Source: a virus. Taken from it: a stretch of 58,804 nucleotides of DNA. Every line of letters starts with the position of its first letter. The first letter of the stretch is position 1. Below, in pieces: positions 1 through 58,804 of this stretch. The stretch covers positions 1-58,804 of the IMG/VR virus record IMGVR_UViG_3300046777_001311. The stretch is one strand, 5' to 3'. Both the position numbers and the translations under genes were made by a program. Below the pieces are notes generated by a model. The model searched no databases. It was not told where the DNA came from and saw only the letters and a program-made list of their open reading frames with translations.

Positions 1-113
1 TCTTCAGATACAGAATATTTCTGCATCTCTTGATCAATACGGTCTTGTGACCATCCTTCAATGGCCGCTGTTGCAGCTACATCAGCTGGCAAATAGTTGT
101 TGTTACCTTCCAT
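1..113 (-). CDS. Partial head gene after portal (scaffold or protease candidate)
   Basis: Only the first 37 codons are inside the window, starting at ATG 113 (MEGNNNYLPADVAATAAIEG...) and running off the left edge. It starts five bases after the portal stop, so it is co-transcribed with portal. In tailed phages this slot usually holds a scaffold or head-maturation protein, but the visible residues show no diagnostic motif. The function is inferred from position only. Confidence 0.6.
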   Translation of the reverse strand, partial: MEGNNNYLPADVAATAAIEGWSQDRIDQEMQKYSVSE

Positions 114-118
114 AGTTA

Positions 119-2428
119 TTATAAGTTACCTGATATTTCTACCTCTTTTTGCTTTTCTAAAGTTCCCTCTTGAGCAAGTTCTGCCATACGGTGTTGGTGC
201 TTCAAATCTTCCAACAACGCCTTTTGTTGGTATTCAGTAAGCATTCTACCAGTCTTAATTTGTTCAAGCGCAGCCTCAGCACGAGCCTTAGCCTCTTGAG
301 CCATCATAGCAGACTTTTGTTGCTCTTGAGCAGTTACTTGAATTGCTCTAAGTTTCTCCTCCTCCATACGTTTTCTTGAACGCTCCTCTGATAGGTTTAG
401 ATACCATGAGGCAAATTCCTCATTACCCTTTTCAAGCTCCTTCTCTATAAATAAGAAGTCACTCATTGTTATACCTATCATTCCACTCTTTCCTGCTTTC
501 ATTGACTCTGTGGCGGCTTGCAAAATAATGCGTTTACGCTCATTAGTTGGAGCAGATGTCATTGTTATCCCTAATTGCTCAAGAGTTAAGTCTTCAAATG
601 CGTTTAAAGCATTCATTCTCTCAGAGCCAATAATATGCTCGTAGTAATTCTGCACGTCTTTATCAAAGTGCATGTTAGTACGAGTTTTAAGAACAATCTT
701 TTTAGCCGCCTTTTCTTTCAATCTCATCAAAGCCTTCTTCAATGGATATAAAGCGTGATTGGTTGCGTCTACCTCAATTTGAGATATACCCAAACCTTTG
801 TCAGGATTATCAGTAGGCATAGCCGCCATAGCTGGAGTAATACCGGCTAAGTCCATAACCCTATTCATATCATCTTGCCAACATGTTAGCCACTCTTGTA
901 ATTGAGGACCGATACCACCAGGAAGTTCATTAATAGCATTGTATCCACCACCCTTATTTAAAAGGTCGGTCTTTGACTGAATGAACTGATTACCCGTTTG
1001 ACGACGAATACGAATAAGTTCTAATGGAGACATTTTACCAAATCCCATATCCATATTAGCTAATAAGCCAATATCAATGATAAGACCTTTAGGTGCTGCA
1101 CTCCATTTAGCGGCTTGCAATTTAATCCATGTCAACATCAAAGAATCAAGGTGTGGCTTCCATCTTTCAACGATAGATTTTCCAGGCACACGCTCAAAGA
1201 AGTAGGATAATACAACATTACCCTTCGTATCTCTCATCATATTCTTTTGTAAACCAAAATCGTAAACGAACTTAGTTCCAAGAATATGTTTTCCTTCATA
1301 TAAATTCTGCACGCATGTTACATCAGTCTTTCTTGTTCGACCATCAGCATACGGCTTTTTAATTTGACCAAACTCCTCCTTTCCATACACATATACGCCA
1401 TCCTTCTTTTGACGACCTGTATAGTACTCGTAATCATTTGCTTTATATTCAAAGTGAAGAACTTCAACAACAAAATCCTCCCAAATATATCTTCCAGTTA
1501 CAGGATCTTTTCTATTAAAGTTAAAGTCCTTATCGCTATAACCTTGAGTTTCGTAATAGATTCGTGCAAGATTTTCAAGGTCCATAGGTGTAGCACCCAA
1601 AGCCAAAAGCTTATCTTTAATGTCCTTAATTTGAACTCGCTCAATATGTCCTGCAAAAGCTGGCTCTTGTTCTTCATTCTCATCAATATATGCTGTTACA
1701 AATGATGCTGGATTTACAAATTTAACTCGTGTAGATCCATCATCCTCAGTATATACACGACCAACTGCAAAGTTTGTCTCAACAAGCTTTTCAGTAGTAC
1801 GCAAACGAATCTTATCCCAATCACTGATGTTAAAAGTATGCTCTACAATATCCTCCATAGCTGACTCCAATGGTAATTGGAATCCGTGATACTTCTCATA
1901 CATATTTAACTCAGACTCTGTACTTGGCGCCCAATCGTATATTACTGGCGGCAATCCAAGTTCAGCGCGAAGCGGATTTAGAATAGTATTGTCATAATAC
2001 ATTTTCCACTTCATATATTGCTTCTCGTGTTTAGCGTCTTTAGTTAAACATTCAACATTAACTTTATAGTCGCTAGACGAAAGAACTGATTTGATAACTG
2101 AAACAAACTTAGGCGCAGGACTTACAATCTCATAGCTTACGTTTGTATATGCTTTACGAGAATACTCTGTAAAGTTTCTATCGGTTTGATTCTTATCATT
2201 CTTAACTCCCAAAAACCAATCACGGTATGGGGCAGAAGATTGTCTTGCCTCAGAATAGTCAACCATCATTTGAAACCAACCGGTAGCACTATGACCAAAC
2301 AAAGTTCTACCGTTGTACCAACGAGAGTAGATAGCTTGGGCTACCTGACGTATATAGTCAAGCTGATTTTTTTGCTCTTTAGGCACATTGTCGGATGGAA
2401 ATCCGATTATTTCGCTGAATTTCAACAT
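119..2428 (-). CDS. Portal protein
   Basis: A protein of about 769 residues, directly downstream of the large terminase and upstream of the next head gene, which is the usual portal position. Its length fits the large portals of crAss-like and related podoviruses. The C-terminal 130 residues are charged, Glu/Gln/Ala-rich and probably helical (EERSRKRMEEEKLRA and on), as in the barrel or clip helices of portals. It would form the dodecameric ring at one capsid vertex through which DNA passes. The ATG at 2428 is preferred over the upstream TTG at 2437. A TATATTTG box at 2435-2442 ends only six bases before it. The portal call rests on context, size and general composition, not on a short signature motif. 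Confidence 0.8.
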   Translation of the reverse strand: MLKFSEIIGFPSDNVPKEQKNQLDYIRQVAQAIYSRWYNGRTLFGHSATGWFQMMVDYSEARQSSAPYRDWFLGVKNDKNQTDRNFTEYSRKAYTNVSYEIVSPAPKFVSVIKSVLSSSDYKVNVECLTKDAKHEKQYMKWKMYYDNTILNPLRAELGLPPVIYDWAPSTESELNMYEKYHGFQLPLESAMEDIVEHTFNISDWDKIRLRTTEKLVETNFAVGRVYTEDDGSTRVKFVNPASFVTAYIDENEEQEPAFAGHIERVQIKDIKDKLLALGATPMDLENLARIYYETQGYSDKDFNFNRKDPVTGRYIWEDFVVEVLHFEYKANDYEYYTGRQKKDGVYVYGKEEFGQIKKPYADGRTRKTDVTCVQNLYEGKHILGTKFVYDFGLQKNMMRDTKGNVVLSYFFERVPGKSIVERWKPHLDSLMLTWIKLQAAKWSAAPKGLIIDIGLLANMDMGFGKMSPLELIRIRRQTGNQFIQSKTDLLNKGGGYNAINELPGGIGPQLQEWLTCWQDDMNRVMDLAGITPAMAAMPTDNPDKGLGISQIEVDATNHALYPLKKALMRLKEKAAKKIVLKTRTNMHFDKDVQNYYEHIIGSERMNALNAFEDLTLEQLGITMTSAPTNERKRIILQAATESMKAGKSGMIGITMSDFLFIEKELEKGNEEFASWYLNLSEERSRKRMEEEKLRAIQVTAQEQQKSAMMAQEAKARAEAALEQIKTGRMLTEYQQKALLEDLKHQHRMAELAQEGTLEKQKEVEISGNL

Positions 2429-2434
2429 TATTGG

Positions 2435-2442
2435 CAAATATA
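2435..2442 (-). promoter_or_regulatory. Possible -7 promoter box before portal
   Basis: The minus strand reads TATATTTG just upstream of the portal ATG, matching the Bacteroidota -7 element TAnnTTTG. No good -33 TTTG lies at the usual 19-base distance; the nearest TTTG is 11 bases away. If used, it would give an almost leaderless portal transcript. The 60-base gap after the terminase gene holds nothing else that I can see. Confidence 0.3.
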
Positions 2443-2488
2443 TTAATCTATTACAAAATTACTATGCACTTTTTAATATTTATTCAAC

Positions 2489-4906
2489 TTAATCAAAAAA
2501 TTCAAGCAAATCATTCATTATACGAGTTGAATTTGCCTCCTGAATGTATTTAGGGAACGCACTCTTTGAGCCAAGGAGAGCCATACCTCCTGCTGAGAAC
2601 AAGTCATAATTGGTCATTTCGCTTGGGTCGTTAATCTCTAAACACTCCTCAAGAAGCTCTAAGTGGTTATCATTCTTACCAAACATTCTAATATAGTTCA
2701 TGTACTCAGTAAAGATTTGCTCCTTATCCGCCTCACCCGTATAACGACCAGGCGCAGGAACTAACTTTCCATTAGCATCAATGTCATTTAATAAATACCC
2801 CTCATAACCCCACTCTCTAAACTTCTCTATCACAATGGGTACGTTTCGTTCAGGATATACGTGTGCCCCAAATAGAAGGGCCAATTTTAGCATGTCCTCG
2901 CAATATGTATTACCATCATCAACACGAATATTGTATGTTACAACAAACTTATTTGATATCCATTGATCTAAAGGCTTTTCGGCATAGTCTGTACTTGGGT
3001 CATGCTTGTAGAATACAGCACCGCCACCATTAGACTTCCTTCTACCTTTAACGTCTCGGTTATTAAACTTAAACGGGTCACATCCAAGTATATACTTGTT
3101 TACAACTTCAGATGCAGGATACCAACTATTCTTTTCGGAATCAAAGTACTTCTTATTTCTAAAATCCTCACTTGGTAAATATGAAACAACATACTTTCCT
3201 TCAGGATCATCCGTTACAACTACATTACTTCCAAAGCCATTAGACCAATCCAATCTAACAGTTCTTGTTCTAAACAATCTATCAAACTTTAATTGATTTA
3301 TTCTGCTTCTTAATATAGAAAGGTCAAAGTTTGAGTTCTTACTTGCTTTAGAGGCGGCTTCCTGTAAAGTCCATGGGTTATCTCGAATCTCACCATTCAA
3401 ACGAAGGTCAAGACCCTTCTCCTCAAGGTCCTTACGAGTATTCATTAAGATTGTTTTAGCTCCACGTGTAACGATATTCCCTTCAAGGTTTCTGACTGGC
3501 TCCACTGGATCTTCGATGATAGAGATTCCGTACTCGTCCACACATTCGTCATACCCGTCGTATGCTGGTATGAAAAGCGTGAATAAACCGCTTGTGGTGA
3601 ATCCGTTTTCGTTTCGTTCGTCATAGTATGATGATTTAATTAGGTCAAAAAACTCCTTACCACCCCCTGCCTCAAATTCACCGAGGGTAGACGTAAACAT
3701 AGCTAATCCATTGATACGCAAACCTTGAGATAGACACTTTCTAACAACGTCCTGCCATCTTCTTGGTATTGACACCCCACTATCTCCGTGCTTACCACCT
3801 TCATCATCTAAATATGCATGAAGCTTCTGACCGTCAAATGCTCTTTCGCTAGATGCACGAGCTTCAATCCAACCATCATGACTGGCTATTCTATTCTGAG
3901 ATACACCTTGAGTTCTTGCGGCTGGATATGTGAATGACAACTTCTCTTTAGGAAAGTCAGTACCATCATGTGCCGGTTTATAGAAAAATGGAATCTTTCT
4001 CCACGGCTTAACAACCTTATCTAAATAAACGTCCTCTTTTGCCTGCCTTTCTGTAATAGATTGAATACCACCCTTTTGCTGTTTGCGTTCAGTGGTTATA
4101 CAATACAATACACAAGATGCTTGAGATGTAGCACCAATACGTCTACGTTTTGGAAATATATATCCATAGCATGTTCTGTAACCCATGTCAACAACATACT
4201 TTCCCTCATCAATATAGGCGGCTGAATATTTAGATGCAAACTCCTCGGCATTCTTAACCCTTTGGAAGAACTTCTGACGAATATCCCCATCACTTCTATA
4301 TGTAACTCTATATTTATATACCGCCTCTGTTGTTGTATAGCAGTATTTAGCAAAGAGGAATATGCGGCGATCCAAATCTCGATACCAAGGAAGTGAGTCG
4401 GGTCTGGTCTCGTTTTGAATATCCCAAAAATTTAAATAAACATAATGCCAACCATCTATATATGTTGGCTTACCATTATTGAAAAACCAATATCCTTGAT
4501 ATCGTCTTTTAATCTGTATTTGTATCCATTCAATCTCATTCTTATACTCTAAACGATTCTCCTCCAATTCAGAGTATATATCATCTTGAGTAACCGCCTC
4601 CCTCTTTTTCATTCTCTTCTTTCTGCGTATAATGTCTTGAATGTTCTTTAACTTTTCAGGTACTACCTGATGTTTAAACTTTTGATTCTTAGGGTGTAGT
4701 CCGTATCCATCTATTAATTGAACCGCCTCATCCCAAGACTTACCATAAAATGATTCAACCGAAGGCAGCTTAACCTTCAAAGTTTCAAGAACGGGATCAT
4801 CGCCATGATATACAGCGTATTCATCCTCCTTCTTATATATTTCATGATACTTACTAATTGCCAACTTCTGGGAATATTTGATTAGCTTTTGATTTTCCTG
4901 GTACAA
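2489..4906 (-). CDS. terL: Terminase large subunit
   Basis: An ATPase-nuclease motor protein of up to 805 residues that packages DNA into the prohead. Visible motifs are a Walker A-like segment PKRRRIGATSQA (near residue 255), a Walker B-like AYLDDEGG (near 365), a coupling-type motif FTSTLGEF (near 405), and acidic positions of a C-terminal RNase H-like nuclease (LGCDPFK near 615, VIEKF near 700, NYDLF near 770). It is longer than most TerL proteins because of an N-terminal extension of about 200 residues. The start is uncertain: the longest frame begins at TTG 4906 and overlaps the upstream gene by 53 bases, while TTG 4864 would give an 11-base overlap. It is followed by portal. Confidence 0.92.
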   Translation of the reverse strand: MYQENQKLIKYSQKLAISKYHEIYKKEDEYAVYHGDDPVLETLKVKLPSVESFYGKSWDEAVQLIDGYGLHPKNQKFKHQVVPEKLKNIQDIIRRKKRMKKREAVTQDDIYSELEENRLEYKNEIEWIQIQIKRRYQGYWFFNNGKPTYIDGWHYVYLNFWDIQNETRPDSLPWYRDLDRRIFLFAKYCYTTTEAVYKYRVTYRSDGDIRQKFFQRVKNAEEFASKYSAAYIDEGKYVVDMGYRTCYGYIFPKRRRIGATSQASCVLYCITTERKQQKGGIQSITERQAKEDVYLDKVVKPWRKIPFFYKPAHDGTDFPKEKLSFTYPAARTQGVSQNRIASHDGWIEARASSERAFDGQKLHAYLDDEGGKHGDSGVSIPRRWQDVVRKCLSQGLRINGLAMFTSTLGEFEAGGGKEFFDLIKSSYYDERNENGFTTSGLFTLFIPAYDGYDECVDEYGISIIEDPVEPVRNLEGNIVTRGAKTILMNTRKDLEEKGLDLRLNGEIRDNPWTLQEAASKASKNSNFDLSILRSRINQLKFDRLFRTRTVRLDWSNGFGSNVVVTDDPEGKYVVSYLPSEDFRNKKYFDSEKNSWYPASEVVNKYILGCDPFKFNNRDVKGRRKSNGGGAVFYKHDPSTDYAEKPLDQWISNKFVVTYNIRVDDGNTYCEDMLKLALLFGAHVYPERNVPIVIEKFREWGYEGYLLNDIDANGKLVPAPGRYTGEADKEQIFTEYMNYIRMFGKNDNHLELLEECLEINDPSEMTNYDLFSAGGMALLGSKSAFPKYIQEANSTRIMNDLLEFFD

Positions 4907-5525
4907 CAGCTTCTGGAGCGAACATCATATATTCTTCAGGTCTTATACCCAAGTTTTCTTGAGCTAAGAATTTAGTTATCTCATGCTCAAGAGACTTAGT
5001 TGTTTCACCCTGCATGAAACGATCTCTCGCATCACTTAACTGACGTCTAACCGTCTCAATGTTAGCTAAGTGATTCTTCTGGTCGGATGGATCTTCTGGA
5101 AGTTCAAGTTCAAGAAGATTATACAACATCTCCTCCGCACGTATCATAATAGCCCAATCTTCAGGCTGTTGTAATCTCAAAAATAATAAAATCTTTGCTC
5201 GTACATTAGAGTTTTTATTCAGAAGTATGTCATTATATGCTTGCGGATATGAACCATCTTCATGAGGTTCTACACCCAACTCTCTTAATGCCCAAGACTT
5301 TCTTTTATTTAACTGCGGATAAGCCTCAATACCGGGACTTCCTGGACTGTACATGAGTATTATATACCTCATTACAAAATCAGGCGTTATATCGCTCGGC
5401 AGGCCTATGGATTGACCAAAGATAGTAGCGTGCTGTGATAAATCATGAAATTTAAATAGAACTTGATCCGTACTTGGTATACGGTCAATCCTATATTTCA
5501 TTTTTACAAATTTACTGCTATCCAT
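4854..5525 (-). CDS. Terminase-associated protein (small subunit candidate)
   Basis: A 223-residue, mostly helical protein encoded directly before the large terminase and overlapping it. It has no clear helix-turn-helix by eye. An acidic, Leu-rich central region (LYNLLELELPEDPSDQ) and the position fit either a small terminase subunit or a conserved partner gene seen next to TerL in Bacteroidota podoviruses. It starts at ATG 5525 and overlaps the GroES-like gene upstream by eight bases, so translation is probably coupled. Function is inferred from context. Confidence 0.5.
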   Translation of the reverse strand: MDSSKFVKMKYRIDRIPSTDQVLFKFHDLSQHATIFGQSIGLPSDITPDFVMRYIILMYSPGSPGIEAYPQLNKRKSWALRELGVEPHEDGSYPQAYNDILLNKNSNVRAKILLFLRLQQPEDWAIMIRAEEMLYNLLELELPEDPSDQKNHLANIETVRRQLSDARDRFMQGETTKSLEHEITKFLAQENLGIRPEEYMMFAPEAVVPGKSKANQIFPEVGN

Positions 5526-6240
5526 TTTTCTTAGCTATTATAGAGTGTGATTGGAAATATACAAAAGGCTCTAAAATTCTATTATAAGAAAACTCAAGGT
5601 CTATTGGATTTATTCTTCTCGTCTTTACAACCTCACCAATATTACATTCAATCTTCTTCCAATTAGATTTCAAAGGGAAGTTCTTTCTCCAATCATATTT
5701 TAAATCTCCAGATGGAGTATACACTATCTCAAACATATCAGGCTCATCTCCAACAAGAGATGTGTGGTCTAAAATAATAAATGAACTTGGAGACTCCTTC
5801 TGAACCTTTTTACAAATTAAATAGTCATTTAAAGCCAAAAACTCTTCACCCCTCTTTCTTAGAACAAGCTCCTTATACGGCAAAAGGAGTAGATTTATAA
5901 CCTCTCCATTTTCTTCATACATATAATGAAACTCATCCTCTTTGTTAGTCAAGGAAATCTTAGCAATCGCGTCCTGCGTAAACCAAACTTCATCTCCAGA
6001 TTTAACCTCAACAGGTCCGTCCCAAGAATAGTTTAATTTAGGCCAGTCAGCTTGATCACTAACAGATACAACAGTTCCGCATCTAGCAGACGCCATAATC
6101 CTAGACTCATCGCTTTTTGCTGAAAAACTAAACTTCTTTTCTCCAAGAATAAAATCTGGAGTTAATACGTATGGTATACGTACAATTACACGACCTCTAC
6201 CCGGTCTGATTTTTTCTACCTCTTCCTTATTCAGAATCAT
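5518..6240 (-). CDS. GroES-like protein, possibly two chaperonin-10 folds
   Basis: A 240-residue protein whose start (RPGRGRVIVRI) resembles the opening strand of GroES (RPLHDRVIVKR). It is followed by the expected GTVVSVSD strand, a SGDEVWF segment and a closing strand ending LPYKELVLRK, all within the first 130 residues. A second unit seems to begin at LNDYLICKKVQK (about residue 138) and has its own IGEVV segment. Two beta-barrel units in tandem would be unusual, since GroES is about 97 residues. A role in folding capsid protein with host GroEL is known for T4 gp31 and is inferred here from the similarity and from its place in the head operon. Confidence 0.6.
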   Translation of the reverse strand: MILNKEEVEKIRPGRGRVIVRIPYVLTPDFILGEKKFSFSAKSDESRIMASARCGTVVSVSDQADWPKLNYSWDGPVEVKSGDEVWFTQDAIAKISLTNKEDEFHYMYEENGEVINLLLLPYKELVLRKRGEEFLALNDYLICKKVQKESPSSFIILDHTSLVGDEPDMFEIVYTPSGDLKYDWRKNFPLKSNWKKIECNIGEVVKTRRINPIDLEFSYNRILEPFVYFQSHSIIAKKNG

Positions 6241-6291
6241 ATAACTAATTATAAGTCAACATCTCACGTCATAATCCAATAACTTTATGTT

Positions 6292-6372
6292 TTTGGGTTA
6301 TTTCATAATTGTATTTTTGTTTTGCCTTACCTTCCTGTTCAGAATTGGCGTCACAACGGTGGCGCCTTTTTT
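6292..6372 (+). ncRNA. Candidate short RNA: promoter-like box and terminator in an intergenic gap
   Basis: In the gap between two minus-strand genes, the plus strand carries TTTG (6292-6295), 16 bases, TATTTTTG (6312-6319), and then a GGCGTCA/TGGCGCC stem (from 6346 to 6366) followed by a T tract. This is the layout of a promoter and an intrinsic terminator enclosing a transcript of about 45-50 bases. There is no open frame of note. The -33/-7 spacing is shorter than the usual 19, so the promoter half is weak. The stem could instead serve another purpose. Confidence 0.35.
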
Positions 6373-6374
6373 GT

Positions 6375-7253
6375 TTAATGATCCCTTAACTGAACAAAGT
6401 TAGGAATCAACATGTTTGCCATTGAACCATTTTCTGACTCAATGACATAATCAAAAGATAGTATGTAGCTGCCAATAGGTTTTGGAGGTCTACCCTTCTC
6501 AATATGATATCCAAATTCGCCATCTCCATACTCCTCCTTGTAGGCGGCTGTTCTAATGTGATGAACATATCTGTGCTTAACTGAATATCCTGATCTTGGA
6601 TTGTGTTCTAAAGATTCTTGAGAATCAATAACATGATATAGTTCGTGAACGTGACCCTGCCAAATACAATCAGCTCCAGATATCATTACCCCCATACGAT
6701 TGTTTTGGATAACACCCTTTGTAACAGGTCCTCCACCACCACTACCATGATAATATTTCATGTTAAACGCATGACTTGAATGGCTCTTATATTTCATTTG
6801 AAGTTTCCACCAACCTCCATAACCTCCAGTATAAATAGATGTCTTGTTCTTATAATTCATAAGATCAACAAATCTCTGAAGAGGGTCAGTCTCTGTATTT
6901 TTAATAATTGCCGTCTCATGGTTTCCATAACCAATCCAAGCAATGTTTTGAGCGTATGGACTCCACCAGTTAACAGCATCCTCTATTACGGCGTCCAAAT
7001 AATTATGTACATTATGTTCAGGTCTAATATCCTTCTTGCTTCTGCGAGGATCCCACTTACCCTGCATTAAACAAAAAAAATCGCCATTAATAACGATTCC
7101 CATATCCTGCTCTAATGCCATGTCTAAGTGTTTTTTCAGAATATCCCTTTTACATTTTGGGTTGTCCCAATGGATATCAGACATCATCAACCATTTTTTA
7201 TCAGAAGAGCATTCTGTAATCAAAATGTTTTTTTTGTACTTTGTAGTTATCAT
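6375..7253 (-). CDS. Calcineurin-like metallophosphoesterase
   Basis: A 292-residue protein with the ordered metal-binding motifs of this superfamily: SDIHWD (about residue 25), NGDFF (about 57), GYGNHE (about 111), YYHGSGGGG (about 169) and QGHVHEL (about 205). All expected Asp, Asn and His ligands are present. These enzymes cleave phosphoesters, and many phage members are nucleases (SbcD/Mre11-like) or nucleotidases. No accessory domain is present to tell which. Its position between the single-strand-binding gene and head genes fits DNA metabolism. It shares an ATG/stop junction with the small gene upstream. Confidence 0.88.
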   Translation of the reverse strand: MITTKYKKNILITECSSDKKWLMMSDIHWDNPKCKRDILKKHLDMALEQDMGIVINGDFFCLMQGKWDPRRSKKDIRPEHNVHNYLDAVIEDAVNWWSPYAQNIAWIGYGNHETAIIKNTETDPLQRFVDLMNYKNKTSIYTGGYGGWWKLQMKYKSHSSHAFNMKYYHGSGGGGPVTKGVIQNNRMGVMISGADCIWQGHVHELYHVIDSQESLEHNPRSGYSVKHRYVHHIRTAAYKEEYGDGEFGYHIEKGRPPKPIGSYILSFDYVIESENGSMANMLIPNFVQLRDH

Positions 7254-7549
7254 TAGTTGTATTTAAATTTACCAAGATCCTTTACATACTTTCCGTATGC
7301 TATAGAAATCTCTTTGGCATTTCCCTTCACTATTATGTAGTTATTTGTAATCAAGTAAAGCATTGACCTTCTTTCTGAGTATCCATTTTCACTTACATCA
7401 TGTGATATATATGAAATATCATCCATTCTAATGTACGATGGAACCCATTGCATAGACCTGGAATCTGAAAATTCCCCGTCAGAAGACACCTCCATAAGAA
7501 CGTAGCAATTCAAAAGACCATTTTCATCTATGAAGAAATCTTTACTCAT
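7253..7549 (-). CDS. Hypothetical protein, 98 residues
   Basis: I do not recognise this protein. ATG 7549 (MSKDFFIDENG) is preferred over the far upstream start at 7630, which would run through a terminator and has unlike composition. The chain looks like a compact beta-rich fold with a Tyr/Ser-rich centre. It ends exactly at the start of the phosphoesterase gene, so the two are probably translated together. Confidence 0.6.
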   Translation of the reverse strand: MSKDFFIDENGLLNCYVLMEVSSDGEFSDSRSMQWVPSYIRMDDISYISHDVSENGYSERRSMLYLITNNYIIVKGNAKEISIAYGKYVKDLGKFKYN

Positions 7550-7599
7550 GCTGGTAAATTTACTAAAGGTCACAACTACAATAACAAAATTGTTAATAT

Positions 7600-7625
7600 A
7601 AAAAATAAAAGGGGCCGAAGCCCCT
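7600..7625 (-). terminator. Intrinsic terminator after the single-strand-binding gene
   Basis: The minus strand reads AGGGGC TTCG GCCCCT followed by a T-rich run (7600-7609). The UUCG tetraloop hairpin with a U tract is a strong rho-independent terminator. It sits five bases past the stop of the single-strand-binding gene, separating it from the operon that continues to the left. Confidence 0.85.
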
Positions 7626-7630
7626 CTCAA

Positions 7631-7984
7631 TTAAAATGGTAAATCATCATCACCTTCTGATACCGCCTCCTGTTTTGGCGCTATCTTGCTACTCTTTTGT
7701 TGAGGAGCCGCCTCTTTAACTTCAATACCATACACATTCAATGATGTATAGTATTTACCATTATACTCTTTAGAACGAATGTTAAACTTAATGTTTGAAA
7801 CATCACCAATAGTCGGCTTTGGAGTTGAATCCAAAGATTTTCCGCCTAACGTAAATGCGTAAACATCCTTGTAGACTGTTCCGTTAACATCTCTTTCTGT
7901 CTCGACAACGAACTCAACGAAGTCGAATTGTCCGCGAGTCTGAAGCTCGCTGACAGCTACCACTTTTCCTGTAATATTAAACAT
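7631..7984 (-). CDS. ssb: Single-strand DNA-binding protein (DUF3127-like)
   Basis: A 117-residue protein starting at ATG 7984 (MFNITGKVVAV). It has an OB-fold-like pattern, FVEFVVET then DVSNIKFNIRSKEYNGKYYTSL, close to the DUF3127 single-strand-binding-type family of Bacteroidota. A disordered linker leads to an acidic tail ending DDDLPF, the classic SSB tip that recruits partner proteins. It would coat single-stranded DNA during replication and RecT-type recombination. It has its own promoter (8000-8030) and terminator, consistent with high expression. The upstream TTG at 8002 falls inside the -7 box and is rejected. Confidence 0.85.
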   Translation of the reverse strand: MFNITGKVVAVSELQTRGQFDFVEFVVETERDVNGTVYKDVYAFTLGGKSLDSTPKPTIGDVSNIKFNIRSKEYNGKYYTSLNVYGIEVKEAAPQQKSSKIAPKQEAVSEGDDDLPF

Positions 7985-7999
7985 GTAATTAATTTTTAA

Positions 8000-8030
8000 C
8001 AAATATAAAACTTTATTCTACATTGTCAAA
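8000..8030 (-). promoter_or_regulatory. Leftward Bacteroidota-type promoter for ssb
   Basis: The minus strand reads TTTGAC (8025-8030), then TATATTTG (8000-8007), with 19 bases between TTTG and the -7 box. This is a full match to the Bacteroidota primary sigma promoter. It ends 16 bases before the ssb start codon and lies back to back with the rightward promoter at 8067-8097. Confidence 0.8.
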
Positions 8031-8066
8031 TATTTTTTATTAACAAATACATTGTTGATAGATTAT

Positions 8067-8097
8067 CTTGACTTTTTATTTTGTGATTGTATATTTG
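8067..8097 (+). promoter_or_regulatory. Rightward Bacteroidota-type promoter for replication genes
   Basis: CTTG (8067-8070), exactly 19 bases, then TATATTTG (8090-8097). It drives the rightward replication operon and would start transcription near 8101, right before the structured leader at 8112-8192. A five-codon frame, ATG at 8100 to TAG at 8117, sits at the predicted start. Confidence 0.8.
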
Positions 8098-8099
8098 CC

Positions 8100-8192
8100 A
8101 TGTCGAAAGGCAGTTAGAGTAGCAGCTAACTAAAGAAATTTAAATAGCCCTGTGATTTAGGACGTGTCTGCTACCACTCCTAAGTTACAGGG
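8100..8192 (+). promoter_or_regulatory. Structured leader RNA with two loop-complementary hairpins and a terminator-like stem
   Basis: Hairpin 1 is AGTTAG (8112-8117) / CTAACT (8126-8131) with loop AGTAGCAG. Hairpin 2 is a 15-pair stem, 8148-8162 with 8178-8192, in which 13 pairs are Watson-Crick and two are G-U. Its 15-base loop contains CTGCTAC (8168-8174), an exact complement of GTAGCAG (8119-8125) in loop 1, so a kissing complex is possible. Hairpin 2 is followed by a T-rich run (TTTATTTTT) and the next ATG is 15 bases past the stem, which suggests attenuation. It may begin with a five-codon leader frame. I do not recognise it as a known riboswitch. Confidence 0.7.
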
Positions 8193-8207
8193 TTTATTTT
8201 TAAAACT

Positions 8208-8984
8208 ATGCAAAATACAGGTCAAATCGTAAGAGCTAAGAGTGAAAAGGATTTCACTTTAATTAGCAACAAGCTTCTTCAAGATTGTTCTATGTCTTTT
8301 GAAGAAAAGGGTATGTTAGTGTTTCTATTAAGCCTGCCTGAGGATTGGGTTTTATACAAATCAAATCTGCACGAGAAAACAAACCAGCCAAAGGGTACTG
8401 TTGATCGTGTTTTTAAGCTGCTTCAAGATAAGGGGTACATTGTAAGTGTCAGGGTAATTGATGAGAAAACAAAGGTTTTCCAAGGTTGGAATCATGTGGT
8501 TTATGAAAGCCCGACTACGGAGGATAGCCGACATCGACAAACGCCGGAGTCGGAGAATGCCGATATCGGTCAAACTGCCCCTATACAAATACACAGTATT
8601 ACAAATACACATATAAACAAAACAAAGAAAGAAAATATAAAAAGAAAGAAAGTTGATTTTGAGCCGCCTACTCTTGATGAAGTTAAAAGATACTTTATAG
8701 AAAACGGATACTCACCAATCAAAGGGGAGCAGGCTTTCAACTACTACTCAAGTTCAAACTGGGTAGATAAAAATAACAAGCAGGTTCTTAATTGGAAATT
8801 GAAAATGCAAATGTGGTTTAAGCCTGAGGATAAGATAGATGTTTCAAAGATGGCTTTTGAAGTTGAGAACCCTGAAAGCTATGAGGGTTACAACAAGTGG
8901 CTGCACGTGGACCCAAAATACACCAAGTCGCTGGACGAAAAAAATATATGGAGATACAAAGCAAAACCAATCGGATTTAAATAA
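8208..8984 (+). CDS. Winged-helix phage replication protein
   Basis: A 258-residue protein. Residues 10-95 look like a helix-turn-helix/winged-helix domain of the HTH_36 or replication-initiator type: SNKLLQDCSMSFEEKGMLVF, then a recognition-type segment TNQPKGTVDRVFKLLQDKGYI. A basic, Lys/Asn-rich linker (KTKKENIKRKKVD) follows. The C-terminal part (FNYYSSSNWVDKNNKQVLNWKLKMQMW) matches the DnaT- or helicase-loader-like end found in many phage replication proteins. It is the first gene of the rightward replication operon and lies behind the structured leader RNA. It probably binds the origin or loads the helicase. Confidence 0.75.
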   Translation: MQNTGQIVRAKSEKDFTLISNKLLQDCSMSFEEKGMLVFLLSLPEDWVLYKSNLHEKTNQPKGTVDRVFKLLQDKGYIVSVRVIDEKTKVFQGWNHVVYESPTTEDSRHRQTPESENADIGQTAPIQIHSITNTHINKTKKENIKRKKVDFEPPTLDEVKRYFIENGYSPIKGEQAFNYYSSSNWVDKNNKQVLNWKLKMQMWFKPEDKIDVSKMAFEVENPESYEGYNKWLHVDPKYTKSLDEKNIWRYKAKPIGFK

Positions 8985-8985
8985 T

Positions 8986-9195
8986 ATGGAAAACGCAAAG
9001 CAAATGGCAATCAATCTTGTAGACAGCCACTACAAAAAAATCACATCAATAGCAGATGATGATGCCGCCTACAAACAGGCGATAGAACACGCGCTAATCA
9101 CATGTGACACCGTTCTGGACAATACGAATAACCTACTTGTCCGAGAGAACTTTTTAATGTATCAAAAAATATACGAGGAGATTAAAAAATTATGA
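8986..9195 (+). CDS. Hypothetical protein, 69 residues
   Basis: I do not recognise it. The ATG at 8986 follows the upstream stop by one base, and the stop overlaps the ATG of the next gene (ATGA). The chain is helical and polar, with an N-terminal ENAKQMAINLVDSHY segment. Its position within the replication operon suggests an accessory role only. Confidence 0.65.
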   Translation: MENAKQMAINLVDSHYKKITSIADDDAAYKQAIEHALITCDTVLDNTNNLLVRENFLMYQKIYEEIKKL

Positions 9196-9410
9196 CAACA
9201 CCGAGACAAAAGGCTATCGAACTAATTAGTAAATTAGGATTTCAAAGCGCCAAGTTGGTAGCCTCCAACATGACCTACGAGTTAGGATTATTAGCGCTAA
9301 CAGCAGACACAAAAGAGCATTCTGATGAAATAAAGGACAGAAGATTCTATTGGGACACAGTATTTGACATAATCAAAAAGGAATGGCATCAGAGAAAATT
9401 ATCAATTTAG
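9192..9410 (+). CDS. Hypothetical protein, 72 residues
   Basis: I do not recognise it. It is a small helical protein (RQKAIELISKLGFQSAKLVASN...) that overlaps the gene before it by four bases and the primase-helicase after it by 28 bases, so it is probably translationally coupled. It shows weak similarity in pattern to the previous small protein (KQMAINLVDSHY against KAIELISKLG), which may hint at an old duplication. Confidence 0.65.
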   Translation: MTTPRQKAIELISKLGFQSAKLVASNMTYELGLLALTADTKEHSDEIKDRRFYWDTVFDIIKKEWHQRKLSI

Positions 9411-11098
9411 AAAATAGAAAGACCTACATCGTAAACGCAGATCGTGTAGGTGAAAATTCTATGCCGTGTCCTGTATGCTCTCAAGACAGAAAGAAGAAGG
9501 ATGTTAAGTGCATGTCTTTCAATACAGTAGAGGGTGTAGGTAAATGTAATCATTGCGGCGCCCGATTTGTTAGGAAGAATGAGGACCGCGAGACACCAAG
9601 ATACGTGAGACCTGTACTACCATCAAATGTAACATCACTACCGGATAGACTTGTTGAATGGTTCAAGGAGAGGGGCATATCATCATCTACACTAATCGAC
9701 TTCAAGATTACGCATGGTAGACAGTTCTTCCCACAAGTATCTAAGGAGCGTAACTGCATAAACTTCAACTACTTCAGAAATGAGGACCTGATTAACGTGA
9801 AGTACAGGGACGCAGAAAAGAACTTCAGGCTTGTAAAGGATGCCGAACTAATTCTATATAATCTGGACAGCATAGACCAAAAATATGTTGTAATCACAGA
9901 GGGGGAGATAGATGCCATGTCCTACCACGAGGTAGGTGTTAAATCCGTAGTATCTGTTCCAAATGGAGCCTCAAAGAACAACCGTCTGCAATATATTGAC
10001 AACTGTATAGACGAGCTTGACGGAGTGGAAAGGATATATATAGCAACCGATGATGATGAGCCAGGAAGAGTTCTTCAAGAGGAGATAGCGAGACGATTAG
10101 GAAAGGAGAGGTGTAGACGTGTATCATTCTTTGGTAAGAAGGATGCGAACGAACTTTTGATAGCTGATCCATTAATGCTACCCAAGACATTGGAAGCCGC
10201 CGAAGAGTACCCCCTTGAAGGAGTGGTAACAGTAGATAATCTATCTGAAGATATATGGAGACTTAGAAGGGATGGTTTAAAGAGGGGTTGTGATATATCT
10301 ATAGACGAGTTCAATGACCTGCTAACATTTGTCCCTGGTTATGTTACAGGGGTAACAGGAATACCAAACCACGGTAAGTCGGAGTTCCTAGATCAGATTA
10401 TAGTTGACCTATCCGTAAAGCACGATTGGAGATTTGGAATATTCTCGCCTGAGAACTACCCACTTCAACTGCACTTTGCAAAGTTGGCAAGCAAGCTACT
10501 CGGAGTGTCCTTTAACGAGACAAATGACGCTCAAATCATATCGGCTATGAACTACTGCCGTGACAACTTCTTCTACATAGTACCGGAGGAGGATAATAGC
10601 CTCGATTCAATAATAGAACACGCTAAGAACCTTGTAAAGAGGTACGGCATAAACGCAATCGTTATAGACGCGTGGAATAAGCTTGACCACAACTACGTAG
10701 GTACAGAAACACAGCACATATCCAAAGAACTCGATAAGCTTATATCATTCTGCCGTAAGTATAGCGTACACGCCTTCGTTGTAGCACACCCAACTAAAAT
10801 GTCAAGAGACCCAAAGACACAAGCGTATAACGTGGCGACACTATATGACATGGCTGGATCCGCCCACTTCTACAACAAGATGGATAACGGTATATCCGTA
10901 TACCGAGAGTTCTTCCCCGATGGATCCTCACAGCCGCAAATCTATGTTCAAAAGGTAAAGTTCAAACATTGGGGGCAACAGGGTAGCGTAACACTACAAT
11001 ACGATGTTCCAACAGGTAGATATTATTTTTTTGGAAAAAGAGATAGAAGTTCTTATATTAGCAACGAATTTATCCACAAACAGGAATTAGATCTATGA
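9383..11098 (+). CDS. Bifunctional primase-helicase (T7 gp4 / Twinkle type)
   Basis: A 571-residue protein. An N-terminal zinc-binding domain has CPVC (about residue 29) and CNHC (about 55). A TOPRIM primase core follows with VVITEGEIDAMS (about 173) and YIATDDDEPGR (about 218). The C-terminal RecA-type helicase has Walker A GIPNHGKS (about 326), Walker B VIDAWNKL (about 430) and FVVAHPTKM (about 468). It primes and unwinds the replication fork. It is of normal size for the family and is the central enzyme of this operon. No phage DNA polymerase was seen, so it probably works with the host polymerase III. Confidence 0.95.
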   Translation: MASEKIINLENRKTYIVNADRVGENSMPCPVCSQDRKKKDVKCMSFNTVEGVGKCNHCGARFVRKNEDRETPRYVRPVLPSNVTSLPDRLVEWFKERGISSSTLIDFKITHGRQFFPQVSKERNCINFNYFRNEDLINVKYRDAEKNFRLVKDAELILYNLDSIDQKYVVITEGEIDAMSYHEVGVKSVVSVPNGASKNNRLQYIDNCIDELDGVERIYIATDDDEPGRVLQEEIARRLGKERCRRVSFFGKKDANELLIADPLMLPKTLEAAEEYPLEGVVTVDNLSEDIWRLRRDGLKRGCDISIDEFNDLLTFVPGYVTGVTGIPNHGKSEFLDQIIVDLSVKHDWRFGIFSPENYPLQLHFAKLASKLLGVSFNETNDAQIISAMNYCRDNFFYIVPEEDNSLDSIIEHAKNLVKRYGINAIVIDAWNKLDHNYVGTETQHISKELDKLISFCRKYSVHAFVVAHPTKMSRDPKTQAYNVATLYDMAGSAHFYNKMDNGISVYREFFPDGSSQPQIYVQKVKFKHWGQQGSVTLQYDVPTGRYYFFGKRDRSSYISNEFIHKQELDL

Positions 11099-11628
11099 TT
11101 AAGGAACTGACATCAATGGTTAAGCCACACATGGTAAACCAATTCTTAGAAACAATCATCAATAACGAATACGATAAAATAAAAGACGAAGCTATGGAAA
11201 TGCTTGAAGAGATACGCTGCAACATTGATGTTAAGCTGCATATCAAAATGTTTATGGAGGTTACACTCTCATGTTGCGCTGACGCATTTGGAACTACAGC
11301 CGATGAAATTCGAAGCCGCAATAGACGAAGCCACATAATAGACGCCAAAAGAGCCTACATGTGGATTGTAAAGGTATCAACAGGATGCACGCACAGATTC
11401 ATTAGCGACAACCTAGAGATGCACCACTCATCTGTTATACACCACCTCAACACAGTAGAGGCTTACCTAATGTATAACCCCGACTTTAAAACAAAACTCA
11501 ACTCTATCGTAACCGACTTAAAAAGAGTTGGATACACAGAGCCATCAGAGCAATTTGTTAACCATGTTAATAAAGCGGAGCAAAGAAAGAGAAGAAATAG
11601 GGATCGAATAAATAAGAACCGGTTGTAA
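11095..11628 (+). CDS. Stand-alone DnaA domain IV-like DNA-binding protein
   Basis: A 177-residue protein whose centre (ADAFGTTADEIRSRNRRSHIIDAKRAYMWI, then FISDNLEMHHSSVIHHL) matches DnaA domain IV. In DnaA the same order is a helix pair, a basic loop, and the signature D-H-[ST]-[ST]-V-x-[HY]-A; here it is HHSSVIHHL. There is no AAA+ ATPase domain, and the N-terminal 60 residues are unrelated helices. DnaA domain IV binds the 9-base DnaA box. Near-consensus boxes lie about 1.5 kb downstream (13155-13203), so a role in origin recognition or in titrating host DnaA is likely. The C-terminal tail is very basic. Its start overlaps the helicase stop (ATGA). Confidence 0.8.
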   Translation: MIKELTSMVKPHMVNQFLETIINNEYDKIKDEAMEMLEEIRCNIDVKLHIKMFMEVTLSCCADAFGTTADEIRSRNRRSHIIDAKRAYMWIVKVSTGCTHRFISDNLEMHHSSVIHHLNTVEAYLMYNPDFKTKLNSIVTDLKRVGYTEPSEQFVNHVNKAEQRKRRNRDRINKNRL

Positions 11629-11654
11629 ATTTGTAGGTTCTAAAACTTACAAAT

Positions 11655-11807
11655 ATGGATATCAATAACCTAAATTTTCTCAAGTCACAAATCAAAGCGT
11701 TCCACCCAAATTGGTCGGAGCAGCAGGTAGAAATGGAAGCCATCAAAATAATAAACTCTCCAGACGATGAAGAGGATGATGATGGATGTTTATATTGTGG
11801 TTCATAA
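11655..11807 (+). CDS. Small protein with acidic tail, 50 residues
   Basis: ATG 11655 opens MDINNLNFLKSQIKAFHP and ends with an acidic run and CLYCGS before TAA 11805-11807. The same frame stays open beyond this TAA for another 40 codons, to TAG 11928, and those codons look coding in composition. It is either a short protein followed by a second tiny gene, or a gene split by one stop codon. The function is unknown. Confidence 0.5.
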   Translation: MDINNLNFLKSQIKAFHPNWSEQQVEMEAIKIINSPDDEEDDDGCLYCGS

Positions 11808-11846
11808 CTTATTAGCTCCGTTGGCCAGGAGATCGTAAAACACAGA

Positions 11847-11930
11847 ATGCCTCTTGAATCGTACCAGCTGTACTATTATGGTATAGACGAACTCAATGCA
11901 CACTATCTGTTCTCATCGTATAGGAGATAG
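11847..11930 (+). CDS. Possible tiny ORF or downstream half of a split gene
   Basis: In the same frame as the preceding small gene, 27 codons from ATG 11847 (MPLESYQLYYYGIDELNAHY) to TAG 11928-11930. Upstream codons back to 11808 are also open and plausible (LISSVGQEIVKHR). No start codon lies close to the TAA, which favours read-through or a recent nonsense change over an independent gene. Confidence 0.35.
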   Translation: MPLESYQLYYYGIDELNAHYLFSSYRR

Positions 11931-11944
11931 AGTTAGCCTTCTTG

Positions 11945-12544
11945 ATGTCATTTAAAAAGGTTGACAGCTTGGAAAGACAGCCACCTTCGGGTGTGACCTT
12001 AAAACTAAATAACATGAGCAAGCACGCGAGTCTGCCATATCACATATACATCAATGTAAACAACGCCTTCCTAGGACCAAATGTGCCAAAAGGAACAACC
12101 AGAGGTATTGTCCATGCTGTTTACGGAAGAGAGTATCAAGTACTTCTGTTCCACGTCATGCTTGAAAGTGGTGCTAATTGGAGTGGACTTCCTATTCAGG
12201 CTATCTCAACTACAGATAACTTTGACCTAGATCACCACGCTCTAATGCCTTGGAAGGTTATGGGTGAGGATATAGACGTAGTTGAATTTAAATATTTAGA
12301 AGGATTACAGGTAAATACAAGAGCCGGTATTGGTAGACACACAGGAATAATAGTAGACTGGAAGGATGGATACTCAAGATATCAATCAGAACACAAGCCG
12401 CTAAACCTAATCATCCTAAACCAAGGTCAGATATGTTTGATGCCAAATAACTACTGTACATACGAAGATAAGCACTTTACAGAAGAGTCGGCAAAGGAGA
12501 ATCTCAAACACTACAGACGTGGCGATGAAATATACTGGGAATAA
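11945..12544 (+). CDS. Hypothetical protein, 199 residues
   Basis: I do not recognise it. Starts are possible at ATG 11945 or at ATG 12014 (MSKHASLPYHIYINV), the latter after a small CACC-TTCGG-GTG hairpin. The protein is beta-rich with His/Tyr-rich stretches and a segment resembling a small barrel (GIVHAVYGREYQVLLFHVMLE). It lies in the replication operon with a short leader before the next gene. No enzymatic motif is visible. Confidence 0.6.
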   Translation: MSFKKVDSLERQPPSGVTLKLNNMSKHASLPYHIYINVNNAFLGPNVPKGTTRGIVHAVYGREYQVLLFHVMLESGANWSGLPIQAISTTDNFDLDHHALMPWKVMGEDIDVVEFKYLEGLQVNTRAGIGRHTGIIVDWKDGYSRYQSEHKPLNLIILNQGQICLMPNNYCTYEDKHFTEESAKENLKHYRRGDEIYWE

Positions 12545-12554
12545 AATATAAGTT

Positions 12555-12788
12555 ATGGAAAACAAGAAGCAAACCTCGGTAGATGTCCTATTCGAAATAC
12601 TATGGGAAACCCCAAAAGATAAATGGGAGTGGAATGCCGTACTCAAGAAGGTAAAGGAGTTGCACAAGGAGGAGATAAGAATTGCATATATGGATGGAGC
12701 GTTTGAAAAAATTAGGCATTTAGATGGTAAAGAATTTATGATGCCAACGGATTACTACAACGAAACATTTGGAGGTAACAATGAGTAA
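12555..12788 (+). CDS. Hypothetical protein, 77 residues
   Basis: I do not recognise it. A Trp-rich, helical N-terminal region (LFEILWETPKDKWEWNAVLKKVKEL) occupies the first half. ATG 12555 lies 10 bases past the upstream stop, and the 3' end overlaps the next gene by eight bases. Confidence 0.65.
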   Translation: MENKKQTSVDVLFEILWETPKDKWEWNAVLKKVKELHKEEIRIAYMDGAFEKIRHLDGKEFMMPTDYYNETFGGNNE

Positions 12789-13023
12789 GGTAATAATAGA
12801 ATTTGACCGAGTAGAAGAGGCAGAAGAACTCCGTACAGCCCTCGATGGACACAAGTACAAAATGCTCCTCTGGGAACTCGACCAAAAACTCCGTAGCGTC
12901 TCAAAGTACGGATCTGCTATAAGAGGGTCAGGACAAGCAACCCCGGAACAAATGGATGTGTGTGCCGACATACGAGAACTCCTCAGAGAAATGCTCCAAG
13001 AAGATAATCTAACAATAGAGTAA
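12781..13023 (+). CDS. Small coiled-coil-like protein, 80 residues
   Basis: ATG 12781 (MSKVIIEFDRVEEAEELRTAL) is chosen over the TTG at 12769. The family is common in phages as a short protein of unknown role with the pattern WELDQKLRS...YGSAI and a helical, acidic end (DIRELLREMLQEDNL). It is the last gene before the non-coding replication locus. Confidence 0.65.
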   Translation: MSKVIIEFDRVEEAEELRTALDGHKYKMLLWELDQKLRSVSKYGSAIRGSGQATPEQMDVCADIRELLREMLQEDNLTIE

Positions 13024-13106
13024 GTCACAATATAGTCTTACATTTCAGTCATAAGGTCAAAATATAGGCTTACGGTATTAGATATCATACAATTTTTTAA
13101 TGTAAT

Positions 13107-13143
13107 AAACTTGACATTCTTGTCTCAAATATCTACTATACTT
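13107..13143 (+). promoter_or_regulatory. Possible promoter entering the origin locus
   Basis: CTTGACA, followed by TATACTTG about 23 bases after the TTG, resembles the Bacteroidota promoter with one mismatch in the -7 box and a long spacer. It would transcribe the repeat region, possibly as a replication primer or regulatory RNA. The evidence is weak. Confidence 0.3.
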
Positions 13144-13152
13144 GCGACAGCC

Positions 13153-13203
13153 ATTGTGGAAAATAATCACCAGAATCAAGCTTATTGTGGAAAATAATCC
13201 ACA
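13153..13203 (+). repeat. Tandem DnaA-box-like repeats
   Basis: ATTGTGGAAAATAATC occurs at 13153-13168 and again at 13184-13199, exactly 31 bases apart. Each copy holds TGTGGAAAA, the reverse of TTTTCCACA, which is 8 of 9 to the DnaA box TTATCCACA. A third site, TAATCCACA (13195-13203), is also 8 of 9 and makes an inverted pair with the second copy (TTGTGGA/TCCACAA). Confidence 0.65.
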
Positions 13204-13436
13204 AAAGGGTATCGGAAACTTATAGATTGTCAAATTAAGTAAAATATGATAGACAAATAGATTTGATGTTAAAGAATGGACATCAAAGATGAACTTCAAG
13301 TTTCCTATACCATTTCGTTGACGCCAACAAGATGGTTAGCAGTCCCAACCAACCGTAGACACATAGTCGACACACACCCCCCCCACCAACAAACCAAAAT
13401 AGCCCAAGCGTGGAACACGCAGTCAAAATATATCCC

Positions 13437-13452
13437 CGTTTCACGTGGAACA
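13437..13452 (+). promoter_or_regulatory. parS-like site 1
   Basis: CGTTTCACGTGGAACA matches the bacterial chromosomal parS consensus TGTTTCACGTGAAACA at 14 of 16 positions, with the central CACGTG core intact. It is the most degenerate of four such sites between 13.4 and 15.2 kb. Confidence 0.6.
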
Positions 13453-13571
13453 GCAGAACGTAACAGAACATAGTGTGGAGGGGGTCATATATACATCCGG
13501 AGTGTACATATCGGTGGGCAAACCGCGTTTTTGCGAAAGGGGTGGGTCTCTAGTTAGTGTACGTTTCACAC

Positions 13572-13638
13572 TAACCTTAGTGTACATTGTACACATACAT
13601 ATTGTACATTTTACAATAACCTTAGTGTATGCTGTACA
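13572..13638 (+). repeat. Iteron-like direct repeats
   Basis: TAACCTTAGTGTA-nnn-TGTACA occurs at 13572-13593 and 13617-13638 with a 45-base period, and a partial third TTAGTGTAC lies near 13554. The intervening DNA has further TGTACA/GTGTACA half sites and the palindrome CACTAA-CC-TTAGTG (13569-13582). This is typical of binding sites for a replication or partition protein. Confidence 0.55.
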
Positions 13639-13647
13639 CTTTCTTCG

Positions 13648-13777
13648 TTATTTAGATTCATTCTAAATTAGGACTGCATATTGCAAATGTCAATTTATTT
13701 TTGTATGGCAGTTTGCTATAGTGAAAAAAGTTGACATTTCCAAATTTCACAGCTTATTTATACTCATTCTAAATTAG
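13648..13777 (+). repeat. Pair of 24-base direct repeats
   Basis: TTATTTA-nnn-TCATTCTAAATTAG occurs at 13648-13671 and 13754-13777, with 22 of 24 bases identical and a spacing of 106 bases. Similarity continues weakly for about 35 bases after each copy, including TTTGTC/ATGTC and TTTATTT elements. It is probably another protein-binding repeat in the origin locus. Confidence 0.5.
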
Positions 13778-13808
13778 CAGAAAATTTGCTTTTGTCATTT
13801 TTATTTCG

Positions 13809-13832
13809 TATTCGTGCGCGCGCGGGAATACC
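13809..13832 (+). other. Palindrome around an alternating GC tract
   Basis: GTATTC, then GTGCGCGCGCGG, then GAATAC. Eight alternating G/C bases are striking in such an AT-rich region and could adopt Z-DNA or a hairpin. The function is unknown. Confidence 0.45.
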
Positions 13833-13930
13833 TATTACAAAGAATAGAGGGCAAAAGTGGTAATACAAATTTATTTCGCTGATAATCAATCATTTAGATA
13901 CGAGTCGAAAAAAACAGATAAAAAAAAATG

Positions 13931-13965
13931 CAAAAATAGTTGACTTTACTATTTCAATCGCCGTA
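13931..13965 (+). promoter_or_regulatory. Possible promoter before the 14125 gene
   Basis: GTTGAC, then about 21 bases after the TTG a TATCATTG box, one mismatch from TAnnTTTG. It is followed by about 160 non-coding bases before ATG 14125. This is the third TTGAC-type element in the locus and is of modest quality. Confidence 0.35.
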
Positions 13966-14068
13966 TCATTGCAGGGCCAATAGGGAATAAACGTATTCAG
14001 ATTGACAAGGTGAAAAAAAAGACATTAAGAAAAAAGGGACATGTGCCTAATAGGATAACTATGCCCTT

Positions 14069-14091
14069 GTGGAGACCACACGTAAAACGGA
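14069..14091 (+). repeat. GTGG-AGA-CCAC hairpin repeat, copy 1
   Basis: GTGGAGACCACACGTAAAACGGA here and GTGGAGGCCACACTATAAACGGA at 14387-14409 share the same small hairpin (GTGG/CCAC) and downstream AAACGGA. The copies flank the small gene at 14125-14328. The nearby GGATAACTATG is also duplicated (near 14052 and 14099). Confidence 0.5.
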
Positions 14092-14124
14092 ACTTAATGG
14101 GATAACTATGTAAATTTTAAAGCT

Positions 14125-14328
14125 ATGAATATAATAGATTCGGCATCGGTATACTATGCACAACCCGATGCACGTAAACAAGTGCATAAAGTTGGACGAA
14201 TTACGCGAACACATAAGAAAATTTGGGTGCAAAATGCACGTGAGGTAAGTTTCAATGCCGTTTGTAAGGTAATTGAAAAAAGTGAACGTGCACAAAAGCA
14301 ACGTGATGTGAGACGTGCGAAGCGTTAA
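14125..14328 (+). CDS. Small basic protein in the origin locus, 67 residues
   Basis: ATG 14125. The protein is Arg/Lys/Gln-rich, with a basic tail KSERAQKQRDVRRAKR and a predicted helix (REVSFNAVCKVIEKSER). It lies between parS-like sites 1 and 2 and between two copies of a hairpin repeat, so it may be a DNA-binding protein that acts on this locus. I do not recognise a family, and there is no ParB-type signature. Confidence 0.55.
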   Translation: MNIIDSASVYYAQPDARKQVHKVGRITRTHKKIWVQNAREVSFNAVCKVIEKSERAQKQRDVRRAKR

Positions 14329-14329
14329 T

Positions 14330-14345
14330 TGTTCCACGTGGAACA
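14330..14345 (+). promoter_or_regulatory. parS-like site 2 (perfect palindrome)
   Basis: TGTTCCACGTGGAACA is a perfect 16-base palindrome that differs from the parS consensus only at the symmetric fifth and twelfth bases. The fifth position is variable in known parS sites. It lies immediately after the stop codon of the small basic gene. Confidence 0.75.
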
Positions 14346-14386
14346 TTGAATTTAGCAACGGCTAAATGTAACTATATATTAGCATA

Positions 14387-14409
14387 GTGGAGGCCACACT
14401 ATAAACGGA
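14387..14409 (+). repeat. GTGG-AGG-CCAC hairpin repeat, copy 2
   Basis: The second copy of the element at 14069-14091, between parS-like sites 2 and 3. The stem GTGG/CCAC is kept while its loop differs (AGG for AGA), a pattern that fits structural or protein-binding constraint. Confidence 0.5.
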
Positions 14410-14430
14410 CGAATAGTAAACAAGGTACAT

Positions 14431-14446
14431 TGTTTCACGTGAAACA
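14431..14446 (+). promoter_or_regulatory. parS-like site 3 (exact consensus)
   Basis: TGTTTCACGTGAAACA is an exact, perfectly palindromic copy of the canonical bacterial parS sequence bound by chromosomal ParB (Spo0J). It lies about 100 bases after site 2, in the gap before the gene at 14554. An exact 16-base match is not expected by chance in a 59 kb window. Confidence 0.88.
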
Positions 14447-14553
14447 TTGGTGCATATTCCTTAGTGGGATAGGTCTATACTTTGGCGGCTTCAAAGTTGC
14501 AAGGTGTAGGTTTAGGTACTATGCTACGCTGAAACCAATTTAAATTTCATACA

Positions 14554-14886
14554 ATGAAACAAGTATCTTTTGTATTAACGCAAGAAAACGATGTTAAATT
14601 TTACTTGCGTGGAACTTTCGAGTTCGAGGGTCAAGACGTTCAAAACGAAGTCTTTTTCCGTATCGTTAAATTCATGGAACGTGTAAAGCGTTTCAAGATG
14701 AAAACAAATTTCAAGTTCGGTAAAAAGTTTACCGTTGACATGAAAGTTGACGGGAAAACGTACCGAAGTACCGACCTATTCTTTGAGTTCGATGATTCAG
14801 GAACTGACTTCAAAGGTGGCATACGTCTTAATAAGAACAACACCTTTCGTCTACATGAGGTTTTAACTGAAATGGTTGAATCTTAA
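14554..14886 (+). CDS. Hypothetical protein, 110 residues
   Basis: I do not recognise it. It is beta-rich and Phe-rich, with alternating hydrophobic strands (VKFYLRGTFEFEG, KFTVDMKVDGKTYR). Codon use is normal and it is followed by a clear terminator, so it is a real monocistronic gene beside the parS cluster. The GGCGGC motif at 14889 lies between its stop and the terminator. Confidence 0.65.
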   Translation: MKQVSFVLTQENDVKFYLRGTFEFEGQDVQNEVFFRIVKFMERVKRFKMKTNFKFGKKFTVDMKVDGKTYRSTDLFFEFDDSGTDFKGGIRLNKNNTFRLHEVLTEMVES

Positions 14887-14906
14887 TTGGCGGCTATTCA
14901 AAATTC

Positions 14907-14930
14907 AAGGGGGCTTCGTGCCCCTTTTTC
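14907..14930 (+). terminator. Intrinsic terminator
   Basis: AAGGGGGCTTCGTGCCCCTTTTT: a GC-rich stem with a TTCG-type loop and a T tract, 20 bases after the stop of the 14554 gene. It ends a single-gene transcript. Confidence 0.85.
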
Positions 14931-14952
14931 ATTCACTAAAACTTAACGTAAA

Positions 14953-15129
14953 ATGATTACTCTCACAGTGCTCTCAGTTTTATTCACCATTTTATGTACA
15001 ATCAAAGTACAAAAGCAAAAAAGGTACGGACAATTTTCAATAGATAGCGGTTGGTATTTCGCTCAACTCATGAGTTTAGGATTCATAATCTCAATGGCTG
15101 TAGTGGCTATACTCGCTTACCTACCATAG
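14953..15129 (+). CDS. Small membrane protein, 58 residues
   Basis: ATG 14953 to TAG 15127. Two hydrophobic segments, LTVLSVLFTILC near the start and SLGFIISMAVVAILAYL at the end, flank a basic loop (KVQKQKRYGQ). It is probably a two-pass inner-membrane peptide. Its stop abuts parS-like site 4. Confidence 0.55.
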   Translation: MITLTVLSVLFTILCTIKVQKQKRYGQFSIDSGWYFAQLMSLGFIISMAVVAILAYLP

Positions 15130-15145
15130 TGTTCCACGTGAAACA
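15130..15145 (+). promoter_or_regulatory. parS-like site 4
   Basis: TGTTCCACGTGAAACA matches the parS consensus at 15 of 16 positions; the single difference is at the variable fifth base. It fills the 46-base gap between two small membrane-protein genes. Confidence 0.82.
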
Positions 15146-15175
15146 TAAAAAAGTATAACCATAAAAACAAACAAC

Positions 15176-15379
15176 GTGAAAAATCTAATCAATCAATTCT
15201 TAGTAGTGTTGCTATATGCAATGCTATTTGCGTTCACATACGCATCAATTTGCGGCTTAATCGCCCTAATATTTTGGACAAGCTACATAAGTGTGGCAAC
15301 TTATCCAGCTTCGATACTCATACTCATGGTGTCGGTTATATGTGTTGGATGTTACAAACTTTGTGAACTTAAATTCTAA
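15176..15379 (+). CDS. Small membrane protein, 67 residues
   Basis: It starts at GTG 15176. Two strongly hydrophobic segments, VVLLYAMLFAFTYASICGLIALIF and ASILILMVSVICVGCY, predict a two-pass inner-membrane protein. I recognise no family. It is one of three consecutive tiny membrane or export proteins upstream of the amidoligase gene. Confidence 0.6.
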   Translation: MKNLINQFLVVLLYAMLFAFTYASICGLIALIFWTSYISVATYPASILILMVSVICVGCYKLCELKF

Positions 15380-15383
15380 AGCA

Positions 15384-15557
15384 ATGAAAAAAGTAAACTT
15401 CTATGTAGTCATGTACCTATTAGCCATGACTTTTGCGGCTGCGTGTTTAACGTGTTGCACACCATCAAAGAGTTCTGTTAACCCATGCGAGCACTTTGTA
15501 AACAAGGGGCATAAACAAAATGCCCATGACCTGCTACCATATCATAGAAACAATTAA
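15384..15557 (+). CDS. Small lipoprotein or exported Cys-rich protein, 57 residues
   Basis: ATG 15384, not the longer upstream frame at 15291. A basic start (MKKVNF) and hydrophobic stretch (YVVMYLLAMTFAAACLTCC) make a signal sequence with a likely lipobox Cys (TFAAAC or LTCC). The mature part is short and polar. It could be anchored in the envelope; the role is unknown. Confidence 0.55.
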   Translation: MKKVNFYVVMYLLAMTFAAACLTCCTPSKSSVNPCEHFVNKGHKQNAHDLLPYHRNN

Positions 15558-15568
15558 AATCAAATAAC

Positions 15569-16816
15569 ATGGAAGAAGAAAAAACTCCAGAAACAATCCT
15601 CCTATACAACGGAGAAGAAGTCAGCACCGACACAACAACGGGTTGCTTTGACTATGGTCAATATCAAGGCCAACTATACGCCAATGGTGATGATGATGTT
15701 ATCATCTTGACAAGTGGTGATACATGTCACCGCGATGATGATTGGCACACCACAAATTGCGGTGATACATTCCACGAAGATGAACAGGACAGCCTTGACA
15801 TAATCTATGCGGACTATGATGGTGAGTACGCCTATTCATCAGATTGTACCTATGGTATAGTAGACCGTAGGGGTCATGAGGGGTATTGGTTAGACACATA
15901 TCATGACCATGAAGCCGTATATTCAAATAGAGATAGCACTCATTTCATTGACTCACAAGTAGCACGTGAACATGACTACATCTTTGATGATAATCAAGAC
16001 GATTGGGTACACATAGATGATTATGAGGGTGATAATGATGATGATGAGGGTGAGGATACGTCCTCTTATGTTAAGTCATATCATGGCTATTCAAGACAGT
16101 TTGTTTGTGACTCTTCGGCGGCTTGGAAGTTTGGTGTCGAGGTCGAGAAGGAGGACTGCGATGCTAAGACCATGGAGTACCCCGATACTATATACAACGC
16201 TGTCAAGTGGTGTAAAGAATCGGACGGGTCTCTCAATGACTACTCTGGCTTTGAGTTGGTGTCGCCCGTGTATGACCTCATGGACAAGGATACTTGGTTG
16301 CGTGACTTTTCACACCCACTTATCGAACCGCTACTCAATGCTAAACATAGTTCATCATGTGGTGGTCACATCCACATATCATCAAGTATGTATACACCTG
16401 ATGAGATTATGTTAGGACTTAGCGGCTTCCTACCTATACTGTACAGCCTTTACAAGAGACGTATGTTTGCCGACTACGCACGTACTAAGAAGAAGTATCA
16501 GTACCTAACTGAGAAAACTAAGAGGGCGAGTGTATATGTGCAAGATAGGACTTGTGAGTTCCGTATCTTCCCTGCTGTACGTAGTAAGGATAACTTGATA
16601 TGGCGGCTTGACCTACTACGCATCTTCATTGACAACTTCAATGCCTCTGAGCGTGATGTCCTCAAGATGTTGTGTAATACATCACACCCCCTTCATATTC
16701 ATATCAAGAATATGGTTGGTGATGATAAAATGACTGAGAAGATTGATGAGTTCATCGGCTTCAGTAAGACGTGGAATAACTTTAATTTAGATAATGACGA
16801 TAAAACAATCAAATAA
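15569..16816 (+). CDS. Amidoligase (COOH-NH2 ligase, glutamine synthetase-like fold)
   Basis: A 415-residue protein. The first 180 residues are extremely Asp/His/Tyr-rich with repeated D-x-x-Y/H units, of the kind phages place before such domains. The catalytic part has the ordered family motifs FGVEVEKE (about 188), ESDGSL (about 217), GFELVSP (about 226), CGGHIHIS (about 266) and CEFRIFPA (about 330). Amidoligases join a carboxylate to an amine using ATP. Iyer and colleagues described phage members next to glutamine amidotransferases and predicted peptide modification. The next gene is such an amidotransferase, three bases away. The substrate is unknown; envelope, coat or small peptide targets are possible. 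Confidence 0.8.
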   Translation: MEEEKTPETILLYNGEEVSTDTTTGCFDYGQYQGQLYANGDDDVIILTSGDTCHRDDDWHTTNCGDTFHEDEQDSLDIIYADYDGEYAYSSDCTYGIVDRRGHEGYWLDTYHDHEAVYSNRDSTHFIDSQVAREHDYIFDDNQDDWVHIDDYEGDNDDDEGEDTSSYVKSYHGYSRQFVCDSSAAWKFGVEVEKEDCDAKTMEYPDTIYNAVKWCKESDGSLNDYSGFELVSPVYDLMDKDTWLRDFSHPLIEPLLNAKHSSSCGGHIHISSSMYTPDEIMLGLSGFLPILYSLYKRRMFADYARTKKKYQYLTEKTKRASVYVQDRTCEFRIFPAVRSKDNLIWRLDLLRIFIDNFNASERDVLKMLCNTSHPLHIHIKNMVGDDKMTEKIDEFIGFSKTWNNFNLDNDDKTIK

Positions 16817-16818
16817 TT

Positions 16819-17721
16819 ATGTGCATAGCAATCTTAAACCCTGAAGATGTTACTCTTGATAAGAGTGTTCTTCGCACGTGTTGGGACAATAACACGGATG
16901 GAGCTGGTATTCTATACGTAGATGGCGGCGTCCTAAAAACACACAAGGAGATGTCTAACTTTGATTCATTCTATGATGAGTATCTACGTATACGTAGTGC
17001 TCACAAGGAGTCTCAAGTAGTCATACACTTCCGTATATCTACACATGGCAAGGTCAATGAGACTAACTGCCACCCATTTATTGTAGATGATTATTGGGGT
17101 TTTGTGCATAACGGTATCATATCCAATGCACCACACCATGCTGATTACAGCGACACCTATATGTTTAATCAAGAGGTACTTCAAAAGCTACCTAAGGATT
17201 GGTTATTCAATGACGCCATCTATGAACTTGTTGTAGGTTACATTGGCTCATCTAAGTTGCTGTTTCTTAATGCCGACAACGATGCCTATATTCTTAACGA
17301 AGATATGGGTGTGTGGGACTTAGGCTGTTGGTTTAGTAACAAGACGTACAAAGAGTCACGCTACTTTGACTATGGCGGTAAGCAGGTATGGAAGTCGGCG
17401 GCGACCCCTACTATCACCTCCTCCTCTACTACTAAAGATTATTCTACTAAGTGGTGGGACCGTAATGATTACTCACCTAAGTGGGAGTGGGATGATAAGA
17501 AAAAAGATTATGTTAACAAGTCGGCGGCTGCGGATGTTTTTGATGATGAGGATGTGGATGTGGACAACTACCCATACGCCGAGTGGCCGACTGATGCGTC
17601 TGAGTTATTCATAGACACTTGCGATGGCTGTGATTCTCCAGAGGTGCTTGTCGCCTACGATACATCATACAACGCTTGCCTATGTAAAAGCTGCCACGAT
17701 GATTTGTACACACCCTTTTAA
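16819..17721 (+). CDS. Class II glutamine amidotransferase-like protein
   Basis: A 300-residue protein that begins MCIAIL, so Cys2 would be the N-terminal nucleophile after Met removal, as in Ntn-type amidotransferases. It also has NNTDGAGI (about 26), HFRISTHG (about 75), NCHPF (about 88) and FVHNGII (about 97), the order expected for the glutaminase active site. The domain ends near residue 190. The rest is a Trp/Asp-rich region with a CDGC...CLCKSC cysteine set that may bind zinc. It probably releases ammonia from glutamine for the amidoligase encoded just upstream. The pair is one functional unit. Confidence 0.82.
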   Translation: MCIAILNPEDVTLDKSVLRTCWDNNTDGAGILYVDGGVLKTHKEMSNFDSFYDEYLRIRSAHKESQVVIHFRISTHGKVNETNCHPFIVDDYWGFVHNGIISNAPHHADYSDTYMFNQEVLQKLPKDWLFNDAIYELVVGYIGSSKLLFLNADNDAYILNEDMGVWDLGCWFSNKTYKESRYFDYGGKQVWKSAATPTITSSSTTKDYSTKWWDRNDYSPKWEWDDKKKDYVNKSAAADVFDDEDVDVDNYPYAEWPTDASELFIDTCDGCDSPEVLVAYDTSYNACLCKSCHDDLYTPF

Positions 17722-17731
17722 CACATGAGTT

Positions 17732-18004
17732 ATGACAAAAGACCAACTGATGCAATGGTGGTTAAAACCACATGAGTATGTAAGATACAGGAGGGCATTG
17801 AGAGATAACTACGCTACTCATTATACAAATTATCTTCAAAGATTTGATGCATACCTATCTGCTGAACTTCATGGTGATTGCGATTATAGGCATGAGTTTT
17901 ATTCTTTAATAGATCAATTTGCATGGCGTAATTCTAAAGAGGGTCATGACTATTGGAGTTGCATATCAGAAAGACGTAGGCCTCTTGGAACTCAAACTAA
18001 ATAG
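17732..18004 (+). CDS. Hypothetical protein, 90 residues
   Basis: I do not recognise it. It is rich in Tyr, Arg and His (HEYVRYRRALRDNYATHYTNYL) and follows the amidotransferase gene by 10 bases in the same operon. A functional link to the amidoligase pair is possible but unproven. Confidence 0.6.
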   Translation: MTKDQLMQWWLKPHEYVRYRRALRDNYATHYTNYLQRFDAYLSAELHGDCDYRHEFYSLIDQFAWRNSKEGHDYWSCISERRRPLGTQTK

Positions 18005-18006
18005 AT

Positions 18007-18321
18007 ATGAATAAGATGATTTGTCAATTAGGTTTTACCTCTACGATGTATGAAACTACATCGTGGGGTAAACAACTAAGGGTAGAGGTTACATGTTTAG
18101 CTGACTTCTATCTTCTATCAGGCACTGTTAGTAGTGGTCACATGTATGTAGAGTTACATACTGATTATAATAATCAAGTGTTTGATATTGGGTTGTATAC
18201 ATTGGATGGGCGGCTGTCCGATTTTGATGGGGTAAAAGAACTTCCCCGACCAATCATAGACCACATGCATGAATACATGGGCGTTGATTGTAGTAAGCAA
18301 ATAGTTCTATTAGAATCTTAA
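18007..18321 (+). CDS. Hypothetical protein, 104 residues
   Basis: I do not recognise it. It is beta-rich with a Gly/Ser/Tyr composition and lies two bases after the previous stop. No motif, signal or membrane segment is visible. Confidence 0.6.
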   Translation: MNKMICQLGFTSTMYETTSWGKQLRVEVTCLADFYLLSGTVSSGHMYVELHTDYNNQVFDIGLYTLDGRLSDFDGVKELPRPIIDHMHEYMGVDCSKQIVLLES

Positions 18322-18332
18322 ACTTTATTAAC

Positions 18333-18467
18333 ATGACTCCAGAAGAGAAAAAAGAAATTGTAGAATGCTACATTGAGGATTTTATTATGTACCTAACATC
18401 TGACGATAAGTTAAGAGATAGATACTACTCCGCCCTTCAAGATTACATGAAAGAAGTTTACCAATAA
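18333..18467 (+). CDS. Small acidic helical protein, 44 residues
   Basis: ATG 18333 to TAA 18465 encodes MTPEEKKEIVECYIEDFIMY..., a charged helical peptide. It fills the gap between two larger genes with normal spacing and coding-like composition. No family is recognised. Confidence 0.5.
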   Translation: MTPEEKKEIVECYIEDFIMYLTSDDKLRDRYYSALQDYMKEVYQ

Positions 18468-18475
18468 TTAGAAAG

Positions 18476-18853
18476 ATGAACTACGATACATTCCTTATGC
18501 ACAAAGTCTTAATAGACGATGGTGTTTCAGTCAACAATGTTATGTTTGAATCACTACCTTATGATGAGCAGTTCGATATAATTGAAGAATTATTCAGCGG
18601 CTTCGAGGCTTCTGGTTTCAATGTACCTGAGATAGACCTACTCACATGTCTCAAGAACTATGTATATGCAAGTAAGTTTTGTCTAACATACGGCAATCAA
18701 ACATACGAACTTGAGGTAGACGTAACTAACTATGAGTTTAATAACCTATACGCACACGTTATGTCAGGCGAGTTTTCTAACCACCCATGTGGTGAGACTC
18801 TATACAAGATAATTAATGGCAAGATAAAAATAAAGGAGGTTGACAATGCCTAA
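18476..18853 (+). CDS. Hypothetical protein, 125 residues
   Basis: I do not recognise it. It is acidic and mixed helical/beta (FDIIEELFSGFEASGFNVPEID). It overlaps the next gene by 14 bases. A repeated GCGGC motif (18596) lies within it. Confidence 0.6.
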   Translation: MNYDTFLMHKVLIDDGVSVNNVMFESLPYDEQFDIIEELFSGFEASGFNVPEIDLLTCLKNYVYASKFCLTYGNQTYELEVDVTNYEFNNLYAHVMSGEFSNHPCGETLYKIINGKIKIKEVDNA

Positions 18854-19334
18854 CTGGTGTAGAAATGACGTTTACTTCTCAGGTAACAACTTACACAAGG
18901 TAGAAAAGTTGTTCGATGATTTAATCAAAGAGCAAAATGAGACGAGGCTTGGTGTCCGACCTGATTGGAAGGTAATGTCTAAGAAGGATTGTCTATTCAT
19001 GTTTGAGATATACAAGAATGATTCAGGACATTATTCATTCGATAGCAGGTGGGCTCCTGCACATGAGACTATGTTTTATATTGGGCGGCGTTTCAAAATT
19101 GCATTCAGCATGAGCTACGATGAGTGTGGTATGGGGTTGTATGGTCAGTATACGTTTGACCCATCACAACCCAACATTCTAATGTCTAAAGATGCTTCCA
19201 ATATAAACTATGAGTATGATGAATACTTTGATATGTACACATACAATGGTGATAAGTATGAATCCATGTATGACTTTTTAGATAATGTATTAGAATCACA
19301 AGAACCCTCACCAATAATAATGATCAGCACATGA
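18840..19334 (+). CDS. Api92-like ferredoxin-fold protein
   Basis: A 164-residue protein starting MTMPNWCRNDVYFSG, the hallmark N-terminus of the Api92-like / DUF1281 family (MPNWCxNxV...G). These proteins have a ferredoxin-like fold and are common in mobile elements and phages, but no biochemical role is firmly established. The Trp/Gly-rich middle (SRWAPAHETMFYIG) fits the family. The true start may be the second Met at 18846. It overlaps its neighbours at both ends, so it is co-translated. Confidence 0.75.
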   Translation: MTMPNWCRNDVYFSGNNLHKVEKLFDDLIKEQNETRLGVRPDWKVMSKKDCLFMFEIYKNDSGHYSFDSRWAPAHETMFYIGRRFKIAFSMSYDECGMGLYGQYTFDPSQPNILMSKDASNINYEYDEYFDMYTYNGDKYESMYDFLDNVLESQEPSPIIMIST

Positions 19335-19519
19335 GAAAAGTTTCAGGAGTTATAATGATTGTATCATCCTTTGCTATTACACTGGCAACGCTATTTATGT
19401 TAGCGGCTTTCGAGTATAATACTTTAAGGGATGCTTCAATCTACACATTCCTTGTGGTATCATCCATAGGAATATTATCAGCAATCGTTTTAGCAATCTA
19501 TGATATAAATAAGTTATGA
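19331..19519 (+). CDS. Small two-pass membrane protein, 62 residues
   Basis: Two hydrophobic helices, GVIMIVSSFAITLATLFMLAAF and FLVVSSIGILSAIVLAIY, with a short polar turn. Its start overlaps the upstream stop and its stop overlaps the next start. No family is recognised; a holin-like role is possible by size only. Confidence 0.55.
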   Translation: MRKVSGVIMIVSSFAITLATLFMLAAFEYNTLRDASIYTFLVVSSIGILSAIVLAIYDINKL

Positions 19520-19770
19520 AGATAGAACCTGTATGGGCATGCTCCTTTCACTTTTGTAGAAAGGAATGCTCGAAAGACTTAAAAGAAGTTGGGGATTGTA
19601 TGTGTCACAATATGAATTGGGACAAGGCTAATAAGCCTGATGGATATGCTAACCTTCCTGTTAGTACAACCATAGTATTACAACCTGGAGAGATAAACTC
19701 TGAGAAAAAACGCAAGGCAAGATTAACAAACAAAGTAGTATTAAGACCTTATGGAAGCAAAAAAACCTAA
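19516..19770 (+). CDS. Small Cys-rich protein, possibly zinc-binding, 84 residues
   Basis: The N-terminal half has CSFHFCRKEC and DCMCHN, enough Cys/His for one zinc site; the C-terminal half is basic (KKRKARLTNK). It may be a small nucleic-acid-binding or anti-host factor. No named family is recognised. Confidence 0.55.
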   Translation: MKIEPVWACSFHFCRKECSKDLKEVGDCMCHNMNWDKANKPDGYANLPVSTTIVLQPGEINSEKKRKARLTNKVVLRPYGSKKT

Positions 19771-19906
19771 GTACATCTGCGTGATGTCAAGTACCGAGCA
19801 GGGTATCAAAAGAGAAAAGATTAACTATAATGACTGGTCTATCATGGTACGCCAAGAGACAGACAGTTATTATGGAATCGTAAAAGATTATAAATCAGTT
19901 AGTTAA
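19751..19906 (+). CDS. Small protein, 51 residues
   Basis: ATG 19751, overlapping the upstream gene by 20 bases, to TAA 19904. The peptide MEAKKPKYICVMSSTEQG... is followed by NYNDWSIMVRQETDSYYGI. Composition is coding-like, but it has no motif. It may be an independent small gene at the end of this operon. Confidence 0.45.
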   Translation: MEAKKPKYICVMSSTEQGIKREKINYNDWSIMVRQETDSYYGIVKDYKSVS

Positions 19907-19934
19907 TTGTTGTTTGATTGTTTATTGGTTAAAT

Positions 19935-19982
19935 AATAAGGGTGGGTGTATGTTGTTGATTGTCATACACTTACCCCTTATT
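19935..19982 (+). promoter_or_regulatory. Long intergenic hairpin
   Basis: AATAAGGGTGGGTGTATG (19935-19952) pairs with CATACACTTACCCCTTATT (19964-19982) with one bulge, leaving an 11-base loop. It lies in a 137-base gap between two genes. There is no T tract right after it, so it may be a regulatory or RNA-stability element rather than a terminator. Confidence 0.55.
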
Positions 19983-20043
19983 AGACTTATTAGTTAAACA
20001 TATCAAACATTAGAATACATTGTAAACAAACACGTTAAATCAA

Positions 20044-20286
20044 ATGAAAAAAACAGTTCTATGTGGCGAGTTAGCCGTAAAAGAGTATGTCGCTGGAGAT
20101 ATGCCAAAGGTAAAAGAGTATATCAAATCAGGTGAGGCAAGAGTGTTAGACATAACTATGTCAACAACCTTAGACTCTATAATAGATGATATAAGAGGTT
20201 GGTTCGACTTTATCTTAATCGTAGGTAAAGATGCGGAAGATTTATTAACTTTCCATTACAAATTGTTGAAAGAAAATGAACAATAA
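20044..20286 (+). CDS. Hypothetical protein, 80 residues
   Basis: I do not recognise it. It has a compact mixed fold (ELAVKEYVAGDMPKVKEYIKSGEARVLDITMSTTL). It follows a long hairpin and ends just before the promoter of the HTH gene, so it may form a small transcript of its own. Confidence 0.55.
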   Translation: MKKTVLCGELAVKEYVAGDMPKVKEYIKSGEARVLDITMSTTLDSIIDDIRGWFDFILIVGKDAEDLLTFHYKLLKENEQ

Positions 20287-20288
20287 AT

Positions 20289-20319
20289 TTTGGAAAATAA
20301 AATAGTAAACATATATTTG
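20289..20319 (+). promoter_or_regulatory. Bacteroidota promoter giving a probable leaderless mRNA
   Basis: TTTG (20289-20292), exactly 19 bases, then TATATTTG (20312-20319). The expected start, about four to five bases past the -7 box, coincides with ATG 20324. This is a full match to the Bacteroidota consensus. Confidence 0.8.
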
Positions 20320-20323
20320 CATT

Positions 20324-20515
20324 ATGAACTTAATAGAATTTATACATAAGAACATAGACATAATTTCACTGTCTGAGATATCAAGACAAGCTGATATTGA
20401 ACGTAGTAAGTTACACAAAAACGTATACGCTGGAAGGCTATCTGATAGAGATGCTGCACGTATAAAAGAAATACTAATCAATCTTCAAAAGGATATAGAA
20501 TCTATTGAAGGCTAA
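20324..20515 (+). CDS. Small helix-turn-helix regulator, 63 residues
   Basis: The chain IISLSEISRQADIERSKLHKNVYAGRLSDRDAARI has the spacing of a Cro/XRE-like helix-turn-helix, with a following helix (KEILINLQKDIESIEG). At 63 residues it is near the minimal size for such a regulator. It has a strong promoter that should give a leaderless transcript. It probably controls the recombination operon downstream or the phage switch, but no operator sites have been identified. Confidence 0.65.
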   Translation: MNLIEFIHKNIDIISLSEISRQADIERSKLHKNVYAGRLSDRDAARIKEILINLQKDIESIEG

Positions 20516-20732
20516 GGTATTGCAAAGGGCACAACTCGTAGTGAGTTGGTTCGCCAAAAGAAATAGGGATCCAAAGAATACAGCAAAGGTATACTTTCCA
20601 TTTGAATATAGAAAGATGATGCGTGTCTTTAGAGATAGCTGTTTCTCTTTCACTGAGGATGATATATCCAAGTGGGAGGAGCTAATCAGAATATTAACCG
20701 CCCAAGAAAGGGCAACTAAAAAACAAAAATAA
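20505..20732 (+). CDS. Hypothetical basic protein, 75 residues
   Basis: I do not recognise it. It begins at TTG 20505 inside the end of the HTH gene; TTG 20520 is the alternative. It is Arg/Lys/Phe-rich (SWFAKRNRDPKNTAKVYFPFEYRKMM), and may be nucleic-acid-binding. Confidence 0.5.
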   Translation: MKAKVLQRAQLVVSWFAKRNRDPKNTAKVYFPFEYRKMMRVFRDSCFSFTEDDISKWEELIRILTAQERATKKQK

Positions 20733-20734
20733 AA

Positions 20735-21016
20735 ATGGAAAAGTTCGACCTACCATCAGAGTCAGCCATGAGTTTTGGAATGGCTAAAACAGAGTTTGTT
20801 CAAATGATGTTGTTGTTTAACCCACATCGTAGCAACGATGATATTAAGAAATCATTCAATGAGATATGCGAGATGTTCAGCAATACTCTTATTGATGATA
20901 TTCTAAATGACCTAAGAGCATACGAGAAGTTTGAAGAAATGGTTAAATCAGTAAACGATTTTAAAGAAAATGAAAAGGAAAGCGAAGAGAGTGCAAGTTC
21001 GGAAACCAACGATTAA
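20735..21016 (+). CDS. Hypothetical protein, 93 residues
   Basis: I do not recognise it. Mostly helical, with a Glu/Ser-rich C-terminal tail (NEKESEESASSETND). It sits two bases after the preceding stop and overlaps the next gene by 47 bases, an unusually long overlap. Confidence 0.55.
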   Translation: MEKFDLPSESAMSFGMAKTEFVQMMLLFNPHRSNDDIKKSFNEICEMFSNTLIDDILNDLRAYEKFEEMVKSVNDFKENEKESEESASSETND

Positions 21017-21320
21017 AAGGTTATCGAGAGCTGATAAGATACGCCAGGCATACGAACTAAAGAAAAGAGTTCAAGATGCCTTGATACTTGCAGGTCTTGA
21101 CATTAATCAGAAGTATATGCCATACGCTAAGTTGTTTGAACTATTGTATGTGTCTATTGAACCTGATGTTAATGAGAGACGTGTTAGACTTAGGCGTATT
21201 ATTAGCGGCGTTCCAAAGTTAGAGGACGCCTTTTGGGTAGAGATACTATACAGGTACTGCTCAGAAATAGGAAAGGTATCAGAGCATTATTGCTCATTTG
21301 AATTTCAATCTAAGTTTTAA
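20970..21320 (+). CDS. Hypothetical basic protein before recombination genes, 116 residues
   Basis: A very basic N-terminus (MKRKAKRVQVRKPTIKRLSR) is followed by helices; a GCGGC motif lies near 21211. Its stop overlaps the ATG of the exonuclease gene (TAATG), so translation is coupled. It may be a DNA-binding accessory of the RecE/RecT-type unit. I do not recognise a family. Confidence 0.55.
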   Translation: MKRKAKRVQVRKPTIKRLSRADKIRQAYELKKRVQDALILAGLDINQKYMPYAKLFELLYVSIEPDVNERRVRLRRIISGVPKLEDAFWVEILYRYCSEIGKVSEHYCSFEFQSKF

Positions 21321-22177
21321 TGGAAGATTACAGACAATTAGATGGGGTAAACTACTCATCACTAAAGCTTTATCACAGAAGCCCACTACACTACAAGCAC
21401 TACATTGAGAATCCTTCAGAGTCTACTGAGGCTCAGAAGTTAGGTACATTAGTACACACGTTAGTCCTTGAGCCGCATAAGTTTGAACAGGAGTATACAG
21501 TATTCAATCCTAATGACAGACCTAACACCGCAGCCGATTTCAGAAATGCTGAGAACAAGTTATGGAAACAGGTTATCATCGAGGAGGCGGCTAATCATGG
21601 TCGTATGGTTATCGACTCAGAGACCTTTGATAAGGCTAATGGTATGGCTAAGAATGTACTTAGGATACCTGCTGTTCAGAAACTATTAGCATCGGCTGAG
21701 ATTGAATCAGGTATACAATGGACAGACCAAATGACTGGAGTGTTATGTAAGGGTAAGCCTGATGGCTACAATAAATCTACACGAGTTGTATTTGATTTAA
21801 AGACTACCATATCAGCACACCCTACAGACTTTCAAAGGTCTATATGGAACTATCGTTACCACGAGCAGGCGGCGTTCTATGTTAATGGTCTCAATGCTAT
21901 ACACGGTGATGGTACATTCAAGAGATTCATATTCATAGCTGTTGAGAAGGATGCGCCATACGCTGCATCAATCTTCATGCTTGCTGAATCAGCACTTAAT
22001 GTAGGATGGATTACATGTCAATCGCTACTCAATATGCACAAGCAATGCTCTGATTCTAATAATTGGTCATATCAATATGACATACTATCTCAGCATAGCT
22101 CTGGTGTTATTGACATGGATCTACCCGACTTCGCCTATATGAAGGCGGAAAATGATGAACTAACTAATCAATTCTAA
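21320..22177 (+). CDS. RecE-type 5'-3' exonuclease (PD-(D/E)XK)
   Basis: A 285-residue protein with the RecE C-terminal/DUF3799 architecture. An N-terminal Ser/His-rich region (YSSLKLYHRSPLHYKHYI) and LGTLVHTLVLEP come first. The nuclease signature is GKPDGY (about residue 146), then VVFDLKTT (about 156) and YHEQAAFY (about 182). All key Asp and Lys positions are present. It resects DNA ends to make 3' single strands for the annealing protein encoded next to it. It belongs to the recombination operon with RecT-like annealing and RusA-like resolution genes. Confidence 0.88.
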   Translation: MEDYRQLDGVNYSSLKLYHRSPLHYKHYIENPSESTEAQKLGTLVHTLVLEPHKFEQEYTVFNPNDRPNTAADFRNAENKLWKQVIIEEAANHGRMVIDSETFDKANGMAKNVLRIPAVQKLLASAEIESGIQWTDQMTGVLCKGKPDGYNKSTRVVFDLKTTISAHPTDFQRSIWNYRYHEQAAFYVNGLNAIHGDGTFKRFIFIAVEKDAPYAASIFMLAESALNVGWITCQSLLNMHKQCSDSNNWSYQYDILSQHSSGVIDMDLPDFAYMKAENDELTNQF

Positions 22178-22178
22178 T

Positions 22179-22988
22179 ATGAATAAAGCTGTAGAAATTA
22201 AAAAGTTCGAGAGCCAAGTAAAGGCTTATGAGGACACTATCTCTAAACTCGTTGGTACTAAGTATGGTATTACACCTGATGAGTTTGCTATGTCAGTTAT
22301 GACGGCTGTGAAAAAAACGCCTAAGCTATTAAACTGTGACAGAGGGTCACTGTTTGCTTCGGTTCTTTTATCAGCCGAGTTAAAGCTACCATTCAATACC
22401 CCGTCTGGTTTTGCCTACATCATACCCTATGGTAATGAGGCGCAATTCCAATTAGGGTATAAGGGTTTGGTGGAGATTGCATATAGAAACCCAAGAGTTA
22501 AGTCAGTGTATGCAGGTGTTGTATATACTGATGAGGTTGAACAGGGTAGATTTAAATACTCAAGAGGTGTAAATGTAACATTAGAACATGACCCAATACT
22601 TAACAGAACAAAAGAACAGGACGATGCTAAGGAAGTTTATTGCGCCTATGGTATCGTTAAGCTTGAAGGTACTGACCCTATCATTGAAGTACTTGACTTT
22701 AATCAGCTATCTAAGATTAAGAAGTTGAGTAAGGCTGGCGGCTCGCAATCAAGTCCATACAACAATGGAACTGATGTCGCTGATTGGATGTTTAAGAAGG
22801 CGGCTATCAAACAATGCCTCAAGACTGTACCTAAGCAGGGTGTACCTGAGATTGGCATGGCTGTGGAAATTGATGATAAGCTATCCGTTGGAGGCAAGGC
22901 TATCATAACAGATGATGGCGTAGATATACAAGACGTTGACTTTATAGAAAAGACAGGAGCTAAAGACGAAATATTTAACGAACTATGA
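22179..22988 (+). CDS. recT: RecT-type single-strand annealing protein
   Basis: A 269-residue protein. Family segments are KTPKLLNCDRGSLFASVLLSAELKL-like (about 46-70), PFNTPSGFAYIIPYGNEAQFQLGYKGL (about 70-97) and WMFKKAAIKQCLKTVP (about 205-220). It coats single-stranded DNA and anneals it to complementary strands, acting with the exonuclease encoded one base upstream. Length and motif order are typical for RecT. It is probably used for replication restart, concatemer formation or recombination between phages. Confidence 0.93.
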   Translation: MNKAVEIKKFESQVKAYEDTISKLVGTKYGITPDEFAMSVMTAVKKTPKLLNCDRGSLFASVLLSAELKLPFNTPSGFAYIIPYGNEAQFQLGYKGLVEIAYRNPRVKSVYAGVVYTDEVEQGRFKYSRGVNVTLEHDPILNRTKEQDDAKEVYCAYGIVKLEGTDPIIEVLDFNQLSKIKKLSKAGGSQSSPYNNGTDVADWMFKKAAIKQCLKTVPKQGVPEIGMAVEIDDKLSVGGKAIITDDGVDIQDVDFIEKTGAKDEIFNEL

Positions 22989-23410
22989 AGATTACCTTAA
23001 CCCCCGAAGAGTACGGCAGTTGCCATTTGATTATGGCTAACAAGCTGTACTTAAACAAGGAGGCCGACATAAAACAAATTGTCGCCTCCTACTCTTTCTG
23101 TAAATGGCAGAACATCTTCTTTAATCAACTTGACGATACAGCAGAGCATGCTGTAATCTTCTCAGGCAAGAAGATTCTGTTCTACATATCCAATGATGAT
23201 CACATGTCATTTGACATAAGTCAAGCTAAGAAGATTGACGGTGATATTGTTGTACTCACACGTGTACACAATGACCACGTTGATTTTGTCGGCTATGCAA
23301 AAGTGTCTGACATATATGTTTGGGAGAATGTTAGAATAACTGGAGACCTTTCGAAAGAGGTTACTATCACCCTTAATGATTTACATAAATTCAAAGAAGA
23401 TGTCGGATGA
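22985..23410 (+). CDS. Hypothetical protein, 141 residues
   Basis: I do not recognise it. It overlaps the RecT stop (ATGA-type junction). Beta-rich, with an acidic middle (FYISNDDHMSFDIS). Its position after RecT suggests a recombination accessory, but nothing in the sequence proves this. Confidence 0.6.
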   Translation: MKITLTPEEYGSCHLIMANKLYLNKEADIKQIVASYSFCKWQNIFFNQLDDTAEHAVIFSGKKILFYISNDDHMSFDISQAKKIDGDIVVLTRVHNDHVDFVGYAKVSDIYVWENVRITGDLSKEVTITLNDLHKFKEDVG

Positions 23411-23615
23411 ACAAATTAAAATGGGTAGCATGATGCTACACAGAGGTCACAGGTTGTTTAGATACAACACAAAGACCACAGAGCTTTCCGTTTGCACAAG
23501 TTATGAGATTGATGATAACGGAAATAAAAAAGTCGTAGTAGAACAGGATTGCATCTACATTATGGCTTTAAATGAAAGAAATGCAATCCGTAAACTTAAA
23601 AACTTATCAAAATGA
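23400..23615 (+). CDS. Hypothetical protein, 71 residues
   Basis: ATG 23400 (MSDEQIKMGSMM) is preferred to the overlapping ATG 23376. It has alternating polar and hydrophobic strands and ends in a basic helix (NERNAIRKLKNLSK). It overlaps both neighbours by a few bases. The function is unknown. Confidence 0.55.
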   Translation: MSDEQIKMGSMMLHRGHRLFRYNTKTTELSVCTSYEIDDNGNKKVVVEQDCIYIMALNERNAIRKLKNLSK

Positions 23616-23881
23616 TTATTGCACTTGTTTTAGGCGGCTTAGTATTAAGCGCATCACTTTATTTCAATTACAGATTATATTCTCAGTTGACTACTCTTGA
23701 AGAATACCTATTTCTTAAAGAGGCTGTGCGAGAGGCTAACTTAACTATTCAAAGAGGTCTTAACAAAGCTTCTAATGTAAAAAGAAAGCCAGGACGTCCA
23801 AGAAAGACAGAGATTATTGTTACACCTGCTAAAAAACGTGGACGTCCAAGAAAGACGGAAACTAATAACAAGAGGAAGTAG
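23612..23881 (+). CDS. Membrane-anchored AT-hook protein
   Basis: An 89-residue protein. Residues 2-18 (IIALVLGGLVLSASLYF) form one membrane helix or signal anchor. A helical segment follows, and two AT-hooks occupy the C-terminus: KPGRPRK (about 58-64) and RGRPRK (about 76-81), each with flanking basic residues. AT-hooks bind the minor groove of AT-rich DNA. A membrane anchor joined to AT-hooks suggests tethering of phage DNA to the inner membrane. This combination is rare among small phage proteins that I know. It follows the previous gene with an ATGA overlap. Confidence 0.7.
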   Translation: MIIALVLGGLVLSASLYFNYRLYSQLTTLEEYLFLKEAVREANLTIQRGLNKASNVKRKPGRPRKTEIIVTPAKKRGRPRKTETNNKRK

Positions 23882-23882
23882 T

Positions 23883-24224
23883 ATGAAGGATGAAGAAAAG
23901 ATAAAGGTTCTTAATCTTCTTATGTGGTTACAGGTAAGCATATATGCTATTGATGAGTGTGAGCCAATTAATTGGTTCTACACTCGTCAAACCAAGCAGC
24001 TAATAAAGAGATTAGTTGAAACCATTCAAAAGGAACATGGTCCGGTTATTAAAGCCTTGTGGGATACCGATGGTGTTCAAATGCCCGATGTAACTAAAGC
24101 GATAGACAAATTCGCTTCTCAGTTATCAAATACTGACTACTATAAACTTCCAGACGTAACAAGATTAATTGAAATGTATAACAATGGTGAGATGGAAAGG
24201 TATTTCATACACCCAAAAAAATAA
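23883..24224 (+). CDS. Hypothetical protein, 113 residues
   Basis: ATG 23883 directly follows the AT-hook gene; the longer frame from 23817 is a shadow. It is helical with Leu/Trp-rich N-terminus (VLNLLMWLQVSIYAIDECEP). I do not recognise a family. Possibly a cytoplasmic partner of the AT-hook protein, judging only from adjacency. Confidence 0.6.
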   Translation: MKDEEKIKVLNLLMWLQVSIYAIDECEPINWFYTRQTKQLIKRLVETIQKEHGPVIKALWDTDGVQMPDVTKAIDKFASQLSNTDYYKLPDVTRLIEMYNNGEMERYFIHPKK

Positions 24225-24230
24225 AGTAAT

Positions 24231-24479
24231 ATGACACCAGCAGGAGGAATGATCAAAGTATCACCAATTTTAATTGACAAATCAAAGTCACCACTATTCA
24301 CAAACAACGCACCTGAGTATTCATCTTTAGGAAAAATAGTAGAGATGGGTCCAGATGTTGAAGGATTTACAGTAGGTCAGGTAATAGTTTACAATGCTAA
24401 GCTATTAGTTATAGCTACTGAAAACAACGAAAAGTTCGGTTATATCCATCAGGATAAAGTCGAAGCCGTATACGAATAA
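24231..24479 (+). CDS. GroES-like co-chaperonin, short form
   Basis: An 82-residue protein with the order of the chaperonin-10 fold: an opening IKVSPILIDKSKSPLFTNN (the mobile-loop region), GKIVEMGPDVEGFTVGQVIVYNAK, then GYIHQDKVEAVYE as the closing strand. It is close to GroES in length and in the GkVvxvGp...vGdxVxy pattern. T4 gp31 is a known phage example that replaces GroES so that GroEL can fold the capsid protein. It is the second GroES-like gene here, the other being at 5518-6240. Confidence 0.72.
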   Translation: MTPAGGMIKVSPILIDKSKSPLFTNNAPEYSSLGKIVEMGPDVEGFTVGQVIVYNAKLLVIATENNEKFGYIHQDKVEAVYE

Positions 24480-24770
24480 TTATTTTTTAGAGCTTCTACC
24501 ACCCTTGCCATTACGCGCACGGTTGGTAGAGGCTTTTTCTTTTACAACTCTTCCAGACTTAGTATGGCTCATATCTTTGCCATCACCATTTCCATAAGTC
24601 TTTGCCTTTTTATTGGCGGCGTTCAATTCTGAACGATACTTACGTCTCTCAGGAGTAGAATGATACTCCTTATTGTAGGCGTTCTTTTTATCTCGCGCAG
24701 TCTTATTTTCTTGAAAGTACTTTGCTGATTCTGATTTACCCTTTTTTGTGCCGGCTAATTTGTTTCTCAT
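24480..24770 (-). CDS. Very basic phage protein, 96 residues (GDGKDMSH family)
   Basis: A minus-strand gene alone within a long plus-strand stretch, with its stop directly against the stop of the GroES-like gene. It is Lys/Arg/Asn/Gly-rich, with the recurring segments KNAYNKEYHSTPERRKYR, then TYGNGDGKDMSHTKSGR and a tail KASTNRARNGKGGRSSKK. I recognise this arrangement as a small, widespread basic phage protein family of unknown role, thought to be virion-associated. It may bind packaged DNA. Confidence 0.6.
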   Translation of the reverse strand: MRNKLAGTKKGKSESAKYFQENKTARDKKNAYNKEYHSTPERRKYRSELNAANKKAKTYGNGDGKDMSHTKSGRVVKEKASTNRARNGKGGRSSKK

Positions 24771-24873
24771 AACGCAAATATAACTACGTAACTAATTGAT
24801 TTAGTGAAAAAAAGTTCAATTTGTTGAATGTGTTATGCTACTTTCTATGTACTTTAGCTTAAACAATATTATT

Positions 24874-24975
24874 ATGAAAGGACGTATTAACCCCAACGCT
24901 TTAGTTAAAAGTGTTAAAAAAGGAAGCAAGCCTTCTCCTAAAAGTGGCTCTAAGAAAAAATACGGATGTAAATAA
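24874..24975 (+). CDS. Tiny basic protein, 33 residues
   Basis: ATG 24874 to TAA 24973 encodes MKGRINPNALVKSVKKGSKP and a Lys/Ser/Gly tail. It is two bases upstream of the next basic gene, matches its composition, and is preceded by a 100-base gap that may hold its promoter. It is probably the first gene of the basic-protein cluster. Confidence 0.55.
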   Translation: MKGRINPNALVKSVKKGSKPSPKSGSKKKYGCK

Positions 24976-24977
24976 TT

Positions 24978-25238
24978 ATGGCATACGGAAAGAAACCAAT
25001 GGCTAAGAAAGCTGCTGCTAAGAAAGCCCCTGCAAAAAAGAAAAAAGTTATTTCTAAAAGAGTAGCTAAAAAAGCCGCTAAGAAAGCTCCTATCAAAAAA
25101 TCAGCAATTAAGACAGCTATGAAACAAGAGCGTCCTATGCCTGTTCCTCAAGCGTCTCCTATGGCAGGAGGCCCTATGGGTGGAATGATGGGAGGAGGAG
25201 GAATGATGGGTGGTGGTGGATATGGAGGAATGATGTAA
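24978..25238 (+). CDS. Histone H1-like Lys/Ala-rich protein with Gly-Met tail
   Basis: An 86-residue protein. Residues 1-55 are dense Lys/Ala repeats (KKAAAKKAPAKKKKV, KKAAKKAPIKKSA) as in bacterial histone H1-like tails. The C-terminus is Gly/Met-rich (GGPMGGMMGGGGMM). It would bind DNA non-specifically through charge, condensing or packaging phage DNA. It starts a run of four overlapping basic genes, together with the tiny gene just before it. Confidence 0.7.
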   Translation: MAYGKKPMAKKAAAKKAPAKKKKVISKRVAKKAAKKAPIKKSAIKTAMKQERPMPVPQASPMAGGPMGGMMGGGGMMGGGGYGGMM

Positions 25239-25582
25239 TGGCTCACAGTCCAGAACATATCAAGAACCTACTTAAAAAGTATGGATTGAGTGGTGTCAAT
25301 AAACCTAAAAAGACACCATCTCATCCTACTAAAAAGGGTATGGTACTCGCTAAAGATGGAGAAAAGGTTAAGCTTATCCGTTTTGGCGACCAAAAGATGG
25401 GTCATAACTACTCAGCGGAGGCTCGTAAATCATTTAAATCTCGCCACGCTAAGAATATAGCTAAAGGTAAAATGAGTGCCGCATATTGGGCTGATAAAGC
25501 TTTTTGGGCAGGTCCTAAGGGTGATAAGAAAAGTCCACCTAAATCACAGAAGGTTGTTAAAGGTATAAAGAGAAGAAAATGA
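25238..25582 (+). CDS. Basic protein, 114 residues
   Basis: A Lys/Gly/Ser/Pro-rich protein (KYGLSGVNKPKKTPSHPTKKGM at the start) with a compact centre (KSFKSRHAKNIAKGKMSAAYWADKAFW) and a basic tail. The central KSRHAKNI...WAKKVLW-like pattern resembles a small basic protein found near structural genes in marine phages. It shares an ATG/stop overlap with both neighbours. It probably binds DNA or is a virion protein. Confidence 0.6.
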   Translation: MAHSPEHIKNLLKKYGLSGVNKPKKTPSHPTKKGMVLAKDGEKVKLIRFGDQKMGHNYSAEARKSFKSRHAKNIAKGKMSAAYWADKAFWAGPKGDKKSPPKSQKVVKGIKRRK

Positions 25583-25770
25583 AGAAGCCTGTAAAGAAAT
25601 CAGCAAGTAAAGTAAATCAAGCCGGTAACTATACAAAGCCAGGCATGAGAAAATCTTTATTCAATAAGATTAAGGCTGGTTCAAAAGGCGGAGATCCTGG
25701 GGAGTGGAGTGCCAGAAAAGCACAAATGCTTGCTCGTGAATATAAAGCTAAAGGTGGAGGATATAAGTAA
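25579..25770 (+). CDS. Basic protein with DUF5872-like core, 63 residues
   Basis: Residues 20-60 contain KSLFNKIKAGSKGGDPGEWSARKAQMLAREYKAKGGGY, close to the short basic DUF5872-like pattern (PGEWSARKAQxLAxxYKxxGGGY) of phages and large DNA viruses. The role is unknown; basic and probably DNA-associated. It overlaps the next gene by one base (TAATGG). Confidence 0.6.
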   Translation: MKKPVKKSASKVNQAGNYTKPGMRKSLFNKIKAGSKGGDPGEWSARKAQMLAREYKAKGGGYK

Positions 25771-26042
25771 TGGCATTAGCTAAGTCACAACAAAGTCTAA
25801 AGAATTGGACTAAGCAAGATTGGCAAACCTCAGGTACTCATGCTAATAAAAAGAAGGGGTCTTCAAAAGAGGTTAAGTCAGAAGGGAAGAAAAGGTATTT
25901 GCCTAAGGCGGCTTGGGATTCATTAAGTTCAGGAGAGAAGGCGGCTACCAATAAGGCTAAAGCAAAAGGTAATAAGTCGGGTAAACAATTTGTATCCCAA
26001 CCAAAGAACATAAAAGAAAAAACCAAAAAATATAGAAAATGA
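25770..26042 (+). CDS. Basic protein, DUF5872-like, 90 residues
   Basis: It has the order SLKNWTKQDWQTSG, KRYLPKAAWDSLSSGEKAA and KGNKSGKQFVSQP, a pattern found in phages and in large eukaryotic DNA viruses. Very Lys-rich throughout. Together with the previous gene it may bind packaged DNA. The stop overlaps the next start (ATGA). Confidence 0.65.
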   Translation: MALAKSQQSLKNWTKQDWQTSGTHANKKKGSSKEVKSEGKKRYLPKAAWDSLSSGEKAATNKAKAKGNKSGKQFVSQPKNIKEKTKKYRK

Positions 26043-26476
26043 ACAAAAGTATTTTAAGCTTTGAAAAGGAGCGTATCTTAGTTAGCTGTAAAGAAGGTGT
26101 AGAACAAGACGTTCCTCAACCTATTTTAGCCACATGCTTTAGAATAGAAACAATACCATATTGTGATGGTGAGTATTATGCTAATCCATTAACAGCCGAC
26201 CAGGTATATAATTTTAATGATGGTATGTATACATACATTAGAGAATATATTAAAACTCAATGGTCGACATATTGGTATGAATCAAATCAAGCTGACCCAT
26301 ATTATAACCCAAGACCTGATGGTTGGGTCTACTTAGAAAGTGTAGACACTGAAATTGACACTGTATTTAATAAAGTTGAAGGTGGATATACATCAGCAAG
26401 TCTTTACACATTATCTGCTCGTATTGTATTTTATAATGACGACAACTTCCCTTCAACATCTCCATCAGGAGTATAA
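26039..26476 (+). CDS. Hypothetical protein, 145 residues
   Basis: I do not recognise it. In contrast to the basic cluster before it, this one is acidic and Tyr-rich (GEYYANPLTADQVYNFNDGMYTYIREYIK). It may be a beta-rich structural or adhesion-type protein. It ends at a strong terminator, so it is the last gene of this operon. Confidence 0.6.
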   Translation: MNKSILSFEKERILVSCKEGVEQDVPQPILATCFRIETIPYCDGEYYANPLTADQVYNFNDGMYTYIREYIKTQWSTYWYESNQADPYYNPRPDGWVYLESVDTEIDTVFNKVEGGYTSASLYTLSARIVFYNDDNFPSTSPSGV

Positions 26477-26496
26477 ATAAATTTGCTTATTAACTA

Positions 26497-26528
26497 AACC
26501 CGATGTATATTGCATTGGGTTTTTTTAT
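26497..26528 (+). terminator. Intrinsic terminator after the basic-protein operon
   Basis: AACCCGATG pairs with CATTGGGTT (one G-U pair) around a 7-base loop, followed by TTTTTTATTT. It lies about 20 bases past the stop at 26476 and separates this operon from the recombination/nucleotide-metabolism genes. Confidence 0.82.
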
Positions 26529-26530
26529 TT

Positions 26531-26857
26531 ATGGAAGGAAGGAAAATAAAGTTCTTTAATCAGGATGATTATCACCATCATGGTGGCGGCGTTCTTGATT
26601 TCGATCTCCATGGTCAGAATGGGGTATTCCTATCTTTTGGTACAGACTCAAACTCTGAGGGTCCGGTAACTATTGCTATTGTTCATGATGATAACGGTGT
26701 TGTATACTACATTCACCCTGAATGGATGAAGTTTGTAGATTCTAACAAGGAGTATATTTCATTAAAGATAAATGAGATAATTGATGAGTACATACCAAAG
26801 GCGCTTTTAATAGATGCTAAAGCCGAAGTAAACGCTATTCTAAAAAAGTATCTATGA
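26531..26857 (+). CDS. Hypothetical protein, 108 residues
   Basis: ATG 26531 (MEGRKIKFFNQDDYHHHGGG) is chosen because the longer frame from 26510 starts inside the terminator. It has a His-Gly-rich motif followed by a beta-rich part and a helical end. I do not recognise the family. The stop overlaps the RusA start (ATGA). Confidence 0.6.
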   Translation: MEGRKIKFFNQDDYHHHGGGVLDFDLHGQNGVFLSFGTDSNSEGPVTIAIVHDDNGVVYYIHPEWMKFVDSNKEYISLKINEIIDEYIPKALLIDAKAEVNAILKKYL

Positions 26858-27180
26858 ACAAAGTTCCTGTAAAACCAATATCAATCAACAAAGCATACAG
26901 AGGCGGCAGACGATTTAAAACTAAAGACTATATAAACTTTGAAAAGCTTAGCATGCCTTTGATAAAAAAGGTAAAGCTACCAACTGGAGTTGTGGGTCTA
27001 AATCTTGAATTTGGATTTAGTAATAAGGCTCAAGACGTTGACTCATGTGTTAAAATGTCAATAGACGTCCTACAAAAGAAGCTTGGATTTAATGACAAGA
27101 TTATATACCACCTATATGTGAAGAAGGTAATTGTAAAGAAGGGCGAAGAGTATTGGTCCTTTGAATTTTTCTCAGCGTAA
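26854..27180 (+). CDS. rusA: RusA-type Holliday junction resolvase
   Basis: A 108-residue protein with the family pattern SINKAYRGGRRFKTKDY at the start, and QDVDSCVKMSIDVLQKKLGFNDKII in the second half. The DVDxxxK...D...ND arrangement carries the metal-binding Asp residues and the active-site Lys of RusA. It resolves branched DNA made during RecT-type recombination or removes branches before packaging. Length is typical. Confidence 0.85.
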   Translation: MNKVPVKPISINKAYRGGRRFKTKDYINFEKLSMPLIKKVKLPTGVVGLNLEFGFSNKAQDVDSCVKMSIDVLQKKLGFNDKIIYHLYVKKVIVKKGEEYWSFEFFSA

Positions 27181-27190
27181 ATTAAACAAC

Positions 27191-27436
27191 ATGAATAGTA
27201 GTATTATCCAATCAATCATTGACGATTTAGAATCTCGTGAAAAAAAGGGTCTTGAGACCTATGGTACAACCGTTGACAGAAACGATCTTACACAAGATGA
27301 GTGGATGCAACATCTATATGAAGAGCTGTTAGACTCAGCTGTATATCTAAAAAAGCTTATGCACATGAACAGCTCTATTCAGTCAGAAGTTTTAAGAATG
27401 CAAGACGCCTTAGACCAACTTAAAAAAAGAATGTAA
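27191..27436 (+). CDS. MazG-like helical protein, 81 residues
   Basis: ATG 27191 (MNSSIIQSIIDDLESREKKG) is preferred to the TTG-type start at 27161. The pattern REKKGLETYGTTV...EWMQHLYEELLDSAVYLKKL matches small phage MazG-like/dATP-type pyrophosphohydrolase proteins, with the EEL...D...YL helix that holds metal ligands. It would hydrolyse a nucleoside triphosphate. A second MazG-type gene follows one base later. Confidence 0.6.
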   Translation: MNSSIIQSIIDDLESREKKGLETYGTTVDRNDLTQDEWMQHLYEELLDSAVYLKKLMHMNSSIQSEVLRMQDALDQLKKRM

Positions 27437-27437
27437 T

Positions 27438-27830
27438 ATGAATGACATTATAAAAAACGTACTATCTTTCAATAAGTCTTTTGAATTACCTATTAGAACC
27501 AAGCCGCAATTAATAAGTCAAGATGAGTATAAACTACAATACAACCTTCTTAAAGAGGAGGTTGATGAATATCTACAAGCTTGTAATGATGATGATATCA
27601 TTGGTGTTTCAGACGCTCTTGGGGATATTCTTTATATTCTTATTGGCGTTTGCATTAGGCATGGTCTACATGATAAGATACATGATATCTTTGATGAAAT
27701 ACACAGGTCAAACATGACCAAACTTGTCAATGGAAAACCAGTTTATAATGAATCTGGTAAGGTTATGAAGTCTAAGAACTATGAGGTTCCCAATCTATAC
27801 CCTATTATATTCCCTGACAAGGCTGAATAA
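27438..27830 (+). CDS. MazG-like nucleotide pyrophosphohydrolase
   Basis: A 130-residue protein with the all-alpha NTP pyrophosphohydrolase signature: LLKEEVDEYLQAC (about 35) and DALGDILYILIGV (about 60), where ExxE and D..D bind Mg. The last 40 residues are an extended lid (HRSNMTKLVNGKPVYNESGKV), typical of the phosphoribosyl-ATP/dCTP-type branch. It removes pyrophosphate from NTPs or dNTPs, which can clear damaged or alarmone-linked nucleotides. It lies in tandem with the smaller MazG-like gene. Confidence 0.85.
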   Translation: MNDIIKNVLSFNKSFELPIRTKPQLISQDEYKLQYNLLKEEVDEYLQACNDDDIIGVSDALGDILYILIGVCIRHGLHDKIHDIFDEIHRSNMTKLVNGKPVYNESGKVMKSKNYEVPNLYPIIFPDKAE

Positions 27831-27901
27831 AATGTTAACTTCTGTTTCCCTATGTTGATTTATGGCGGCTTCCATTTTGTAGATTTGAGAAAACAAATGC
27901 T

Positions 27902-28159
27902 ATGAAAATCACAGAGGATGTTCTTGATGAATTGGGATTTAAAAAGAACTACGTAGACAATGGAGCCTACTTTTATGAGTATATCATATCATCAGCCGAT
28001 GAATGGAACCCACTATATTTAGTTACTCTTGAAGTTAGTGATGAGACTGATGGATTTTGGACGGTTTGTCTATGTGATAATGAGTCAATTAAGTGGGTGG
28101 ATTCCAGGAGATTACACGTATTTGTAAAAAATTTGCAAGAAGCTTGCGAAACTGAATAA
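27902..28159 (+). CDS. Hypothetical protein, 85 residues
   Basis: I do not recognise it. It is acidic and beta-rich (YFYEYIISSADEWNPLYLVTLEV). A weak promoter-like TAGATTTG (27880-27887) and a GGCGGCTTCC motif (27864) lie in the gap before it. This small-protein pattern is common in Bacteroidota phages. Confidence 0.6.
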   Translation: MKITEDVLDELGFKKNYVDNGAYFYEYIISSADEWNPLYLVTLEVSDETDGFWTVCLCDNESIKWVDSRRLHVFVKNLQEACETE

Positions 28160-28174
28160 TATATATTATATTTG
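28143..28174 (+). promoter_or_regulatory. Promoter for the HNH/NinG-like gene
   Basis: CTTG (28143-28146), 20 bases, then TATATTTG (28167-28174). It overlaps the last bases of the upstream gene. Transcription would begin near 28178, giving a leader of about 90 bases that contains the hairpin at 28227-28248. Confidence 0.65.
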
Positions 28175-28226
28175 TATTGCTATTCTATATAGCTGCTTTG
28201 TTATTTGTTTGATTGATTGATTTAAG

Positions 28227-28248
28227 TATAGGGGTTTCGGCCCCTATA
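28227..28248 (+). promoter_or_regulatory. Leader hairpin before the HNH/NinG-like gene
   Basis: TATAGGGG (28227-28234), loop TTTCGG, CCCCTATA (28241-28248), followed by TTTAATT. A stable terminator-like stem lies between a promoter and the start codon at 28267, so it may be an attenuator or a 5' stabiliser. It resembles the arrangement before the 8208 gene. Confidence 0.55.
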
Positions 28249-28266
28249 TTTAATTATACCAACACC

Positions 28267-28707
28267 ATGAAATGTCAAGCCACAGAATGTTTCTGTACCG
28301 ACTTCAATAGAAGGTTCTGCAAAAACTACAGGAACGATAAGAAACCAAAAAAGAAATCTACACTTCAGACTAAGAGAAAGCCTACTGGTGAGATGGAGCT
28401 GTTTAAAAAGCTGTGGGAGGAAAGACCTCATGTATGCTTTGTATCCGGTGATACCATAAGATTTTCCCCACATGTATTCTTCCATATATTAGGGAAGGGT
28501 GCTTTTGAAAAGTATAGATTGAATCCTAAAAACATCATATTTGTTAAGCCTGAATACCATGATGATTGGCACAACATGACAAGGGCTGAACTACTCCAAA
28601 AGGATTGTGATTGGCAGAAGGTGTTTGATATGTATGATGAGCTAAAGAAAAGCTACATACAACAGCTTAGAGAAGAATTAATAATATACCGCCCAAAAAA
28701 GAAATAG
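28267..28707 (+). CDS. HNH / NinG-like protein, 146 residues
   Basis: ATG 28267 (MKCQATECFCTDFNRRFC) is chosen over the upstream frame. An N-terminal Cys-rich knot (CQATECFC...FC) leads to a basic linker. The core is HVCFVSGDTIRFSPHVFFHILGKGAFEKYRLNPKNIIFVKPEYHDDWHN, with the His and Asn spacing of HNH endonucleases and of lambda NinG/Rap-type proteins. It probably nicks or cleaves branched DNA, or assists recombination. It ends in a 41-base tail-to-tail overlap with the minus-strand spanin-like gene. Confidence 0.65.
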   Translation: MKCQATECFCTDFNRRFCKNYRNDKKPKKKSTLQTKRKPTGEMELFKKLWEERPHVCFVSGDTIRFSPHVFFHILGKGAFEKYRLNPKNIIFVKPEYHDDWHNMTRAELLQKDCDWQKVFDMYDELKKSYIQQLREELIIYRPKKK

Positions 28708-29101
28708 GTATACCAGCTATAGTAGCTACCTTCCAAGCCTTCTTTCTTCTTGTTTGTTTCTCCACCTCTTTATTGGCGGCTTCCAAATCTATGGTTAGCT
28801 GTTTATTTACATCGGTTATCATACCATTATTATCCTTTAGTAAAAGGATTGCTTTACTTTGATCGGATATTATAGATGTGTTTACGCTATCTTTCTTGAG
28901 TAGCATGTTTCTATCCTTTTCTAAATACAACATTCTATAGAACGTCATATTAAGAAGCATAGCCTGATATCCATTAACGACTATAGAAGTATCCTGATTT
29001 CCAGAGACTGTCGATTTGTTTAAGGTTGTCTGACAAGTTGCTGGCATGCACGCTATCATTAGCATTGACAGAACTAATAATATAATTGTTATACGTTTCA
29101 T
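28667..29101 (-). CDS. Unimolecular spanin-like lipoprotein
   Basis: A 144-residue protein. The N-terminus (MKRITIILLVLSMLMIAC) is a lipoprotein-type signal with a Cys at 18. The C-terminus (WKVATIAGIPISFLGGILLILL) is a single membrane helix. The middle is polar and coiled-coil-like. An outer-membrane lipid anchor plus an inner-membrane helix is the architecture of a u-spanin, which joins the two membranes and fuses them at lysis. It overlaps the upstream gene by 128 bases in another frame, as Rz1 does with Rz, so a two-component reading is also possible. Confidence 0.6.
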   Translation of the reverse strand: MKRITIILLVLSMLMIACMPATCQTTLNKSTVSGNQDTSIVVNGYQAMLLNMTFYRMLYLEKDRNMLLKKDSVNTSIISDQSKAILLLKDNNGMITDVNKQLTIDLEAANKEVEKQTRRKKAWKVATIAGIPISFLGGILLILL

Positions 29102-29342
29102 AGTTGTTTACTCTATTGGTTTCTATATTCTTAATCTCCTGCTTACTCTTGTTTATATTAGCATATAGGGTGTCAAGTTTTTTGTTGTTATCTTCTATCT
29201 TAGATTGTAGAGGACCTAAATCTACAGTTTCTGGTTTAGGAAATGTTTGATTGAATTGAACGATGATTATAAATATCAACATCAATACAAGTACTGAGTA
29301 CTTTACATCATCATTAATTTTCTTCTTGATTGGATTTTCCAT
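28974..29342 (-). CDS. Inner-membrane spanin-like protein
   Basis: A 122-residue protein. One N-terminal membrane helix (YSVLVLMLIFIIIVQF) is followed by a long polar coiled-coil (LQSKIEDNNKKLDTLYANINKSKQEIKNIE). This is the architecture of an i-spanin (Rz-type). The lipoprotein gene starts inside its 3' part in another frame, the usual embedded or overlapping spanin arrangement. It overlaps the holin-like gene upstream by 29 bases. Confidence 0.6.
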   Translation of the reverse strand: MENPIKKKINDDVKYSVLVLMLIFIIIVQFNQTFPKPETVDLGPLQSKIEDNNKKLDTLYANINKSKQEIKNIETNRVNNYETYNNYIISSVNANDSVHASNLSDNLKQIDSLWKSGYFYSR

Positions 29343-29565
29343 TGTCTTTAGATTTATATCTTGTAAAAATAGATTCTATAACTGTCAACCCTAAGCCACC
29401 ACCAGCAATAACAAGAAGCCCCTCAAACATATAATCAGGGCACTGATATGGAGTAAAAGTAGCTATGTAGGCAAATGATATACATACTAATAATGATACA
29501 AGGGCAGATACCCTTTTTGTTGAAGCATCGCCCTCGCTACTTAATAGTGATTTAAGCCATTTCAT
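29314..29565 (-). CDS. Holin-like protein, 83 residues
   Basis: Two hydrophobic helices (VSALVSLLVCISFAYIATF and MFEGLLVIAGGGLGLTVIESIF) with a charged N-terminus and a basic, polar C-terminus (RYKSKDNGKSNQEEN), the layout of a class II holin. It lies between the endolysin-like gene and spanin-like genes. It would form the hole that triggers lysis. The call rests on topology and neighbours. Confidence 0.6.
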   Translation of the reverse strand: MKWLKSLLSSEGDASTKRVSALVSLLVCISFAYIATFTPYQCPDYMFEGLLVIAGGGLGLTVIESIFTRYKSKDNGKSNQEEN

Positions 29566-30119
29566 TATTCAAAATCAGTTTCATTAAATAGAATGTACGA
29601 GAAGTATTTTACACCGCTATTCTTACATGCAGTCATAAATTCCTCGTATTGTTTTGGATTGTTACGAACTTGACAACCTGCTGACCATTTATCTATAATA
29701 GAGCTGATAAACTTTGGGTTTGCTCTATGGTGATTGATACCATATATTCCTCTTATAGGCTTACCCATCTGTTCGCTTTTATCATCTCTGTCAGTATCTC
29801 TATATACATCAACAGGAGCATACTGAACAAGAGCTTCGTATTGCCCCTTATGTTTTCCTAAAACCCAACAATTTAGATGTTGACCTTCAGCAAGAACTGC
29901 ACAACCCTTAGGGTTCATCCATTGTTTCAACCAATGCACACCTGGATTAGTTGTACCGGTATGCCATACTAACTTATCCCCATCTACCCAACCTAATAGG
30001 TCGTCAAATGAATTGGGTTTATCCTCTTTACTTCTTATTGATACTAATTGGAATGGTAACCATTTGTAACCTTTTTTGGCGGCTGCCGCTTTAACCTCTT
30101 CTATTGTATATTTTTTCAT
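29565..30119 (-). CDS. Endolysin-like enzyme (L,D-transpeptidase-type)
   Basis: A 184-residue cytoplasmic-looking protein. The segment IYGINHHRANP...SAGCQVRN has the His...Ser-x-Gly-Cys order of the L,D-transpeptidase (YkuD) catalytic loop, which acts on peptidoglycan peptides. Phages of Bacteroidota often carry such a protein in the lysis region. The N-terminal 50 residues include a basic segment (EVKAAAAKKGYKWLPFQLV). No signal peptide is seen, so holin would be needed for access. It overlaps the neighbouring lysis genes. Confidence 0.65.
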   Translation of the reverse strand: MKKYTIEEVKAAAAKKGYKWLPFQLVSIRSKEDKPNSFDDLLGWVDGDKLVWHTGTTNPGVHWLKQWMNPKGCAVLAEGQHLNCWVLGKHKGQYEALVQYAPVDVYRDTDRDDKSEQMGKPIRGIYGINHHRANPKFISSIIDKWSAGCQVRNNPKQYEEFMTACKNSGVKYFSYILFNETDFE

Positions 30120-30313
30120 GGTAGAAAACTTATTATTTCATTTGAATTTGTACATAGAGTTCCATTGATTGTGCATTCATTTCCTATAAAAGCATATACA
30201 CCTCCACCCATAAACACATGAACACACATATCATCAATCCTTTCATAAGATTCATACTGATATTCAGAACCTCTATAAGTAATAATATCTCTGTTAATTT
30301 CTATGTAATCCAT
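30116..30313 (-). CDS. Hypothetical small protein, 65 residues
   Basis: I do not recognise it. It is beta-rich, with Tyr, Gly and acidic residues (EYQYESYERIDDMCVHVFMGGG). It lies between the tail fibre and the lysis gene with ATGA-type junctions on both sides. It could be a fibre-assembly or lysis accessory. Confidence 0.5.
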   Translation of the reverse strand: MDYIEINRDIITYRGSEYQYESYERIDDMCVHVFMGGGVYAFIGNECTINGTLCTNSNEIISFLP

Positions 30314-32226
30314 TATGCTTTATTTACTTGAACGTGAATAAATGAACTTCGTGATGTATCAGCAGTAGAACCATTTTGAACTGCAACGATTATATATTGG
30401 TCAACTGTCCAATCTATATTATTTGTACTTACGGCTATTGTAAGCGATGTATTATCGTCTGCATTTACGTTAGCATTACCTGCCATTGTTTCGGTATTGG
30501 TAGTGGTTTTAACCGCTAGAGTTCTATTGTATTGAAAATATACTCCAGGTGCTGCTGCTGCTGCTGAGGTAGCAATAAGCGACCCCCCAATAGCTGCTGA
30601 TGTATTTACATACATTCTTGTAACAAGAGTACCTGCTGTACCTGATTTTCTTACACGAGTTTTAACAATAATAATATCACCAACTGCAACGGTATTTGCA
30701 GGTATTAAAACAGATGAAGTTAATGTGCTTGTAGTTGTACCAGTTACACCTGTACCATCGGCTACAGTTTGTTTATTTATTGTAGCTCCGCTAGTGGCAA
30801 TAGTAAAGTTGGGGTATGTCCCAGATGTAGATATACCTACACCTCCTGTTAAAGAAACAGTTTGGTCTGGGGCTGAGTTAGTGACAATAGGTACTGTTGT
30901 TGTTCCCCCTATTGATATTCCTGTGCCTGCTGATAAGGAAGTTACTTTATTATTAAATGTACTCCAATCGGTAGAGCTTAATTTACCTGTATTTACAGAA
31001 GATGCAATCGGAACATTAAAAGTATGTGTTGTTCCTGCTGAACTTATTGCAAAGTCTGTTCCGCTTGTTCCAGTTGCAAAAGTTTGAACAGCACCTGTTA
31101 AACCATTTAAAGCAGTCATTCCTGTTCCTGCCATTATCCCTGATTGTTGGGTAGCTGTTAATATAACAGATGCCGTAGATGGTGGGGGAGATCCCGCAGG
31201 GTAATATTCCATTGATACATGAACATGGTCTGTCGTACTCCAAATTAATTCATAATAGTCCCCTCCAACTACATCTAACAAATAATTCCAAGACACTATA
31301 TTGTGACCATTTGTAGACCCATGTTTATTAGGTACAGATATAAACCCAGAAGATCCAGGAACGTCAACTCCATTTAATCTAAGCCAAATAGTGACATCTT
31401 GTAAAGAAGTATCTGAATTTTGAAACTGAGATGAGAATTGAAGATTATAAACACCTGTATTTGCAAATGTAATTCGAGTTAAATTAGTTCCATTAGTAAC
31501 AACGGTTACTCCATTTGACAAATCAACTGTATTAAAAATCATAGCTACACCAACATTCGATGCAGGTGCTGATTGAGTGTTATTATCTTGGAATGCTCCA
31601 TAATAACCTGTTGGAGTTGGAGCTGTATTACTACCCCATTTAAGACCTGTAGATGTTGTGCTATCCGCTATGAGAACTTGAGTATCTAAACCTACAGGAA
31701 GCCTAGCATCCACCGTAGAATTTCTAGTGTATAAGTCCCCCTTTGTAGTAAGAGGTGAAACACTACCAGACATTAATGCTTGATAAGCTGCACCATCCCA
31801 TACATAAGCCTGTGGAACAGACATATCAATATATATAACACCACTCTGACCGGTTGCAGGGAATGAGGCAAAGTTTGGATACTCTGCTACTACACCTCCA
31901 ATTATAGTAGCCCCACCATTTTTATTTACAAGAGCATATTGTACTATATCCTTGTATACTGTATTTAGCTTAGATGTATAGGTGGCGGCGTTGTAAAATT
32001 GCTGGCTGAGAGCAGTATACGTCAAATTAAACGTAGCTCCTGAAAGGGATTGTAATAGATTTACAGAGAAGGTTACTGATATATCATCACCACTCATTAC
32101 AATATTAGCACCGATAACCTTACAACCATTTAGGTTCTGAAGGTTAGTCAGGAGGACACCATTAACGTCAAAGAACGATACAGTTCCATTTCCGTTAATA
32201 TATATACTACTAGGATTTATAGTCAT
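30313..32226 (-). CDS. Tail fibre or receptor-binding protein
   Basis: A 637-residue, Gly/Ser/Thr/Val-rich protein with no Cys-rich core. A region near residue 215-350 (YYGAFQDNNTQSAP...FANTGVYNLQFSSQFQ...IWLRLNGVDVPGS...GDYYELIWST) has the pattern of a C1q/TNF-like jelly roll found in phage fibres. It is followed by repeats of the type GKLSSTDWSTFNNKVTSLSAGTGISI. The C-terminal part is a TNF-like end domain. This is the probable host-recognition protein; it lies between the lysis genes and the next virion genes. Confidence 0.75.
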   Translation of the reverse strand: MTINPSSIYINGNGTVSFFDVNGVLLTNLQNLNGCKVIGANIVMSGDDISVTFSVNLLQSLSGATFNLTYTALSQQFYNAATYTSKLNTVYKDIVQYALVNKNGGATIIGGVVAEYPNFASFPATGQSGVIYIDMSVPQAYVWDGAAYQALMSGSVSPLTTKGDLYTRNSTVDARLPVGLDTQVLIADSTTSTGLKWGSNTAPTPTGYYGAFQDNNTQSAPASNVGVAMIFNTVDLSNGVTVVTNGTNLTRITFANTGVYNLQFSSQFQNSDTSLQDVTIWLRLNGVDVPGSSGFISVPNKHGSTNGHNIVSWNYLLDVVGGDYYELIWSTTDHVHVSMEYYPAGSPPPSTASVILTATQQSGIMAGTGMTALNGLTGAVQTFATGTSGTDFAISSAGTTHTFNVPIASSVNTGKLSSTDWSTFNNKVTSLSAGTGISIGGTTTVPIVTNSAPDQTVSLTGGVGISTSGTYPNFTIATSGATINKQTVADGTGVTGTTTSTLTSSVLIPANTVAVGDIIIVKTRVRKSGTAGTLVTRMYVNTSAAIGGSLIATSAAAAAPGVYFQYNRTLAVKTTTNTETMAGNANVNADDNTSLTIAVSTNNIDWTVDQYIIVAVQNGSTADTSRSSFIHVQVNKA

Positions 32227-32992
32227 TTATAAGCAGTTCTATTTCTTCGTCAGTAGCGGCAAAGCAAAACAAAATTAGTGAAGAATAGCCCTGTTTAAAC
32301 ATGGTAGTTTCAAACTCTTTTTCACCTAATCCTATAGTTCTCAATCTACTATGTATTTTTTCGGCTTCTAAAGATGAACGTCGGGACTCGTGATTTACAA
32401 CTTGCTGATTCTCAACCCTCTTTGCCGGTCTTTTATCCTGCCTTGATATTATAACTTTCTCGTTAGGGAATACGAAATCAGCCAGCTTATTCTTAGTTAA
32501 TCTCTCACCTTTATCAGACAGAGACTCCTTATAGGCTTTAACATCAGATGTATCAATACCCCTTTTCTCCATCTCCTTTATTGCAAAATCAACGTCTGGA
32601 GAGGAAAGTATATCCCTTTTAGACCATGTGTTTTCAGAAAAAGATGTGTAGGATTCATTACTATCATCAAAAGATACATCAACTCCTATTTCGTTTAGAC
32701 ATTGAATTAAACCACACAGCTCTGCACGAATCATAGAGTCCATATCTCTACCAATTCTTGGCGACATTCCAAGTTGGTCATAATACTTAAACTCCTCCCA
32801 CTTTTCATCAACCAAATTCAATTCAATAACTCGACATTCAACCTCGCAAAAATCTGATTTTAACTTTCTTGATATAATGTCAATTTCATATTTAACGTAT
32901 GAAGAGCATAGATTAAACGTGATAAAATTTCTCACGTGCATTAGAGACTCCTGCTCAGGAGTGAATGGGCTGCCTATACCTAATTTTAACAT
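32210..32992 (-). CDS. Hypothetical protein, 260 residues
   Basis: I do not recognise it. It is a soluble helical protein, with a basic middle (SRQDKRPAKRVENQQVVNHESRRSS) and acidic ends. It overlaps the tail-fibre gene by 17 bases and ends the virion operon next to a small membrane protein. It might be a fibre-assembly chaperone, but no motif supports this. Confidence 0.5.
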   Translation of the reverse strand: MLKLGIGSPFTPEQESLMHVRNFITFNLCSSYVKYEIDIISRKLKSDFCEVECRVIELNLVDEKWEEFKYYDQLGMSPRIGRDMDSMIRAELCGLIQCLNEIGVDVSFDDSNESYTSFSENTWSKRDILSSPDVDFAIKEMEKRGIDTSDVKAYKESLSDKGERLTKNKLADFVFPNEKVIISRQDKRPAKRVENQQVVNHESRRSSLEAEKIHSRLRTIGLGEKEFETTMFKQGYSSLILFCFAATDEEIELLINDYKS

Positions 32993-33202
32993 TTACTTTT
33001 TCTTGAAATGCTTTCTATATAACATGACCATAGTCATAACAGCTACTCCGATAGAACATAGCAAAGATACTATTTTAAGTATCCATTCTATGCTGTCCAT
33101 CCAAGCAGGTACGGCTAAGAATATACTGGCTACTAAGCCTGATATACCCTTTTGAACCGTATCGTTGTTAGCAAAGTCTGTAAGTATATTGTCTAATTTC
33201 AC
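32993..33202 (-). CDS. Small membrane protein, possible second holin
   Basis: A 69-residue protein starting at GTG 33202. Two hydrophobic helices (GLVASIFLAVPAWM and WILKIVSLLCSIGVAVMTMVML) end in a basic tail (YRKHFKKK), a class II holin-like layout. It lies immediately upstream of the 260-residue gene. It could be a second holin, an antiholin, or a virion membrane protein. Confidence 0.5.
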   Translation of the reverse strand: MKLDNILTDFANNDTVQKGISGLVASIFLAVPAWMDSIEWILKIVSLLCSIGVAVMTMVMLYRKHFKKK

Positions 33203-33249
33203 AATGCTAATTTATTGACTAATATCAATACACATATTATATATATGCG

Positions 33250-36200
33250 TTAATTTTTCAGTTCATTATATAGCATGTTTCTATACTCCTGCATAGATGA
33301 AACACCAAGCATTTTCAACTGCTCATCATTAAATTCTTGGATGTATATGTCCAAGTTAGATATCTTATTACCATTAATATCATAAGAGGCTCTCATACCT
33401 GGTGTATTCCTTAACTTAACATCTATCTTATCTACCAAATCTCCAAAAGGAACACCTATAGATTGCAAAGCCGATGCGTGGTCAGCAATTTTAAACTGCG
33501 CCTTCATAAGATTCTTATTAGCATTATGAATGTCTAATACACTCTTTTGAAGTTGATCTCTTTCGTACTTTCTATCTCCAGTTCCTTTTGACTTCTCAAA
33601 TTCATTTTTATATTTCATCTTAGCCTGATAAATATCGTCAAGGTTATCCTGTATCTCAGGTACATACTCGGACTGAAGCTTTCTTGAAAAGGAGTTTAGA
33701 TTGTTAATCTTAGTCTTTTTGAAACCCGTTAAGTTGGTAAACAATATATCCGACTGTGTCTTAGCACCCTTATCAAACTCAGGAACTACTGAACTTGCAT
33801 TATATAATTGACTTCCCATTGTGACAATACCTGGGGCGACATTGTTTAATAGGTATGCAGAAATACCAGACCATATCATATCTCCCGTACCATCCTCCTC
33901 ATAAATTTGCTTACCAGTTACAGGGTCTAAATTATTAACTGCGCTTAAAATAATACCACTTATAGCCTCTTGACCAAAGAATGGTTCAGCCAAAACAGAA
34001 GCCACTGCTAATGCAGATGATTCATCCATATCATAATTCTCTGTCCTTGTAAATGCATTATATGCTTTTGACAAAATACCCCATGGGTTGATAAAGTCAA
34101 GATTGTAGAATGATGTTTGTTCTGAATCAGTACCTGATGGATCTATTATTCGGTTGTCATACTTAGCAAAATCAGGAGATGAATAGTATAACACTCTATC
34201 CAATTCCTCTTCTGGCGGCTCCAAACCTAATCCGCGTACTACGGCTCCTAATAATTGAGCACCATAAACTCCACCCAATCCTGTTAATGAACCAACAATA
34301 CTTGAAAAAGCTAACAATCTTCTTGCTCCAAAATAGGACTGCCAGTAGTTGCCATTTTTAGCACCATCTCTAATATCTCTAACAGCCATTCTTGGTATAG
34401 TCACAGATGTTCTCATAGACTCAGATGCAAACGTAGGGAATGTACCTAACAATGGAGATTCTGATAGCCTCTTAACTGCTTGAGGAGCCATATCATAACA
34501 GATGTTAGTCTGTCTGTATCTTTCTGCGGCTAATTGGAATATCTCTTCATTACTAAGCTTATCGCCAAACATCAATCTAGTTTCAGCTAACTCACATGAA
34601 AATTGTGTGATACGCCAAATGTTATCCATAAACTCATAAAGAGCTAATGAACTTGATTTGATTTTTGATGGTATATTCTTTATTATGTCAAGAACAGTCT
34701 TATTATCGTACAATGCCTGAACATCTGAGTCATATATTTTCTTTGCAGAACCATATACTTGAGCTCTTAACTCAGCACTAATACCTGAGTTTAAAATACC
34801 ATACTCAGTCAATATATTGTTAAACTCACTTGGAGAACCAACCATTTCTCTCCAGGCGTTTATCATACCTTTAGGCAAATTAGCCACACCGGACAATGCC
34901 CTACCATTTGCTAATGGTATAAATATGTTTGATACAAAGTTTCTTATAGTAGTCATTGGGGACAACGCTGTCTTTCCAAGCTTCCACCATCCTGCTATCT
35001 CTCTTAAAACCTGTATTTTTGTTGAATATTCGCTATTCCTTATTAGGTCTGCTATTTCAGGAGATGTATATATTCCGTTTAGAGGATGAAACTTATTATC
35101 TGAAAATATAGCTTCATTATATCTACCTGTTGGTTTATCAAAAAACACTTTATTTCTACCAATATCATTAAGCTTTTGAAGGAATCTCTTATTCTCCACA
35201 TACTTAATCATATTTTCCATAGTATGGAAATACTTTGTCAAAGGGTCGGTATGCTCACCTAAGAATGCTCTTAACTCAGCAGGTAGGTCCTTACGAGCTT
35301 TTGATATAAAATCATCAACTACTTTAACTCCAGTACTTGTGTCTGTTGCAAAATCATCAGTACCTCTGTCAGATAGAGCAGCATACTCTTTTAACTTCAA
35401 GTCTATCTCTCTATCAGTAATGGGATAACCTGCGTTTTGTTTTATGTAGTTTACGGCGGCTTGGTATATTCGCTGCATCTCAGGGCTTCTACCAGATTGT
35501 TGAGTAAATGGAGTAGCCATTCCTTTAGGGAACATCTTCTTATTCCAAGCACCATTCTTAAATGCAGCGTATGTTCTTGTCATATACACCCCCAAATTCT
35601 GGCTAATGGTAGCGCTAATTTGGCTGTTAGGGTCGTTTATAATACCATTTACAGTTGCTGACATTCCATCAATATCTCTACGTAGAGATTGCAATATTTT
35701 AGCAAACTCTCTTGCATTAGTTCTGTTTTTAGAACCCATAGGTAAAGAACGCTCCCATGTATTCCTAAAATCATTCATGCTAATCTGACCCTCCATATAA
35801 AGACTAGCGTCCCTTAAAAACTCCGCCTGTCTTGATTTCGTTAAAGACTTCAATACAGGTTTGGCTGCCTTTCTAAATTGATACACCTTGTCCTTAATTC
35901 TACGCATGTCTGCATCAATTTTCCTACCCCTCTTTTCCATTAACCTCTTTATATCTCCTTGATCTCCAGATTTAAACCAGTATTGGAATAATGATTTTGC
36001 ATTTGTAAATCTTTGAGGAACAAGAGTATTAGCTATAAATTTAACCGTCTTACCTCTATCATCTTTAGGTGCTAAACGTCTAACTAATCTATCTAAATAC
36101 CCTGCATTTTCGTAGTCGCTAAGAAGCGCACCATCTATTGATATAGCAGCATTTTTAGGATCCTCAATATTGTCAATCTCTTGACTTGTAATATCGGATA

Positions 36201-36969
36201 TTGGCTTATTACCCATCAATGACCTTGAAACAATATCACCATACTCCTCTACGGTCATGTTTAAAATATCTACCTTCTTACTCATGCCAAAAAACTTGTT
36301 TAAGAAGTTATTTAGCATCTCTCTTATTTTAGATACTATACTTTTTTGAGAGCGTCTTTCGGCGGCTTCCGAAATTGCCGATGCTGCTGCTCTTTGAAGT
36401 ATTTGTTCCTGAGTCAAAGGTGGATACCCTTGATTCTGCATATTCTGATCAGCAATTATGGATTCAGCTTCATAATCAGTGCCCCTTACAGTTTCTATAA
36501 TTTGATTATACAAGGCTTGATCCTTGTATTTAGCAAGCTCCATCCAAACGTATCCAAGACCGGACATCTTTGCGTTTTCAGCAAATGCTGATGATGGGTC
36601 CACTAAAATTTCACCACCAAAATATATAGCTGTAATATTACCTGATGGGTCTGTAATTCTAACAGCATCAGGGTAGTTAACAAGAGCAAAGTCAAAATCC
36701 TGTTGATCTGCTTTTATGTTTACATTAGGAAGAGAGAGTAGGTTTAATGATACCTGTGCTGAATTTCTATTATTACTGGAAGGGTTGTTAAATGTTACAT
36801 TTCTTTTTGCTTTTACTTGCTCTTTTGCTCTAACCCCATCTTGAGGAACGACACTTGGCAATTCAACACCAACCTTGTCAGCGAATTTATTAAAATCCCC
36901 TGCAAGGATAGAGGCTTTTATATCCTCCTCGGTATACTCCCTTCCGTTAAAATAATATTTACAAGCCAT
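33250..36969 (-). CDS. Giant polyvalent virion-type protein, 1239 residues
   Basis: A very long protein that I read as a phage polyvalent protein: mostly helical, with a short start (MACKYYFNGREYTEEDIK) and many basic helices. Segments such as NFVSNIFIPLANGR, NICYDMAPQAVKRL and SPDFAKYDNRIIDPSGT have the look of LPD38-type domains. Such proteins often travel inside the virion and are ejected with DNA to protect it or act on the host. It ends the virion operon, just after the ferritin-like gene, and has no clear enzymatic motif. Confidence 0.6.
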   Translation of the reverse strand: MACKYYFNGREYTEEDIKASILAGDFNKFADKVGVELPSVVPQDGVRAKEQVKAKRNVTFNNPSSNNRNSAQVSLNLLSLPNVNIKADQQDFDFALVNYPDAVRITDPSGNITAIYFGGEILVDPSSAFAENAKMSGLGYVWMELAKYKDQALYNQIIETVRGTDYEAESIIADQNMQNQGYPPLTQEQILQRAAASAISEAAERRSQKSIVSKIREMLNNFLNKFFGMSKKVDILNMTVEEYGDIVSRSLMGNKPISDITSQEIDNIEDPKNAAISIDGALLSDYENAGYLDRLVRRLAPKDDRGKTVKFIANTLVPQRFTNAKSLFQYWFKSGDQGDIKRLMEKRGRKIDADMRRIKDKVYQFRKAAKPVLKSLTKSRQAEFLRDASLYMEGQISMNDFRNTWERSLPMGSKNRTNAREFAKILQSLRRDIDGMSATVNGIINDPNSQISATISQNLGVYMTRTYAAFKNGAWNKKMFPKGMATPFTQQSGRSPEMQRIYQAAVNYIKQNAGYPITDREIDLKLKEYAALSDRGTDDFATDTSTGVKVVDDFISKARKDLPAELRAFLGEHTDPLTKYFHTMENMIKYVENKRFLQKLNDIGRNKVFFDKPTGRYNEAIFSDNKFHPLNGIYTSPEIADLIRNSEYSTKIQVLREIAGWWKLGKTALSPMTTIRNFVSNIFIPLANGRALSGVANLPKGMINAWREMVGSPSEFNNILTEYGILNSGISAELRAQVYGSAKKIYDSDVQALYDNKTVLDIIKNIPSKIKSSSLALYEFMDNIWRITQFSCELAETRLMFGDKLSNEEIFQLAAERYRQTNICYDMAPQAVKRLSESPLLGTFPTFASESMRTSVTIPRMAVRDIRDGAKNGNYWQSYFGARRLLAFSSIVGSLTGLGGVYGAQLLGAVVRGLGLEPPEEELDRVLYYSSPDFAKYDNRIIDPSGTDSEQTSFYNLDFINPWGILSKAYNAFTRTENYDMDESSALAVASVLAEPFFGQEAISGIILSAVNNLDPVTGKQIYEEDGTGDMIWSGISAYLLNNVAPGIVTMGSQLYNASSVVPEFDKGAKTQSDILFTNLTGFKKTKINNLNSFSRKLQSEYVPEIQDNLDDIYQAKMKYKNEFEKSKGTGDRKYERDQLQKSVLDIHNANKNLMKAQFKIADHASALQSIGVPFGDLVDKIDVKLRNTPGMRASYDINGNKISNLDIYIQEFNDEQLKMLGVSSMQEYRNMLYNELKN

Positions 36970-37447
36970 TTGCTAACTCTTGATCAAAGATAATTAAACC
37001 ACAAGTATCACCGTTTATTACGGCTAATCTAGCTGAATAATCACCATATAATCCAGCCGACTTTCTCTGAATCTCTATAAACTCTAATAGTATTTGCTGA
37101 CAAGTTGGATCAGCAGTTTTATAAAAATCAGTATAGAACTCTAATAGTGACACCTCACTTTCATAAGCAACCTCAATGGCATCTACAATACCTTCAATCT
37201 TTTCATCACATTTATCAATCATAGGCATCTCTGCTAACACGCCTACATCATTTAAGAAGTCGGCTATCTTTTGATAATGTTCTACCTCCTCCTCGCTCTC
37301 ATGCTTGAAAAACTTATACGACCCAAGATAACCCAAGACCTGAAGCTGATTAGCAATATGGCGATATAGGTGAGATACATACATCTCTTGATATAAAGCT
37401 TGATTGAATTTATCAATGCAATCATTTGAAATTAAAGCGTTTTTCAT
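36959..37447 (-). CDS. Ferritin-like protein
   Basis: A 162-residue protein with the ferritin four-helix pattern: ALYQEMYVSHLYRHIANQL (helix A, Glu21), FKHESEEEVEHYQKIADFL (helix B, Glu54-x-x-His57), EVAYESEVSLLEFYTDFY (helix C, Glu98) and LLEFIEIQRKS (helix D). The ferroxidase ligands are kept, so it should bind or oxidise iron, and the length is normal. It starts at ATG 37447, overlapping the stop of the 2718-residue gene by one base, and ends overlapping the 1239-residue gene. It is thus in the virion operon. A virion ferritin is unusual; an iron-delivery or oxidative-protection role is inferred. Confidence 0.75.
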   Translation of the reverse strand: MKNALISNDCIDKFNQALYQEMYVSHLYRHIANQLQVLGYLGSYKFFKHESEEEVEHYQKIADFLNDVGVLAEMPMIDKCDEKIEGIVDAIEVAYESEVSLLEFYTDFYKTADPTCQQILLEFIEIQRKSAGLYGDYSARLAVINGDTCGLIIFDQELANGL

Positions 37448-40400
37448 TATAGTCCACAAATTTTAGTTATTCCTAACTGGTTTATAATAGTTTCAAAGTT
37501 ATCATTTATTTCCTTAGCTTTCATATAAAGTTCTCCAAAGTTTTCACGATTTTGCTGTTCCATCCTCTGACGAGCTAATCCCCTCTTGTTAGATATAACA
37601 TCCATCTCTTTGAATATCTTTCCACCATCCTTTCTTATCTGATCTCTCCTAAGAACATCTTCGGTAGATTCAAGTGTCTGACCATATAGTCTTTCTAAAT
37701 ATGGTGTTTCAGAGCGTTTGGCGGCGTTCCGAGCTTCGGTCTCGCCAACCATATTCCAATAGTCCTTATGAGCCGCTGAATAAACAGCATATTCGTTTAT
37801 CTTAGATATAGCAAAGTTGACGTCATTAGAATCTAATTTCTGTATTTGGTCCGGTCTGAAAACAGCCTTTAGTAAAGCTTCTGGATTATTGCCGTATTGA
37901 GATTTATCATAATTTCCATTATATATATCCATTAAGCTAACTCCATTATCAGCCATTACCTGTATATCAATAACGCCGTAATTAATAGAATCTTCTACGC
38001 TGTTACCAACTAATGTGAGTCCTGGTATTTTATACACATCTTGAGAACGCTTGATTCTATCTTGCATCATCTCTACATTACCACCATTCTCAAATCCCTC
38101 TTGATCTTGTATGTAGTGTTGTATCTCATGAATCAAAACCTTCTGAACTTCATCTATACCTACTTGATTTATTATCTTTGGATTTAAAGATACCAATCCT
38201 CTAGCAATGTCTAACTGACCATAAGCTTCTGATTGAAGGCTATCATCTAATTCAAAGTATAAATCCTCTATGTATGGATACGCCTTTTGTAGCTCTCCAA
38301 AGTTTAATATTTCTGATAACGGAATAGCTGGCGGCTTCGTTTCAAATCGGTCACTGATTCCCTGGCTTTGATTGTACCCCTTAACAACTAATCTAAAGTC
38401 GTTCTCATCTTGTAAATCATCCTTCAATGTTACATTTGGATACTCATATCTCCATTTTCCATCAGCTCCCATCTCCCAACCGGTAGCCCTCTTAATGTCT
38501 GTTGATGGCCTATTGTTGGAAGCCATAAGTTTAGCCGTTTCTAAATCCTTTTGAGCAACTTTATCATTTGCATTTTCAATACCCCTCTCACCTACTATTT
38601 GCTCTTTTGACTTAACTTGCTGCTTAGCCTTTATATCTCTTGCTATAACTGCTCTATAATTATCTTCAGTAGCAACTTCTCCTTCAGCATAAACTATAGA
38701 AACTAATCCACCATTATCATATTCGGCTATTGAATACAAAGACCCATCTTCATTGTACGATTTAAAAACACCCTGTTTTTCACCTTCAACAAATTCACCA
38801 ATTCCTTCTAACTGGCCATTTTCATGATATGTTTTTTTAACTCCTTGTAATTCTCCATCTAAATAATTAGATTCTTCTTCTAACTGGCCATTTTCATGAT
38901 ATGCTTTAGTAGGTCCGTTTGGCATCCCATCAAAATAATTTCGCTCATAATTTAATTGGCCATTAGGATAATAAGATCTTTTTAAACCTTCAATATTACC
39001 CTCGTCATTATAAGTAGCTATTGATTCTAACTGACCATTATCATGATAATATTCAACAGTTCCAGATGGAACATAATCTCTAAGCGAAAATTTACTTTTT
39101 AATTGACCATTTCGGTGATATTCAATCTCATCATAACTACCTTTATTAAATGAAATATATATTTTTTCTGATGCTAAAACGCCATCTCTATAAAAGTATT
39201 TTTCATCATAACCAACATCAAATGTATATCTCTTTTCAAACTCTAAAGACCCATCTTCATAATAACCTCTTTTAGTTCCGTTTACAGAGTTTTCAGAATA
39301 TGGTGTAGATAATCTTAATTTACCATCAGGATAATATACCAACTCCTCTCCATTTAATTTTCCATTAGACCAATTTGAGCTAACTTTTAATGTGCCATTT
39401 TCATAATATTCTTTTGAAAGTCCATCTCTAACTCCATCTTTTAAACTCTCCTCTCTTATTAAAGTTCCATCACTAGTCCACTCCTCTTCTTTTGTTTTTG
39501 TCTTTCTAAATATATTACCACTATCTACAATAGAACCATCTTCAGAGTATTCAACTACTTGCTTTTTACCATCTCCAATATTTTTATTTGAAGGAATGCC
39601 TTGATGTGGATCGTCTTGTCTATCCCACCATTCATCCATAGTTGTTGCGCTTGCACAAAAGGCTGTTAATTTACCGTTGTCAAAAGCAATTTTCTTAGGT
39701 ATTCTATTATATTTATTAATCCATAAACTCCAAGCGTTTTCTAATGATCCGGCTGTTCTTGCTGCTATGCACCATGGATTTGCCTTTTCTCCAAAATGAG
39801 TATCAATAATTCTTCTAACGGCAGCTTGACCCTCTTTGGTATTATCAACATCATATACTGTTATATTAGTTCCAGGTATAGTCTTTTTGTTAGAAAACTC
39901 TTTTATAGAGTCTGGATTAATAGGCTTCTCTTTAATTGTATCTTTAAACTTTTCAATAAGTTCTATTGGATTATTATATGAGAATGGATCTATTTTATTT
40001 TTAGTAGCAACTCTTTCAGCCTCTACTACTTTATAACCATCTTCTGGCAGTATTAAATGTGAATTGTTTATATAGTGAAAAGCAAGTTTTTCAAGTTTAG
40101 GATTGCCTTGACCATTCTGTGAATTTTCTTCTCCAAACTTTTCAACTTCAGATATAACACTATCTATCAGTCCCTGCTGAACAAGATCTGGTCTTTTCTT
40201 TTCCAATAATCTCTTATACTCCTCCTTCTTTTTGTTTGATATCTGTTGTTTAGAAGATACTGTATTTGAAATGTAATTTTCTAATTCATTTTCAGACATA
40301 GGTTCTTCTTTTTCCCTACTTTCAACTATTTCAGGTTGAGATATTGCTTCAGGCTTTGGTGTTGCGGTCTCCCTCTCAATAATTCTTGATTCTGAAGGCG

Positions 40401-43400
40401 CTTGACCAAATCTATCTTGAAGACCTCTGATTTTAGATTGCAATCCAGACACATCTCTACCTGTAGACATAGTTAACGCAACACTATTAAAGAAGTCAAC
40501 TAAAGCCTGTGTCTTTGCATTAGATTTAAATGGCACTACATTACCCTTTGTAATTCTTGATACAAAGTTGTTTATCAATGTCATTAACTTTTGAAGAATA
40601 GACGGCTCTATTTTCCCTCTATTTTCAGTCAATCGGGCGGCTAGTTGAACTAAATATTCCTCCGATTTAACATCATCCTCATACCCCTCCTGATTTGCAA
40701 AGTCATTAAGCTTCTTGTTTTCACTTTCAGATAGCAACTTTGAAACTCTATCCTTAAACTCTTCAAATAAAACAGGGTTATCACCAAATGCTTTTGCTAA
40801 TATAGCGTGTGTTAATTCATGAGGAGTTGTAGTACCATCCGCCTTAGATAAATCAACATGGACGCCAATCACATTTCCATTACCGTCCAATATAATAGCA
40901 CCTGCCTGAGATAGTTTTTTACCCTGAGCTTCAGTAGCTAATTCATACTCCTCTGTATTTTCGTGAAGATAAACCTTTAGGCCTGGATATATCTTTTTAA
41001 TAGCCTCAATAGCTACCGCAGCAGAACTTATTAAATTTCTCTTTTTACTATCACTTTTGTTCTTCTTTAATAGCTCATTCTTCCTTTTGTTGTTGTATTC
41101 ATTCCCTTCAAGAAGTTGCTGTCCTAAGTCGCTTTCGGCGGCTTGCTGAGTTTTAGGTTGCTCTTTAACCTCCTCCTCTTTAGCAGCCTCTACTTTAGGA
41201 GCCGCCTTAGTATAAGGAATCTCAACATTATTCTCCGTTACAATCTCATCAAATACTACATCAAATAGAGCCTGTGGTGCTGGACCAACTTCCTGTTTAG
41301 CTATTTCAATCCCAATATCAATAGACAAATCAGTGTCCATTATCCCTAAAACAGAACCATTTGGAAGAGTTATCTGAGCAGATGTTGTAACACCCTTTTT
41401 ATTTACAGATTCTACACCTGCAAATTTAGAATCTCTATTTGTAACAGCTGCCTCTCCAATAACTACAGATTTAGGCTGTTGTCTACCTACCTTATTAGGT
41501 ACAAATACGTAGTTTCCATCCTCAATTTTTAACTTTCCAGCTCTACCATTATAGGTTACATCTATTGATTCTTCTGCGGCTGTTCTGAGGGGGATTGTTG
41601 CTCGCTCATTTTTTGCTTGAGTCTTTGGAGTAGTTCCAGTTGCAACTGCTTGGGTAGTTGTGCGAGTTTCAGTTCTTGTTCCAAGTTCATAATCTTGTAT
41701 TTTTTGTAATCTATTTTCAATAGGTAGTGACATTTGAGCCTTTTGCTCAGCAGATAAATTTGGATTTGAATCAATATCGTTTAATAGCTCATATAAACTA
41801 TCCTCCGCTTGTTTTCTCTCCTCATCATTAATCGGCTCTATTTTTTCAATTTTAGCCTCTACATTATCTACTACCTCTAATGTTCTATTTAAAACGTCAG
41901 AACCTACTTTTTCCTTACCTTCTTCAGTAGTTACTTGAGTTTCTGTTTTAGCAGATGTAGGTGCGGTAGATTGAGTACCTTCTAAAGCAGCTAGTTCTGC
42001 ATCATACTTAGCATTGATTAATTTTTCAGCTTTTGGTATTATTGCAGTAGTTACATAATCTAATGCTTCTTGTCTTGTTTTAAATTCTTCTGATAAAGCC
42101 GTACTATTTGAAAAACCTGTGCTACTTTGTTTATTAGGTAAAGAAACAACTACTCCAAAAGTTCCATCTGGTCTTTGTACAATATCAACATCAATAGATT
42201 CTGATTCTAAATTATATCCACCATATTCTATTTTATTTTTACTTAACTCTTCCCGTCTTCTTCTTTCTATTTCGGCAGCAGCTTTATTTCTATCCCCTAC
42301 TTTCCCTTTACCTTCTTCGGTAGTGACTTGAGGTTCTGCTTGGGGTGTTCCTTCCTCCACTTGTTGGCCAACTGCGGCTTCTGGCTGTACAGGAACTTGA
42401 CCTGTTTCTGACTCTTGAATGGCATAATTTTCTGTATTTGGGTGTAAAAATGATAATCTAAAATCATTATTCTTTAATGATTTGTCAATATACTCTTTTG
42501 CTTTATTTGAAATTTCTGTTTTTTGATCATCAGTAAAATCAAGGTCAGACCTAACTTCAATATTATAAGACCCATCTGAATTAACCATTACATTTCTAAC
42601 TCCTAGACCCATCAACACATCATCGTTATATGGAACAGCTTTATCTGAACCATAATCCAATTTACCAGTTAAATATAAATTGATTCTTTCATCAATACCT
42701 GCTAATTCATCTTTTACAGAAGGGAGATCTACTCCTAACTGCCTCATGTTGTCCTGTATATTTTTCTTTCTATAAGCTAATGATACAATCATATCTTGAT
42801 TAGCCTTTGTTAGATTGTTAAATCCAGGTATAGAATTTAGACCTTCAACAACTGAACTTATTCCTTTTAAGTCTTTTTCTAATTGCTTATATGCATCATC
42901 ACCTGGGTTCATTCCAAATGACTCTGTTTTTTCTATTATAGAAAGAACATCCTTCCAATTTCTGCCTAAATATGACAGGTTTTCCATTTGAGTTCGACTT
43001 AGCGGCCTTGCAGATTTGAAAGCCGCCATAGTTCCACCGGTTAAAAACCCTGCTAATGCATTATCATAATATGGTTTAATTTGCCATGCATCTTTAAATG
43101 GTATTGCCGCATCAGATGGGCTATTACCTCTTGCATAGCTAACCATATCATTTTGGCTATATATAGTATTGCCTAAATCCTTAGAAATATCAACACCAAG
43201 TTGACCTATAACCTCTTCAAAAGCTTCTTTACCACCTTGTTCAACAACACCTTTAGTTGCCTTTCCAAAATATTTTAAAGCTTCTTCACTTATTTTGCTT
43301 AATGGAATATTTGCACGATACATAGATATAATCCCAGCTGTTCTAAATGGATTGGCTCTAACTAAATCGTAATCGTTAACAACCTGCTCAGCTAATGCTT

Positions 43401-45603
43401 GTAGTGACGCTGAAACGGTAGCTACTTCAGAAGCATCATCTTGACTAAGACCAGCTCTTAAAGCTTCATCATAAGCTTGAGCCTCCATCATTAAAAAAGC
43501 ACCTCCAAAGTTTGTAGCAAATCTTCCTGCGGCTGCCAATTTACCAGCTCCTGAAAATGTTTTAGCAGCTATACTACCTGGTATAGCAAAAGCTCCAACA
43601 CTACCTAAACCACTACTTGTTATATCTATTAATTTAGCTACTGTTGGAAGATCGTCTATTTGACCATCTCCGTCAATATCTTGACCTGAATATCCATACA
43701 AATAATCTCTATCATTTTGATAGGTTTGTAATCCATAATACATTCTATCAGTCCATCCATAACCATCTCCTAATTCAATTAATTCAGCTAATGGCTTTAA
43801 TGATTTACCGGTCTCAAGAACAACCATATCTGTAAAATGCTTCCAAGCATTAGGCGCTGCGTATGCTAAAGAACCTAAAACAGGATTTTCAGTAACCCAT
43901 CTTTGTCTATTTGCCGCCTCAGTAGCTGTTTTTTGGTCTATTTCCTTTAATCCAGAAAATGAATTGTAGTTGTTATATTGAGATAAACTCAATTTCTCCT
44001 TCATAGAATATCTATCTAAATCGGATTGAGTTACACCGTATTCATTAGATATATTTTGAAGCCTTGATTTTAATTCCTGCTCTTTAGATTTTAAAGACTT
44101 TAACTGAGATTGAGCCTCATCATAACTTATAGCTCCTGACTTATATTTCTCAGCAATCTTATTTACATTACTATTAAGGACGTCAAAATCATTTATTATG
44201 GGCTGACTGTCTCTAATGTATCTCTTAACATCATTAGTACTTGCATACATCTTATCCAAAAACGGAGCTGAATATACCTGCATAGCTTCAGATCTAAGTT
44301 TTCTTAAAAATTCTTGATCTGATTTATCTACAACACTAAATACATCTTTATCACTTGATTTTCCGCTAATATAATTTTCAGCATTGTAGCCATTCTCTTG
44401 TAAATACTTACTATAATCATCCCACCCATTAAAACCAGCATCTTTTATATCCTTCATTATCTCATTGTATCTTTCAAAATACTCTTGAGCCTTTTCAGGA
44501 TCTGTTTTTGATAGGGCGTTTATATATGTGTAATCTAAATTTACTAATGAAGCAGCTCTTTTTGCATTCAATTCCTCCTTTTTAGAATTATATTCATCAG
44601 CACTTATAGCACCCTTTTGATAATCATCTTCAAGACCATATAACTCAGAATCATAATTGTAAAAATCTTGAACGCCCATAGACTGGAATATTGTCATATT
44701 CTTATCGTCCTTTTGGCGATTAACAATCTTATTTTGAAGCTCTAATTGCTGCTTGGTATTTTGAATCCAATCAGAGTTTTCTTTCTTTAACTGAGCAGCA
44801 AATTCATTAGAAGGAACCCATTCTTTTACCTGCTTTGTACCACCACCTCTAACAACAGTTTTACCTGACTTTTCATCATACTCAGTATACTGAGGCTCAA
44901 CAATAGTCTTTATTTCCCATTTGCCATTAGGGTCTACTCTTTTAGGGTCATAATTACCCTTGTTTATTTGATCTAATGTATATGTAGCTGTATTTACAGC
45001 GGCTACCGGTTTTTTAGTTTCAACACCTAAAGATTCAAATGAATAGCCACCTTTAGATTTTATATCTGAAACAATCGAATTGTAGTTGTTTAATAAATTT
45101 AATAGCTGCTTTTGAGCTTCTGGATCAGATTCAGACTTTTTTAACTCATCAATATAACTGTTTAATTCAGATTCTGTTTTGAAAGATTGCTCTCCAAATT
45201 TTGAAGTGTCAACCTTTTTATCTTGAAACATGATAGACTTGACTTCCTCTTCTTTAGAAGGTTCGGCTTGAGGCTGAAGGCTAGCTCTACCCTTTTCAGC
45301 CTTTTCTTTAGCCCATTTAAAGCCATCAAATCCACTATCTTCTTGGGAAGGCTCTGAGCCACTTGATGGTTGGGTTTGACTTGAGCCATAAGGCAAGCTC
45401 GGTCCAGTACCCTCTTTTTTTTTTACGGATGATTCAAAATCTGAATAGTTTTTCCCTAAACTTCCTTCTCCACCTACAGACTTATAAACTAAAGACCTGT
45501 AATTACCATCGTTTTGAATTTTATTACTAAAAGCTTGAAAAGAACCAAAAGTTTTTTGACCTCCGTATGAATTGTAAAGATCAATTAAATATTTTTCATC
45601 CAT
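37447..45603 (-). CDS. Giant polyvalent protein with two zincin motifs and YwqK-type repeats, 2718 residues
   Basis: The largest gene of the window. Residues 1-500 are polar and coiled-coil-like. Near 565-720 there are Gly/Ala-rich hydrophobic stretches that may cross a membrane, and an EF-hand-like loop DIDGDGQIDD (about 643). A Glu/Lys-rich linker follows. A zincin-type motif PHELTHA lies near 1592. A WCIAARTAG / EWWDRQDDPHQG domain lies at about 1944-2000. About ten MORN/YwqK-like repeats of the form YxxNGQL occupy 2035-2315. A second zincin-like motif HEIQHY lies near 2493. This is a phage polyvalent protein, probably an ejected virion protein. No RNA polymerase motif was seen. Confidence 0.7.
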   Translation of the reverse strand: MDEKYLIDLYNSYGGQKTFGSFQAFSNKIQNDGNYRSLVYKSVGGEGSLGKNYSDFESSVKKKEGTGPSLPYGSSQTQPSSGSEPSQEDSGFDGFKWAKEKAEKGRASLQPQAEPSKEEEVKSIMFQDKKVDTSKFGEQSFKTESELNSYIDELKKSESDPEAQKQLLNLLNNYNSIVSDIKSKGGYSFESLGVETKKPVAAVNTATYTLDQINKGNYDPKRVDPNGKWEIKTIVEPQYTEYDEKSGKTVVRGGGTKQVKEWVPSNEFAAQLKKENSDWIQNTKQQLELQNKIVNRQKDDKNMTIFQSMGVQDFYNYDSELYGLEDDYQKGAISADEYNSKKEELNAKRAASLVNLDYTYINALSKTDPEKAQEYFERYNEIMKDIKDAGFNGWDDYSKYLQENGYNAENYISGKSSDKDVFSVVDKSDQEFLRKLRSEAMQVYSAPFLDKMYASTNDVKRYIRDSQPIINDFDVLNSNVNKIAEKYKSGAISYDEAQSQLKSLKSKEQELKSRLQNISNEYGVTQSDLDRYSMKEKLSLSQYNNYNSFSGLKEIDQKTATEAANRQRWVTENPVLGSLAYAAPNAWKHFTDMVVLETGKSLKPLAELIELGDGYGWTDRMYYGLQTYQNDRDYLYGYSGQDIDGDGQIDDLPTVAKLIDITSSGLGSVGAFAIPGSIAAKTFSGAGKLAAAGRFATNFGGAFLMMEAQAYDEALRAGLSQDDASEVATVSASLQALAEQVVNDYDLVRANPFRTAGIISMYRANIPLSKISEEALKYFGKATKGVVEQGGKEAFEEVIGQLGVDISKDLGNTIYSQNDMVSYARGNSPSDAAIPFKDAWQIKPYYDNALAGFLTGGTMAAFKSARPLSRTQMENLSYLGRNWKDVLSIIEKTESFGMNPGDDAYKQLEKDLKGISSVVEGLNSIPGFNNLTKANQDMIVSLAYRKKNIQDNMRQLGVDLPSVKDELAGIDERINLYLTGKLDYGSDKAVPYNDDVLMGLGVRNVMVNSDGSYNIEVRSDLDFTDDQKTEISNKAKEYIDKSLKNNDFRLSFLHPNTENYAIQESETGQVPVQPEAAVGQQVEEGTPQAEPQVTTEEGKGKVGDRNKAAAEIERRRREELSKNKIEYGGYNLESESIDVDIVQRPDGTFGVVVSLPNKQSSTGFSNSTALSEEFKTRQEALDYVTTAIIPKAEKLINAKYDAELAALEGTQSTAPTSAKTETQVTTEEGKEKVGSDVLNRTLEVVDNVEAKIEKIEPINDEERKQAEDSLYELLNDIDSNPNLSAEQKAQMSLPIENRLQKIQDYELGTRTETRTTTQAVATGTTPKTQAKNERATIPLRTAAEESIDVTYNGRAGKLKIEDGNYVFVPNKVGRQQPKSVVIGEAAVTNRDSKFAGVESVNKKGVTTSAQITLPNGSVLGIMDTDLSIDIGIEIAKQEVGPAPQALFDVVFDEIVTENNVEIPYTKAAPKVEAAKEEEVKEQPKTQQAAESDLGQQLLEGNEYNNKRKNELLKKNKSDSKKRNLISSAAVAIEAIKKIYPGLKVYLHENTEEYELATEAQGKKLSQAGAIILDGNGNVIGVHVDLSKADGTTTPHELTHAILAKAFGDNPVLFEEFKDRVSKLLSESENKKLNDFANQEGYEDDVKSEEYLVQLAARLTENRGKIEPSILQKLMTLINNFVSRITKGNVVPFKSNAKTQALVDFFNSVALTMSTGRDVSGLQSKIRGLQDRFGQAPSESRIIERETATPKPEAISQPEIVESREKEEPMSENELENYISNTVSSKQQISNKKKEEYKRLLEKKRPDLVQQGLIDSVISEVEKFGEENSQNGQGNPKLEKLAFHYINNSHLILPEDGYKVVEAERVATKNKIDPFSYNNPIELIEKFKDTIKEKPINPDSIKEFSNKKTIPGTNITVYDVDNTKEGQAAVRRIIDTHFGEKANPWCIAARTAGSLENAWSLWINKYNRIPKKIAFDNGKLTAFCASATTMDEWWDRQDDPHQGIPSNKNIGDGKKQVVEYSEDGSIVDSGNIFRKTKTKEEEWTSDGTLIREESLKDGVRDGLSKEYYENGTLKVSSNWSNGKLNGEELVYYPDGKLRLSTPYSENSVNGTKRGYYEDGSLEFEKRYTFDVGYDEKYFYRDGVLASEKIYISFNKGSYDEIEYHRNGQLKSKFSLRDYVPSGTVEYYHDNGQLESIATYNDEGNIEGLKRSYYPNGQLNYERNYFDGMPNGPTKAYHENGQLEEESNYLDGELQGVKKTYHENGQLEGIGEFVEGEKQGVFKSYNEDGSLYSIAEYDNGGLVSIVYAEGEVATEDNYRAVIARDIKAKQQVKSKEQIVGERGIENANDKVAQKDLETAKLMASNNRPSTDIKRATGWEMGADGKWRYEYPNVTLKDDLQDENDFRLVVKGYNQSQGISDRFETKPPAIPLSEILNFGELQKAYPYIEDLYFELDDSLQSEAYGQLDIARGLVSLNPKIINQVGIDEVQKVLIHEIQHYIQDQEGFENGGNVEMMQDRIKRSQDVYKIPGLTLVGNSVEDSINYGVIDIQVMADNGVSLMDIYNGNYDKSQYGNNPEALLKAVFRPDQIQKLDSNDVNFAISKINEYAVYSAAHKDYWNMVGETEARNAAKRSETPYLERLYGQTLESTEDVLRRDQIRKDGGKIFKEMDVISNKRGLARQRMEQQNRENFGELYMKAKEINDNFETIINQLGITKICGL

Positions 45604-45617
45604 ATCTATGTGTTTTA

Positions 45618-47003
45618 TTAATCAGCTCTTAACGCCTTTCTTGTTTCTTCATCAACATTTAATTCAGTGCCACCTATATTAAAATAATTATGAGTAGGTC
45701 TACCTTCACTTTTGTTAATTTGATTAGCAGTACTACTCAAATCTAAACCATAAAGACTTTTTAATATAAGATCATTTTCTTGTGTTACTGGAACATAAAT
45801 ATCCGAAAGTTCTTTATAAGTGACAGTGTATTTACCACCACCCATATCTGTAATCTCAACATCATCGTAATCATCTGAATTTTCAAAAGCCAACGCCTCA
45901 TCTTCACTAGAAACAACTTTTTTTCGTTCTTCACCAACTTTTTTACCTTTTATTGACCATCCTCCTGGTTTTCCCGCAAAAGGCATACCGCTATACTCAA
46001 ATGTAACAGGCTTTACTTTAATATACTCACCATTATATTCATAGTCCTCAGCAGGCAATGACTTTTTATTAATACTTGCTGCTATCACATCAATAAATTT
46101 ATCACCAGCACCAAACTCATTAATTCTCTTACCCTCTATTTCTAATTTTGGTTTTGTATATCCATAAGTACCTCCACCTCCACTCATAGGAGCACGAGCT
46201 ACATCTTTAACATAAAACGCTTTAAGTTCATCATCGTAAGCATTAATCATAGCCTCTTTATTCATAGAGCCATCTGCGTTATCTTTATACCAACCATTTT
46301 CCAAACCTTCATTATACATCTCCATTTTTCTGTATTCTGGAAGGTTGTTAAACGCGGCTTCTACGGCTTGTCTGTTTTTCTTTTCTAAAGTTTGAGTTTT
46401 AAGCCCAGACTGCTCCTCTTTTGACATATTAGTTCTTAAATACTTCAAGAAGTCAAATTCTTGACCTGGTCTATTATGTGTTATGAACTCAAAACGATCT
46501 TCAATAGTCTTTAAGTTATCAAAATCCTTAATCCACTGATTTACAACAGTCTGATCATACTTGTCTCTATCCCTTAATTCAGGCAATAGTTTAGTAAACA
46601 TATCGTATGTAGTCAAATTCATATTAGATAAAGCTTGAAGCTCAAGCTTTTTTCTATCTACATTTCTTTGATATAAAGGACTTGAAACGTCTTTTCCCTG
46701 TATGCGAGCTGTAATCAATTCATCTCTAAGCTCATTTAACTTAGAATCAATTTGCTCTACAGCTCTATCCCATTTTGTATCCGCTTTTAGTTCTAATAAC
46801 TCCTTCTCAAGGGCGGCGTCCTTTAATTTAGATTGCTCCTCCTTCTGCTTTAATTTTTTCTCCTCAAAAGCAAGTTGGTTATTTAAAGCTCCGGCTAATA
46901 TATCTATAGGCTTTGTATTCGGAGTAAAAACAAAAGCCTCTCCTTGACCAACTTGCATACCCTGTTCAAAAGGGTTTCCGTTCATATTGTATTGTTCAGC
47001 CAT
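45618..47003 (-). CDS. Internal virion protein, coiled-coil-rich, 461 residues
   Basis: A Lys/Glu/Leu-rich helical protein (AFEEKKLKQKEEQSKLKDAALEKELLELKA) with a Gly-rich segment near residue 275 (SGGGGTYGY). It overlaps the neighbouring gene start and lies between the 374-residue protein and the giant polyvalent gene. This is the place where podoviruses encode internal or ejection proteins. No catalytic motif is seen. Confidence 0.55.
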   Translation of the reverse strand: MAEQYNMNGNPFEQGMQVGQGEAFVFTPNTKPIDILAGALNNQLAFEEKKLKQKEEQSKLKDAALEKELLELKADTKWDRAVEQIDSKLNELRDELITARIQGKDVSSPLYQRNVDRKKLELQALSNMNLTTYDMFTKLLPELRDRDKYDQTVVNQWIKDFDNLKTIEDRFEFITHNRPGQEFDFLKYLRTNMSKEEQSGLKTQTLEKKNRQAVEAAFNNLPEYRKMEMYNEGLENGWYKDNADGSMNKEAMINAYDDELKAFYVKDVARAPMSGGGGTYGYTKPKLEIEGKRINEFGAGDKFIDVIAASINKKSLPAEDYEYNGEYIKVKPVTFEYSGMPFAGKPGGWSIKGKKVGEERKKVVSSEDEALAFENSDDYDDVEITDMGGGKYTVTYKELSDIYVPVTQENDLILKSLYGLDLSSTANQINKSEGRPTHNYFNIGGTELNVDEETRKALRAD

Positions 47004-48127
47004 TATCTAATTGTATAACCTGGATATCTTTGTTTTAAATAACCTATATAAGACTGGCCTTCTGCATTATTTACAAATCCTTTAGGCAGATATATTGTTT
47101 TATTTGCATCATCGTAAACAAGCTGATTTTGTTGATTGACAAAATTTGGATTGTTTACTTTATCATTCATTAAATATGGACCTAAATTAGAATTAAATCC
47201 ATTATTTACATACGGAAATAATGAAGCTTGATTCTCAACTTGATTGTTATATGATCTAACAACACCCGTGTTAATATTAAACTCTGGATTTTCAGTATCT
47301 AAAGGACCATTCAACGATTGGTTAGGTACATTTTGATTTAAGTATGGAAATAAAGATGCTAATGCATTATCAGGTAATGTATTCATCTCACCACCCGTAG
47401 GGGCTAAAACACCTGTACTAACAGAAGCATCTGACTGAGCAACTTGTGGATTTACAGTTTGATTTGTATTTTGACCTTGATTAGAACCACCACTTAACAT
47501 ACTTCTATATGCATCAAGTTTCATTTGTTCTAACTCCTTTTGGTTTGCAAATTGCTTACCCATCAAGTCCATATTCTGATTAAATGCAATATTTGTAGCT
47601 ACGCCTTGACCAATAGCACCTAAAGCATTTTGAAGGTTTTGTTTAGCGGCTGTGTCTCTTGCAAGTCGAGCAGCAGATTCAGCTTGGAATTTTTGTAATT
47701 CATCTTGCTGAATACGAGCTTCTTGAGCAGCATAATTGTTTAAACCTGAAGTTAAAGATGAAAGCCTACTCACATAATCCTTCCCAGCTGAAATATCTAA
47801 ATCAGATAAGGCCATACCCCTCTTCATATTTAAATCAGCAATAGCACTCATCTTATCTGTAAGGCTACCACCTGCATTTCTAACGCCTGTTATAGCATTG
47901 TTTATACTCTGATCTATCTTATTTATTGCGGCTTCGTAACCCATAGGATTTCGATTTGAAGCCAATGTTCTCTGTATACCTAAAGCCTCTTTTGCAGATT
48001 CAGGTATTGATAAGTCAGGACGAGTTAAATCCTCCTCACCAAGAGACTTACCAAACTGAACTCCAGACTGTATAAGCGCTGGAGCAGAAGATAATAGTGA
48101 TGCTAATATTACTGGTGGTATAGGCAT
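47003..48127 (-). CDS. Internal virion or ejection protein, 374 residues
   Basis: The N-terminus is hydrophobic (PIPPVILASLLSSAPALIQSG), then Ala/Gln-rich helices (KFQAESAARLARDTAAKQNLQNALGA) and a long Asn/Gln-rich, probably disordered C-terminus. The form is like podovirus ejection proteins, which insert into the cell envelope. Its stop overlaps the start of the next gene. It has a 64-base AT-rich gap upstream that could carry a promoter; none is convincing. Confidence 0.5.
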   Translation of the reverse strand: MPIPPVILASLLSSAPALIQSGVQFGKSLGEEDLTRPDLSIPESAKEALGIQRTLASNRNPMGYEAAINKIDQSINNAITGVRNAGGSLTDKMSAIADLNMKRGMALSDLDISAGKDYVSRLSSLTSGLNNYAAQEARIQQDELQKFQAESAARLARDTAAKQNLQNALGAIGQGVATNIAFNQNMDLMGKQFANQKELEQMKLDAYRSMLSGGSNQGQNTNQTVNPQVAQSDASVSTGVLAPTGGEMNTLPDNALASLFPYLNQNVPNQSLNGPLDTENPEFNINTGVVRSYNNQVENQASLFPYVNNGFNSNLGPYLMNDKVNNPNFVNQQNQLVYDDANKTIYLPKGFVNNAEGQSYIGYLKQRYPGYTIR

Positions 48128-48191
48128 ATTTCTTGCAAATTAAACATTAATAAGTTAATTATCAATAGCAAACTTACAAAAGTTTTAACAA

Positions 48192-51100
48192 TTATATTAA
48201 CGCTGGACTAGGAACAAATACTACTTTGGCAGAGAATAATACTACTTTCTTATCCGTATTCTGGCTTATAGTGTGTTCAAAAGCGTATCCACGTAATTGT
48301 CTACCGTTTTGTAGAGCCAATGCTGTTGTTGCTAAATATGGGTCGGCTACGTTAGTGTTAAGTTTATCCCTCAAATAAGCCGCCCAATAATACCCCTCCT
48401 TCAAAGATAGTAGAGTAGATGGCATCTCCGTTTCCATAATTGGATAGGACTCATTCTCATAGGTCTTAACAGAATCTACATTAAACACAGCATTTGATCT
48501 TAAACCAAGAGTTAAAGGTCTCTTAATCAATGTTCCTGATTCATTCATAACAAATGTCACCGACTGAGTTTTTTGCAAGCCGTAAAACTCTAACTCATCA
48601 CCCTCATTATGAACATATAGCTGACCATTAGCATTCCAAGACACATTCACAACACCAAGAGTTTCAGCCCACATTGGATTGTAGTCAACCATTGTTATCC
48701 ATCTATTTCTTAAATATGAGAATACTACACCCTCAGTTTCTCTTGGTCTTTCAGTACCATCTTTAAAACCAAAGAAGCACGTATACTCCATATTACTTTC
48801 ATCAATCATTGATGTAACATCATATTCTGTAGTGTCAGCTGTTATTTCAGTTGCTTTATTAGATGTCCAATAATTGAATTTATATTGACCACTTGATATA
48901 TCAGACTGACCATTAGATGATGTCTTAATGAAGGCTCCTGTATACAAGTCAAAGTAGAATAGTTCACCCTCAATTAACTGAACACTTCCTGGATGAACAG
49001 TTCCAAATAGGCTATCGTATGGATTTACACCACCGAAAACCTTATCTGTGTATGCTAACTGACCTGAACCATCACCACCTGTAGCGTATGACTTTTGTAT
49101 ATATATTGAAGTCTCCTTTCTATTTTGAAGCGCCTTTAATGTATACCCAACCTGCTTTAATCTATTGATTGAACCAAAATTGTCATTTAAGTACAGGCTG
49201 TTTCCAAGACCTTCAAATGAAGACAATCCATTTATAAAACTATTCTGCACGTATGGAAGTGAGTGTATTACACTTGATGTTAGATTGCGTCTTTTTGCAT
49301 TAATATCATCAAGACCAAATCTACCCAATCCATGACTGTCTGATTTGTAGTAGTCGCTATAACTGTAATCCTCAACCCAGTAGTAACCGGTCATTGGACT
49401 CACATTAAATAAATCTTGATTATATAATAAATAATAACCTGTTGAACTAACTCCTCCAGTTCCACCTAAGAAATAATACACCTTGTTTATAGCGGCTGTT
49501 TGAACCTCTCTATAAAGCCTAAATAAAACACCTGCCTCGGTATTAGCTATACCTGGAAAGTCATTAAATGTGTCAAATATAGGCTCCTCGTAACCAGTAA
49601 AATAATTTCTAGCCCTTACATACACATCTCCGTAATCTAAGTCAATTATTGCCGGCTGCAAAGCTGTTTGATCTTGTGTATTTCCAGCGTGAGTTCTATT
49701 TGCAGTATGCGGATTTAAAATAACATATCCCTCATTATAATTTTCAGACGGGTCTTGTATTTCATACCAAATCTCATCATCCTCCTGTGGTTTTGGAGTA
49801 TATATTTCAACTAAGGCGCCAACAAATCCACTAATACCGTCAAATATTTGAGAGTAGTCAAATTGAGCTACTATAATTGCTTCTGATGGACCATAACCTC
49901 TATCTACTCCACCTGCTGGCTCGTATTCAAGTATTTCTGTTTCGTAATATACATCACAATATTCTGGCTGCTCATATCCTGCTGTTGATGGTGGGTTAGG
50001 CTGTATTACAGGAGCTTTTGCAACAAACCTAACTATATCACCTTTTTGTGGTGTATGATTTATACTTGTGCCCTTATATCTATTTGTATAGAAATTTTCC
50101 AAAGACATTTTAAATGTAAAACCATCTTGTAAAACTTCCATGTACATTATAGACCTTTGTTGAAAATTAATCATTAACTCATCCTTTTTCACAAGGATTT
50201 GATAATGAGTGGCCCATTCAGGAGGCGTGTGATTTATTTCAACTTGGGCTTTAACAGTATATGGATTTCCAGGCTGAGTCAAAAATGATAAATCCTCGTT
50301 AGCAGGAAATGGCACATCTAATTGTAAAGGAATAATTTGAGATGCCTTATACTGAACTGATCCAGATCTTAAACCTCTGTCGTAATATTGTATGCCAAAT
50401 ACTTTAGTAGAACCCTTTTTAAGTGATTTAACACATTTGTTTTCTCTTAATATTTTACACTGATGAACATATATTGTTCCATCACCTTGACCTGTCCAAT
50501 AATCAGGTACATCAAGATAAATATTACCAGCAGTAGTTCCATTAACAGTATTTGGTATTCCATCAGCTATAAGTGATAATGAAACTGAATTAGCTAAATT
50601 TAGCAACTTATCTACAGGGTTTCCAACATAAGCTATATCAGCTGCTGTAACTTTATAATAGTAGTTTATTAATGAAGATGGACCCGTTGTTAAATCATAC
50701 AATGGGAATACAATTAAATCCCCCTCCACAAATTCAAACGTAAAGAAGAAGTCGGTTGCAGATGTAAAATGTATAAAACAACCAGTACCTGTTACTTGTC
50801 CAAATGGGTCTATTTCCCAAGGCTGAGAGTTATTTGATTGATTACCAATAACAACTTCATTAATATATGGTCTTGCTAAATAGTCTACGTTCTCAAGATT
50901 TGCCGTTATAGACATGTCTATGTTCTCCAACAAATCATAGTCAGCATAATAGTTTCCGTATGTAATACTATTATTTGATATTATCTCTTGACATTTAGCC
51001 ACTTGTGGCATTGAGTCGTAGTTGTATTGTGTGGCGGCTGCTGGTTTGGTAGCTACGTTACCATCATAAATAACGGTAGAAATAACCTCGTCAGTAACAA

Positions 51101-52025
51101 GAGCCTGCTCTTTATCTATCTCTTGAAATATAGACCAAGCTCCATTCTCTCCAACTCTTACAGCAAATCGTATTTTAGTAACGTCATACTGACCGGTGTA
51201 GTAATTTATAATTATCTCATTATCAGTGAGTGGAGCTTCTGTATCTCTACCAGAAACGTATTCATTCGTATTGCTAAACGGTTGATTTGAAATCATCGAC
51301 CATTTAGACTCCTCATTGTTATTATATACGTACTGATATCTAAATTGATATTGCTTACCATATAACTTATTAAAGCTTTTGTTTAAGTTAGTTTGATAGG
51401 CGGCTAATGGTTTATATGTAGGGGGACACTTTAAAGCGTCCATTGTGTGAAATGAATGGTCTATTGTATCAAAAGCTTCTACTGGGTATCCATCAGGATC
51501 TAAACCAGCAGTAGCCATATACTTAATAGCTTTTGGTATATCTATTTTACGAGGAGGGTTAAATTGCAATACACCGTTTCCATCATAAAGAAAATCATCA
51601 AAATAACCATCTGTCCAATAAAGTAAATCATCAACTACATTGGTGTGGTATATTTTATGGTCAATTTGAAAGTTTAACGCCTCACCTGCATTTCCTACGG
51701 CTAAATTTCCTAATACAAGAGTAATTACACTTGTATTTATATCAAAAGACCATATTGTATGAAGGTTATTTGAATTATGTACAAAATATATTATAGAATT
51801 ACCTTTAATCCATTTAGCACTTCCAATAACTGTATTTACACCAGCAGGAAGGTTTAAATTATTAACTAAAAGATTTCCAGGCATTGACTCTAAAGCCCCT
51901 TGGTTCTGAGACTCTGCCGAACCTGAACGGCAATAGGTAGACATTCTATAGTCCCCATTTTGAATTAAACGAGGATCATCATCGGTATTGATACCGTTTA
52001 TAAATAATATATCTTTTGCTTCCAT
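48192..52025 (-). CDS. Large tail or muzzle-type protein, 1277 residues
   Basis: A very long beta-rich protein that begins MEAKDILFINGINTDDDPRL, a start resembling the large nozzle/stabilisation proteins of crAss-like podoviruses, which open with a G-x-N-x-D...R pattern. It has long Tyr/Asn/Gly/Ser-rich beta stretches and few repeats. It follows three connector-type genes in order, as the distal tail nozzle would. It probably forms the tail tip or muzzle through which DNA exits. The call is from size, position and the opening motif. Confidence 0.65.
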   Translation of the reverse strand: MEAKDILFINGINTDDDPRLIQNGDYRMSTYCRSGSAESQNQGALESMPGNLLVNNLNLPAGVNTVIGSAKWIKGNSIIYFVHNSNNLHTIWSFDINTSVITLVLGNLAVGNAGEALNFQIDHKIYHTNVVDDLLYWTDGYFDDFLYDGNGVLQFNPPRKIDIPKAIKYMATAGLDPDGYPVEAFDTIDHSFHTMDALKCPPTYKPLAAYQTNLNKSFNKLYGKQYQFRYQYVYNNNEESKWSMISNQPFSNTNEYVSGRDTEAPLTDNEIIINYYTGQYDVTKIRFAVRVGENGAWSIFQEIDKEQALVTDEVISTVIYDGNVATKPAAATQYNYDSMPQVAKCQEIISNNSITYGNYYADYDLLENIDMSITANLENVDYLARPYINEVVIGNQSNNSQPWEIDPFGQVTGTGCFIHFTSATDFFFTFEFVEGDLIVFPLYDLTTGPSSLINYYYKVTAADIAYVGNPVDKLLNLANSVSLSLIADGIPNTVNGTTAGNIYLDVPDYWTGQGDGTIYVHQCKILRENKCVKSLKKGSTKVFGIQYYDRGLRSGSVQYKASQIIPLQLDVPFPANEDLSFLTQPGNPYTVKAQVEINHTPPEWATHYQILVKKDELMINFQQRSIMYMEVLQDGFTFKMSLENFYTNRYKGTSINHTPQKGDIVRFVAKAPVIQPNPPSTAGYEQPEYCDVYYETEILEYEPAGGVDRGYGPSEAIIVAQFDYSQIFDGISGFVGALVEIYTPKPQEDDEIWYEIQDPSENYNEGYVILNPHTANRTHAGNTQDQTALQPAIIDLDYGDVYVRARNYFTGYEEPIFDTFNDFPGIANTEAGVLFRLYREVQTAAINKVYYFLGGTGGVSSTGYYLLYNQDLFNVSPMTGYYWVEDYSYSDYYKSDSHGLGRFGLDDINAKRRNLTSSVIHSLPYVQNSFINGLSSFEGLGNSLYLNDNFGSINRLKQVGYTLKALQNRKETSIYIQKSYATGGDGSGQLAYTDKVFGGVNPYDSLFGTVHPGSVQLIEGELFYFDLYTGAFIKTSSNGQSDISSGQYKFNYWTSNKATEITADTTEYDVTSMIDESNMEYTCFFGFKDGTERPRETEGVVFSYLRNRWITMVDYNPMWAETLGVVNVSWNANGQLYVHNEGDELEFYGLQKTQSVTFVMNESGTLIKRPLTLGLRSNAVFNVDSVKTYENESYPIMETEMPSTLLSLKEGYYWAAYLRDKLNTNVADPYLATTALALQNGRQLRGYAFEHTISQNTDKKVVLFSAKVVFVPSPALI

Positions 52026-52771
52026 TAGCGTATATTAAATCCACTTCCCCCGTAAATAGTATCCATCACCTCGTCAACAACAGGACCTTTAGCTAATATA
52101 TTAGCATCCCATAATGTATCTTTGTATTGACGCTCCTTATCCTTAGCCATATTAGCTAATTCAGGCTTCAACTCACACATTTGCCAAAGTAGATAGTTTC
52201 TAAAAGGTTCAATATATGCCTGAGGAACTAATGTAGATCCACAAACATCCTTACCAGAACTTAGGTATTCTATTACAGCTTTACCTGTTGGAAGAGCTTC
52301 TACAAATTGAATGTATCTCTCCGCCTCATTAACTCTGTAATAGTTTATATTAAAACCACCTCCAGCTGTATATAATGGACCGTAATATGTACCATTATAA
52401 AATCCTTCGGCTATCCAAAATCCACTGCCGATAGAAGCTGATTCAGCCTCTGCAATATCATTGCAAATATCAGGAGTATTGTTTAAAGCAATAGTATTAT
52501 CAATACCCAACGTCCATAACCTATTACCAATTTGATATGCCACCTTTGTATATCTAATATAATCGCTAGGCATCGGCCATATCTTTGTATTTGCATTTAC
52601 ATTAACATGAGCAGATACCACAGATGGCATCTCGTAACCTCTAAGCTTTTCTTGATAAAATTCCAAAGCCAACTGCTCAACCCACTCATAGTCACTTGTG
52701 GTATAGCCAAAGTTTTTCATTCGGCTTATTGCTGACATTGTAACGTATGTTATGTTCTTAATTGGATCCAT
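52025..52771 (-). CDS. Head-tail connector or ring protein, 248 residues
   Basis: The pattern PMPSDYIRYTKVAYQIGNRL near residue 75, and KAVIEYLSSG later, resemble ring/adaptor proteins of crAss-like phages and other podoviruses. It is one of three stacked connector-type genes that share one-base overlaps. It would attach the portal to the tail tube. Confidence 0.6.
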   Translation of the reverse strand: MDPIKNITYVTMSAISRMKNFGYTTSDYEWVEQLALEFYQEKLRGYEMPSVVSAHVNVNANTKIWPMPSDYIRYTKVAYQIGNRLWTLGIDNTIALNNTPDICNDIAEAESASIGSGFWIAEGFYNGTYYGPLYTAGGGFNINYYRVNEAERYIQFVEALPTGKAVIEYLSSGKDVCGSTLVPQAYIEPFRNYLLWQMCELKPELANMAKDKERQYKDTLWDANILAKGPVVDEVMDTIYGGSGFNIR

Positions 52772-53364
52772 TATTTAGCCGGCTGTGTTGGTTTATCTGT
52801 ATCTGGTACGTTGTTGTTATATGTCTCTCCAGGTTTTATTCCTGCTTGCTGTATCAACTGAACAACCATTTGAAAGATAATAGACTCCTTACCTGGCAAA
52901 CTGATGAAGGCATCATCGTCCATTGAATTAGGATTTGGTATCATTTCAACTGTTATATTTTCAGTTGGAGTTCCATTAAAGTATAATTTACTACCTTGTA
53001 GGTATGTAGTTGTAAAACAAGTTTGCGGCTTGATAATATTCATGATGTGATTCTCAATCGTACCCATTCTTGTTGGGTAAAAGCAACCGTCAGAACCACT
53101 AACATAAGTTATGCTATCGCTACCCATTAAAGGTGTAACCGGCAAATTCACATAATATCTTGGAGAAACACCCTGTCTTTGTAATTCATAAGGAACAGAT
53201 GTATCCCTCTTACCATTCTCACTCTTATATGCTAAATCAGTATAAACAAGACCAACCAAATAGGCAATTACTTGATATGGGTATTTACCCTTTATATCAT
53301 CAGTTACATCATCGCCTGCTAGACGATTCTGTATCAATTCCACCATTTGACGTTTAGTAATCAT
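52771..53364 (-). CDS. Head-tail connector or ring protein, 197 residues
   Basis: It has helical start (KRQMVELIQNRLAGDDV) and a beta-rich centre (YYVNLPVTPLMGSD), similar in size and order to a ring protein of podovirus tails. One-base overlaps on both sides indicate coupled translation. The function is inferred from the operon. Confidence 0.55.
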   Translation of the reverse strand: MITKRQMVELIQNRLAGDDVTDDIKGKYPYQVIAYLVGLVYTDLAYKSENGKRDTSVPYELQRQGVSPRYYVNLPVTPLMGSDSITYVSGSDGCFYPTRMGTIENHIMNIIKPQTCFTTTYLQGSKLYFNGTPTENITVEMIPNPNSMDDDAFISLPGKESIIFQMVVQLIQQAGIKPGETYNNNVPDTDKPTQPAK

Positions 53365-54083
53365 TATTGACCTTTATTTATATCTAATGTCTGCAAGTTA
53401 AATGCAGATTGAATGTTAATAGTAAAGTATTTTACAATTAATTCCACAAGGTTGTAGTGAACAGATTCGGGCCATTCAAATTCAACGCTTTCGCTTGGTG
53501 TTCCTGCTGGTAGAACCGAGCTGTTTTGATGAACCGTTCCAGGAGGTAGATAAAATATCTCGCTGTTTACAATGTCGTAATCAAATACAGGGTCAACAGG
53601 TCTACGTAAATATGAAAATATTATGTTGTTAACACCAATAGGGCGTACAAGCCATTTATTATTTTGTATCACGGCTATAGGACGCTCTAAAGATGGTGCT
53701 AATATATCTGTTCCTAATCTATAACCAAAGTCAGCCTGATTTAAAAACTCAATAGGTCTAACCTTTTCTATAGCTCCATCACACTCATTTACATATTGAG
53801 TATAGGATGATCTAACATAATAATAGTAATCTTCAGGTATATCCATGTACCCAAATGAATCTAGCTGTAAAGGGACAGATGTACTATCTCCTATAGTCTT
53901 TACAAATGGAAGCAAATCATCAGTTATCTCTCTCTTCTCCTCAAAAACTTTGAGCAAATCATTGATCTGCTCTAAGTTAATCCACTTTATTGCCTCGTTA
54001 TAATTTCTAGGAGTAATATAACCACCATACTGGTCTTTACCAAGTTGATTATAAACCTTGTCTAATATTTCTCCTAAATTCAT
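53364..54083 (-). CDS. Head-tail connector or tail tube protein, 239 residues
   Basis: An N-terminal helix (NLGEILDKVYNQLGKDQYGGYITPRNYNEAI) and a Tyr-rich stretch (MDIPEDYYYYVRSSY), then a beta-rich region. This pattern resembles first ring or tail-tube-like proteins in crAss-type tails, which dock to the portal. It is first in the three-gene connector block and follows the collagen-like fibre gene. Confidence 0.55.
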   Translation of the reverse strand: MNLGEILDKVYNQLGKDQYGGYITPRNYNEAIKWINLEQINDLLKVFEEKREITDDLLPFVKTIGDSTSVPLQLDSFGYMDIPEDYYYYVRSSYTQYVNECDGAIEKVRPIEFLNQADFGYRLGTDILAPSLERPIAVIQNNKWLVRPIGVNNIIFSYLRRPVDPVFDYDIVNSEIFYLPPGTVHQNSSVLPAGTPSESVEFEWPESVHYNLVELIVKYFTINIQSAFNLQTLDINKGQ

Positions 54084-54087
54084 ATAA

Positions 54088-54864
54088 TTAAGAATAAATT
54101 CTAACCTCTATGCTTGCGTAATAAATTGCGTTGTTAGCTAAAACTCCAGATGAGTTATATGATCTAATTAATATGTAATTATTTCCATCATACCAAGCTT
54201 CAACAGAACCACCAGGAGCAAAAACGCTAGTTCCATTTTGAATAAAAACAGCAACTTTATCAGTTGGCACTCCTGCTAAACTTGTAAATGTTAATTTATA
54301 AACACCTGCTGATACATATTGAGTTGACGCAGTCCCTAAATCATTTTCTAATTCAAAATTTATAGAAGGTGCTGATGCTCCTATTTGTGTTATGCTACCA
54401 ACGAATTTAGTATACAACTGAACAGCTGATGCGCCTTGAGGTCCTGTAGGTCCTTGAACACCCTGAGGTCCTTGAGCACCTTGAGATGCAAGTAATGCCC
54501 AATTAGTAGTGTCCACATCTGGAGCCAATATAGATGGCCCAACAGGATTTAGACAAAACCAAGAAGCTCCTGCGTATCCTACAGCATCATCTGCAACATA
54601 AGTACCTGTAGTAGACCATGCACCCTGCCAATTTAATCCAGCAGGACCTACGGGGCCAATAGGACCAGCAGGACCTTGTACACCTTGTGGACCGGCAGGA
54701 CCAGCAGGGAGTATAGATGCGAAATTTGAAACAGATATAATGTTTCCACTATTTGGACTATTAACATCAACTAAGTTTACATAAGTATCTGATGGTGATG
54801 TTATACTTTGCCTTTGTATATTAGGCGCATTTTTTCTTAAATAAAACCAGTTTTGAATCGGCAT
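54088..54864 (-). CDS. Collagen-like fibre protein with carbohydrate-binding-like module, 258 residues
   Basis: It has a short N-terminal adhesion part, then Gly-x-y triplets (AGPAGPQGVQGPAGPIGPVGP), a 45-residue module (WQGAWSTTGTYVADDAVGYAGASWFCLNPVGPS), a second Gly-x-y block, and a beta-rich C-terminal domain. The module matches the ChiC/CBM5-12 type of carbohydrate binding: Trp/Tyr, D-x-V-x-Y and W-x-C spacing. A near-identical module occurs in the adjacent 683-residue fibre. It is probably a head or tail fibre that adheres to host surface sugars. Confidence 0.7.
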   Translation of the reverse strand: MPIQNWFYLRKNAPNIQRQSITSPSDTYVNLVDVNSPNSGNIISVSNFASILPAGPAGPQGVQGPAGPIGPVGPAGLNWQGAWSTTGTYVADDAVGYAGASWFCLNPVGPSILAPDVDTTNWALLASQGAQGPQGVQGPTGPQGASAVQLYTKFVGSITQIGASAPSINFELENDLGTASTQYVSAGVYKLTFTSLAGVPTDKVAVFIQNGTSVFAPGGSVEAWYDGNNYILIRSYNSSGVLANNAIYYASIEVRIYS

Positions 54865-54882
54865 GTTTTTATATTTTTTAAA

Positions 54883-56934
54883 TTATGATAAATCAACTCC
54901 ATATACTAATGCACCTCCATTTATAGGATCTAATATTCCATCAGATAACACTCCACCTGAGTTGTATGTGTATATTTGTATATATCCGTTTGATGAGAAG
55001 TAATATTTGTAATATCCATAAGATGGATCTAATTGAACTACATCATACCCACTTGCAGGAGATAGTGAAACAAAGTTACTTGGAGTTGGGTTAGTTGAAT
55101 CGTAAATAACATATTGACCTACACCACTTCTTAAAAATGTATCGTAGTTAAAGTTTGTTGTATTCCAAAATACATTTAAAACAGGGTCTGACGTTCCTGT
55201 TTGATTTATTAAACCATAGAAGGCTTTAGCGCCTGCTGCTGAAATACCTTGAGGTCCCTGTGGGCCTTGTGGTCCAACAGGCCCTTGTGCACCAGTTGGT
55301 CCTTGTGGGCCTGGATCTCCTTGTGGTCCTTGAGCACCAACTGCACCATCTAAACCAGCAGGTCCTTGTGGTCCAACAGCTCCTTGTGAAGCTAAAAGCG
55401 CCCAGTTTGTAGGATCTGTATCAGGTGTTGAAGCAGATGGTCCAACAGGGTTAATACAGAACCAAGAAGCTCCGTTATATGCAACTGCATCATCCACTAC
55501 ATAAACACCACTTGGACTCCATGTTCCTTGCCAGTTCAACCCAGCAGGTCCAACAGGTCCTTGAGGTCCGGCAGGTCCAGTAGCTCCTGTTGCACCAGTA
55601 GCTCCAGCAGGACCAGTAGGTCCAGTAGCTCCTGCAACACCTTGAGGACCAGCAGGTCCGGTAGCTCCAACAGGTCCAACAATTTGAGGTATAGCATCTA
55701 TCTCTGCCTGCAAATTACTTATTTCAACAAGAAGCTGTTCAAAGATAGAAGTACCATCTTGAGATGCGTTATCCACCCAAGCAGGAGTGTCTTCTCCAGA
55801 ACAACAATCACAACCACATTCAACACCACTTGCGTTGAGTAATTCAACCATAGCGTTGTAATAGTTTGTGTATTGATCGTAATCACCACAAGCTTGAGCC
55901 TCTTTTGCTAATGGATATAATAATGATATTCCATCAACGTATTTTGTATATGGGCTTGATGTTCCACATCCTAAAGCAGCCATGTGCTTTACATATAGAG
56001 CATCAATACAATCTCTTATAGAGCAAAGAGTTCCTACGCATGTAACTTGAAACTCTTTTGAGAAATCAATGTTATCAGCAATACTTAATCCATCAACTTG
56101 GGTTATAGCGGCTGTAACAGATAAATTTGTTGTCCATGTTCCGGTAGCTAACTCAGATAAAGCCAAGTTAGGAAGTGTAGTTGTTTGTGGATTAACTACA
56201 GGTACAGGAACAAGACCATTAGGATAATATGCACTAATCTCGCGATCAATAGGCGTCCAAGACCCATAAGCAGTTGAGTCTGTAAATTCAATAGTTCCAA
56301 ACTGAGTAGCTTGACAATCATATACAGCTGTTATGTTAGGTTCTACACGAGTACAACCTGAATATGTATATGATAAATTATTAGCACGATTTACAATAAA
56401 GCTAAGACCACAATCCCCATCCGTAATTAAGCTTTCTGCAACAGTGATTGTAGTTATACCTGCAATATAAGTAACAGAAACAACAGTCTTGGACCCATTA
56501 TTTGCACCACCTGAATTTAAAACTATATTATCTCCTGATTGTAGAACATTAGATAAATCAGTTACGTTAGATGTAATAGTATTTACACCAGTAGTTGTAG
56601 CCCATCCTGTTGTAGAAAAATAATTAAAATTTGCAGTATATGTCAAGTTGTACACGCCATTTACAATCTCACCATTCATTACAGGTAGGTTGTATGCAGG
56701 GCTTATAATAGAACCTGCTGAAATATTAATTGGCGGCGTTACGGTATTGGTTTCAGAAACAAAAGCTACACCAGTAGGACCTGTCATTACAATAAGACCC
56801 TTTGTTGTAACAAGTGATGTATTTACACCTTGACCGGTATATGTAGTTTCATCTTTAACAACGACTGTATTGTTGTTTACATTAAAGGTTGTTAAAATGT
56901 CAAATGTAATAGGCATACTCTTAGGTTTGTACAA
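54883..56934 (-). CDS. Collagen-like fibre protein with carbohydrate-binding-like module, 683 residues
   Basis: The first 390 residues are a beta-rich region with a Cys-rich end (CGTSSPYTKY, then GVECGCDCCSGE). Then come Gly-x-y triplets (GPVGATGPAGPQGVAG), a carbohydrate-binding-like module (WQGTWSPSGVYVVDDAVAYNGASWFC), a second Gly-x-y block, and a C-terminal domain of about 130 residues. The module is very like that in the 258-residue fibre. It follows the capsid-associated 318-residue gene and a terminator. It may be a head or tail fibre for host or mucus binding. Confidence 0.7.
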   Translation of the reverse strand: MYKPKSMPITFDILTTFNVNNNTVVVKDETTYTGQGVNTSLVTTKGLIVMTGPTGVAFVSETNTVTPPINISAGSIISPAYNLPVMNGEIVNGVYNLTYTANFNYFSTTGWATTTGVNTITSNVTDLSNVLQSGDNIVLNSGGANNGSKTVVSVTYIAGITTITVAESLITDGDCGLSFIVNRANNLSYTYSGCTRVEPNITAVYDCQATQFGTIEFTDSTAYGSWTPIDREISAYYPNGLVPVPVVNPQTTTLPNLALSELATGTWTTNLSVTAAITQVDGLSIADNIDFSKEFQVTCVGTLCSIRDCIDALYVKHMAALGCGTSSPYTKYVDGISLLYPLAKEAQACGDYDQYTNYYNAMVELLNASGVECGCDCCSGEDTPAWVDNASQDGTSIFEQLLVEISNLQAEIDAIPQIVGPVGATGPAGPQGVAGATGPTGPAGATGATGATGPAGPQGPVGPAGLNWQGTWSPSGVYVVDDAVAYNGASWFCINPVGPSASTPDTDPTNWALLASQGAVGPQGPAGLDGAVGAQGPQGDPGPQGPTGAQGPVGPQGPQGPQGISAAGAKAFYGLINQTGTSDPVLNVFWNTTNFNYDTFLRSGVGQYVIYDSTNPTPSNFVSLSPASGYDVVQLDPSYGYYKYYFSSNGYIQIYTYNSGGVLSDGILDPINGGALVYGVDLS

Positions 56935-56941
56935 AACTAAA

Positions 56942-56968
56942 AAAGGTAGCCGAACTAACGACTACCTT
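56942..56968 (-). terminator. Intrinsic terminator upstream of the collagen-like fibre operon
   Basis: The minus strand reads AAGGTAG, 12-base loop, CTACCTTTTTT. The stem is only seven pairs but has a clear T tract. It follows the stop of the 318-residue gene and precedes the fibre gene, so it limits capsid-region transcription. Confidence 0.7.
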
Positions 56969-57007
56969 CTAAACTATTTATTCTACTCAGTTAAAAAGTA
57001 ATTGACA

Positions 57008-57964
57008 TTACTTTGAGTACTTCTCAATAATTGATTGTAATTCAGCATCTTGAGACACCTTCTCAATCAAATTAAAGATCTCCTCATCTTCTGATGAACC
57101 TTCAATCTTGCAAATTGACTTTGGCTTACCACCTGTCTTAATCTTCCAATCTGCACCATCGCTGTAGATTTTAGTTTCATCAATTAATGACGATATTTTA
57201 TTCTTCAAGCTTGTAGTTTCAACAACTCTTTCAACTGTAGGAGCCTCTGTGAATTTAGGCTTTTCTACAGGAGCTAAATTTGATTTTAATTCTACATACT
57301 TAGCATAAGCTCTTTGAGATGATGAAATGTTGTCAAATAGACGTATACGGTCTACCTTCTCTTCATTTCTAACATCTAATCCAAGCTTTGGCATAATGTG
57401 CTTAACAACCTCGTATGATACACGAGTTCCTTCAATAAGAATCTCATCTTCAATCTTACGGCGGCTTGCGATATTATCCCATTTAGAAATAACCTCTACT
57501 TCTGGAATTACAAACGAAAAATCTGCATTATCTCTTTTGTAAGAGCAATCGTTGTTTGAAAACTCAGGACAGTAAAACCACAAAAATATAAGTAGTTCTA
57601 AATCTGTTTTTGGAGCAAGTTTAGTATTGTGAGCTAACTTCAAATTTAAATTATTAAATCTGAAATCACCACCTGAAAAAGTAGGTGCTGTCTTTGAATA
57701 AACAACCTCAACTTTAAATCCATCCTCTACATCATATCCAATAGACTTAATACCTTTTGGAACTGGTGGGATAGATCTCATTCCAACTCTAGCGTCTCCG
57801 CCTGGTTTAAATAAATCCACATTACGCATTCTATGTTTAGCATAATTAAACATAATTGGTAGTGGATTTTCTTTCCTAAAAAATGATGGGAATTTGTGTT
57901 TTAGGATTTCTACATGACCTTGTAGATCCTCTTTTGTTAACCTTTTGCCTTCTCTGTATAACAT
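57008..57964 (-). CDS. Capsid-associated protein of unknown role, 318 residues
   Basis: A mostly charged protein following the major capsid gene. It has a basic N-terminus (REGKRLTKEDLQGHVEILKH) and a long Lys/Glu-rich C-terminus. No family is recognised. Its position suggests an auxiliary capsid or head-completion protein. It is bracketed by terminators on both sides, so it appears to be a separate transcript or a read-through product of the capsid operon. Confidence 0.5.
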   Translation of the reverse strand: MLYREGKRLTKEDLQGHVEILKHKFPSFFRKENPLPIMFNYAKHRMRNVDLFKPGGDARVGMRSIPPVPKGIKSIGYDVEDGFKVEVVYSKTAPTFSGGDFRFNNLNLKLAHNTKLAPKTDLELLIFLWFYCPEFSNNDCSYKRDNADFSFVIPEVEVISKWDNIASRRKIEDEILIEGTRVSYEVVKHIMPKLGLDVRNEEKVDRIRLFDNISSSQRAYAKYVELKSNLAPVEKPKFTEAPTVERVVETTSLKNKISSLIDETKIYSDGADWKIKTGGKPKSICKIEGSSEDEEIFNLIEKVSQDAELQSIIEKYSK

Positions 57965-57986
57965 TGTTTTATAATTTTAAAAATTA

Positions 57987-58016
57987 AAGGGTGGAGGCTC
58001 ATCACCTCCAACCCTT
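57987..58016 (-). terminator. Intrinsic terminator after the major capsid gene
   Basis: The minus strand reads AAGGGTTGGAGG, 7-base loop, CCTCCACCCTT, then TAATTTTTAAAAT. It is an eleven-pair stem with one bulged base and a T-rich tail. It lies just past the capsid stop at 58036 and would cap this abundant transcript. Confidence 0.8.
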
Positions 58017-58035
58017 ATATTATAGTGATGTAGGA

Positions 58036-58804
58036 TTATACATACATCAAACCACACTGCTCAATCTTGAACCAGTCGAAACCGAATTGAGTCAACATGT
58101 AAACTACATAGTTGTCATTTGGTCCCAAGCGACGTGGAGAAGCAGCTCCATCATCCCATACTTTCATGAAACGATCTTCACCGTCCATTGATTTGTATGC
58201 AAGTTCTACGCAGTTACGCATTACACCTTGAGCGTCAGCAGACTTCTCAGCAGGAATGAAGAATCCGTAGTCAGCAAACTTAGCGTTTGATACAGCTCCG
58301 AACATTACTGGGTCATAAGACAAGTCGAATGACTTTAAGTGTAAGTTCTTACCGTTCAAAGTAATAGTGCTGAATGCGAATGTAGACATCATTGTTTCGA
58401 AATCAGTGTTGTTTCCGAAGATAACTTTAGCACCCTCTTGACGAGTAGACGCGATGTTTACGTTGTTAGTGTAGCTCAACAACTCTTGTTCAGCAGCTAC
58501 ATATAGGTCTTTTGATAACAATCCCATAAGGTCTGTTCCAACCCAGTTAGCTTTCAAACCATTTACAAGGTTGTAGAAATCATCAACCAAAGTTGCAGCA
58601 GTCCAAGCTTCTTGAACAGCGCGATCTTTGAATGTTTCAACCATACCCTTAGTAGTACTTGGCTGACCTGAAGCAGTTGTAGTGTCTCCGTAAACCATAG
58701 CACCAACTAATCCCAACAAGTGACGATATTCGTGTTGAGCAAACAAGTGTGTGTGGAATCCTTTTAAAGACTTTCCATCATCCATCATTACAGGATACAA
58801 CTTG
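58036..58804 (-). CDS. Major capsid protein, 3' portion
   Basis: Only the last 256 codons are in the window; the frame is open to the right edge and the N-terminus lies beyond it. The segment TDFETMMSTFAFSTITLNGKNLHLKSFDLSYDPVMFG, and the conserved-looking end FGFDWFKIEQCGLMYV, fit the C-terminal part of an HK97-fold major capsid protein. It has a strong terminator and lies in the head operon. The strand and order match the left edge, where the terminase-portal genes run in the same direction. Confidence 0.7.
   Translation of the reverse strand, partial: KLYPVMMDDGKSLKGFHTHLFAQHEYRHLLGLVGAMVYGDTTTASGQPSTTKGMVETFKDRAVQEAWTAATLVDDFYNLVNGLKANWVGTDLMGLLSKDLYVAAEQELLSYTNNVNIASTRQEGAKVIFGNNTDFETMMSTFAFSTITLNGKNLHLKSFDLSYDPVMFGAVSNAKFADYGFFIPAEKSADAQGVMRNCVELAYKSMDGEDRFMKVWDDGAASPRRLGPNDNYVVYMLTQFGFDWFKIEQCGLMYV

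Follow-up and report, generated by a model that had tools for sequence, protein, structure and literature searches.

The window, by which we mean the whole 58,804-nucleotide stretch of DNA that was analyzed, is a near-complete genome of a tailed Bacteroidota phage. It encodes a portal, a terminase, an endolysin, a tail fiber and virion proteins, together with replication and recombination functions comprising a Toprim primase-helicase, a DnaD-like loader, a DnaA-domain-IV protein, RecT and an exonuclease. Judged against its relatives, about 1.7 kb is absent between the window ends, an interval in which one related record (L155) carries two long open reading frames (ORFs), neither of them ParB-like. 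Among isolates, the closest matches come from Flavobacterium, Cellulophaga and Riemerella-type phages, with ~26-42% protein identity, primase homologues are found mainly in Bacteroidota MAGs, and divergent promoters of the Bacteroidota form TTGAC...TATATTTG lie at ~8.03-8.07 kb; the nearest phages, the MAG homologues and the promoters point to Bacteroidota as the probable host phylum. No tyrosine integrase (PF00589) was found in the window or its relatives. The replication genes are followed by an array of matches to parS, the short DNA tag by which bacteria move their own chromosomes. Querying a phage collection at the DNA level with the parS region gave no match, nor did Rfam over 12.5-16 kb. 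The features of this part of the window are:

8208-8984, plus strand: DnaD-like helicase loader or replication initiation protein (phrog_186, 1.2e-14)
9383-11098, plus strand: Toprim primase/DnaB-like helicase (profile matches)
11095-11628, plus strand: small protein with a DnaA C-terminal DNA-binding domain (Bac_DnaA_C, 6.5e-8, above cut-off)
13143-13204: conserved repeat pair, DnaA-box-like (13155 and 13186), boxes on the reverse strand; candidate origin element
13437-13452, no strand: parS site A, CGTTTCACGTGGAACA, one mismatch, C at position 1; orthologues in L005, L014 and L007
13946-13979, plus strand: probable Bacteroidota-type promoter into the segment with sites B to D, predicted from an alignment in which L005 has TTGAC...TATGTTTGCA here
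14125-14328, plus strand: 67-aa ORF between the promoter and site B
14330-14345, no strand: parS site B, TGTTCCACGTGGAACA, exact; one base past the stop codon of ORF 14125-14328
14431-14446, no strand: parS site C, TGTTTCACGTGAAACA, exact universal consensus; intergenic; L008 has a site at the equivalent position
14554-14886, plus strand: 110-aa ORF between sites C and D, no family match
15130-15145, no strand: parS site D, TGTTCCACGTGAAACA, exact; directly 3' of the TAG stop of the 58-aa ORF 14953-15129

The preliminary description of this DNA had reported four parS 16-mers, one of them an exact consensus, and all four are present. At up to three mismatches to TGTTTCACGTGAAACA, matches occur at 13437, 14330, 14431 and 15130 and nowhere else in the 58.8 kb, while dinucleotide shuffles of the window held 0.33 matches on average at the same threshold and none of 100 shuffles reached four. 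Compared with the 16-bp palindrome TGTTYCACGTGRAACA, three of the four sites are exact and the one at 13437 has a single difference, C for T at base 1. The window would be expected to contain 0.0026 sites with no more than one mismatch, giving a Poisson probability of ~2e-12 for four or more. All four lie within 1.7 kb of mostly non-coding or small-gene DNA.

The same description had placed a candidate origin beside the cluster, which is plausible but weak: two DnaA-box-like repeats and a protein with DnaA domain IV encoded upstream hint at such a role. The repeat pair at 13143-13204 aligns in four related records (L005, L007, L008 and L015), and the adjacent DNA does not. The DnaA-domain protein (11095-11628) adjoins the primase-helicase and may be an origin-binding protein. 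Downstream of the array, at 15569-17721, lie adjacent amidoligase-like and class-II glutamine amidotransferase-like genes, a pair possibly involved in peptide or cell-wall modification.

Relatives that cover the parS region fall into L005/L014, L007 and L008/L015, and sites were present in every one of them, as the preliminary description had required of its proposal. L005, L007 and L008 each have four sites within one mismatch; among the truncated contigs, L014 has three and L015 two. Site D has orthologous sites in L005 and L007, and in L008 a site likewise follows the counterpart of the small gene that precedes site B (14125-14328). The DNA around the sites is strongly diverged, with large parts that cannot be aligned between relatives, and their 20-bp flanks are mostly near random identity, L005, the closest relative, being the exception at sites A and D. 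Between lineages the spacing of the sites, their order and their Y/R variant all change. Persistence of the sites, even though most flanks are unalignable and the spacing differs, argues that the motif itself is under selection, and the near-random flanks indicate that its copies were kept or regained independently of the surrounding DNA. More distant relatives (primase identity of 44% or less) have no parS sites. Together with the site-free Bacteroidota isolates tested (below), this indicates that phages of this kind can do without the sites.

The phage appears to have no ParB of its own. Neither the window nor any of 18 related records contains the ParB_N domain (PF02195), and a Bacteroidota ParB HMM of our own making, run at maximum sensitivity, gave no significant match in the window or its relatives; a complete ParABS cassette, with parB in cis, is not what this phage carries. 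The earlier statement that parA and parB are both missing therefore holds for parB by both searches; as to parA, no ParA-type family was recognized among the ORFs scanned with Pfam, some large virion ORFs having been scanned with PHROGs only. The preliminary description had suggested scanning the host chromosome for the motif and for parB, and Bacteroidota genomes have both. The 14-bp parS core occurs in 76 of 80 Bacteroidota genomes at a median of two per genome, reversed-pattern controls giving about zero. One control palindrome, just two changes away from parS, was discarded. The chromosomal sites sampled include the window variant CGTTTCACGTGGAACA with its unusual C at position 1; the site A 16-mer is identical in one Bacteroidota genome (G069). 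By motif and by use in the host phylum, the four phage sites can thus be classed as chromosomal-type parS. All eight Bacteroidota genomes checked encode a canonical ParB, and one such protein can be aligned to PDB structures of ParB, Spo0J and Noc across the CTPase and helix-turn-helix domains. On Bacteroidota chromosomes the two parS sites of a pair frequently lie ~1.9 kb from each other, as though a single conserved gene sat between them (G076, G089, G091, G098, G102, G110, G114, G118, G123, G130, G131, G141 and others); in the genomes checked among G069-G078, parB was on contigs other than that of the parS pair.

Because no ParB was found in the phage, the same motif serves in the host phylum and the ParB of the Bacteroidota genomes checked is canonical, recruitment of host ParB is the economical reading, and judged from sequence the host protein is very probably recruited to the four sites. 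The proposal of recruitment made in the preliminary description is in this way partly supported: it passed the sequence test, that is, conservation and match to Bacteroidota parS. The alternative that the motif is the operator of a different phage-encoded protein, with a coincidental likeness to parS, has nothing specific in its favor beyond the many small ORFs of unassigned function, and is very improbable given the exact 16-bp host consensus and the way in which the phage sites vary just as chromosomal ones do, with Y/R at positions 5 and 12 and the C variant at position 1.

What recruited ParB would do is a separate question. We give an even chance to the reading that the sites are functional parS for the Bacteroidota chromosomal ParB and that the phage genome uses them as a borrowed centromere. 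It draws on the position of the cluster beside the replication genes and the conserved DnaA-box-like repeat, on the missing tyrosine integrase and on a plasmid precedent, in which unstable plasmids were stabilized by chromosomal par genes together with a single parS (PMC7022226, PMC4368675). Upon phage entry, host ParB-CTP dimers would load at the four sites, and the loaded ParB would close into clamps and slide over the replication and early region, forming a partition complex. Host ParA would then position and partition the phage genome like an extra origin domain, and the unintegrated genome could persist and be inherited with the lytic cycle delayed, as a carrier or pseudolysogenic state. 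The phage would supply only the centromere half of ParABS and borrow both proteins, in the manner of phi29 in Bacillus. No lysogeny or plasmid maintenance genes were recognized in the phage, which counts against a long-lived carrier state. If host ParB does load on the phage, an unintegrated phage would gain active partitioning for ~64 bp, the carrier states known in Bacteroidota phages would have a simple explanation, and ParB would be a host factor common to phages of many lineages.

Host ParB may instead act as a transcription or replication switch, its spreading silencing the early region and the candidate origin while ParB is free, until phage copies become numerous enough to dilute ParB and lift the block, so that lysis timing is copy-number-sensitive. 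The sites do belong to the early/replication region, with a probable promoter upstream, and three of them follow stop codons directly or are intergenic. ParB in excess silences promoters and a rep gene beside parS (PMC4368675). Another phage group, described below, has a parS pair that follows a promoter-like sequence and precedes the terminase gene, an arrangement that looks more operator-like. In the window phage, however, the sites are not set against promoters, their positions vary by lineage, and native ParB levels may not silence. A switch is an unlikely account of this array. Less probable again is a decoy, in which replicating phage DNA would titrate ParB, and with it SMC loading, off the host origin and so arrest host segregation. 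Four sites per phage genome against a chromosomal median of two, amplified by replication, would outnumber those of the host, but titration leaves both the clustering near the candidate origin and the constant number of four unexplained. ParB loss is mild in many bacteria, which makes the benefit of a decoy doubtful. We rate as slightly more improbable still that phage-bound ParB loads host SMC/condensin, which would compact and disentangle replicating DNA near the origin and aid packaging; the cluster does lie near replication genes, and in many bacteria SMC is loaded at ParB-parS (e.g. PMC9564211).

Two exact parS sites 8-38 bp apart were found in at least 120 viral contigs, where essentially none are expected by chance. 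Among the contigs listed, 47 of 118 new loci have three or more sites at up to two mismatches, with a ParB gene nearby in only one; the multi-site loci form ~40-60 groups by shared proteins, span a G+C of 0.28-0.73 and include phi29-like phages. Full records were checked for ParB in 50 cases, namely 46 viral contigs (45 new and G003, of the window's phage group) and four isolate phages. A ParB-domain match was found in seven of the 50, one of them strong, and none in 39 of the 45 new multi-site records. Host contamination was considered as the source of these contigs, and the longest ORFs sampled were found to include terminase, endolysin, primase, phi29-type polymerase and tail genes; many of the contigs are accordingly phage, though single ones may not be. 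The only multi-parS viral record checked with both a strong ParB domain and a tyrosine integrase (L225, G173) is possibly a phage-plasmid, an ICE or host DNA. Multi-parS contigs were compared with a set in which most contigs had a single site, and integrase depletion was not significant (1/45 versus 4/50, P = 0.37); it is given no weight here.

Two kinds of contig stood out. In one phage group, the parS pair is exactly 8 bp apart and just downstream of a TATAAT-like element, with the terminase large subunit gene directly downstream where checked, which looks like a host-ParB operator (L196, L199-L201, L205, L206, L208, L210, L216-L218, L223, L229, L232, L235 and others). Phi29-like contigs with several dispersed parS sites (L042, L088, L123, L231, L246, L263, L283, L305 and L310) in several cases encode a protein-primed DNA polymerase B or a phi29 gp9-type tail knob. 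Clusters of parS were absent from crAss001, DAC15, B124-14, phi14:2, phi38:1, FCL-2, RAP44, elemoE, tooticki, PJN03, Manatee Spring podovirus, phiKZ, phiCbK, phage K, SPO1, G and other isolates. Listeria phage A511 (NC_009811.2, L334) has one exact parS at 21138-21153, at the start of gp51, with a chance expectation of ~1e-4.

These surveys suggest that parS arrays with no accompanying ParB occur widely among viral contigs, the sample, which may include some contamination, showing breadth and not frequency. As a tentative generalization, to which we give somewhat less credence than to the borrowed centromere in the window phage, the centromere-half-only form of ParABS could be a widespread and repeatedly evolved strategy in which unrelated non-integrating phages of hosts in many phyla carry two to eight host parS sites and use host ParB-CTP for inheritance or silencing. 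Carrier states and pseudolysogeny would then have a general molecular basis that needs neither an integrase nor phage partition genes.

Three known systems invite comparison. Like the chromosomal ParABS of Bacteroidota, the array uses the very same parS motif, its copies packed into a few kb; it differs in that the phage has the sites alone, four against a median of two, with no parA recognized. Phage-plasmids such as P1 and those of mycobacteriophage cluster A encode their own ParA and ParB with private centromeres, and the likeness to them is that the array too would serve the partition of an extrachromosomal phage genome. The third system is phi29 (Salasmaviridae), a virulent, non-integrating phage without parB that has several host-type parS sites, four in both cases and all exact in phi29 (10445, 15903, 17243 and 18760); the related B103 has two. 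A parS phage without ParB is thus not unprecedented. Host Spo0J (ParB) is reported to bring about the uptake of the phi29 genome into spores (Meijer et al. 2005, cited in PMC9437464). The phi29 sites are, however, scattered through 8 kb that is mostly coding, in a 19-kb protein-primed genome with a sporulating Firmicute host, whereas the window phage is unrelated, ~60 kb in size and of Bacteroidota, a host group not known to form endospores, with its four sites in 1.7 kb beside replication genes. Our search of open-license papers found no survey of parS in phages. Besides the evidence that such arrays occur widely without ParB, the novelty lies in a Bacteroidota phage whose parS sites form a cluster near its replication region.
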